Source of the DNA: Flavobacteriaceae bacterium
GTDB taxonomy: Bacteria; Bacteroidota; Bacteroidia; Flavobacteriales; Flavobacteriaceae
Assembly (NCBI GenBank): GCA_013042315.1
Contig: JABDQM010000040.1
Span: 1 to 32,068 of the forward strand
DNA length: 32,068 nucleotides
Reading direction: 5' to 3'
Shown here piece after piece: positions 1 to 32,068 of the stretch; within the stretch, counting starts at the first letter, position 1; every line of letters starts with the position of its first letter. Both the position numbers and the translations under genes were made by a program. The notes below the pieces were generated by a model that was not told the DNA's origin, did not search any database, and saw only the letters and a list, made by a program, of their open reading frames with translations.

Positions 1-302
1 TTAATATCGTGTTCAGCGCAAATTCTTGAGAATTTGGAGTTTTCGGATAAAAATCCGTATCCAGGATGTATTCCATCGGCATTGGTAATTTCCGCTGCAG
101 CGATGATATTTGGAATTTTCAGATAGGATTCACTACTTGGGGCCGGACCTATGCATACGGCCTCGTCTGCAAAGCGCACATGGAGACTTTCTTCGTCTGC
201 CTTAGAGTATACGGCTACGGTCTTGATCCCCATTTCCTTACAGGTACGAATAATTCTCAGAGCAATTTCACCTCTGTTCGCAATAAGTATTTTCTTAAAC
301 AT
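1..302 (-). CDS. accC: Acetyl-CoA carboxylase biotin carboxylase subunit (N-terminal part, runs off window)
   Basis: Only the first 100 codons lie in the window; the gene continues past position 1. The start ATG is the complement of 300-302. The protein opens [20 protein letters not shown], the hallmark biotin carboxylase N-terminus, followed by [18 protein letters not shown] and the [10 protein letters not shown] segment of the first Rossmann-like domain. It carboxylates the biotin carried by AccB using ATP and bicarbonate, the first half-reaction of malonyl-CoA synthesis in the cytoplasm. It lies 77 bases downstream of accB on the same strand, in the usual fabH-accB-accC order. Identity is firm. 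Pyruvate or propionyl-CoA carboxylase subunits share this N-terminus, but the adjacent accB and fabH make the acetyl-CoA enzyme by far the best reading. Confidence 0.95.
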
Positions 303-379
303 AATTACCTCATTTTCAATGACCAGGTCAATCTGTTCTCCCCTCAGGGACTAAACAGCCCTGGTGCTGTTATTATGTA

Positions 380-862
380 TTAGGATGGGTCTACCAGGAA
401 AAGTGGCTGATCAAACTCCACGGGGGAGGAATCATCTACAAGGACTTTTACAATTTTTCCTGACACTTCTGATTCGATATCATTGAATAGCTTCATTGCC
501 TCAATAACACATAGCACATCACCAACGGCGATATTGTCACCAACTTCCACAAATGAAGGTTTATCCGGAGAAGGCTTTCTGTAGAAAGTACCGATAATAG
601 GTGATTTAATAGTTACGTACTTCGAATCTTCTTCCTTTTTAGCAGGAGCTGCCTCCGCTGCAGGTGCCGGTGCCGCCTGTGCCGGAGGCGCAGGAGCCGG
701 TGCCATTGCTGCAGGGACTTGGTGAATATAGGTAGTTTCCCCTCCAGAATCTGCACTCCCTGTTCTGATCGTGATCTTAATCTCATCGGTTTCCAGTTTT
801 ACTTCACTGGCACCAGATCTCGCCACAAACTTAATTAAGCTTTGAATCTCTTTAATATCCAT
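380..862 (-). CDS. accB: Acetyl-CoA carboxylase biotin carboxyl carrier protein
   Basis: A 160-residue biotin carboxyl carrier protein that shuttles carboxybiotin between biotin carboxylase and the carboxyltransferase. Residues 1-35 form the N-terminal helical region (MDIKEIQSLI...). Residues 49-75 are an Ala/Pro-rich flexible linker, typical of AccB. Residues 80-160 form the biotinyl domain, with the biotinylation motif EAMKL and Lys124 as the attachment site. Length matches the family. It starts 26 bases after the fabH stop, so co-transcription with fabH and accC is likely. Nothing is missing or unusual. Confidence 0.97.
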   Translation of the reverse strand: MDIKEIQSLIKFVARSGASEVKLETDEIKITIRTGSADSGGETTYIHQVPAAMAPAPAPPAQAAPAPAAEAAPAKKEEDSKYVTIKSPIIGTFYRKPSPDKPSFVEVGDNIAVGDVLCVIEAMKLFNDIESEVSGKIVKVLVDDSSPVEFDQPLFLVDPS

Positions 863-888
863 GGAATTCTTATTTGATTAGTTCTTGC

Positions 889-1881
889 TTAGTTATATGC
901 CCATTTTAAATATATAGAGCCCCAGGTGAAACCACCGCCAAAAGCGGCAAACACCAGGTTGTCTCCTTTTTTCAACTGCTTTTCATAATCGCTCAGTAAA
1001 AGCGGTAAGGTAGCAGAGGTAGTATTGCCATATCGCTGAATGTTCATCATCACTTTAGCAGGATCAAGACCCATTCTATTCGAGGTGGCATCAATAATTC
1101 GTTTATTCGCCTGGTGAGGAACCAGCCATTGTACGTCATCGTGTGAGAGATCATTTCTTTCCATGATGCGCGCTGCGACATCTGCCATATTTGAAACGGC
1201 AAATTTAAAAACCGACTTCCCATCCTGGAAGACGTAATGCTGTTTGTTCTTCACAGTTTCTTCTGAAGGTGGAAGCAGAGATCCGCCGGCTTCAATTTTT
1301 AGAAACTCTCTTCCATTGCCGTCAGACCTGAGGTACTCATCAAGTAACCCCAATCCCTCCGTATTCGGTTCAAATAAAACCGCACCTGCTCCATCACCAA
1401 AAATAATACAGGTGGTCCTGTCTGTGTAATCGAGGATCGATGACATTTTATCAGCCCCGATCAGCAGTACTTTTTTATACTTCCCTGATTCTATATAGCG
1501 AGCAGCCGTAGACATCCCGTAGAGGAAATTACAACATGCAGCCTGCAAATCATAAGCAAAAGCATTCACTGCTCCAATTTTACTAGCCACGTAAACCGCC
1601 GTTGATGCTACTGGAAGGTCTGGAGTGGCCGTTCCCAAAACAACGAGGTCGATCTCGGCGGGGTCAATATTTGATTTTGCTATGAGGTCCTCAGCTGCTT
1701 TAATAGCCAGATAGGAGGTGCCTTTATCTTTATCCTTAAGGATTCTGCGCTCTTTTATTCCTGTACGGGTGGTAATCCATTCATCTGTGGTTTCCACCAT
1801 GGTTTCCAGGATCTTATTGGTTAACCTGTAGTCTGGCACAAAGGCCCCCACAGCTGTAATCGCTGCTGTAATTTTGGTCAT
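889..1881 (-). CDS. fabH: Beta-ketoacyl-ACP synthase III (KAS III)
   Basis: A 330-residue thiolase-fold enzyme that condenses an acyl-CoA primer with malonyl-ACP to start fatty-acid synthesis. The catalytic triad is visible: Cys116 in QAACCNF, His256 in VPHQANKRI and Asn286 in RYGNTTSA. The N-terminal TTDEWITTRTGIKERR stretch is characteristic of FabH. A second cysteine (Cys117) follows the nucleophile where many homologues have Ala or Ser. It lies downstream of the rpmF terminator and upstream of accB. Flavobacteria use branched primers, so this copy probably takes iso/anteiso acyl-CoAs as well as acetyl-CoA (inference from the group). Confidence 0.95.
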   Translation of the reverse strand: MTKITAAITAVGAFVPDYRLTNKILETMVETTDEWITTRTGIKERRILKDKDKGTSYLAIKAAEDLIAKSNIDPAEIDLVVLGTATPDLPVASTAVYVASKIGAVNAFAYDLQAACCNFLYGMSTAARYIESGKYKKVLLIGADKMSSILDYTDRTTCIIFGDGAGAVLFEPNTEGLGLLDEYLRSDGNGREFLKIEAGGSLLPPSEETVKNKQHYVFQDGKSVFKFAVSNMADVAARIMERNDLSHDDVQWLVPHQANKRIIDATSNRMGLDPAKVMMNIQRYGNTTSATLPLLLSDYEKQLKKGDNLVFAAFGGGFTWGSIYLKWAYN

Positions 1882-1999
1882 GCGAACAAGAGTTTTATAA
1901 GGAAACCTTTAAAAATGCTCCAAAAGTGGTGAAAAATAGTGATTTTTTATGACTTTTTTGATCAAAATAGTGCTTTTTCGGCCTTTACCTAGCGGCCAT

Positions 2000-2029
2000 A
2001 AAAAAACTCCCATTGTAGTAAATGGGAGT
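2000..2029 (-). terminator. Rho-independent terminator after rpmF
   Basis: Read on the minus strand, the arms ACTCCCATT and AATGGGAGT form a 9-bp stem around a short loop and are followed by a run of seven T residues. It sits about 20 bases beyond the rpmF stop, so it probably ends or attenuates the DUF177-rpmF transcript before fabH. Confidence 0.85.
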
Positions 2030-2048
2030 CTTTGATCTTATTTCAGAA

Positions 2049-2246
2049 TTAAGCCGAAACTTCTTCCGATTTGTCTATAAGCACCTGGCCTCGGTAGTAT
2101 AATTTACCTTCATGCCAATGAGCTCTGTGATACAAATGCACTTCTCCTGTTGTAGGATCTTTTGCAAGAGTTGGAGCTACCGCTTTGTAATGAGTTCTTC
2201 TCTTGTCTCTTCTGGTTCTGGAAATTTTCCTTTTAGGATGTGCCAT
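2049..2246 (-). CDS. rpmF: 50S ribosomal protein L32
   Basis: A 65-residue basic protein beginning [20 protein letters not shown], the standard bacterial L32 N-terminus. It is a structural component of the large ribosomal subunit. The zinc-binding cysteines of some L32 proteins are absent, so this is the zinc-independent form. It follows the DUF177 gene with only 8 bases between them, the pairing seen across bacteria, and a strong hairpin terminator lies just downstream. Confidence 0.97.
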
Positions 2247-2254
2247 CGCGACTA

Positions 2255-2785
2255 TTATTTATCCGTTAGTAAATTTTTTAAAGCATCCCATCGGGGATCT
2301 GTATTATCGTTGTTATTTGATTCTTTTGGCTGCAATTCTTCTAGCTTTTTCAAGGCCTCCGACTTGAGTGTTCCGTCCTCCACTCCAGGGTGGATCCTTT
2401 TTTGTGGTACGGCAAGTACAAGCATCTCGTAAATATATTGCGCTATATTGAACTGATGCTCCCCATGAGGAATAACCAGAATCTCATCGTCCTCGTCATT
2501 GTATTCTTCTCCAAACTTTACCACAAGCGGTAAAGATGCAGAAACTTCCAGATCAAAGGGCTCGTTGGTAAGGTCACAAGCTACATTGACTGTTCCGTGA
2601 GCTTCCATTTCCAGTTCCATTACCGTACTCGTTTTGTTAAAATGAACTTTAACCGAAATATCGGTTTCATTAAACTCATAGTACTCAAAAGATTCAAAGA
2701 ACGAATTATTTATTTGATACTCAAACGAGTGTGCCCCTACTTTTAATCCTGAAAAAGGAATTATAAATTCCTTACGCGTCGTCAT
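2255..2785 (-). CDS. DUF177 (YceD-like) protein linked to L32
   Basis: A 176-residue DUF177/YceD-family protein. These proteins are encoded next to rpmF in most bacteria and have been linked to 23S rRNA or large-subunit maturation; the molecular role in Bacteroidota is not established. The acidic central part contains [12 protein letters not shown] and an EEYNDEDDE patch, and the C-terminal [11 protein letters not shown] motif is typical of the family. The longest reading frame begins at a TTG (2794). I chose the ATG at 2785 because it gives [11 protein letters not shown] and leaves a plausible leader after the promoter at 2809-2838. Confidence 0.85.
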
Positions 2786-2808
2786 TGTGTTCAATCGTTT
2801 AAGGCGTG

Positions 2809-2838
2809 CAAAGATAAAATTATTTTACCAAATGCAAA
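2809..2838 (-). promoter_or_regulatory. Bacteroidota-type promoter for DUF177-rpmF
   Basis: On the minus strand a TTTG (complement of 2835-2838) is followed after 18 bases by TATCTTTG (complement of 2809-2816). This is an exact match to the TTTG / TAnnTTTG consensus of the Bacteroidota primary sigma factor. It lies 24 bases before the DUF177 ATG. It is the cleanest promoter in the window. Confidence 0.75.
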
Positions 2839-2892
2839 TCAATTTGTCAATTATTTAAGCCTCTTTTCCTCAAGGAGATGCCAAATTCAGGA

Positions 2893-3951
2893 CTATCCCT
2901 GAGAAGCCCTTGCTTTTTGCTTCCGCAAAGGGTTTTTTGAGATCTCCTCATAATCCTGCCTGTTCCTGTAAATCTTTATCGCGGTAAACACAGCTTCCTT
3001 AAAGGAACCCGGGTCTGCCTTACCCTTCCCGGCTATCTCATAAGCAGTACCGTGATCAGGGGAAGTCCTGACCCTGTTCAATCCGGCGGTAAAGTTTACA
3101 CCTTGACCAAAGGATAAGGTTTTGAAAGGAATAAGTCCCTGGTCGTGGTAGGCCGCAAGGATGGCGTCAAATTGCTTGTAGACATCTGAACCAAAAAAAC
3201 TATCGGCAGCATAAGGCCCGAAGATCAGCTTTCCGTTGTTGACCATTTCTTTTATTACGGGTCTCAATACCTCATCATCTTCCTTGCCAATAACACCATT
3301 GTCGCCACTGTGAGGATTGATTCCCAACATGGCAATTTTTGGCTTTGTGATCGCAAAATCCATTTTCAGGCTTTTCTCTATAATGTCGATCTTATTTCTG
3401 ATCCTTTTTGAGGTGATGTTCTCGGCCACATCTTTCACCGCCACATGGTCTGTTAATAGTCCCACCTTAAGGGTGTCTGTCACCATGAACATCAAACTCT
3501 CCCCTCCCAGTTCCTGGGCCAGATAATCCGTATGGCCCGGGAAATTAAAGTCCTCAGCCTGAATATTTTTTTTGTTTATAGGTGCTGTTACCAGGACGTC
3601 AATTTCGTTATTCTGGAGTGCCTTTACTGCTGCTTTGAGGGATTGAATCGCAAATTGTCCCGCTTCTGCTGTCTCTTTCCCGTATTGTATTGCCGGAGTT
3701 TGTTTCCAGACGTTTACAACATTGAGTTTTCCCGAAATCGCCTGAGACGCCCGATCCACACCGTGAAAGGTGATGTCTATTCCCAGGTCGGATTTTTGCT
3801 GACTTATGGTCTTATTTGAAGCAAAAATTACCGGGGTACACAACTCCAGCATACGGCTGTCTTCGAAAGTTTTCAGGATTACTTCACACCCAATACCATT
3901 GAGGTCTCCCACTGAAATCCCTACCTTAATATTTGCACTTTCCTTCTTCAT
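2893..3951 (-). CDS. pdxA: 4-hydroxythreonine-4-phosphate dehydrogenase
   Basis: A 352-residue PdxA that oxidises 4-phosphohydroxy-L-threonine with NAD in the DXP-dependent pyridoxal-phosphate pathway. The motifs seen are VTAPINKKN, FPGHTDYLA with a metal-ligand His, LGINPHSGDNG, AAYHDQGLIPFK with the second metal-binding His-Asp, and TSPDHGTAYEIAGKG near the C-terminus. All the expected metal and substrate residues are there. It lies upstream of DUF177-rpmF on the same strand with a promoter between them, and is divergent from riboflavin synthase, a common flavobacterial arrangement. Confidence 0.96.
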   Translation of the reverse strand: MKKESANIKVGISVGDLNGIGCEVILKTFEDSRMLELCTPVIFASNKTISQQKSDLGIDITFHGVDRASQAISGKLNVVNVWKQTPAIQYGKETAEAGQFAIQSLKAAVKALQNNEIDVLVTAPINKKNIQAEDFNFPGHTDYLAQELGGESLMFMVTDTLKVGLLTDHVAVKDVAENITSKRIRNKIDIIEKSLKMDFAITKPKIAMLGINPHSGDNGVIGKEDDEVLRPVIKEMVNNGKLIFGPYAADSFFGSDVYKQFDAILAAYHDQGLIPFKTLSFGQGVNFTAGLNRVRTSPDHGTAYEIAGKGKADPGSFKEAVFTAIKIYRNRQDYEEISKNPLRKQKARASQG

Positions 3952-4018
3952 ATATCTTGTCTTTGCCTTACCTTTGTCGTTTTAAATTAAGGCTGAAGGC
4001 ACTTCTTTTTATTTAGTT

Positions 4019-4056
4019 CAAAAATACGGTATTAAGACCTTCCCGGCGGCCAAAAA
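4019..4056 (-). promoter_or_regulatory. Possible pdxA promoter
   Basis: On the minus strand TATTTTTG (complement of 4019-4026) matches the TAnnTTTG -7 consensus exactly. A TTTTTG (complement of 4051-4056) lies 24 bases upstream, a wider spacing than the usual 18-21. It sits in the divergent pdxA-ribE intergenic region, about 68 bases before the pdxA ATG. Confidence 0.4.
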
Positions 4057-4079
4057 CACTCTTTTTTAACCCCCCTGAC

Positions 4080-4667
4080 ATGTTTACAGGAATAATAGAA
4101 ACCCTTGGTAAGATCACAAACCTTCAAAAAGAAGGCAGCAACCTACACCTTACGATCTCTACCGAAATCGCATCCGAACTCAAAATCGATCAAAGTGTTG
4201 CACACAATGGTGTTTGCCTTACCGTAGTGGGAATTGAAGGTGAATCCTATACGGTAACCGCCATAGAGGAAACCCTCCTGAAATCTAACCTCAGTGATCT
4301 TAAAACGGGAGACCTGGTAAACCTCGAACGGGCTATGATTCTCGGCACAAGGCTCGATGGTCATATCGTACAAGGCCACGTGGATACCACCGGCTCCTGC
4401 ACTAAAATTGAACAAAAAGACGGCAGTTGGTACTTTACTTTTAGTTACCCTGCAAAACCAAATGATGTCACTATCGAAAAAGGGTCTATAACGGTAGACG
4501 GGGTAAGCCTAACCGTTGTCGATTCAGAGGAGAGTAGCTTTAGTGTAGCCATTATTCCCTACACCTATGAGCACACCCGATTTAAACAGTACGAAATCGG
4601 TACTAGGGTAAATTTGGAATTTGATGTCATAGGGAAATACGTTGCCCGACTCCTCAGCAACCGTTGA
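4080..4667 (+). CDS. ribE: Riboflavin synthase, alpha subunit
   Basis: A 195-residue riboflavin synthase that dismutates two 6,7-dimethyl-8-ribityllumazine molecules into riboflavin and the pyrimidinedione. It begins MFTGIIETLGKI, the invariant N-terminus of the family, and contains two tandem lumazine-binding beta-barrel domains (about 1-95 and 96-190). The second opens with LDGHIVQGHVDTTG and includes KGSITVDGVSLTVV. Length is normal. It is divergent from pdxA and converges on the ligase operon, with 10 bases between stop codons and no clear terminator. Confidence 0.96.
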   Translation: MFTGIIETLGKITNLQKEGSNLHLTISTEIASELKIDQSVAHNGVCLTVVGIEGESYTVTAIEETLLKSNLSDLKTGDLVNLERAMILGTRLDGHIVQGHVDTTGSCTKIEQKDGSWYFTFSYPAKPNDVTIEKGSITVDGVSLTVVDSEESSFSVAIIPYTYEHTRFKQYEIGTRVNLEFDVIGKYVARLLSNR

Positions 4668-4677
4668 ATTCAGTTCT

Positions 4678-5874
4678 CTAATCCTCGAAAAAACTGATCG
4701 AAGAGCCTATCCAGGAATCATTTGTCAGGTGAGAAACATTAATCATAGGGCCTTTCCCCATTCGCGTAAGGTTGACCACCGGCTTTAGCTTCCCTTCCTG
4801 CTCATTCCACACATAAAGGATGCGCAACTCAACCTTGGCGTTTTTATCTGTATTTGTTTTTACAAGGGAGGCGTAAGTGACCTTTTTCTGAAGCATATAA
4901 TTCTTCCTGTCTTCTATCGCATTGAGTAATTCCCATGTTGGCTCCAGGTTCACACCTTTCCCAGCAAAAGAGAAGAGCGGTTTGAGGACGTATTGACTTA
5001 GATCTATATCTTCGGGAATCTCATCCAGGTAGTATGAATTCGGAACGCTTTCGTGGGAAAGCATTGGCATTATGCATTTAGAGATCATAAAGAACCAATC
5101 AGGGTTGGTAATCCATTCTACATCGAGGTCGTCAAAGAGATTGAAATTTGTCTTTAGGTCTTTAAACTGATACAAATCATCAAAAATAACCCGGTTGTAT
5201 ATCCTGTTTATCCTGATTTTCCGACCGTCTTTTTCATAATACAACTGTTTCCCCTCTTTAATCACCTTCGTCATGCAAACTACCTCTATCCCGAGAGCTT
5301 GTTGAGTTGCTGAAAAATCGATCCGCGTCTTTTGCTTTTCGGGATAGATCTCCATCAGGATCACATTCTCAGGATCTTCTTCTCCCAAAATAACTTCCTT
5401 AAGGTTATTGAGGTAAGACTCTTCCGTGTGTCCCCCTAATAAATAATGAAATCCTTTCTCCGGCAGGTTTGGATAGTGTTTCTTAAATGCTTTCGCTAAA
5501 AAGGGTTGATAACAAAATAGGGAGGGGAAGGCCTGTAGTTCAATGAGCTGTGGACTTAAATTTCCCTCTTCATCCTGGCATATCCCAAAGTCGATCCCTA
5601 AAAAATGCGGGTTTCCCACGGGAGTAGGGGAATGCAAATGCTTAGGCATAAAGCGTTGCCTCACCTCTTCAAACTCGAGCTGATCCAGTTGCTCAAGGAT
5701 AGCATCACAGGCGTCGAGCACCTTTTTCTTCATCTCCCGGTCAATAAAGACCGGGGTTTCTGAAATTCGGAAGGGACATGGTTCTCCAAAAGTCTGCATG
5801 ACCTCCTGCTGCAGGCCTTCGTAATACGACTGCTTAAACCCTTCGTTAAATGTTTCTCTTATTCCGGATATCAT
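4678..5874 (-). CDS. Glutathionylspermidine-synthase-like (circularly permuted) ATP-grasp protein
   Basis: A 398-residue soluble protein, last gene of the five-gene ligase operon. I read it as an ATP-grasp enzyme with permuted element order. An acidic metal-site-like segment lies N-terminally (GIDFGICQDEEG and PQLIELQAFPS, with Asp95 and Glu112). The nucleotide-binding lysine/glycine-rich segment lies C-terminally (QYVLKPLFSFAGKGV, Lys298), followed by KVELRILYVW (Glu349, Arg351). That layout resembles glutathionylspermidine synthase and related permuted ATP-grasps, which join an amine to a peptide carboxylate. Its ATG overlaps the stop of the amidotransferase-like gene by 4 bases (ATGA), implying coupled translation. 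Substrate unknown; the fold assignment is inference from motifs. Confidence 0.6.
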   Translation of the reverse strand: MISGIRETFNEGFKQSYYEGLQQEVMQTFGEPCPFRISETPVFIDREMKKKVLDACDAILEQLDQLEFEEVRQRFMPKHLHSPTPVGNPHFLGIDFGICQDEEGNLSPQLIELQAFPSLFCYQPFLAKAFKKHYPNLPEKGFHYLLGGHTEESYLNNLKEVILGEEDPENVILMEIYPEKQKTRIDFSATQQALGIEVVCMTKVIKEGKQLYYEKDGRKIRINRIYNRVIFDDLYQFKDLKTNFNLFDDLDVEWITNPDWFFMISKCIMPMLSHESVPNSYYLDEIPEDIDLSQYVLKPLFSFAGKGVNLEPTWELLNAIEDRKNYMLQKKVTYASLVKTNTDKNAKVELRILYVWNEQEGKLKPVVNLTRMGKGPMINVSHLTNDSWIGSSISFFED

Positions 5875-6707
5875 ACAGATACAGGGATTTTGTGATCAAT
5901 GGCATCTGCAGCTTGCTGTAGAAATCTAGGGATAATTGTCCTGTTAGTCCTCAAGATCTTATCGTCATCATCGAGGTGAATCATCATATCCAGATACTTC
6001 TTTTTACCGTGGTGCTTTACAATGTGGGCTCGCTTATCTGCTCTTTTAAAATAACGCATCATCCCTTCCGAATCCGCTTCAGGGTGGAATTGCACCCCGA
6101 CAATCTCATTAGAAAACCGAATGGCCATGACGGCGCGCTCCAGCGGAACATGGGGTCTTTTCTTTTCCTTGCACAGCACCTTACACCCGAGGCTCTTCAG
6201 CCTTTTCTTTTTGGGTTTGACCACTTGGTAATCCCTGGAATCTACTGCATAGAAGGGATTTTGTAGTCCGTCGAGCAGGAACTCTAACTTTCCTTTTTTT
6301 GTTTTATGTACGGGCATGATGCCAAATGCGGTAGATTTTCTTTTGGTTACTTTAGCCAGGTTCCAATGGATCACAGCTACCTGAAAAGAATGGCAAATAA
6401 GAAAAAGGTGTTTCTTCCGTTCCTCGAGAAGGTTGTGGTCATAAACATCATCCAGGAACCTGTAAAACTTCTTTTCCCACTTCTCCCCTTTGGGTTTTGG
6501 AGAGTCCGGGCCGCCTGAGGCGATAAAAATATCAAAGTCTTCAATTTCGGGAACTTCGTGATGTACACGAACATCGAAGATCTTATAATCCCCGTTGATA
6601 TCCTCCCTACTTATAAATTGTTCTACCAGCATTTTAATACAACGCATCCCTTCGTTGGGCTGCCCCGCATTCATGTCGAGAATGGCGATCTTATATGTTG
6701 AGTGCAT
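5871..6707 (-). CDS. Class I glutamine amidotransferase-like protein
   Basis: A 278-residue protein with a GATase class I core. It opens KIAILDMNAGQPNEGMRC, followed by FIASGGPDSP (oxyanion-strand-like, 61-70). The nucleophile elbow is LICHSFQVA with Cys105, and GVQFHPEADSEG holds His208 and Glu210, so the Cys-His-Glu triad is intact. The elbow is ICHSFQ rather than the usual GxCxGxQ, which marks a divergent subfamily. About 60 residues follow the domain. In known systems such domains release ammonia from glutamine or hydrolyse gamma-glutamyl amides. Within this operon it could feed ammonia to a ligase or trim a gamma-glutamyl intermediate (inference). It follows the GCS2 gene by 58 bases and overlaps the next gene. 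Confidence 0.75.
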   Translation of the reverse strand: MHSTYKIAILDMNAGQPNEGMRCIKMLVEQFISREDINGDYKIFDVRVHHEVPEIEDFDIFIASGGPDSPKPKGEKWEKKFYRFLDDVYDHNLLEERKKHLFLICHSFQVAVIHWNLAKVTKRKSTAFGIMPVHKTKKGKLEFLLDGLQNPFYAVDSRDYQVVKPKKKRLKSLGCKVLCKEKKRPHVPLERAVMAIRFSNEIVGVQFHPEADSEGMMRYFKRADKRAHIVKHHGKKKYLDMMIHLDDDDKILRTNRTIIPRFLQQAADAIDHKIPVSV

Positions 6708-6765
6708 TAAATTTTTTTCTAATTCGGAGAGGTCAGGACGACGGATTGTGATTTTTTATCCAACT

Positions 6766-7863
6766 TTAAAGGCCTTTGGCCGTTTCTCCCACAATGTATT
6801 TTACAACTTCTTTCAGGTCGTTGGTTTCGTTGAATACTTTCAGCTGCCGGTCTGCCCCAGAACCCTGTTCCAGCATTTGGTAGACGTAATTCACTTCGTT
6901 TCGGCATCCCAGTTCATCAACAACATCCTCCACAAAGTCGAGCAACTCATTGATCAGAGTTTTAAACGGAACCTCTTCTTCCTTCCCAAAATCGATCAAT
7001 TTCGCTTCTATTCCCCATCGGGCCGCTCTCCATTTATTTTCGTTGATCAGAACGCGTCTGTACGATCTAAAGCTCTGGTTTTTCTGGTGAAGATTGTGGA
7101 GCTTGGCTATGATACATTGCATCAAAGCGGCGAGACACGTTACTTCTTCTACGGTCATTACCATATCGCAAACCCTGAACTCAACGGTTGGATAAAAGGG
7201 GTGTAACCTGATATCCCACCAAATCTTTTTTCCATTGTCAATACAGTTGGTCTTCACCAGCACATCGACGAATTTATCGTATTCAGCTACGCTGGAAAAG
7301 TATGGCGGTATTCCCGTCCTTGGGAACTTGTCGAAGATCTTGGAGCGGAACGACTTAAAGCCGGTATCTCTGCCTTCCCAGAATGGAGAATTAGTAGAGA
7401 GAGCGTACAGGTGTGGCAGGAAATAACGGGCCACATTCATGATCTGAAGTCCCTCTTCCCTGTTAGGGATTCCAACGTGAACATGCATGCCAAAAATAAG
7501 GTTAGACCTTGCCACGTCTTTCATTTCCGCGATCAATTCATCGTATCGCGGATTAGGTGTAATGTGTTGTTCACTCCACATAGAAAAAGGATGGGTTCCT
7601 GCAGCTGCCACTTTTAATCCCTCTTTGGATGCAAGTTCAATAACTTGCTGTCTGAGGTATGAAACCTCATCTCTGGCCTGCGTGATATTCTCACAGACAT
7701 TGGTTCCCATTTCAATGACGGATTGATGCATTTCTTCCTTGATGCGTTCTTTAAGGAGTACTTTTCCACCCTCCAGGATCTTTGACATATGAGATCTTAG
7801 TGTAAATGTCTCACTGTCCAAAATCTGAAATTCTTCTTCTATACCCAAAGTGAACTTTTTCAT
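6766..7863 (-). CDS. YbdK-type carboxylate-amine ligase (glutamate-cysteine ligase family 2)
   Basis: A 365-residue GCS2-family enzyme related to E. coli YbdK, whose family shows weak glutamate-cysteine ligase activity. Diagnostic features are GIEEEFQILD at the N-terminus (Glu9-Glu11 near the metal site), MHVHVGIPN (126-134), ALSTNSPFWEGRDTGFKSFR (154-173), and WWDIRLHPFYPTVEFRVCD in the C-terminal half. The enzyme would join an amine to a glutamate-like carboxylate through an acyl phosphate. It lies 21 bases after the ATP-grasp gene and 58 before the amidotransferase-like gene. The true substrate is unknown; the context argues against plain glutathione synthesis. Confidence 0.85.
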   Translation of the reverse strand: MKKFTLGIEEEFQILDSETFTLRSHMSKILEGGKVLLKERIKEEMHQSVIEMGTNVCENITQARDEVSYLRQQVIELASKEGLKVAAAGTHPFSMWSEQHITPNPRYDELIAEMKDVARSNLIFGMHVHVGIPNREEGLQIMNVARYFLPHLYALSTNSPFWEGRDTGFKSFRSKIFDKFPRTGIPPYFSSVAEYDKFVDVLVKTNCIDNGKKIWWDIRLHPFYPTVEFRVCDMVMTVEEVTCLAALMQCIIAKLHNLHQKNQSFRSYRRVLINENKWRAARWGIEAKLIDFGKEEEVPFKTLINELLDFVEDVVDELGCRNEVNYVYQMLEQGSGADRQLKVFNETNDLKEVVKYIVGETAKGL

Positions 7864-7884
7864 GATCGCGAATTATAGGTTAGC

Positions 7885-8997
7885 TTACTTTTTCTTTGGC
7901 GGAGTCTTTTTCCCTGTCGTTTTTGATGAGGTCTTAGCGGTTGTACCTTTGGCTTTGGTTTTTCTAATCGGTGTTTTCTTCACATCTGATCTTTTAACCT
8001 GAGCTGCTGATTTCAGTGGTGGTTTAGGAATTTTTTGATTCGAAGGCGCCACACATTCCTGTACATATGTCCCCCAGGAACTGTTGTTTGAGTTATCCTT
8101 GTGTGCAATGGCTTTCTCGACGGCAAATTTTGCGGCGTGCTCCACAATCCACCTGAAATTCCCTTCTCCTACTGAATGGATATCAGCATCCGGTGCGGGA
8201 TTGCAAAAATCAATGGCGTAGGGTATTCCATTTCTTACTGCAAATTCCACAGTATTGAAATCATACCCAAGAGCTTTATTGAGTTTTATGGTATAGTCAT
8301 GGATGGTCTTCATGAGTTTCTGATGTTCTTCACCTTGGGTTTTAGGTTCCGTAACGTACCGTAAATGAAACTCGTTTCTGGGTTCATACGGCATGATATG
8401 CACGTATTTCTGACCGAGACAATACACACGGTAGTAATCATCAAAGACAATTTCCTCTTGCAACATCATTACAAGTTGGTCTGTCTCTGAGTGTTTCGCA
8501 AATAGGTCATCCGGATCATTTACCTTGTAGACACTCTTCCAACCTCCTCCTGAATGAGGTTTCATATAGGCGGGAAATCCGATGTAGTTAAAAATATATT
8601 CCCAATCCAGAGGAGCTTTAAGGTTGCGGAAAGATTTTTCGGTAGTGTCATCCGGTCTCGATTTGGATGGCAACAATATGGTTTTGGGAACAGGAACGCC
8701 AATTTGCATGGCCAGGCAGTTATTAAAGAATTTCTCATCTGCACTCCACCAAAACGGGTTATTGATCACCGCCGTACCCATAAGGGCGGCATTTTTGAGA
8801 TACGCCCTGTAAAAAGGAACTTCCTGTGAAATTCGGTCAATGATCACATGGTAGCCGTAATCGATCCCTTGCTGTACCTTGTCAATCATTACGGGTTCGG
8901 CTACTACTTTTCCCTCTCCAATTTCATTTACCTTATCAATAAAGGCCCAGGGAAAGGTGTCTTCCATTCCAAATAAAATTCCTACTTTTTTTATCAT
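7885..8997 (-). CDS. RimK/Ddl-like ATP-grasp ligase with lysine-rich C-terminal tail
   Basis: A 370-residue ATP-grasp protein. Residues 1-80 form a pre-ATP-grasp-like domain (KKVGILFGMED...). The nucleotide-binding region contains AYMKPHSGGGWKSVYKV (144-159), and the metal-binding strand pair is NTVEFAVRNG and AIDFCNPAPDAD (Glu251, Asp263, Asn266). Family members ligate carboxylates to amines via acyl phosphates. Residues 321-370 form a low-complexity basic tail with 16 Lys in 50 residues, resembling histone-H1-like tails and probably disordered; it may bind nucleic acid or polyanions. The gene starts 18 bases after the upstream esterase stop and precedes the GCS2 gene by 21 bases. Substrate unknown. 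Confidence 0.75.
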   Translation of the reverse strand: MIKKVGILFGMEDTFPWAFIDKVNEIGEGKVVAEPVMIDKVQQGIDYGYHVIIDRISQEVPFYRAYLKNAALMGTAVINNPFWWSADEKFFNNCLAMQIGVPVPKTILLPSKSRPDDTTEKSFRNLKAPLDWEYIFNYIGFPAYMKPHSGGGWKSVYKVNDPDDLFAKHSETDQLVMMLQEEIVFDDYYRVYCLGQKYVHIMPYEPRNEFHLRYVTEPKTQGEEHQKLMKTIHDYTIKLNKALGYDFNTVEFAVRNGIPYAIDFCNPAPDADIHSVGEGNFRWIVEHAAKFAVEKAIAHKDNSNNSSWGTYVQECVAPSNQKIPKPPLKSAAQVKRSDVKKTPIRKTKAKGTTAKTSSKTTGKKTPPKKK

Positions 8998-9015
8998 AAT
9001 TCTAAGTGTTTTAAA

Positions 9016-9726
9016 TTAAAAATATCGGCCTATGTATTCAGGAAACGCCATTTTCCACAACGGCCAGTCGTGGTCTATCCATTTTTTTTCATCATACCAA
9101 TGAGGTATGCCTTTCGACTCGAGTATCCCGGCCATATGAACATTCTTCGGCTTGCAACTATCCCAATCGGAAGTGCTGATTACCAGGTTCATATGCTGAA
9201 ATTTCCAACTCTCTTCATTCTTCATAAATTCATCCGGGCAGTTGTAATAGATCCTGATATCGTCGGATAAGGGCACAAAATTTCGGATATTAAATACCCC
9301 CGACATGGTAAACATATGCGATACCAGGTCCGGGAATCTAAAGGCAGTGTTGCCCGCATGGTATCCCCCAAAACTCACTCCGGCAACACCAATTCGATGT
9401 GAATTACACTCCCTCTGAATATAAGGAATTAGCTCGTTTTTGAGGAATTGCATGTACAATTCGTAATTGTGGATCTTGGTTTCCGAAGACATATTCTCCG
9501 CGTAGAAACTCATGCCGTCAATTGTTTCTACATTGTACAATTTGATTTTCCCCTCCTCTACAAAGTTCATAACTGAACCATTGAGGCCAAAATCGTTGTT
9601 TTGTGTAAAACTTCCGTAAGAAGATGGAAACATCAATATGGGATATCCCCAATGCCCGGTAATTTCCAGATTTATATTTCGTTCCAGAGTATTAGAATAA
9701 TACTGAATGTATTGGATGGATGCCAT
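9016..9726 (-). CDS. Alpha/beta-hydrolase esterase, first gene of the ligase operon
   Basis: A 236-residue putative esterase of the alpha/beta-hydrolase superfamily (esterase D/enterochelin-esterase-like). The nucleophile elbow is GVSFGGYHAG with Ser118. Candidate acid residues lie in STSDWDS (Asp187/Asp189), and the candidate catalytic His is His219 in WIDHDWPLW near the C-terminus. There is no signal peptide, so it should be cytoplasmic. It is the promoter-proximal gene of the operon and stops 18 bases before the ATP-grasp ligase. It could release or proof-read an ester or thioester in the pathway (inference). An acyl-transfer role is also possible. Confidence 0.75.
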   Translation of the reverse strand: MASIQYIQYYSNTLERNINLEITGHWGYPILMFPSSYGSFTQNNDFGLNGSVMNFVEEGKIKLYNVETIDGMSFYAENMSSETKIHNYELYMQFLKNELIPYIQRECNSHRIGVAGVSFGGYHAGNTAFRFPDLVSHMFTMSGVFNIRNFVPLSDDIRIYYNCPDEFMKNEESWKFQHMNLVISTSDWDSCKPKNVHMAGILESKGIPHWYDEKKWIDHDWPLWKMAFPEYIGRYF

Positions 9727-9767
9727 AAGATAATGTAACCTAAATTCTTAAGTATACCAATAAAATT

Positions 9768-9794
9768 TTGGTGCGCAAAGATATTTTATTTTTG
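9768..9794 (+). promoter_or_regulatory. Possible promoter for the divergent esterase at 9853
   Basis: TATTTTTG at 9787-9794 fits the TAnnTTTG -7 consensus exactly. A TTTTG ending at 9770 could be the -33 element, but the gap is only 16 bases, shorter than usual. It lies 58 bases before the esterase ATG. Confidence 0.4.
9776..9783 (-). promoter_or_regulatory. Possible -7 element for the ligase operon
   Basis: On the minus strand this reads TATCTTTG, an exact TAnnTTTG match, 49 bases before the start of the first operon gene. No convincing -33 TTTG lies upstream. It sits immediately next to the opposing plus-strand -7 motif, so the two divergent units would share a compact control region. Confidence 0.45.
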
Positions 9795-9852
9795 GATATA
9801 CTCTGCTTAAATTCAGCGGATTCCTTATACTTGCTCCCTTTAAAATGACAGA

Positions 9853-10686
9853 ATGATTTTCAATGTTGATCTCATCAGTTTAAAAGGATCGTTTTTTTCT
9901 AACAATTTAAAACGGAAAGTCCGATTCAGGTTGGTGGCTCCACCTTCTTTCAGAAACTCTGACACCCGCTTTCCGGTACTCCTGATGAATGATGGGCAAG
10001 ATTTCACCGCCTTAGGTTTGGAGCAAATTATAACGGAATCTTACCGGGACAAGAAACAAATGCCTTTTCTGTACGTAGGTCTCGAGACCGACGAAAACAG
10101 AATGAAAGAATACGGCACTTCAGGTATTCCTGACTTCAAAGGACGAGGCGAGAAAGCCGTTTTGTATTCGCGCTTCGTAACCGAAGAGTTTATCCCATTT
10201 TTACAGAAAGAATTCAGGGCGAGTTCTCATAAGGAAGAATGGGTGTTCTGCGGTATGTCGCTGGGCGGACTTTCAGCATTTGACATTGTTTATAACCATC
10301 CCGGCTTATTTGGAAAAGCAGGGGTTTTCAGTGGGTCGTTCTGGTGGCGTAAAAAAGCTTATACCCGAAAAGATCCGGAAGACCGAAGTCGTATCGTGCT
10401 AGATATGGTAAAAGAAGGTGTCTATTCCCCTCATCTCTCCTTTTGGCTCATGTGCGGTACGCATGATGAGAAGGCAGACCGAAATCACAACGGGGTTATT
10501 GATTCTATAGACGACACCCTCGACCTCATAAAAGAACTCCAATTAAAGGGATATTCCTATCCGGGCAAGATCAGTTATGTAGAAGTCCCCGGAGGAAAGC
10601 ACGACCTGCCCACCTGGTCTCATGTATTTCCCCATTTCCTGAAATGGGCATTTTCTAAGAAAATCTCTTCGGCCACAGATCAATAA
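9853..10686 (+). CDS. Enterochelin-esterase-like alpha/beta hydrolase with EF-hand-like loop
   Basis: A 277-residue putative esterase, divergent from the ligase operon. The N-terminal half includes PVLLMNDGQDF, a strand typical of the Fes/esterase-D group. The nucleophile elbow is CGMSLGGLSAF (Ser136), followed by VFSGSFWW. An acid lies in MCGTHDEKADR (Asp205) and the likely catalytic His is His250 in PGGKHDLPTW. Residues 209-220 (DRNHNGVIDSID) match a canonical calcium-binding EF-hand/dockerin loop. No signal peptide, so it should be cytoplasmic. It ends 10 bases from the convergent acyltransferase gene. The paired esterases suggest work on the same product as the operon (inference). Confidence 0.75.
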   Translation: MIFNVDLISLKGSFFSNNLKRKVRFRLVAPPSFRNSDTRFPVLLMNDGQDFTALGLEQIITESYRDKKQMPFLYVGLETDENRMKEYGTSGIPDFKGRGEKAVLYSRFVTEEFIPFLQKEFRASSHKEEWVFCGMSLGGLSAFDIVYNHPGLFGKAGVFSGSFWWRKKAYTRKDPEDRSRIVLDMVKEGVYSPHLSFWLMCGTHDEKADRNHNGVIDSIDDTLDLIKELQLKGYSYPGKISYVEVPGGKHDLPTWSHVFPHFLKWAFSKKISSATDQ

Positions 10687-10696
10687 CGGTGTTTTA

Positions 10697-11785
10697 CTAA
10701 ACCTTTATAAATATCTTTCTCCGATACATAAAAAGGGCAAGGAGTAAATAAAAACCCGTTACAGAAAGGCCGTAAAGGAGCGAAGACAACTCTCCTGACA
10801 GGAAGGAATGGACGTAGATGTTCTTGTACAACCAGCCATGTAATGATAGTCCTTCCTCTATCTGAACAGAGTAGAAGATTTTCGTGATAAAGCTCGAGAG
10901 GAAATACAGGGTGATGGCATTGGCCCCGGTATATCTGAAAATACTACCGAACTGTATGCCTTTTACATCCGTCAGATAATAAATAAGGGAGAGGAAAATG
11001 TTGGCCCATCCGGCTGTTACTAAGACAAAGCTACTAGACCACAAGGCCTTGTTGATGGGAAATGCCAGGTCCCAAAGATACCCCAGAAGCAGCATCCCTG
11101 CACCCAGGGCCAGAAGCATTAGCTCCTTTTTTGCCCGTTTTGAAATCAGGAGGAGTCCGGTGAAAATCCCGAGAAGGGAAGAGGCAATCGACGGCAAGGT
11201 GCTAAGCAGGCCTTCGGGATCGTAATCCTCCTTGTACATATGACTTCCAAAAACCTGCAAGTCGACATAATTAGCCCAATTATTTGGCGCCCTATCAAAG
11301 GTCGGGACATCCCCATTAATAGGAATAAATCCCAGCCAAATCCAGTATCCTGCAAGAATGGCAATGGTAATCCCTAGAATTACTTTCCAGTTGAAATTGA
11401 GAAAAATTACCGCTGCAAAGAAGAAAGCTACACCAATACGCTGCAAGACACCGGGAAATCTGATCTCAGAAAAATCCTTAAAGAAGGGAAATGAGATGGT
11501 AAATGCACCCAGGAATAACCCAAGGCCAATTAGTTTAAGTGTACGAATGCTTATTTTCTTGTATGTAGCGGGATTCGGTTCTTTATTTCGGTAGGCAAAT
11601 ACAATGGAAGTCCCAACGATAAAAAGGAAAAAGGGAAAGACAAGGTCGGTTGGAGTATACCCATGCCAATCTGCATGTCGCAACGGCGGATAAATGTACT
11701 CCCAGGTGCCTGGAGTATTTACCAATATCATCAAGGCTATGGTTAAGCCCCTGAAAATGTCTACAGATACGATCCTTTCCTTCAT
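10697..11785 (-). CDS. NagX/HGSNAT-like membrane acyltransferase (DUF5009/COG4299 type)
   Basis: A 362-residue polytopic membrane protein related to bacterial NagX and human heparan-alpha-glucosaminide N-acetyltransferase. It begins ERIVSVDIFRGLTIALMILVN, the family signature, and PLRHADWHGYTPTDLVFPFF carries the conserved histidine (His37, with His41 nearby) linked to transmembrane acetyl transfer in HGSNAT. About ten hydrophobic segments follow. It starts 5 bases after the stop of the sodium symporter, so the two are co-transcribed. That pairing suggests uptake and acetylation or handling of an amino sugar or other sugar (inference). Confidence 0.8.
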   Translation of the reverse strand: MKERIVSVDIFRGLTIALMILVNTPGTWEYIYPPLRHADWHGYTPTDLVFPFFLFIVGTSIVFAYRNKEPNPATYKKISIRTLKLIGLGLFLGAFTISFPFFKDFSEIRFPGVLQRIGVAFFFAAVIFLNFNWKVILGITIAILAGYWIWLGFIPINGDVPTFDRAPNNWANYVDLQVFGSHMYKEDYDPEGLLSTLPSIASSLLGIFTGLLLISKRAKKELMLLALGAGMLLLGYLWDLAFPINKALWSSSFVLVTAGWANIFLSLIYYLTDVKGIQFGSIFRYTGANAITLYFLSSFITKIFYSVQIEEGLSLHGWLYKNIYVHSFLSGELSSLLYGLSVTGFYLLLALFMYRRKIFIKV

Positions 11786-11790
11786 AGCGA

Positions 11791-13602
11791 TTATAGAATT
11801 GTTCCTTTCATTTTATTCCAGACCCTGGCCAGCAAGAATCCTGAGATCAGAGCCACTACCGTCAAAATACTTGCAGGCATTGTCTTTCCATAGATCCAAT
11901 AACCGGTGGCAAACATGATGGTGTAAATCAGGACACAACCCAATAACATAGCGGCAATTCCGGAAGGGACACTCCACTTTTCATTGGTGTTAATGATTCG
12001 CTGTTTATCCTCTTCAGCCTCTCTGACTACTTTTGCCCAGCCCGGTCCACCGGGTTGAATTTTCATGTAGAAGGAGCGGAGTACTTCCTTGGATTCTGGT
12101 TGGGTTAAAAAGGTAGCAGCCATCCAGATGGCAGTTGTGACAATTACCACAAAGATATATTCGGACCAATCAGGGAAAACGCCAGTTTCCGAAGCAAAAA
12201 GAAAGGCTCCAACGGGTGTGAGTTTTAAAACCAGGGAGATAATTCCCGAAGCGAACATCGCTGTTATTTCACTCCAGGCATTGATTCGCCACCAAAACCA
12301 TCGCAAAATAAAAATCAAGCCCGTCCCGGCACCGAAAACCAACAAAACCTCAAACAATTGCAGGGCATTTTGCAAGAGCAATGCCAATGCAGCACTAAAT
12401 ACCATAAGTATTACTGTTGAGATCCGGCCTACTGCCACTAATCGTTTTTCTGAGGCCTTAGGGTTTATCTGTTGCTTGTAAAAATCATAGACAATATAGG
12501 AAGATCCCCAATTGAGCTGGGTAGAGATCGTAGACATGTAGGCCGCAATGAGGGAAGCCAAAACGAGGCCAAGTAAACCGCTGGGAAGTTTTGTGAGCAT
12601 GGCGGAATAGGCCAGGTCGTGCCCTAATTTATCGTCGGCAATGCTCGGGAAGGCTTCCTGAATACTAGCCACATCAGGGTAGACCACAAGGGATGCCAGG
12701 GCTACAAGAATCCACGGCCATGGCCGCAGGGCATAGTGCATGATATTAAAGAAAAAGGTGGCGCCTATGGCGTGATTTTCATTTTTTGCGGCCAACATTC
12801 GTTGGGCAATATAGCCTCCTCCGCCCGGTTCGGCGCCCGGGTACCAGGAGCTCCACCACTGCACCGCCAGAGGAATGATAAAAAGCGTGATCAGGGCTTG
12901 TGTATTACTAAAATCGGGGAGAATAGAGAGTTTGTCAGTGACATTTTCATTCGCCATCAGTGCTTTTATCCCTCCTACTTCAGGTATGTTGACCAAATAG
13001 TAAGCCGCACCAATTGCCCCTGCCATCGCGACAAAAAATAAGAGGAAATCGGTATAAACCACGCCCTTGAATCCTCCGAGGGCACTAAAAATTACCGTAA
13101 TCAGTCCGGCGCTGACTACCGTTTGCCAGGGTTCAAGACCCAGCATAATTCCCCCGATCTTAATCGCTGCAAGGGTTACAGCAGACATCGTAATAACGTT
13201 AAAGATAACTCCCAGATAGATGGATCTGAACTTTCTGAGAAAGCTGGCTGCTGCCCCTCCATACCGAAGTTCGTAAAATTCAAGATCGGTATTTACATTA
13301 CTCTTCCTCCACAATTTGGCGTAGACAAAAACCGTAAGAAGCCCGGTAATAAGGAAAGCCCACCATACCCAGTTGCCCGATACCCCATTTGTACGAACAA
13401 TATCGGTGACCAAATTAGGCGTATCAGTAGAAAATGTTGTGGCCACCATGGATAATCCGAGTAACCACCAGGGCATAGTCCTTCCACTGAGAAAAAACTC
13501 GGAAGTATTCTTCCCGGATTTTTTAGAAACAATAATCCCAATGGCCAGAACTGTAGAAAAGAAAACAATGATAAAAATATAATCGAGAGTACCGATTTCC
13601 AT
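11791..13602 (-). CDS. Sodium:solute symporter (SSS family)
   Basis: A 603-residue inner-membrane transporter of the SSS (SGLT/PutP) family. It starts with TLDYIFIIVFFSTVLAIGII and SEFFLSGRTMPWWLLGLSM, a typical SSS TM1-TM2 region, and has roughly 14-15 hydrophobic segments. The central segment WWSSWYPGAEPGGGGYIAQR and MSTISTQLNWGSSYIVYDFY resemble conserved SSS loops. The length is at the long end for the family. Substrate cannot be read from sequence; the co-transcribed NagX-like acyltransferase hints at a sugar or amino sugar. A near-consensus -7 element (TATCTTTA on the minus strand, about 13620) lies in the short 38-base gap to the divergent permease gene. Confidence 0.85.
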   Translation of the reverse strand: MEIGTLDYIFIIVFFSTVLAIGIIVSKKSGKNTSEFFLSGRTMPWWLLGLSMVATTFSTDTPNLVTDIVRTNGVSGNWVWWAFLITGLLTVFVYAKLWRKSNVNTDLEFYELRYGGAAASFLRKFRSIYLGVIFNVITMSAVTLAAIKIGGIMLGLEPWQTVVSAGLITVIFSALGGFKGVVYTDFLLFFVAMAGAIGAAYYLVNIPEVGGIKALMANENVTDKLSILPDFSNTQALITLFIIPLAVQWWSSWYPGAEPGGGGYIAQRMLAAKNENHAIGATFFFNIMHYALRPWPWILVALASLVVYPDVASIQEAFPSIADDKLGHDLAYSAMLTKLPSGLLGLVLASLIAAYMSTISTQLNWGSSYIVYDFYKQQINPKASEKRLVAVGRISTVILMVFSAALALLLQNALQLFEVLLVFGAGTGLIFILRWFWWRINAWSEITAMFASGIISLVLKLTPVGAFLFASETGVFPDWSEYIFVVIVTTAIWMAATFLTQPESKEVLRSFYMKIQPGGPGWAKVVREAEEDKQRIINTNEKWSVPSGIAAMLLGCVLIYTIMFATGYWIYGKTMPASILTVVALISGFLLARVWNKMKGTIL

Positions 13603-13640
13603 ATGGAAGTATGATGGTTGGTGGTTAAAGATATTATTTT

Positions 13641-14426
13641 TTGGAATACCTTTACTTTCCCATCCCTGGGCTAACTGATCTATCTCCTGTGGAAATCACC
13701 CTTACCTCCTGGATCCTTGCTTTTATCGCCTCTTTTGTGCTGGGAATCTCCAAATCAGGGGTCAAAGGGATCGCTGTTATCATTATTACCCTTATGGCCC
13801 TGGCCTTTGGGGCAAGGGCTTCAACAGGCCTACTAGTTCCTTTGTTTGTCACAGGCGATATCTTTGCTGTGGCCTATTACAACAAGCACGCGCGCTGGAA
13901 ATATATTAGACGCTTTCTACCCTGGATGATGAGTGGGGTAGTCCTTGGCGTAATTCTGGGAAATGACCTTCCGGAAGAAACATTTAAAGTGGCCATGGTG
14001 ATTGTGATTATAGGCAGTGTGGTAATGATGACTTGGTGGGATATGCGCAAATCTAAGGTAGTTCCCACTCATTGGGGTTTTGCCGGGATTATGGGTATCA
14101 TGGCGGGAATTACAACGATGATTGGTAATCTGGCAGGGGCATTTTCAAACATCTTTTTTCTCGCAATGCGGATCCCCAAGAACGAATTTATCGGAACTGC
14201 AGCCTGGTTATTCCTCATCATAAATCTCTTTAAGTTGCCTTTTCACATCTTCGTATGGAAAACCATCACCCTTAACACCCTTCTTATTAATGCCAAACTC
14301 CTTCCCGGGGTGGCGTTGGGGTTATTTTGCGGGGTTCGACTTGTGAAGATTATCCGAGAGGCATTTTATCGTAAAATGATACTTTTTCTCACTGCTCTGG
14401 GTGCTTTAATTCTCTTGTTCAGATAG
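13641..14426 (+). CDS. TauE/SafE-family permease (anion exporter)
   Basis: A 261-residue membrane protein with about eight hydrophobic segments and the family pattern LAFIASFVLGISKSGVKG near the N-terminus. The repeat-like second half contains GIMAGITTMIGNLAGAFSNI and IGTAAWLFLIINLFKLP. TauE/SafE proteins move sulfite, sulfoacetate or other organic anions; the substrate here is unknown. The reading frame opens with TTG at 13641, an upstream in-frame TAA rules out a longer form, and the next ATG lies inside a membrane helix region. TTG, or GTG at 13689, is therefore the likely start. Only 38 bases separate it from the divergent symporter gene. Confidence 0.8.
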   Translation: MEYLYFPIPGLTDLSPVEITLTSWILAFIASFVLGISKSGVKGIAVIIITLMALAFGARASTGLLVPLFVTGDIFAVAYYNKHARWKYIRRFLPWMMSGVVLGVILGNDLPEETFKVAMVIVIIGSVVMMTWWDMRKSKVVPTHWGFAGIMGIMAGITTMIGNLAGAFSNIFFLAMRIPKNEFIGTAAWLFLIINLFKLPFHIFVWKTITLNTLLINAKLLPGVALGLFCGVRLVKIIREAFYRKMILFLTALGALILLFR

Positions 14427-14493
14427 TCATTCCGTAAATTTTAGTATTTTACCCGTTGATTTGCTGGACTTTAGGCTTCAGCGTCCCTGTATC

Positions 14494-15957
14494 ATGAACT
14501 ATTTTACTCGATCAATTTTATTGTGTTTCCTACTACTGTTCTCCTGTAAAGAGTACAGCGTTGGAAAAAACTCCAGAAAGGTGAAAGCACAGGCAAACAG
14601 AGACCTCTCGGAGATAAAAGCCGATGGTAAACTACATGCGCTGATCGCTTACAGTGCCACCAGTTATTTCTTATACAGGGGGCAGCCTATGGGGTATGAA
14701 TACGAATTGCTCAAGCGCCTTGCCGACGACCTCGGAGTAGAATTGGAACTGCACGTTTCACGCGATCTGGACGAGATGCTAAGTGAACTTCAGAATGGCG
14801 ATGTAGACATCGTGGCTCATGGCCTGGCTATTACCGCAGAACGCAAACAAGAAGTGGCCTTCGCCGAGTACCTCTATATCACTGAACAGGTATTGGTACA
14901 GCGCAAACCAGACGGGTGGCGGAAAATGACCCTGGATAACATTCGGGAAGCCATGGTTAGTGACCCTATTGAACTTATTGGAGATACGGTTTCCGTGCGC
15001 AAGAATTCCTCCTATTTTAAAAGAATTAAAAATCTATCCCGTGAGATCGGTGGTGAAATCATCATTGATACTCTTACAGGGAATTATGCAACAGACGAGA
15101 TTATTAAAATGGTGGCGGAAGGCGAGATAAAATATACCCTGGCCGATAAAAACCTGGCTACCATAAATGCCTCCTACTACCCCAACCTGGATGTAGAGGT
15201 TCCGCTGAGTTTCTCGCAGCGCATTGCATGGGCACTAAGACCCGAAGCGACAGAATTACTGATGGCAACTAACGACTGGATCAAGAAGGAAAAGAAGGAG
15301 AGCGACTATTATGTGATATACAATAAATACTTCAAGAATAAGCGGAATTTCAGACGGCGTGTAAACAGTCCGTTTTACAGCTTAAACCAAAAGCAGATCA
15401 GTCGGTATGATCCCATTATCAAGGAGAATTCCAGGATGCTGGGGTGGGACTGGCGACTCTTAGCCTCCCTTATTTATCAGGAATCCCGTTTCGATCCAAA
15501 TGCCGAATCCTGGTCGGGAGCAAAGGGATTGATGCAATTAATGCCGGGTACGGCACAAGAATTAGGGGTAACCGAGACTGCAGATGCCGGAGAAGTGATC
15601 AACGCAGGTTCAAAATATCTCAGACAGCTATATCGAAACTTTGAGCAAATAACCGATTCCGTTCAGCGTATAAAATTCACTATGGCGGCATACAATTGTG
15701 GATATAGTCACGTATTAGACGCCCAAAACCTCGCCCGTGAAAAAGGCTTGAAAGACAGCATATGGGATGACCATGTTGAAAAGATGATCCTGGCGCTGAG
15801 TTTTCCAAAAAATTACAACCACGAGGTTGTGAAGTTTGGCTATGTCAGAGGTTTGGAACCATTCCAATATGTGGAACAAATCTTTCAGCGATTTGACCAT
15901 TACCAGAAATTTATTGATAAGGAAGAACCGGAAAATTTAAGTTTAGCGGGTTCTTAA
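14494..15957 (+). CDS. MltF-like lytic transglycosylase lipoprotein
   Basis: A 487-residue exported protein with two domains. Residues 1-20 form a lipoprotein signal (CFLLLFSCKEYS). Residues about 45-285 are a periplasmic solute-binding (SBP_bac_3) domain, with GYEYELLKRLADDLGVEL and DVDIVAHGLAITAER. Residues about 305-430 are an SLT lysozyme-like domain; WRLLASLIYQESRFDP carries the catalytic Glu330, followed by GAKGLMQLMPGTA and AAYNCG. This is the E. coli MltF layout: cleavage of peptidoglycan glycan strands. The frame opens with a TTG at 14461, but the ATG at 14494 places the lipobox cysteine correctly. Its end overlaps the convergent gene by 15 bases. Confidence 0.88.
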   Translation: MNYFTRSILLCFLLLFSCKEYSVGKNSRKVKAQANRDLSEIKADGKLHALIAYSATSYFLYRGQPMGYEYELLKRLADDLGVELELHVSRDLDEMLSELQNGDVDIVAHGLAITAERKQEVAFAEYLYITEQVLVQRKPDGWRKMTLDNIREAMVSDPIELIGDTVSVRKNSSYFKRIKNLSREIGGEIIIDTLTGNYATDEIIKMVAEGEIKYTLADKNLATINASYYPNLDVEVPLSFSQRIAWALRPEATELLMATNDWIKKEKKESDYYVIYNKYFKNKRNFRRRVNSPFYSLNQKQISRYDPIIKENSRMLGWDWRLLASLIYQESRFDPNAESWSGAKGLMQLMPGTAQELGVTETADAGEVINAGSKYLRQLYRNFEQITDSVQRIKFTMAAYNCGYSHVLDAQNLAREKGLKDSIWDDHVEKMILALSFPKNYNHEVVKFGYVRGLEPFQYVEQIFQRFDHYQKFIDKEEPENLSLAGS

Positions 15958-17001
15958 TCTTGCCAGGATCTGTTTCTCAAATTTTTTATCATCTTCCAGG
16001 ATCTTAAAAAAAGAATCGAGAAAATCAGAAGCTTCTCGGTATTGTCCTGGATCCTGAAACCATTCCTTTAACTTGACGATCTCCAAAAGCATATCTGATT
16101 TTTTCTCAAGATAGGCCTGCCTAACCAGCAGAAGCTGCGCCTCCTCTCGTTCATATCCCTTGTATATTCTGTCAGTGACCATAGAGATAGAACCCGATAA
16201 GTTCTGGATGTTGGTCACCGCTGCGTAAGGAGCATTGACAAGGCCACACATATCAAAATCATACGGGAGTGGGATAATTTTATTTTCAGCAAAAAGCAGT
16301 TTTTGATTGTGTTGTTGCTTGGTAGAGTAATCTGTATTCGCAATCATAAATTCAAAAAAAGCATTCTGTATTGATGAAATTGGATCGTGTTGCAGGGGGT
16401 GTATGAGTCGTTTGATCTCCTGTCCTTTACAACGAATGGCCAAATAATCAATGTCCTCAATAAGGAAGCCGAAAACGTTATGGGTTACCTCTCTTTTACC
16501 TCTGGCCTCAGCTAAAGAGATTTCTACAAGTCGCGTTTTAAAATGATAGGGGGCGATATTTTCGAATAATTTATAAGCCAGGTATTCCCGCAGTACGTAA
16601 TCACTGGTATTTCGATCCAAGAGGCAGGGCAAGACCAATTTGAGCTTTCTACTACCTTCAAAAAAAGTTCCTTTGATCTGGGATTTAGGGAATTTCAGCT
16701 TTAATGGAGCAAAATAGCAGGTTTTTCGTCTGAAATTACCTCTCGCTCTGATCTTCACCGGAAGTGAATCCCAGGCACTTTCATCCTTAAACCAAATCAT
16801 AGAAGTAAGGTAGGTGCTATCATTGGTTTCCTTTTTTACCTGCTTATTGGAGTACTGAAGCTTTATTTGCAGAGGGAGTTCTTGACGGAAAAGCAAAGGC
16901 AGGGATGAATCTGAGATGGCAGGCATTTCTTCCTGCCCGTATACTGTCTCTCCAGTCCAAAGGAAACTGAATAGAATTGCGTAAAGGCAAAGGGGTTTCA
17001 T
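15943..17001 (-). CDS. Exported protein resembling CotH-family kinases
   Basis: A 352-residue protein with an N-terminal signal peptide (MKPLCLYAILFSFLWTGETV, cleavage near YGQ). I do not recognise it as a named family, but several segments recall CotH-like atypical protein kinases. VKIRARGNFRR (82-92) resembles the RGNSS motif. RKLKLVLPCLLDRNTSDYV is followed by a helix LREYLAYKLFENI. FEFMIANTDYSTKQQHN (216-232) and IPLPYDFDMCG (243-253) would supply the catalytic Asp and the DxD metal site (Asp224, Asp248, Asp250). Upstream, AAGGAG lies before the ATG, a Shine-Dalgarno-like sequence unusual in this window. It overlaps the MltF-like gene tail-to-tail. Kinase-like activity is inference. Confidence 0.55.
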   Translation of the reverse strand: MKPLCLYAILFSFLWTGETVYGQEEMPAISDSSLPLLFRQELPLQIKLQYSNKQVKKETNDSTYLTSMIWFKDESAWDSLPVKIRARGNFRRKTCYFAPLKLKFPKSQIKGTFFEGSRKLKLVLPCLLDRNTSDYVLREYLAYKLFENIAPYHFKTRLVEISLAEARGKREVTHNVFGFLIEDIDYLAIRCKGQEIKRLIHPLQHDPISSIQNAFFEFMIANTDYSTKQQHNQKLLFAENKIIPLPYDFDMCGLVNAPYAAVTNIQNLSGSISMVTDRIYKGYEREEAQLLLVRQAYLEKKSDMLLEIVKLKEWFQDPGQYREASDFLDSFFKILEDDKKFEKQILARLRTR

Positions 17002-17153
17002 CGATCTGTTCTCTCCTTGTAAGATACGTATAATTGTTAAAAAAAACGTGGCAATAAAGGTCAGACCCTAGGCTCTTGAAGAAAGCTTTGTTAAGGTATT
17101 GTTAATTTATTAACTTTTTTTTAACTTGTGATTTATACCAGTAATTTGATCTA

Positions 17154-17330
17154 ATGGATGAATCAACACGATTATTTGGAGCCAGGATATGTACGGGATT
17201 ACTATTTATAGCAATAGCAACGCTCGTTATTTTAGCCTACCAGGGGTATTCTGCCGAATTAGCCCAGGAAGCTGAACTCTATCTCGCTTCCTCCTTACAT
17301 CAATTTGACACCTCTTTGGCAGTCAAATAA
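17154..17330 (+). CDS. Small single-pass membrane protein (58 residues)
   Basis: A 58-codon frame with an ATG start and TAA stop. Residues 1-12 are polar and charged (MDESTRLFGARI). Residues 13-28 form one hydrophobic helix (CTGLLFIAIATLVILA). Residues 29-58 form a mildly acidic C-terminal segment (GYSAELAQEAELYLASSLHQ). It is flanked by an AT-rich upstream region containing the inverted repeat GTTAAT-TT-ATTAAC (17101-17114) and TAATTTG just before the ATG, and by a terminator at 17400-17434, so it looks like an independent transcription unit. Family unknown. The membrane-segment pattern and flanking signals make a chance frame less likely. Confidence 0.55.
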   Translation: MDESTRLFGARICTGLLFIAIATLVILAYQGYSAELAQEAELYLASSLHQFDTSLAVK

Positions 17331-17399
17331 GGAGACACCCTTTTGGAAATGGCGTAACCAAGGCTTTTATAATTTAATACATTACATCAATTGGACCAT

Positions 17400-17434
17400 A
17401 AAAATCCGGGAGTTAAACCTGCCGGATTTTTTTT
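17400..17434 (+). terminator. Rho-independent terminator after the 58-residue protein
   Basis: AAATCCGG (17402-17409) pairs with CCGGATTT (17422-17429) around a 12-base loop, followed by a run of T residues. It lies about 70 bases after the small ORF and before the sigma-factor region. Confidence 0.75.
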
Positions 17435-17514
17435 GTTGCCATACATACATGAGCTTTCAAAGGTGATTTCCTCTTCTCTTCTCATTCGATTTTAAATTTT
17501 TTTTTCGCAAAAAA

Positions 17515-17544
17515 GTGACCTCCACCAAAAAACGGGGTCTTAAG
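17515..17544 (+). promoter_or_regulatory. Candidate ECF-type autoregulatory promoter
   Basis: GTGACC at 17515-17520 and GTCTTAAG at 17537-17544 are 16 bases apart, preceded by an A/T tract, with no TAnnTTTG nearby. The layout fits an ECF -35/-10 pair upstream of an ECF sigma gene, which commonly autoregulates. It implies a leader of about 160 bases. This is inference from position and spacing only. Confidence 0.35.
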
Positions 17545-17712
17545 TATGGGACTATTCCCAAAAAGAGAGCAAGGATAAGCTAATATGAAACCGCTAAGCA
17601 AATTTATACCCTTTAACCTGGGCAGATTAGAATCCGGATATTCCTATACTCTTATGTTTCACTATCTTGGCGGCTGTTATCATTGCTCAGAAAAGCAACC
17701 CAACCACAACTC

Positions 17713-18345
17713 ATGGTAACTATACTTAGAAAATTATTTCTGGTAGTCATTGGAGAGCGGAATAAATCTTCCCTCGACAAGGATCATCCCTTCCGGGGTC
17801 TCTCGGATGAGGAATTGGTGGAGAAGATTGTAGAGACTAACAACACTTTACTTTTTGGGATCATTTACGATAGGTATGCAGACAAGGTTTATACCAAGTG
17901 TACCGGTTTTGCCCGTTCAGACGATGAGGCAGAAGACCTTACCCAGGATGTTTTCCTGACCATTTTTGTCAAGTTGGGCAGCTTTAAGGGCATCTCTAAA
18001 TTCTCTAGCTGGGTCTATTCCATTACCTACAACTTTTGTGTCAACTATATCACCCGCAATAAAGGGCGAAAGATCAGTGAGCAATCAGAAAAATTTGACG
18101 GTATGCAGCATCAATTGGCTGTTGAGGCAGAAGACCGTAGTTTCTTTCACATGCGTTCTGATAAATTAAAGATTGTATTGGAACAAATTCCGCCGGAGGA
18201 CAAAACCCTGCTGCTCCTCAAATACCAGGACGACGTACCGGTAAAAGATTTATGCGCCCTTTTAGACCTTGGTGAAAGCGCTGTAAAAATGAGATTGAAA
18301 AGAGCCAAGGCAAAAACATTAGCAACCTATAATGCACTCCCCTGA
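17713..18345 (+). CDS. ECF-type RNA polymerase sigma factor
   Basis: A 210-residue sigma-70 family protein of the ECF group. Region 2 covers about residues 45-120 (LLFGIIYDRYADKVY, DEAEDLTQDVFLTIF, FSSWVYSITYNFCVNYI). Region 4 covers about 155-205 (LEQIPPEDKTLLLLKYQDD, VPVKDLCALLDLGESAVKMR), including the helix-turn-helix. The frame extends to a TTG at 17683, but the ATG at 17713 (MVTILRKLF) is the better start. Its TGA overlaps the next ATG by one base (TGATG), so the 63-residue protein downstream is translationally coupled. No conventional transmembrane anti-sigma gene is adjacent. The genes that follow encode channels and envelope proteins, suggesting envelope or osmotic stress control. 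Confidence 0.9.
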   Translation: MVTILRKLFLVVIGERNKSSLDKDHPFRGLSDEELVEKIVETNNTLLFGIIYDRYADKVYTKCTGFARSDDEAEDLTQDVFLTIFVKLGSFKGISKFSSWVYSITYNFCVNYITRNKGRKISEQSEKFDGMQHQLAVEAEDRSFFHMRSDKLKIVLEQIPPEDKTLLLLKYQDDVPVKDLCALLDLGESAVKMRLKRAKAKTLATYNALP

Positions 18346-18536
18346 TGGCAGAAAACATACAAAATCCTTTTAAGGATATCGGTAAAAGAATCATGGAAGC
18401 CCCGCCCAACCTGAAAAAAAAGGTAATGCAGGACGTGGCTGTGGCGAAACTATTTATGGACCTCGCCTCCCTCTATACGGTAAACACCAAAGAGCTACTC
18501 GCGAGTTTGTTTAAAACCCGGGAAAAAGACCAATAA
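18345..18536 (+). CDS. Small hypothetical protein coupled to the sigma factor
   Basis: A 63-residue soluble, mostly helical protein (NPFKDIGKRIMEAPPNLKKK, then VAVAKLFMDLASLYTVNTKE). I do not recognise the family. It has no membrane segment or cysteine pair, so it is not a standard zinc anti-sigma factor. The ATG shares a base with the sigma stop, giving tight translational coupling, and it lies 24 bases before the MscS-like gene. Such placement is typical of a regulator or partner of the sigma factor, which is inference. Confidence 0.75.
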   Translation: MAENIQNPFKDIGKRIMEAPPNLKKKVMQDVAVAKLFMDLASLYTVNTKELLASLFKTREKDQ

Positions 18537-18560
18537 CATCTCTAATAACTCAACACAATT

Positions 18561-19379
18561 ATGGACACACTAGGAAGCTTAGCAACAGACTCACTCACTA
18601 CTATCATCCAGGATATAGTCTCGGCCTTACCGGGTATTCTCGGAGCCATCATCGTCCTTCTCATTGGATGGCTGATCATTAAGATTATTGGCTTTGTGCT
18701 AAAAAAGATCCTCAAACTCGCACGCGTTGATGCCTTGTCGGAAAAGATTAATGAAGCCCGTTTGTTCGGAGAGGAGAGCAAGATAAAAATAGATGTGATC
18801 AAGATCTTGTTGGGCTTTATCAAGGGAATCCTTTGGATCACTTTTATTATCGTAGCTGCCGAGATCATGGGGCTCACCATCATCTCCACTGAAATATCCA
18901 ACTTACTGCGTTACCTTCCTGTATTGCTGAGTGCCGTGGTCATTTTTATGATCGGGATGTACGCTGCAAAACTCATTAAAAGTGCCCTGACAAGCATTTT
19001 TGATTCCATGGGAATTGGCGGTTCTAAGGTCGTAAGTAGCATTGTCTACTATATGATCATCGTCTTTGTCCTTATCACCTCCCTCAACCAGGCGGGAATC
19101 GACACGGCCATCATCACCAGCAACATCACCCTGGTTATTGGTGCTTTTCTCCTGGCATTCGCTATCGGACTAGGACTTGGGTCAAGAGAGGTGGTCGCGA
19201 AACTACTCAACACCTTCTACGCCAGGAGGGCTTATACAGTTGGTGACGCCATCAAAACCAAGAAATTTGAAGGTACCATAGAAGCTATAGAGGGAATTTT
19301 GGTTACCCTAAAAACCAAGGAGGGGAAAATTGTTATTCCCATTGAAGATCTCATACAGACCAAAGTAGAACTGAAATAA
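18561..19379 (+). CDS. Small mechanosensitive channel (MscS-type, TM-helix-repeat family)
   Basis: A 272-residue inner-membrane protein with about five hydrophobic segments (GILGAIIVLLIGWLIIKIIG, LRYLPVLLSAVVIFMIGMYA, VVSSIVYYMIIVFVLITSL, ITLVIGAFLLAFAIGLGLGS). The pore-like helix before GLGSREVVAKLLNTFYARR matches the MscS TM3 region. The short beta domain (YTVGDAIKTKKFEGTIEAIE ... KIVIPIEDLIQ) ends the protein, so the large C-terminal alpha/beta cage of classic MscS is absent. Such proteins release solutes on hypo-osmotic shock or conduct ions. It belongs to the run sigma, small protein, channel, YegP-like, DUF3078, MscL. Confidence 0.85.
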   Translation: MDTLGSLATDSLTTIIQDIVSALPGILGAIIVLLIGWLIIKIIGFVLKKILKLARVDALSEKINEARLFGEESKIKIDVIKILLGFIKGILWITFIIVAAEIMGLTIISTEISNLLRYLPVLLSAVVIFMIGMYAAKLIKSALTSIFDSMGIGGSKVVSSIVYYMIIVFVLITSLNQAGIDTAIITSNITLVIGAFLLAFAIGLGLGSREVVAKLLNTFYARRAYTVGDAIKTKKFEGTIEAIEGILVTLKTKEGKIVIPIEDLIQTKVELK

Positions 19380-19476
19380 GAAAGTACAAGCGATAAAAAG
19401 TCGGTAATTACCAGGAATATTGCACTAAAGAATTATAAATCAAACATTTGTATAATTAAAATTTAAAATCAAAACA

Positions 19477-19806
19477 ATGGGAAAATTTGAAATCAGAAAA
19501 ACAAAATCGGGTCAATATAAATTCGACCTGAAAGCTTCTAACGGCCAGGTAATCCTGAGCAGTGAGTCTTATAAGACCAAAGCGAGCTGTAAGAAGGGCA
19601 TACACTCTGTGATGAATAATGCATCAACAGATAAGCGTTTCGATAGGAAAGCGGCCAAAAACGGAAGCCCCTATTTTAATATGAAAGCGAGAAACGGACA
19701 GATCATCGGCACCAGCGAAATGTATTCCAATACCAATGGGATGGAAAATGGAATCGCCTCGGTAAAGAAAAATGCTGCTGATGCTTCCATTGATGACCAA
19801 TCATAA
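19477..19806 (+). CDS. YegP/DUF1508 family protein
   Basis: A 109-residue soluble protein made of two DUF1508 repeats of about 50 residues. The first is KFEIRKTKSGQYKFDLKASN followed by GQVILSSESYKTKASCKKGI. The second contains SPYFNMKARNGQIIGTSEMY. Both carry the family pattern F-x-L/M-K-A-x-N-G-x-x-I/x-S/T-S-E-x-Y. E. coli YegP has this two-repeat form; its function is not settled, though DUF1508 proteins often appear in stress-related settings. A 97-base upstream gap could hold its own promoter. It is followed by the DUF3078 gene after 42 bases. Confidence 0.9.
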   Translation: MGKFEIRKTKSGQYKFDLKASNGQVILSSESYKTKASCKKGIHSVMNNASTDKRFDRKAAKNGSPYFNMKARNGQIIGTSEMYSNTNGMENGIASVKKNAADASIDDQS

Positions 19807-19848
19807 ATTTAAAAGGAGAATTTACACATAACAACAAATACAACAACG

Positions 19849-20775
19849 ATGAAGAAAAGAGGATTACTTGCTTTTTTCCTGGCTGCAGGAATGCTGGCAT
19901 ATGCCCAGACAGAAGCAGAACTCAAAGCAGAACAGGCTGCAAAGAAAGATTCTATTGCCGCCATTCAAGGCAGGGTCAATGCCCTGCAATCGCAGATCAA
20001 TGCCCTGCCGGGCTGGAAAACAGGGGCCTTCGGTACTATCGGGGTCAACCTTTCCAGCTTTAGCAACTGGTATACTCAGGGGTTCCCCAACAACTCGGCC
20101 GGGAATATCGGTTTTACCCTAAATGCTTTTGCCAACCTAAAGGAGGAAAAATTCTTCTGGCGAAATTCGGCAAACGTGAATCTCCAATGGGTAAAACTAG
20201 ATGACAAAGATGACCCCACGGATTCAGACAGCTTCCGCGAGGCTACAGATGTATTCAACATCTCTTCGCTTTACGGACGAAAACTCAGTGAGAAGTTCGC
20301 AGTATCAACCCTTGGGGAATACCGAACAACCATCCTAAATAATTTCAATGATCCCGGATATCTCGATATCGGACTTGGGGGCACCTGGACACCTACAGAC
20401 AATCTGGTAGTTGTTTTTCATCCACTGAACTACAACTTCGTTTTCAGCAGTGAGGATACCATCTTTAACTCCTCCCTGGGAGCCAAGATTGTCGCAGATT
20501 ATACCCGACAAGTGGGTGCGGTGAACTTTAAGAGTAACCTCTCCCTTTTTCAGAGTTACGAAAGTGGCGACCTGAGTAACTGGACATGGATCAATTCCTT
20601 CTCCTATACGCTTTGGAAAATGATCGGAGTTGGTTTCGATTTTGGGCTGCGTAACAACAAGCAGGAAGCCCTGAATTATTCTATCAATACTCTCGGGAAT
20701 ACCACGGATACTTTTGACACTGTAGATAATGATCTGCAAACCTACTGGACGGTGGGTCTGAGTTATTCCTTCTAA
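19849..20775 (+). CDS. DUF3078 outer-membrane/periplasmic protein
   Basis: A 308-residue exported protein. Residues 1-20 form a signal peptide (LLAFFLAAGMLAYAQ). Residues 21-55 form a short alanine-rich coiled-coil (AELKAEQAAKKDSIAAIQGR). The rest is beta-rich with alternating aromatic strands (GTIGVNLSSFSNWYTQGFPN, FFWRNSANVNLQWVKL, YTLWKMIGVGFDFGLRN) ending in SYSF, which has the terminal aromatic residue of outer-membrane barrels. DUF3078 proteins are common in Bacteroidota and have no established function. An A-rich leader with AAAAGGAGAA lies upstream. It sits between the YegP-like gene and mscL in the putative stress cluster. Confidence 0.85.
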   Translation: MKKRGLLAFFLAAGMLAYAQTEAELKAEQAAKKDSIAAIQGRVNALQSQINALPGWKTGAFGTIGVNLSSFSNWYTQGFPNNSAGNIGFTLNAFANLKEEKFFWRNSANVNLQWVKLDDKDDPTDSDSFREATDVFNISSLYGRKLSEKFAVSTLGEYRTTILNNFNDPGYLDIGLGGTWTPTDNLVVVFHPLNYNFVFSSEDTIFNSSLGAKIVADYTRQVGAVNFKSNLSLFQSYESGDLSNWTWINSFSYTLWKMIGVGFDFGLRNNKQEALNYSINTLGNTTDTFDTVDNDLQTYWTVGLSYSF

Positions 20776-20827
20776 GAGTAAAATTAAATACACTTAACAC
20801 ATTAATAATCATTTAAACTTTAAAACA

Positions 20828-21229
20828 ATGCTTAAAGAATTCAAGAATTTTATTATGACCGGCAATGTCATTGAATTTGCCGTAGCCGTTATCCTTGCCG
20901 GAGCCGTTGGCCTGGTAGTAAACGGATTTGTGAACGACATCATTATGCCTGTTGTCGGTGAATTTTCAGGAGGGGTCGACTTTGCGAACCTGAAGTACGT
21001 CCTTACAGAGGCTTCCGGAGTAGCCGGAGAACCCGGTGCAATTGCCGAAAACGCTATTCGTTACGGAGCATGGATCAATACTATCGTTAACCTGATCATT
21101 GTTGGTTTTGTACTATTTATGATCGTAAAGGCCTACAACAAAACCAAGACGCCTCCGGCACCTCCGGCCCCAAAAGGTCCTAGTCAGGAGCAATTGCTTG
21201 CGGAAATACGCGACCTGCTGAAGAAGTAA
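20828..21229 (+). CDS. mscL: Large-conductance mechanosensitive channel
   Basis: A 133-residue MscL that opens under high membrane tension to release solutes. The N-terminus MLKEFKNFIMTGNVIEFAVA and the TM1 pore helix AVILAGAVGLVVNGFVNDII are diagnostic. TM2 is INTIVNLIIVGFVLFMIVKA, followed by a Pro-rich linker and a C-terminal amphipathic helix (QEQLLAEIRDLLKK). Length is normal. It ends the stress-related run and is followed by a strong terminator. Confidence 0.97.
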   Translation: MLKEFKNFIMTGNVIEFAVAVILAGAVGLVVNGFVNDIIMPVVGEFSGGVDFANLKYVLTEASGVAGEPGAIAENAIRYGAWINTIVNLIIVGFVLFMIVKAYNKTKTPPAPPAPKGPSQEQLLAEIRDLLKK

Positions 21230-21254
21230 GTTCAGCCCTTACCCCAAATCAGAG

Positions 21255-21292
21255 AAAAGCCTCCTGCGTGATCATTGTCAGGGGGCTTTTTA
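21255..21292 (+). terminator. Rho-independent terminator after mscL
   Basis: AAAAGCCTCCTG pairs with CAGGGGGCTTTT (one G-T pair) across a short loop and is followed by T residues. It lies about 25 bases after the mscL stop and closes the cluster. Confidence 0.85.
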
Positions 21293-21355
21293 ATTTCCGA
21301 CTACGAGCAATTGGAATACGTTTTATACATTGTCATTTACATAAGACTATTTTAG

Positions 21356-21868
21356 ATGATTCAAGAAATCGGACTTGGCGGGGGTTGCCATTGGTGCACC
21401 GAAGCCATCTTTCAAAGCCTCAAGGGCATCTCTGACGTGCGACAAGGATGGATATCCGCACGCGAATTTCCTTCTTTTTCCGAGGCGATCCTGCTTCGTA
21501 TAGATCCCTCTGTTATTTCGCTACCCGATGTATTGAGGATCCATCTCCAAACCCATAGTGCTACCGCAGCCCATCAGATGAGCACAAAGTACCGATCTGC
21601 CGTTTATGTGTTTTCCACAACTCAGAAGGCGACTATTGATGCGATACTGCAGGAATTACAAACTGAGTTTTCAGAAAAATTGATAACCCGGGTTCTGCGA
21701 TTCCAGGATTTTAAAATAAATAGCGAGACTTATCTCGATTATTACAGTCGCGATCCGGACAAACCGTTCTGTAAAAATGTGATCAGACCTAAGTTAGTCA
21801 AGCTCAGGGAAAGCTTCAGCAAGCATCTCGATCCGGATAAAATACCCCTTTCAGAAAGCAGAGAATAG
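21356..21868 (+). CDS. msrA: Peptide-methionine sulfoxide reductase A, divergent subfamily
   Basis: A 170-residue MsrA-like enzyme that reduces methionine-S-sulfoxide. The active-site segment is LGGGCHWCTEAIFQSLKG with catalytic Cys11 and Cys14; the canonical motif is GCFWC, so Phe is replaced by His12. KYRSAVYVFS (the NQYRSAIY equivalent) and a late FKINSETYLDYY segment (the EDYHQDYY region) are recognisable. The Cys in DPDKPFCKNV could be a resolving or recycling residue. The protein is short, with no signal peptide, so it is cytoplasmic. It follows the mscL terminator and precedes a DoxX gene, and may belong to the stress neighbourhood. Confidence 0.85.
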   Translation: MIQEIGLGGGCHWCTEAIFQSLKGISDVRQGWISAREFPSFSEAILLRIDPSVISLPDVLRIHLQTHSATAAHQMSTKYRSAVYVFSTTQKATIDAILQELQTEFSEKLITRVLRFQDFKINSETYLDYYSRDPDKPFCKNVIRPKLVKLRESFSKHLDPDKIPLSESRE

Positions 21869-21937
21869 ACACTTAAATTTTTGTGATCTGCCTAATAATG
21901 AGTACCTTATACAGGCTAATCCTTTAAATTCTGCGTT

Positions 21938-22360
21938 ATGGGAACAATTAAGGCATGGAATAAATGGGCCAACGCCCATACGTATTACGGGCTCGATTTG
22001 GTTCGGGCGGCTCTGGGTGTCTTTCTGATCTTAAAGGGGGTCAACTTTATGTCTGATGCAGGAGCCATGGCGCTGGTGATGGATCCTTTTCGCGAGCTTC
22101 CTGGCAGTATGATGATTATCCATTACGTTGCTGCTGCCCACTTCGTAGGTGGTTTTTTTATCATCATCGGATTGTTAACCCGATGGAGCGTCGCTCTGCA
22201 AATACCCATCCTTTTAGGAGCCATCCTTACCAACTTTCTGGGTGTGATGATACTGAGTAACCTCATCCAGGCTGTTGTGGTCTTTCTGGTTTGTGGCTTC
22301 TTTATCTTCTATGGCTCAGGTAAGCATTCACTAGACTATTACCTGAAAATGCAGAAATAG
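21938..22360 (+). CDS. DoxX-family membrane protein
   Basis: A 140-residue inner-membrane protein with four hydrophobic segments (LDLVRAALGVFLILKGVNFM, MMIIHYVAAAHFVGGFFIII, VALQIPILLGAILTNFLGVM, AVVVFLVCGFFIFYG). The pattern fits DoxX/SURF4-like proteins, some of which partner with oxidoreductases or thiol-stress enzymes. The adjacent MsrA is consistent with a redox role, but that is inference. Only 3 bases separate its stop from the convergent haem-binding gene. Confidence 0.8.
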   Translation: MGTIKAWNKWANAHTYYGLDLVRAALGVFLILKGVNFMSDAGAMALVMDPFRELPGSMMIIHYVAAAHFVGGFFIIIGLLTRWSVALQIPILLGAILTNFLGVMILSNLIQAVVVFLVCGFFIFYGSGKHSLDYYLKMQK

Positions 22361-22363
22361 GAA

Positions 22364-22858
22364 CTATCGCCTGCTCGGCATTACCAGACTGTCTGCCGGG
22401 TAAGTCTTTGCCAGGTACGTCATCTGGTCTTTCGCCCATTTGATGATGAGTTGTCGCTGTTCATCTGTGAGATTGGCTTCAGGGTGCAGGCCAAAATTGG
22501 TATAGCTCTCCAGCGGCATTTCTTTCTCCTCCACCATTTCGATGGTTTCCTCTAATTTGTGATTCTGTATAGCTATGGGTCTTTTAGTAAATTCAGAAAA
22601 ATTCAGGTGGCCTTTACCGTGTTCTATGTGGTCATTAAGCCACCAGCCCACAGGTTGTATTTCGGCATACCAGGGGTAGACCGTATTGTTTGAATGGCAA
22701 TCGTTACAGGATACCCTCATGATCTTTTCTACCTCTTCAGGCACTTCGTATTTTGTGGTAATATCATAAGTGAGATCATTGCTGTTGTTTTTCTCAGGTC
22801 GGAAAAACTGGATCACAACCAGGGCTAGAACTAATAAAATTCCAATTTTCTTTAGCAT
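22364..22858 (-). CDS. Haem-binding domain protein (single CxxCH)
   Basis: A 164-residue membrane-anchored periplasmic protein. The N-terminal hydrophobic segment IGILLVLALVVIQFF acts as an uncleaved anchor or signal. The haem-attachment motif CNDCH (Cys51, Cys54, His55) follows, and later segments (YPWYAEIQPVGWWLNDHIEH, LNFSEFTKRP) are typical of the haem_bd (PF14376-type) family. It probably carries one c-type haem in the periplasm; partners and function are unknown. On its strand, TAGTTTTG (complement of 22884-22891) fits the -7 consensus upstream of the ATG. Confidence 0.85.
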   Translation of the reverse strand: MLKKIGILLVLALVVIQFFRPEKNNSNDLTYDITTKYEVPEEVEKIMRVSCNDCHSNNTVYPWYAEIQPVGWWLNDHIEHGKGHLNFSEFTKRPIAIQNHKLEETIEMVEEKEMPLESYTNFGLHPEANLTDEQRQLIIKWAKDQMTYLAKTYPADSLVMPSRR

Positions 22859-22883
22859 GTTTTGTGGATTAGGTTGAACAATT

Positions 22884-22891
22884 CAAAACTA
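22884..22891 (-). promoter_or_regulatory. Possible -7 element for the haem-binding protein gene
   Basis: Minus strand TAGTTTTG matches TAnnTTTG and lies 25 bases before the start codon. The nearest TTG upstream is about 27 bases further away, wider than normal. Confidence 0.35.
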
Positions 22892-23038
22892 TACTTTTTC
22901 TCGTAAAATGATCCTCGTCAAGGACTTCAAATTTAAAAATTAACACGCTTTTAAGGAAGCTGCCGGGATGGAGATTTAATCCTATCTTTAGAGTGTCCAA
23001 CTATTGTTATCTGGCCTCGTCTATTACTCACGGGAATT

Positions 23039-25570
23039 ATGGAAAATCAGCAGGATCAAATTAACAGACTCACTGAAAAACTGGAGATTCTCAGGCAGGT
23101 ACATTCACATTTTTCCGAGGAGATAGAAGGCCTGAGGGCCGAGATAGAACAGCTAAAAAAAGAAGGTGCCATGGGTGCCTCCATTGTAAATATCCCCGAA
23201 CAGGAGGCTCCTAAGTCCGATATGGATATTCCAGAAGAAACAGCCGATGTTAAGGCGGATCGTCTCCCTGAAAAAAACTACTATCGCAGGAGGGAGAATA
23301 AGATTCTCGGAGGTGTTTGCTCGGGGATGGCTGAAAGAACAGGAATGAACTTAGTACTGATGCGCTTCATTTGGGTGGTCTTTGCCTTGTTATTTTGCAT
23401 CGGGGCTGTCGTTTACCTGATCTTATGGGTGAGTCTGCCAGAAAAAGAAATGATCTCTCCTGTGACGTCTGCTGCAGCTGCAGAGGGTTCAGTGAAAGAA
23501 CAGGGCTATTCCCGTGCGAGCCAGGAAGAGACAAGTTCGGATCTCGAGAAATATATCGGAGAAAATATTATCAGTAAGATCGGGATTGCGGTCTTGATTA
23601 TTGGTGTTGGAATTGGAGCAAAATACTCTATTGACAACGACCTCGTTAGTCCGCTTATTCGCATCTTGTTAGGATATCTCGTAGGGGGAGGACTATTAGC
23701 TATAAGCTTCCGTTTACTTGCGAAGTACGAAAATTTCAGTGCTGTACTTCTCAGCGGGGCAATGGCCATTTTTTATTTTATCACCTACGCAGCGTATGCC
23801 TTTTACGCAATGTATCCGGCCTATGCCACCTTTCTTATGATGGTGTTGTTTACCGTGGCTACTGTTGGGGCAGCCCTTAAACTAAACAAGCAATTTATTG
23901 CGCATATCGGCCTGGTAGGGGCCTATGCCGTTCCCTTCTTGCTGAGTGAGGGAGAAGGAAAAGCCTTGGTTTTATTTAGTTATATGGCCATTATAAACAG
24001 TGGTATTCTGGTGGTCGCCTTTAAAAAGTATTGGAAGCCCTTATACCTGGTTGCTTTCGGCCTGAGCTGGCTTATCGTTATCAGCTGGGTAGCCGGAGCC
24101 TATGATGCTGATGAACATTTTGTTCTTGCCCTCGTCTTTAGCACCCTCTTCTTTCTGCTGTTCTACGGCACTTTCCTGGCTTACAAAATCCTGAAAAAAG
24201 AAGTTTATAGCTCCCTTGATATCGCGCTGGTTCTGGCCAATTCCTTTATTTTCTATGGCCTGGGTTACAGTTTCCTTACGAGTCAGGTCGATGGAGAAAA
24301 TTACCTCGGGCTTTTCACTCTGGGAAATGCCCTTTTACATCTTGGAGTCGGATTTATGGTTCACCGTCAAAAAGGGATCGACAAGAATATCTACTTCCTT
24401 ATTTCCGGAATGGTTCTCCTCTTTCTTACCCTGAGTATTCCTGTTGAATTGGATGGCAGCTGGGTTACTCTGTTATGGCTGGGCGAAGCCGTGGTTCTTT
24501 TCTATATCGGGAAAGCGAAGCAAGTGTCGATTTATGAAAACCTCGCCTATCCCTTGCTGATATTGTCTTCTATAAGTCTTGTACAGGATTGGGTTTGGGC
24601 CTATGGGGATAGAGAAGGACTGTTTTTGGCTTTCCTGAACCCCACCTTCCTGACTTCCGTGATTTTTTGTGCTGCAGTGGGCTATATGAATTTGCTTTAC
24701 CACAATCAGAAGTTACCCGGCGCTTTTGTGGGAGACAAAGGGAAATGGCAACTCATATCCACAGGATTGGCCGGCTTATTATTACTGGGTATGTACGCTT
24801 CGGTTGCCCTGGAAATTAATTACTACTGGGAAGGGCAATTTCAGGCCTCTGCAACCGGTGATTTTGGAGTTAGCGGAAGTTATAATTACGATCTTCTTAC
24901 TTTTCAATCCCTCTGGGACATGATGTATTTTTTAGGATATACCGCTACCCTCGTTTTTGTCAATTCCCGATGGATAAAAAGCAAGACGCTTGGGATTTTC
25001 GGAATTTGTCTGGCCGTATTGGGGCTGGGGTATTTCCTAACAGTAGGCTTGTACAACTTGAGTGAATTGCGGGAAAGCTACCTAGGTGAAAATGTAAATG
25101 AAGGTTTCGAAACGGGCATATTTCACCTGCTGATCCGCTATCTGGCATTTATTTTTACAGCTGCTGTTTTCTATGTTTCCTATAGATATTTGAGGACTAA
25201 CTTTAAGAAGGAAGTCTTTGCTCCTACCTGGAACCTTATTCTTGCTATTTCCCTCTTATGGGTTCTGAGTAGTGAACTGATCCACTGGCTAAATCTGGCG
25301 GGTACTGAAGGCATCTATAAACTATGGATGACTATTTTTTGGGGGATTTACGCCTTAGCCCTGATCAGCATCGGCATTTGGAAAGCTCAAAAACAGCTTC
25401 GTGTTGCGGCCCTGGTCTTATTTGGTATCACCTTGATTAAATTAGTCTTCTACGACTTGGCGAACCTGAACACCCTGGCAAAAACAGCTCTGTTTGTTTT
25501 ACTTGGGATACTGTTGCTGATCATTTCGTTTTTGTACAATAAGTTCAGGGGGCGCTTGTGGGGAGAATAA
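23039..25570 (+). CDS. PspC-DUF2339 fusion membrane protein
   Basis: An 843-residue inner-membrane protein. Residues 1-42 form a coiled-coil (QINRLTEKLEILRQ, IEGLRAEIEQLKK), followed by an acidic linker. Residues 80-136 form a PspC domain (NKILGGVCSGMAERTGMNLV, then MRFIWVVFALLFCIG and VYLILWVSLP). Residues about 175-840 are a long DUF2339-type region with about 20 hydrophobic helices, starting ENIISKIGIAVLIIGVGIGA and ending FVLLGILLLIISFLYNKFRG. PspC domains sense or signal envelope stress; DUF2339 function is unknown. The fusion suggests a stress-linked membrane role (inference). It is divergent from the haem-binding gene. Confidence 0.8.
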   Translation: MENQQDQINRLTEKLEILRQVHSHFSEEIEGLRAEIEQLKKEGAMGASIVNIPEQEAPKSDMDIPEETADVKADRLPEKNYYRRRENKILGGVCSGMAERTGMNLVLMRFIWVVFALLFCIGAVVYLILWVSLPEKEMISPVTSAAAAEGSVKEQGYSRASQEETSSDLEKYIGENIISKIGIAVLIIGVGIGAKYSIDNDLVSPLIRILLGYLVGGGLLAISFRLLAKYENFSAVLLSGAMAIFYFITYAAYAFYAMYPAYATFLMMVLFTVATVGAALKLNKQFIAHIGLVGAYAVPFLLSEGEGKALVLFSYMAIINSGILVVAFKKYWKPLYLVAFGLSWLIVISWVAGAYDADEHFVLALVFSTLFFLLFYGTFLAYKILKKEVYSSLDIALVLANSFIFYGLGYSFLTSQVDGENYLGLFTLGNALLHLGVGFMVHRQKGIDKNIYFLISGMVLLFLTLSIPVELDGSWVTLLWLGEAVVLFYIGKAKQVSIYENLAYPLLILSSISLVQDWVWAYGDREGLFLAFLNPTFLTSVIFCAAVGYMNLLYHNQKLPGAFVGDKGKWQLISTGLAGLLLLGMYASVALEINYYWEGQFQASATGDFGVSGSYNYDLLTFQSLWDMMYFLGYTATLVFVNSRWIKSKTLGIFGICLAVLGLGYFLTVGLYNLSELRESYLGENVNEGFETGIFHLLIRYLAFIFTAAVFYVSYRYLRTNFKKEVFAPTWNLILAISLLWVLSSELIHWLNLAGTEGIYKLWMTIFWGIYALALISIGIWKAQKQLRVAALVLFGITLIKLVFYDLANLNTLAKTALFVLLGILLLIISFLYNKFRGRLWGE

Positions 25571-25623
25571 CTCAAGGTATGCGCATGCGGTTTATCGGCT
25601 TTTATCGTTGTATGGCCCTCTAT

Positions 25624-25682
25624 TTTTAGGTTTACCACAGGTTTTAGGGGTTTCACAACAATTATAGGGGGGTTCACCACAG
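25624..25682. repeat. Three imperfect tandem repeats of about 20 bases
   Basis: TTTTAGG at 25624 and 25642 and TTATAGG at 25662 are each followed by a related ACCACAG / CACAACA / CACCACAG block (25633-25640, 25654-25660, 25675-25682). The period is 18-21 bases, about two helical turns. They lie between the DUF2339 gene and the 42-residue ORF and could be protein-binding sites. Confidence 0.55.
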
Positions 25683-25730
25683 GAATGGGTATCTTATATA
25701 GAGAAAATGAATGTATAAAATCCTCACACT

Positions 25731-25859
25731 ATGGAAACAAATACAGAAAAACACCCTATTTTAAACAAGATCTTAACGGCCCTAAATATCAGCCTTGAAG
25801 TTATCCTGGTACTAATTGCCCTTGGCTTTATAATCGGGTTGTACGGAATTTTAAGCTAG
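25731..25859 (+). CDS. Very small membrane protein (42 residues)
   Basis: A 42-codon frame from ATG to TAG: a polar N-terminus (METNTEKHPILNK), then one hydrophobic helix (about residues 20-41, SLEVILVLIALGFIIGLYGI). It has its own terminator about 20 bases downstream and repeats upstream, which supports a real transcript. No family recognised. A short regulatory membrane peptide is possible. Confidence 0.5.
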   Translation: METNTEKHPILNKILTALNISLEVILVLIALGFIIGLYGILS

Positions 25860-25880
25860 TGCTTGTTTTTTCATCAAATG

Positions 25881-25913
25881 AAAAAAGCTTCTGCTAAGGC
25901 AGAGGCTTTTTTT
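25881..25913 (+). terminator. Rho-independent terminator after the 42-residue ORF
   Basis: AAAAAAGCTTCTGC pairs with GCAGAGGCTTTTTT (one mismatch) around a TAAG loop, with a run of T residues. Confidence 0.85.
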
Positions 25914-26051
25914 ATGGCTGACCCACCCCTTATTCCGCTTCGTAGCTTCAGCGACGAAGCATAAGCGACCCTCCCAGGAGGGGAGCACTTAGTTATTAGG
26001 ATTGGGAGTGTACTACAAAGTTGGCGCCCTCCAATGAAATTTTAAAGCAGC
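25914..26051. other. Non-coding stretch with palindromic elements
   Basis: No gene is visible here. It contains GCTTCGT/ACGAAGC arms (25937-25943 and 25954-25960) and a CCCTCC-CA-GGAGGG palindrome (25969-25982). It looks like an intergenic repeat of the kind scattered in flavobacterial genomes. Confidence 0.4.
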
Positions 26052-26465
26052 TTAGTCGGAGGAGCGCACATATCGATATTCCGGCCCATCGCAGGGAATA
26101 AAATCGGCCTGAATAAGCATCTCCCCTGAGAAAAAGAAGAATTCCTCGGGTTCAACAAAACAGTTTCTAACAAAAGAATGGTTTTCTGAATAGGTGACCC
26201 TGAATCCGGATCTTCCATCCTGTTCGCTGACCACCCAGCGGCCTTCAATGATGGTGGTTTCTCCCTCCCTGGTTTGGGATTTCAGAAAGAGGCCGTCTGA
26301 GATAAATTCGACCTTCTCGGTATAGTCGAGCTCTGAAGCCATTTGCTCTGTTTGGGTCATGTATGCGTAGGTGCTGTTCAAAACCCAGCTATCGGTCTGC
26401 AGTGGATCATTAGAAGAAGTACAAGAAAAAACAAGTAGTGCTAAAAAGAAAAACAGTCGAGGCAT
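26052..26465 (-). CDS. Small lipoprotein, function unknown
   Basis: A 137-residue protein with a lipoprotein signal (MPRLFFFLALLVFSCTSSN, lipobox cysteine at residue 15). The mature part is beta-rich (VEFISDGLFLKSQTREGE, TTIIEGRWVVSEQDGRSG) with two later cysteines (NCFVEPEE and IPCDGPEY) that could form a disulfide. The pattern resembles small lipocalin-like lipoproteins common in Bacteroidota, but I cannot name a family. A weak -7-like TATCTTAT lies about 20 bases upstream on its strand. It is divergent from the lectin gene. Confidence 0.7.
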   Translation of the reverse strand: MPRLFFFLALLVFSCTSSNDPLQTDSWVLNSTYAYMTQTEQMASELDYTEKVEFISDGLFLKSQTREGETTIIEGRWVVSEQDGRSGFRVTYSENHSFVRNCFVEPEEFFFFSGEMLIQADFIPCDGPEYRYVRSSD

Positions 26466-26611
26466 AATTGAATTTTATTATAAGATAGAAAAAAGAGGTT
26501 CGGGTTGCTTTCCGGGATATTGTAAAAACATGTCCAATAAATAGATTAAGCTGTTCATCAATTATTTATAAAAATCCTATCTTACTTAACTAATTATTTA
26601 AACCAACTAAC

Positions 26612-27526
26612 ATGCCAAACAATTATGTAAAATTTCAAGTAAAAAGCTCCGGACAATGGTTAAATATCCTTAATGGGGGAAATGCCAATGGCACTGATGC
26701 CTGCCAGGGAGCAACACCCACTACAAATAACTTTCAGTGGGAATTAAGCGACTCGGCTGTTGCAGGGTGGTCTCTTATTCAAGTAAGAAGTAGCGGACTG
26801 TATTTGAACATTAAAAATGGCGGCAACTCAAATGGAACAGTGGCTTGTCAGGGGATATTGTCCGACCCCAGTACAGCACCGGACAACTTCTTATGGAAAA
26901 TAGTTCCAGATTCCAACCATCCAGGCTGGTCCAAGATACAAGTAAAAAGCAGCAATCAATTTCTGAATATTTACAATGGCGGTACTGTAAACGGTACGGT
27001 AGCCTGCCAGGGTAATACGCCAACAACAGACAATTTTCTTTGGTTGCAATGTGAGGCCAAACCTCCTAAGAAGGTGACCATAACCATGAATATATTAGAT
27101 TGTACGTCCATTTTTGCCTTACCTAATGGAACAAGGCTAACAGACGCTCAGGCAAATGACTGGCTGTCTATGGAAGACGATAACCGTGGAGGCAAGGAAA
27201 ATGGCAATCAAAGTTCATTTGAGTCTGTTTTAAACCCGGGAAGTGAAGTAACCTGGCAACCAAAAATAGCCTCTGGCGGCAGCAATTCGGGCTTTGCCGA
27301 TGCTATCACGAATATCACCTATGAGTCGGGCTCTGGAGCTAATGTATTGGGCCCGGTTACCCCTGTTGGCAACAGTGGCAAAGTAAATGCTACGGTTTTC
27401 TGGACGGCTATCCCCCCTTCGGGAGTTGACAATGAAGCTTATACCATTCAATTTACACTTAGCAAGGGCGGAACAACAAACACCTATTATTTCGATCCGA
27501 AAATAAAAGTAGACCCCAGTAATTAA
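26612..27526 (+). CDS. Beta-trefoil (ricin-like) lectin fused to a C-terminal beta domain
   Basis: A 304-residue protein without a signal peptide. Three repeats (about residues 6-44, 56-96 and 109-145) share V-K/R-S-S-x-x-x-L-N-I-x-N-G-G, then NGT-x-ACQG, then NF-x-W, the three-fold pattern of a beta-trefoil carbohydrate-binding domain. Residues about 152-304 form a second beta-rich domain (KVTITMNILDCTSI, PGSEVTWQPKIASGG, YTIQFTLSKGG, YYFDPKIKV) that recalls AidA/PixA inclusion-body proteins; that link is weak. Lacking an export signal, it is either cytosolic or secreted non-classically. It is followed after 13 bases by an adenylate cyclase, probably in one transcript. Confidence 0.7.
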   Translation: MPNNYVKFQVKSSGQWLNILNGGNANGTDACQGATPTTNNFQWELSDSAVAGWSLIQVRSSGLYLNIKNGGNSNGTVACQGILSDPSTAPDNFLWKIVPDSNHPGWSKIQVKSSNQFLNIYNGGTVNGTVACQGNTPTTDNFLWLQCEAKPPKKVTITMNILDCTSIFALPNGTRLTDAQANDWLSMEDDNRGGKENGNQSSFESVLNPGSEVTWQPKIASGGSNSGFADAITNITYESGSGANVLGPVTPVGNSGKVNATVFWTAIPPSGVDNEAYTIQFTLSKGGTTNTYYFDPKIKVDPSN

Positions 27527-27539
27527 CGGTTGCTTATAT

Positions 27540-29360
27540 GTGAGAACGCAGACATGGTACATCTTGATTTTTATTTTCCTGTTTGAAGGAACAGGGCAAG
27601 TATTGGCTCAAAACCAAAGTTTGGCAGATAGTCTTATATTAAGATTGAAGGAGCATAGAGGCTCGAATGACAGCCTTCCCCTTAATTGGTTATCAAAGAT
27701 CTCTTTTAACCATAATAAGCCCGATAGTGCGTTGTATTATGCACGCCAATTAATGTCTGAAACTGATGACCCTTATTGGTTATTACAGGCACACTATAAT
27801 GAAGGGTCTGCCCTGCGTATTATGGGTAACCTGGAAGGCTCCCTCCAATCGTATTTTAAAAGCCTTGAGTACGCTCAGCAATTGGGTGACAAAAAAAGGG
27901 AAGGTAATGCCTATATAGCGATCGGGGATGTCTATTCGGTATCCGGCGCCCATAAGAATTCTACCGATTATTATTCCAAATCTATCCCAATATTCAGGGA
28001 AATAAAAGATTCGGTAAAACTGGCTACTGCATTGTTCAATGCCGGTGATGAATATCTCAATCAGGATAGTCTTGTTACCGCTGTTACTCATTTCAACGAA
28101 TCTGCACAGCTTTTTGGACTCCTTGGATACGCCATAGGCGTGGCATATAACCTGGGGAACATGGGCTTGGTCTATGCCATGCAAGGCAATGATGCTTTGG
28201 CCCTCGATAATATCAATGAGGCTATCACCCTCCTTGAGAAACAAAAAGACTATTATGGAATTGCGGCATATCTCACGTTTATGTCTGATGTTTACATCAA
28301 CAAGGGCGATCTTCCTGCCGCCCTGGATTATGCTGAGCGGAGCCTTAAACTGGCTTCGGATTATGGTCTGAAAGATCAAATGAGCGAAACCAATCTGAGG
28401 CTGTCCACGCTACACGAGCAAATGGGGAATGCTGATAGATCTTATAAATATTATAAAGACCATATCGCCTTTCGCGACAGTGTAAGAAATATGGAGTCGA
28501 TTCAACAAATGGCCGATCTGGAAACAAAATACCAGGTAGAACAAAAAGAAGCTGAAAAGGAGGCGGAAATTGCAATCGTTAATCAACAAAAAAGGAACCA
28601 GCGAATTATTGCAGTGGCGACGGTGTTTTTGATAGGAATATTTGCAGTTGGACTTTATAGAAGGAATAAATTTATTCAAAAAACAAAGCGGATCATTGAA
28701 AAGGAGAGAGATAGGTCTGAGGCTTTGCTGCTCAACATACTGCCAGAAGAAATCGCCGAAGAACTTAAAGCCAATGGGAAAGCTGAAGCTCGTGAGTTTG
28801 ATCAAGTCTCTATTCTGTTTTCCGATTTTAAGGAATTTACCCAAACCGCCGAAAAGTTATCCGCCAAAGAATTGGTAAGTGAAATCAATCATTGTTTCAA
28901 AGCCTTTGATCTTATCTGTGAAAGATTTGATTTGGAAAAAATAAAGACCATAGGGGATGCCTTTATGGCTGCGGGCGGACTTCCGGTGCCCTCGAATGTA
29001 GCGGTAAAAAATATTGTCCTGGCGGGGCTCGAAATGCAACGCTTTATTGTGGAACGAAAAATACAAATGGACACCGAAGGAAAACCGGCTTTCGAAATGC
29101 GTCTGGGTATCCATACCGGCCCTGTGGTGGCTGGCATTGTCGGGGTCAAAAAGTTTCAGTACGACTTATGGGGTGATACCGTAAATACAGCTTCCCGGAT
29201 GGAGAGCAACAGTGAAGTGGGAAAGGTTAACATTTCCCAGCACACCTATGAGCTATTGCAGGATGATCCTGATCTGAAATTTGAGAAAAGAGGAAAGGTA
29301 GAAGTAAAGGGAAAAGGAGCAATGGAAATGTATTTTGTAAGCCTCAAAACCGCAGCCTGA
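27540..29360 (+). CDS. TPR-containing membrane adenylate cyclase (class III)
   Basis: A 606-residue sensor-type cyclase. Residues 1-23 form a signal peptide (WYILIFIFLFEGTGQVLAQ). Residues about 50-315 hold TPR-type repeats (ALRIMGNLEGSLQSYFKSLE, LGNMGLVYAMQGNDALALDN, GDLPAALDYAERSLKLASDY), predicted periplasmic. A short coiled-coil (320-352) precedes one membrane helix (about 354-373). Residues 420-600 form the catalytic domain: metal ligands Asp429 (ILFSDF) and Asp473 (TIGDAF), adenine-specifying Lys469 and Asp542, transition-state Asn549 and Arg553 (DTVNTASR), and VKGKG. These residues indicate ATP and cAMP rather than cGMP. The start is GTG at 27540; no usable ATG precedes the signal peptide. 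Confidence 0.92.
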   Translation: MRTQTWYILIFIFLFEGTGQVLAQNQSLADSLILRLKEHRGSNDSLPLNWLSKISFNHNKPDSALYYARQLMSETDDPYWLLQAHYNEGSALRIMGNLEGSLQSYFKSLEYAQQLGDKKREGNAYIAIGDVYSVSGAHKNSTDYYSKSIPIFREIKDSVKLATALFNAGDEYLNQDSLVTAVTHFNESAQLFGLLGYAIGVAYNLGNMGLVYAMQGNDALALDNINEAITLLEKQKDYYGIAAYLTFMSDVYINKGDLPAALDYAERSLKLASDYGLKDQMSETNLRLSTLHEQMGNADRSYKYYKDHIAFRDSVRNMESIQQMADLETKYQVEQKEAEKEAEIAIVNQQKRNQRIIAVATVFLIGIFAVGLYRRNKFIQKTKRIIEKERDRSEALLLNILPEEIAEELKANGKAEAREFDQVSILFSDFKEFTQTAEKLSAKELVSEINHCFKAFDLICERFDLEKIKTIGDAFMAAGGLPVPSNVAVKNIVLAGLEMQRFIVERKIQMDTEGKPAFEMRLGIHTGPVVAGIVGVKKFQYDLWGDTVNTASRMESNSEVGKVNISQHTYELLQDDPDLKFEKRGKVEVKGKGAMEMYFVSLKTAA

Positions 29361-29484
29361 AATCTTCTAATCACGATCTTAATAATGGAAGGAAATATTT
29401 ATTTCGAGACTCTACTAAACCTTATCTTTAATCCATCGCTGATAAAATCCATGTTTTAATAATCCGTTCAACAACAAGTACTTT

Positions 29485-30336
29485 ATGAAGTTTATGCGAA
29501 ATCTCAACTCAATTTTGTGCCCCTTATTGACCATGGTGATTCTGCTTTTGGGAATTACATCTTGTGAAACCAAAGAAGAAAAAGAGCCCGAAGAGCTCAG
29601 GGAAATGGTGGAGATGGTCACAGATAAAGGAACCATGCGTATCGCCCTGTATAATGAAACGCCGCAGCACCGGGACAATTTCTTAAAACTAGCCAGTGAG
29701 GGAGCCTATGACAGCCTTTTATTTCACAGAGTGATTGAAAACTTTATGGTGCAGGGAGGCGATCCGGAGAGTAAAATCGCTCAAGCCGGAGATACGCTTG
29801 GCAACGGGGACCTCGCATATACAGTACCAGCAGAATTCCATCCAGAACTGTTCCACAAAAAGGGAGCCCTTGCTGCAGCCAGGACCGGCAATCCTGAACG
29901 GGCTTCAAGCGCCATGCAATTCTACCTGGTTCAGGGAAATGTTCTTAATGACACCCTGCTTGAAGAAGCTGAAGTATTTATCAACGAATGGTTGGCAGAG
30001 TATTACGTGCTTCACGATCCTCAGAACGAAGAGCTGTACCAGGCCATTAAAAAGGCAAATTCTGCAGAAAACTGGAGGGAATTCCGGATCCTTCAAGACA
30101 GTGTTATCAACATGGGGAAAACCTATACCAATTTTGAGAAGTATTCCATCCCGGAAGCTCATCAGGAAGTGTATAAAACTTTGGGAGGAACTGCCTTTCT
30201 GGATCAGAATTACACGGTATTTGGGGAAGTAGTGGAGGGGATGGATGTCATCGACTCTATCGCCAAAGTACAAACGGGTGACATGAATCGGCCTTTGGAA
30301 GATGTTAGAATTCTTAGTCTGAAAGTGGTGGAATAG
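29485..30336 (+). CDS. Peptidyl-prolyl cis-trans isomerase lipoprotein (cyclophilin type)
   Basis: A 283-residue exported cyclophilin. The signal ends LLLGITSC, with lipobox Cys27. The cyclophilin domain shows MVTDKGTMRIALYNETP, LLFHRVIENFMVQGGDPES (the catalytic Arg follows FH), GALAAARTGNPERASSAMQF and NYTVFGEVVEGMDVIDSI. Between SSAMQFYLVQG and the LDQNYTVFG strand there is an insertion of about 75 residues, rich in charged helices (LLEEAEVFINEWLAEYY), seen in Bacteroidota members. It acts in protein folding in the periplasm. A near-consensus -7 (TATCTTTA, 29423-29430) lies upstream. It is probably separate from the cyclase gene. Confidence 0.92.
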   Translation: MKFMRNLNSILCPLLTMVILLLGITSCETKEEKEPEELREMVEMVTDKGTMRIALYNETPQHRDNFLKLASEGAYDSLLFHRVIENFMVQGGDPESKIAQAGDTLGNGDLAYTVPAEFHPELFHKKGALAAARTGNPERASSAMQFYLVQGNVLNDTLLEEAEVFINEWLAEYYVLHDPQNEELYQAIKKANSAENWREFRILQDSVINMGKTYTNFEKYSIPEAHQEVYKTLGGTAFLDQNYTVFGEVVEGMDVIDSIAKVQTGDMNRPLEDVRILSLKVVE

Positions 30337-30386
30337 GTAAGCACGATAAAAGTATCGCTATCATACAGCGGTGAATTTTTATCATA

Positions 30387-31160
30387 TCAGTTTTCTAGCT
30401 CCATTTCCATGTTGATCAGGCGAATTATCTCTTCGCACATGGCTTTCATTTCACTAAATTGACCGTTCATTACAGAAAATTCATAAACGGCCATCACAAA
30501 GCCGTTCTTTTGTTTCAGGTCTTTGAGCATGGTTTCGTAGTTTGCCCTTGGCAGGGCGATGTTCTCCCCTGCTTTGCCCTCAGTGACCTGATAGGTAAAG
30601 TTTTTAACAATAGGATTCAGGTCGAGTACCGAATACGAAGGCTCATAGAGCAAAACCTCAGCATCATAGCGGAAGTGTTCCTCTTCATTCTTTAGTTTCT
30701 TGTACAGTGCCTGCAGGTTAAGCAGGCCGTTTTTAATGCTGTCGTTGGAGATCAGGGCCAGGTTTCCCGAATTAATGAGTTCCTGAAAGGTATTATCCTG
30801 CTGGGTAAACTTCTGCCAGATATAGACGTTGGTAGTATGAAAAGCAAAGGCATTCAGGTCGGTTAGCGGCTTGCCCTCAAAATGTTCTAAAACAATTCTT
30901 GCCGATTCAATTCCAGAATTTCTAGTAGTAATATAGCGGTCCAGTTCAGCAATATTCAGAATAAGGTCGGTTTTCAAGTTTTTCAGATAGTGCAACTCCT
31001 GCTCCCTTTGTTTTCGGGCTTCGTTGGAATTGTTGATCTGCAGGGCGATCAGTATCCCGATAACGACCAATAGTATTTCCCCAATGGCGTAGAGAAAGTA
31101 TTTGGAAACCTTGTTTTCGTTAAGGAGTCTTTGCCTGATTCTTCTGAAGAATTTGATCAT
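30387..31160 (-). CDS. DUF6090 family membrane protein
   Basis: A 257-residue protein beginning MIKFFRRIRQRLLNENKVSK, then a single membrane helix YAIGEILLVVIGILIALQIN, the signature of the DUF6090 family, common and often multicopy in Flavobacteriia. The rest is a predicted helical soluble domain (KNLKTDLILNIAELDRYI ... EMKAMCEEIIRLINMEMELE). Function unknown. It converges on the cyclophilin gene (50-base gap) and has no obvious operon partner. Confidence 0.88.
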   Translation of the reverse strand: MIKFFRRIRQRLLNENKVSKYFLYAIGEILLVVIGILIALQINNSNEARKQREQELHYLKNLKTDLILNIAELDRYITTRNSGIESARIVLEHFEGKPLTDLNAFAFHTTNVYIWQKFTQQDNTFQELINSGNLALISNDSIKNGLLNLQALYKKLKNEEEHFRYDAEVLLYEPSYSVLDLNPIVKNFTYQVTEGKAGENIALPRANYETMLKDLKQKNGFVMAVYEFSVMNGQFSEMKAMCEEIIRLINMEMELEN

Positions 31161-31447
31161 GGGCGGGGGGTTGGTTTTACTCTACCTAATGTACTTAATT
31201 ATTTAGAATCATATCGATGCCTGATTGTAAAACTCAGGCCTCTCTCCTTATCTAATTTATTTCTGATGTAGTGATCTGACTCAGATAAAATTTGCAAAAG
31301 AGATTTATTGCATAGGATTTTCTCAAATTTCCTTTCTCTTTCTACCTTTAAAGAGGTTGCGACATCGCAAAATAAGTAGTAATATTGCATGCTCTTTGCC
31401 GGGGTTATTTCTTTCTTGTGAAGAAGTAAACGACAAAGATTGACATA

Positions 31448-31705
31448 GTGAAAGTGTATGTGCTTCGAAGTGAACAAGACGGCAGGTTTTATGTAGGTAT
31501 GAGTTCGGATATCGAAAAAAGAATTATTGCACATAATTCTGGAAGAACAAAAAGTACAAAAGGGTATCGTCCATGGAAATTAATACATTTAGAGGACTAT
31601 CCAGAAAGAACTTCAGCAAGAAAAAGGGAGAAATATCTAAAAAGTGGATATGGAAAACAGTGGCTGAAGAAAAAGTACGCTAACGTTCATAAAGAAGAAG
31701 AATAA
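31448..31705 (+). CDS. GIY-YIG nuclease-fold protein (UvrC/YhbQ-like small form)
   Basis: An 85-residue protein consisting of one GIY-YIG domain: VYVLRSEQDGRFYVGMSSDI supplies the paired strands (here VYV...YVG), followed by RIIAHNSGRTKSTKGYRPWK with the conserved Arg and ERTSARKREKYLKSGYGKQW with the Glu-bearing helix. The start is GTG (31448); no ATG gives a complete first strand. Such small stand-alone proteins are frequent in Flavobacteriia, often beside rRNA or tRNA genes, and their substrate is unproven. Here a CAU tRNA and a broken tRNA copy follow within 165 bases. Confidence 0.85.
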   Translation: MKVYVLRSEQDGRFYVGMSSDIEKRIIAHNSGRTKSTKGYRPWKLIHLEDYPERTSARKREKYLKSGYGKQWLKKKYANVHKEEE

Positions 31706-31708
31706 AGG

Positions 31709-31765
31709 TCCTGCCTACCTGTTTAAGGCAGGCGGGCCTGCCCACCTGGCGGTATGGCAGGTGGG
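31709..31765. repeat. G+C-rich palindromic repeats beside the broken tRNA
   Basis: CCTGCC (31710-31715) pairs with GGCAGG (31727-31732). CCCACCTG (31741-31748) pairs with CAGGTGGG (31758-31765), an 8-bp stem around a 9-base loop. The stretch has related CCTGCC/ACC units and no coding potential, and lies between the GIY-YIG gene and the tRNA remnant. It resembles a REP-like intergenic element. Confidence 0.5.
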
Positions 31766-31828
31766 TAGCTCAGCTGGTTATCTACTGGTCTATCGACACA
31801 GCAGACAGGGAGCACCTGACTCATAATC
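31766..31828 (+). pseudogene. Broken copy of the CAU tRNA with a 29-base interruption
   Basis: TAGCTCAGCTGGTTA (31766-31780) is identical to the D-arm region of the intact tRNA downstream. After 29 unrelated bases (31781-31809), GAGCACCTGACTCATAATC (31810-31828) is identical to the rest of the D stem and the anticodon arm including CAT. The T arm and 3' acceptor are missing, so it cannot fold as a tRNA. It is best read as a partial duplication of the neighbouring gene. Confidence 0.7.
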
Positions 31829-31841
31829 TCTCTGAGATTAC

Positions 31842-31849
31842 TATTTTTG
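31842..31849 (+). promoter_or_regulatory. Possible -7 element for the CAU tRNA
   Basis: TATTTTTG matches TAnnTTTG and lies 18 bases before the tRNA 5' end, the right distance for a short precursor leader. No TTTG is present at the -33 position, which falls within the tRNA remnant. Confidence 0.4.
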
Positions 31850-31867
31850 ACATTTTGATTTTATAAC

Positions 31868-31941
31868 GGTCCTATAGCTCAGCTGGTTAGAGCACCTGAC
31901 TCATAATCAGGGGGTCCCTGGTTCGAGCCCAGGTGGGACCA
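31868..31941 (+). tRNA. tRNA with CAU anticodon (elongator Met or lysidine-type Ile2)
   Basis: A 74-base cloverleaf. The acceptor GGTCCTA pairs with TGGGACC (one T-G pair), then discriminator A. D stem GCTC/GAGC, anticodon stem CCTGA/TCAGG with loop CTCATAA, variable GGGTC, T stem CCTGG/CCAGG with loop TTCGAGC. The G1-C72 pair excludes an initiator tRNA. C4-G69 and C5-G68 are present, a feature that in E. coli helps TilS recognise Ile2, so the Ile2 reading is possible; elongator Met is the alternative. CCA is not fully encoded (ACA follows). A terminator follows. Confidence 0.95.
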
Positions 31942-31951
31942 CATCAAGCGC

Positions 31952-31984
31952 AAACCCCCACTCCGCAAGGAGTGAGGGTTTTTT
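31952..31984 (+). terminator. Rho-independent terminator after the tRNA
   Basis: AAACCCCCACTCC pairs with GGAGTGAGGGTTT (one mismatch) around a GCAA tetraloop, followed by a T run. It lies 11 bases past the tRNA. Confidence 0.88.
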
Positions 31985-32031
31985 CATTTCGAAAAGGAAA
32001 CCGAGCTTGCTCGAGTTTGCTTAGAGGAATG

Positions 32032-32058
32032 AAAAAAACACCTTGCGTTAGCAAGGTG
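32032..32058 (-). terminator. Terminator of a minus-strand gene beyond the window
   Basis: CACCTTGC and GCAAGGTG form an 8-bp stem around a 4-base loop. On the minus strand the hairpin is followed by seven T residues. It implies a transcription unit entering from the right edge. Confidence 0.75.
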
Positions 32059-32068
32059 ATGGTTTTGC

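Follow-up and report, generated by a model that had tools for sequence, protein, structure and literature searches.

SegB of the T-even phages appears to be the closest demonstrated precedent for the locus described here, and the two would work alike without being close in sequence. SegB is a GIY-YIG enzyme that cuts in tRNA genes and is required for the tandem amplification of segB together with tRNA (PMC13096335). Among the free-standing endonucleases of T4, embedded host promoters are reported to hinder loss (PMC2988022). Integrative elements and group I introns also use a tRNA gene as their site and leave a working tRNA behind (for introns, PMC3984707).

The present locus lies at the end of one of the 399 contigs of a Flavobacteriaceae bacterium (JABDQM010000040.1), of which the whole analysed stretch of 32,068 nucleotides is called the window below. 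A GIY-YIG gene and an intact CAU tRNA are found there with a tRNA half-copy in between (Table 1), and it is fairly probable that the locus belongs, in partly decayed form, to a large family of GIY-YIG elements of the homing type that target tRNA genes. The recurring unit consists of a hairpin-interrupted tRNA half-copy, a minimal GIY-YIG gene under purifying selection and an intact tRNA. Two layouts occur, namely the 5' type, in which a tRNA 5' half with hairpin is followed by the GIY-YIG gene and the intact tRNA, and the mirror layout or 3' type, in which the intact tRNA is followed by the GIY-YIG gene and a 3' half. As with SegB, the gene stands beside tRNA genes on the same strand (T4 segB lies 5 nt before tRNA-Arg), and its position between promoter and tRNA in the 5' type would act like the promoter embedding in T4. 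SegB is, however, a phage protein of 221 aa, whereas the proteins here are chromosomal, 80-90 aa long and grouped by tRNA isotype, and a hairpin-interrupted tRNA half is not described for SegB. In contrast to integrative elements and group I introns, the units are without integrase or intron RNA, and the tRNA is kept by means of a duplicated part. An integrase-type element was ruled out, as the units (roughly 300-450 bp) hold a GIY-YIG gene as their sole ORF, and so was a group I intron in the window, where an Rfam scan finds the tRNA alone. REP palindromes with RAYT transposases offer a further likeness in that palindromes are dispersed in the genome as well as inside the half-copies, but RAYT was not seen in the units and the palindromes also occur apart from GIY-YIG genes.

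Table 1. Features of the tRNA(CAU) locus in window coordinates.
Feature	Positions	Strand	Basis or remark
Native tRNA promoter region (...AAAATAAGTAGTAATATTGCA)	31357..31389	+	now 5' of the nuclease gene; kept in five congeners
Block in common with L135 (leader, GIY-YIG gene, tRNA half-copy, tail)	31433..31867	+	
GIY-YIG nuclease ORF, 85 aa, GTG start	31448..31705	+	PF01541, E=5.6e-16
Half-copy piece 1, GGTCCT (tRNA positions 1-6)	31707..31712	+	sequence
Palindromic insert 1, two neighbouring hairpins (second at 31737-31765)	31713..31765	+	folding
Half-copy piece 2, tRNA positions 8-22 (D arm)	31766..31780	+	exact 15-base match to 31875-31889
Palindromic insert 2, eroded hairpin at the D-loop/D-stem border (between 22 and 23)	31781..31809	+	intact homologue in L135
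Half-copy piece 3, tRNA positions 23-41 (D stem 3' strand, anticodon arm)	31810..31828	+	exact 19-base match to 31890-31908
Probable remains of a second GIY-YIG gene, deleted so that its start and end are fused (inferred)	31829..31867	+	
Intact tRNA(CAU)	31868..31942	+	ARAGORN; Rfam RF00005, E=1.9e-13
Terminator-like hairpin 3' of the tRNA	31959..31974	+	

An earlier, sequence-only reading of the window had reported the GIY-YIG gene beside the tRNA, the two exact matches to the intact tRNA(CAU) and the lack of a T arm in the remnant, and all of these were confirmed. It was right about a split copy but placed its start too late, as the remnant begins at the GGTCCT behind the gene, and the REP-like palindromes it had noticed are present but lie inside the remnant, one of them inserted after position 6. 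The 29 bases between the matches that it took to be foreign are an eroded hairpin. Their counterpart at L135, a locus of an uncultured Eudoraea, is the clear palindrome CCTGCCTGAAGGCAAGGCAGACAGG, and a homologous hairpin is also found in another genus (89 bp, 72%, E=2e-9). Insert 1 folds with -29.7 kcal/mol, better than 500 of its 500 shuffles, and no further copy of it was found within the window. It is related to an insert in genome G199, from another genus, which lies between tRNA positions 9 and 10; the homologous unit there retains positions 1-9 where the first piece of the window half-copy has positions 1-6.

The block from leader to tail matches L135 at 79% over 442 bp, although at L135 it sits 5' of the tRNA promoter, unlike in the window. 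The sequence TTGACATTTTGA (31847-31858), in front of the intact tRNA, repeats the nuclease leader TTGACATAGTGA (31440-31451) with the shared pattern TTGACAT..TGA, and in both G199 and L145 an intact second nuclease ORF stands where the window has only the short fused stretch. From this leader repeat and the second gene in the relatives, it can be suggested that the window once held a second unit and that its locus is probably a partly decayed two-unit array; there would have been two units at first, after which the second nuclease gene was deleted and the left half-copy lost. The intact tRNA(CAU) is the single full-length copy found in the genome. Although called as Met by its anticodon, it is possibly a lysidine tRNA-Ile, in view of C4-G69 and C5-G68, which we take to be TilS determinants and read as pointing to Ile2. 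Further upstream, window positions 27540-29360 encode a TPR-repeat protein with an adenylate/guanylate cyclase domain (PF00211, E=1.5e-58).

The nuclease shows the hallmarks of the GIY-YIG superfamily, with Y4, Y15, G17, R25, H29 and E61 invariant among 12 diverse members. The window protein is 82% identical to that of L135 with a dN/dS of 0.06, and values of 0.06-0.18 over the pairs with measurable dS indicate purifying selection. A single-sequence model predicted the order E-E-H-E-H-H with moderate confidence (pLDDT 72), and a fold search with this model gave weak matches only, the best being 1zg2 (E=0.017). By sequence, the best solved-structure matches are UPF0213 (PDB 1zg2 and 1ywl) and SLX1, with E=3e-13 and 2e-9, and the protein is nearer to these than to the homing enzymes in the PDB. 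UPF0213 proteins have a similar single-domain size; to our knowledge, UPF0213-type proteins have not been found at tRNA genes or in arrays. SLX1 acts with a partner in the repair of branched DNA. No kinship to SegB or I-TevI beyond the GIY-YIG motif was detected, as an hhalign comparison of profile A1 with SegB gave a probability of 2.5. Judged by this failed profile comparison, and with no DNA-binding region, the family is not a member of the SegB family. The 85 residues form one domain, in which no separate DNA-binding region was found, while known homing endonucleases carry a DNA-binding domain besides the nuclease domain. The group I intron endonuclease model scored far below its cut-off and PADLOC gave no convincing defence match. 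A typical phage or plasmid gene was rejected on searches of phages, plasmids and viral contigs; the phage collections held distant GIY-YIG proteins of Rhizobium phages and one metagenomic phage match (~39% over 63 residues), the plasmid collections none and the viral contigs one.

Relatives of the window protein occur in 67 of 201 genomes of the family, and a profile search found relatives in 175 of 297 sampled Bacteroidota genomes. The contig scan was run with a narrower profile, A2, because A1 is too diverse. The named scan gave 80 loci, mostly from Bacteroidota, with a few in records titled Patescibacteria and one titled Nitrospirae. Among 155 non-redundant loci, in which related loci are not independent, an intact tRNA lies within 300 bp at 133 (104 downstream and 29 upstream), and at every one of these 133 it is on the same strand as the nuclease. 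Fragments of tRNA, or a tRNA at a slightly greater distance, are present at most of the other 22, and no clear tRNA fragment was found at L004, L041, L043, L118 and L126. No tRNA was found within ~3 kb of ten control loci of another gene. Since the loci were retrieved by nuclease similarity and not by tRNA, the adjacency is not built into the sample. The layout is also present in single-contig genomes (e.g., G199, G153 and G207), which rules out an assembly artefact. The same layout is found throughout Bacteroidota, and the idea that the remnant is a single isolated scar is not supported. The comparative data agree well with the proposal of a duplication driven by a nuclease at the tRNA, and the link between GIY-YIG gene and tRNA remnant is general and not accidental.

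The half-copies have the isotype of the adjacent tRNA. The longest exact match between flank and tRNA has a median of 22 nt at 102 5'-type loci and of 20 nt in the 3' type, compared with 6-7 nt in controls with shuffled flanks or other isotypes. Matches of at least 13 nt were seen with the own tRNA at 86 of the 102 loci, with shuffled flanks at none and with tRNAs of other isotypes at one. Similarly, 73 of 127 nucleases have their nearest relative at the same tRNA, whereas 500 shuffles gave a mean of 9.3 and a maximum of 19. The nucleases are thus grouped by tRNA isotype, and the window protein falls with those of CAU tRNAs starting with GGTCC(T/C)A; switches of isotype are seen, often among arginine tRNAs. 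In 70 of 104 5'-type units the stop codon of the ORF lies within the tRNA, mostly as the TAG of positions 8-10 or 21-23.

The hairpins that interrupt the half-copies are mostly of the type CCTGCC...GGCAGG. Of 37 clean breaks, 20 fall exactly at the D-loop/D-stem border, 5 immediately precede the D stem and 6 lie within the T loop, and 34 spare the stem strands where about 51% would be expected to do so. The break between positions 22 and 23, where insert 2 of the window sits, is common to 18 of the distinct 5'-type inserts, and 53 of 74 inserts have a more stable fold than 95% of the sequences obtained by shuffling them. One reading of this pattern is that the nuclease acts at the RNA level on transcripts of the tRNA or its half, the half-copy being a functional RNA such as a decoy, guide or regulator. 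The sparing of tRNA stems and the location of the 5'-type half-copy within the presumed 5' leader of the nuclease mRNA would agree with such a role. We nevertheless think it very unlikely, given that the 3'-type half-copy stands behind the gene and that half-copies decay, as the window shows, and vary in extent, the last tRNA position retained lying anywhere from 16 to beyond 50.

Alternatively, the hairpins themselves could be mobile, with REP-like palindromes entering tRNA-like DNA where its loops are single-stranded, and with the GIY-YIG protein as a structure-specific transposition enzyme. The insertions do fall between stems, the nuclease has kinship to the structure-selective SLX1, and the perfect palindrome CCTGCCTGCCGGCAGGCAGG is dispersed in several genomes in up to 15 copies (control 0). 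However, many of these copies lie far from tRNA genes and GIY-YIG genes, and no close copy was found in the window genome, so that we regard this explanation as highly improbable. The dispersal of CCTGCCTGCCGGCAGGCAGG, partly away from tRNA, indicates that the hairpins are part of a broader family of repeats which also lands in half-copies. A search of 40 relatives that allowed up to two mismatches gave no copy of the 30-nt Met-type hairpin, which is therefore not a dispersed repeat there in that form. At L215 (positions 1478-1774, G199), two 3'-end copies of tRNA-Thr(GGT), positions 50-73, each stand next to CCTGCCTGCCGGCAGGCAGG without a GIY-YIG gene, likely as a scar of the mirror type.

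Comparison within the genus of the window genome shows how the units relate to the tRNA promoter. The -7 region TAGTAATATTGCA, which ends at 31389, is conserved before the CAU tRNA in six genomes of the genus. It lies 10 nt from the tRNA in the empty allele of G007, 65-100 nt in G001, G002, G003 and G008, which carry short scars, and 478 nt in the window. G003 is syntenic with the window both upstream (window 30204-31396, ~82%) and from the tRNA onward; its gap between promoter and tRNA is 58 bp against 471 bp in the window, and the block in common with L135 is absent there. With the conserved -7 region standing 5' of the GIY-YIG gene, the suggestion that the remnant matters mainly through a -33 box is poorly supported. 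A second -7 box may be represented by TATTTTTG (31842-31849), although this motif occurs at chance frequency in the window.

At the tRNA-Leu(CAA) locus of the same genus, the allele is empty in G001 and G006, occupied in G002, and scarred without the gene in G003 and G008. The occupied G002 allele reads, from the left flank, tRNA positions 1-24, a hairpin, tRNA positions 24-32, the GIY-YIG gene, the intact tRNA and the right flank. Both flanks align to the empty allele, and the unit is accordingly present as an insertion that has spared the tRNA and left either flank where it was. For tRNA-Leu (G001 and G006 against G002) and for the CAU tRNA (G007 against the window), a single site thus exists both unoccupied and occupied, as looked for in a homing element. 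The intact tRNA-Leu is 100% identical between occupied G002, empty G001 and scarred G003, which implies that self-cutting is either avoided by context or tolerated. Recognition may include the promoter-side flank, now missing from the intact copy, and the adjacent tRNA would survive for this reason. Remnants without a GIY-YIG gene, which had been named in advance as a sign that the two are unrelated, do exist (at the CAU tRNA in G001, G002, G003 and G008, and at tRNA-Leu in G003 and G008). They do not prove unrelatedness, because they look like deletion scars of the unit and because occupied and empty alleles coexist.

The units occur in tandem in many genomes (e.g., 8, 4 or 3 copies) and decay to scars. 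In G199, two tandem units, each with hairpins between positions 9 and 10 and between 22 and 23, precede the same CAU tRNA. Ordinary unequal recombination could be the source of such arrays, and in a broader form of this argument the nuclease is a resident, non-homing repair enzyme that has long stood at tRNA genes, where half-copies and arrays arose only from unequal recombination between tRNA repeats. Near-identical tandem units are the expected product of unequal crossing-over, and the sequence kinship to UPF0213 and SLX1 nucleases would suit a repair enzyme. We consider this explanation unlikely in view of the empty, occupied and scarred alleles at one syntenic locus in one genus, the different isotypes occupied in its species, the mirroring of the 5' and 3' types, and the occurrence in records titled Patescibacteria and Nitrospirae.

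Several other arrays and neighbourhoods were observed. L044 (positions 1389-4255, contig C34 of G184) holds eight tandem GIY-YIG copies and terminator-like hairpins, with hairpin-broken tRNA 3' halves between the copies in the stretch that was read; an intact tRNA was not detected across its 6 kb. At L013 (1729-2200) and L014 (1729-2090), at least four tandem remnants of tRNA-Pro(GGG), spaced ~97 bp apart, extend from the GIY-YIG gene to the intact tRNA, and these remnant arrays are without additional nuclease genes. The second GIY-YIG gene of the window genome (L002, positions 1-2122 of contig C220 of G000; subfamily MILPYCVYVLQSEKD) lies ~260 bp behind a 3' fragment of tRNA-Asn (L002:119-137), and its relatives stand 160-400 bp behind tRNA-Asn in other genomes. 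At L173 (2222-2671), directly behind a unit of GIY-YIG gene and tRNA half, a tRNA-Asn(GTT) is split between positions 34 and 35 by a group I intron (RF00028, L173:2358-2624, E=1.6e-16).

A free-standing homing-type element specialised on tRNA genes is, in our judgement, the best reading of these data, with cleavage and transfer as inferred steps, and a nuclease-driven process of this type would be the simplest cause of the unit anatomy. The nuclease would cut an unoccupied tRNA gene in the part from the D arm to the anticodon (5' type) or from the anticodon to the T loop (3' type), and recombinational repair would then copy the unit in from an occupied copy. The unit would bring sufficient tRNA sequence to restore an intact gene, with one half being displaced. 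In the 5' type, the nuclease gene could then be read from the tRNA's own promoter, and since it stands between this promoter and the tRNA, deletion of both would presumably harm the tRNA. With a hairpin in it, the displaced half may be lost as a second target and recombine less with the intact tRNA. Arrays could grow by repeated cutting or unequal recombination, where repair that starts at a neighbouring unit leads to tandem growth. A more specific version, in which a structure-selective minimal nuclease recognises cloverleaf-like foldbacks of tRNA-gene DNA and cuts their loops while genomic palindromes seal, mark and immunise the cut sites, seems rather doubtful.

A literature search of open-licence papers found no published description of this arrangement of GIY-YIG gene and tRNA half, and tRNA neighbourhoods are not discussed in the 2006 survey of GIY-YIG proteins. 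If the homing-type reading is true, tRNA-specialised selfish elements exist in cellular chromosomes as a bacterial counterpart of SegB, and these would shape tRNA promoters and tRNA-gene scars throughout a phylum. The isotype-grouped enzymes would offer a set for the direct comparison of DNA specificity. Furthermore, such elements would account for many of the odd tRNA fragments, repeats in tandem and broken contigs in the vicinity of tRNA genes.
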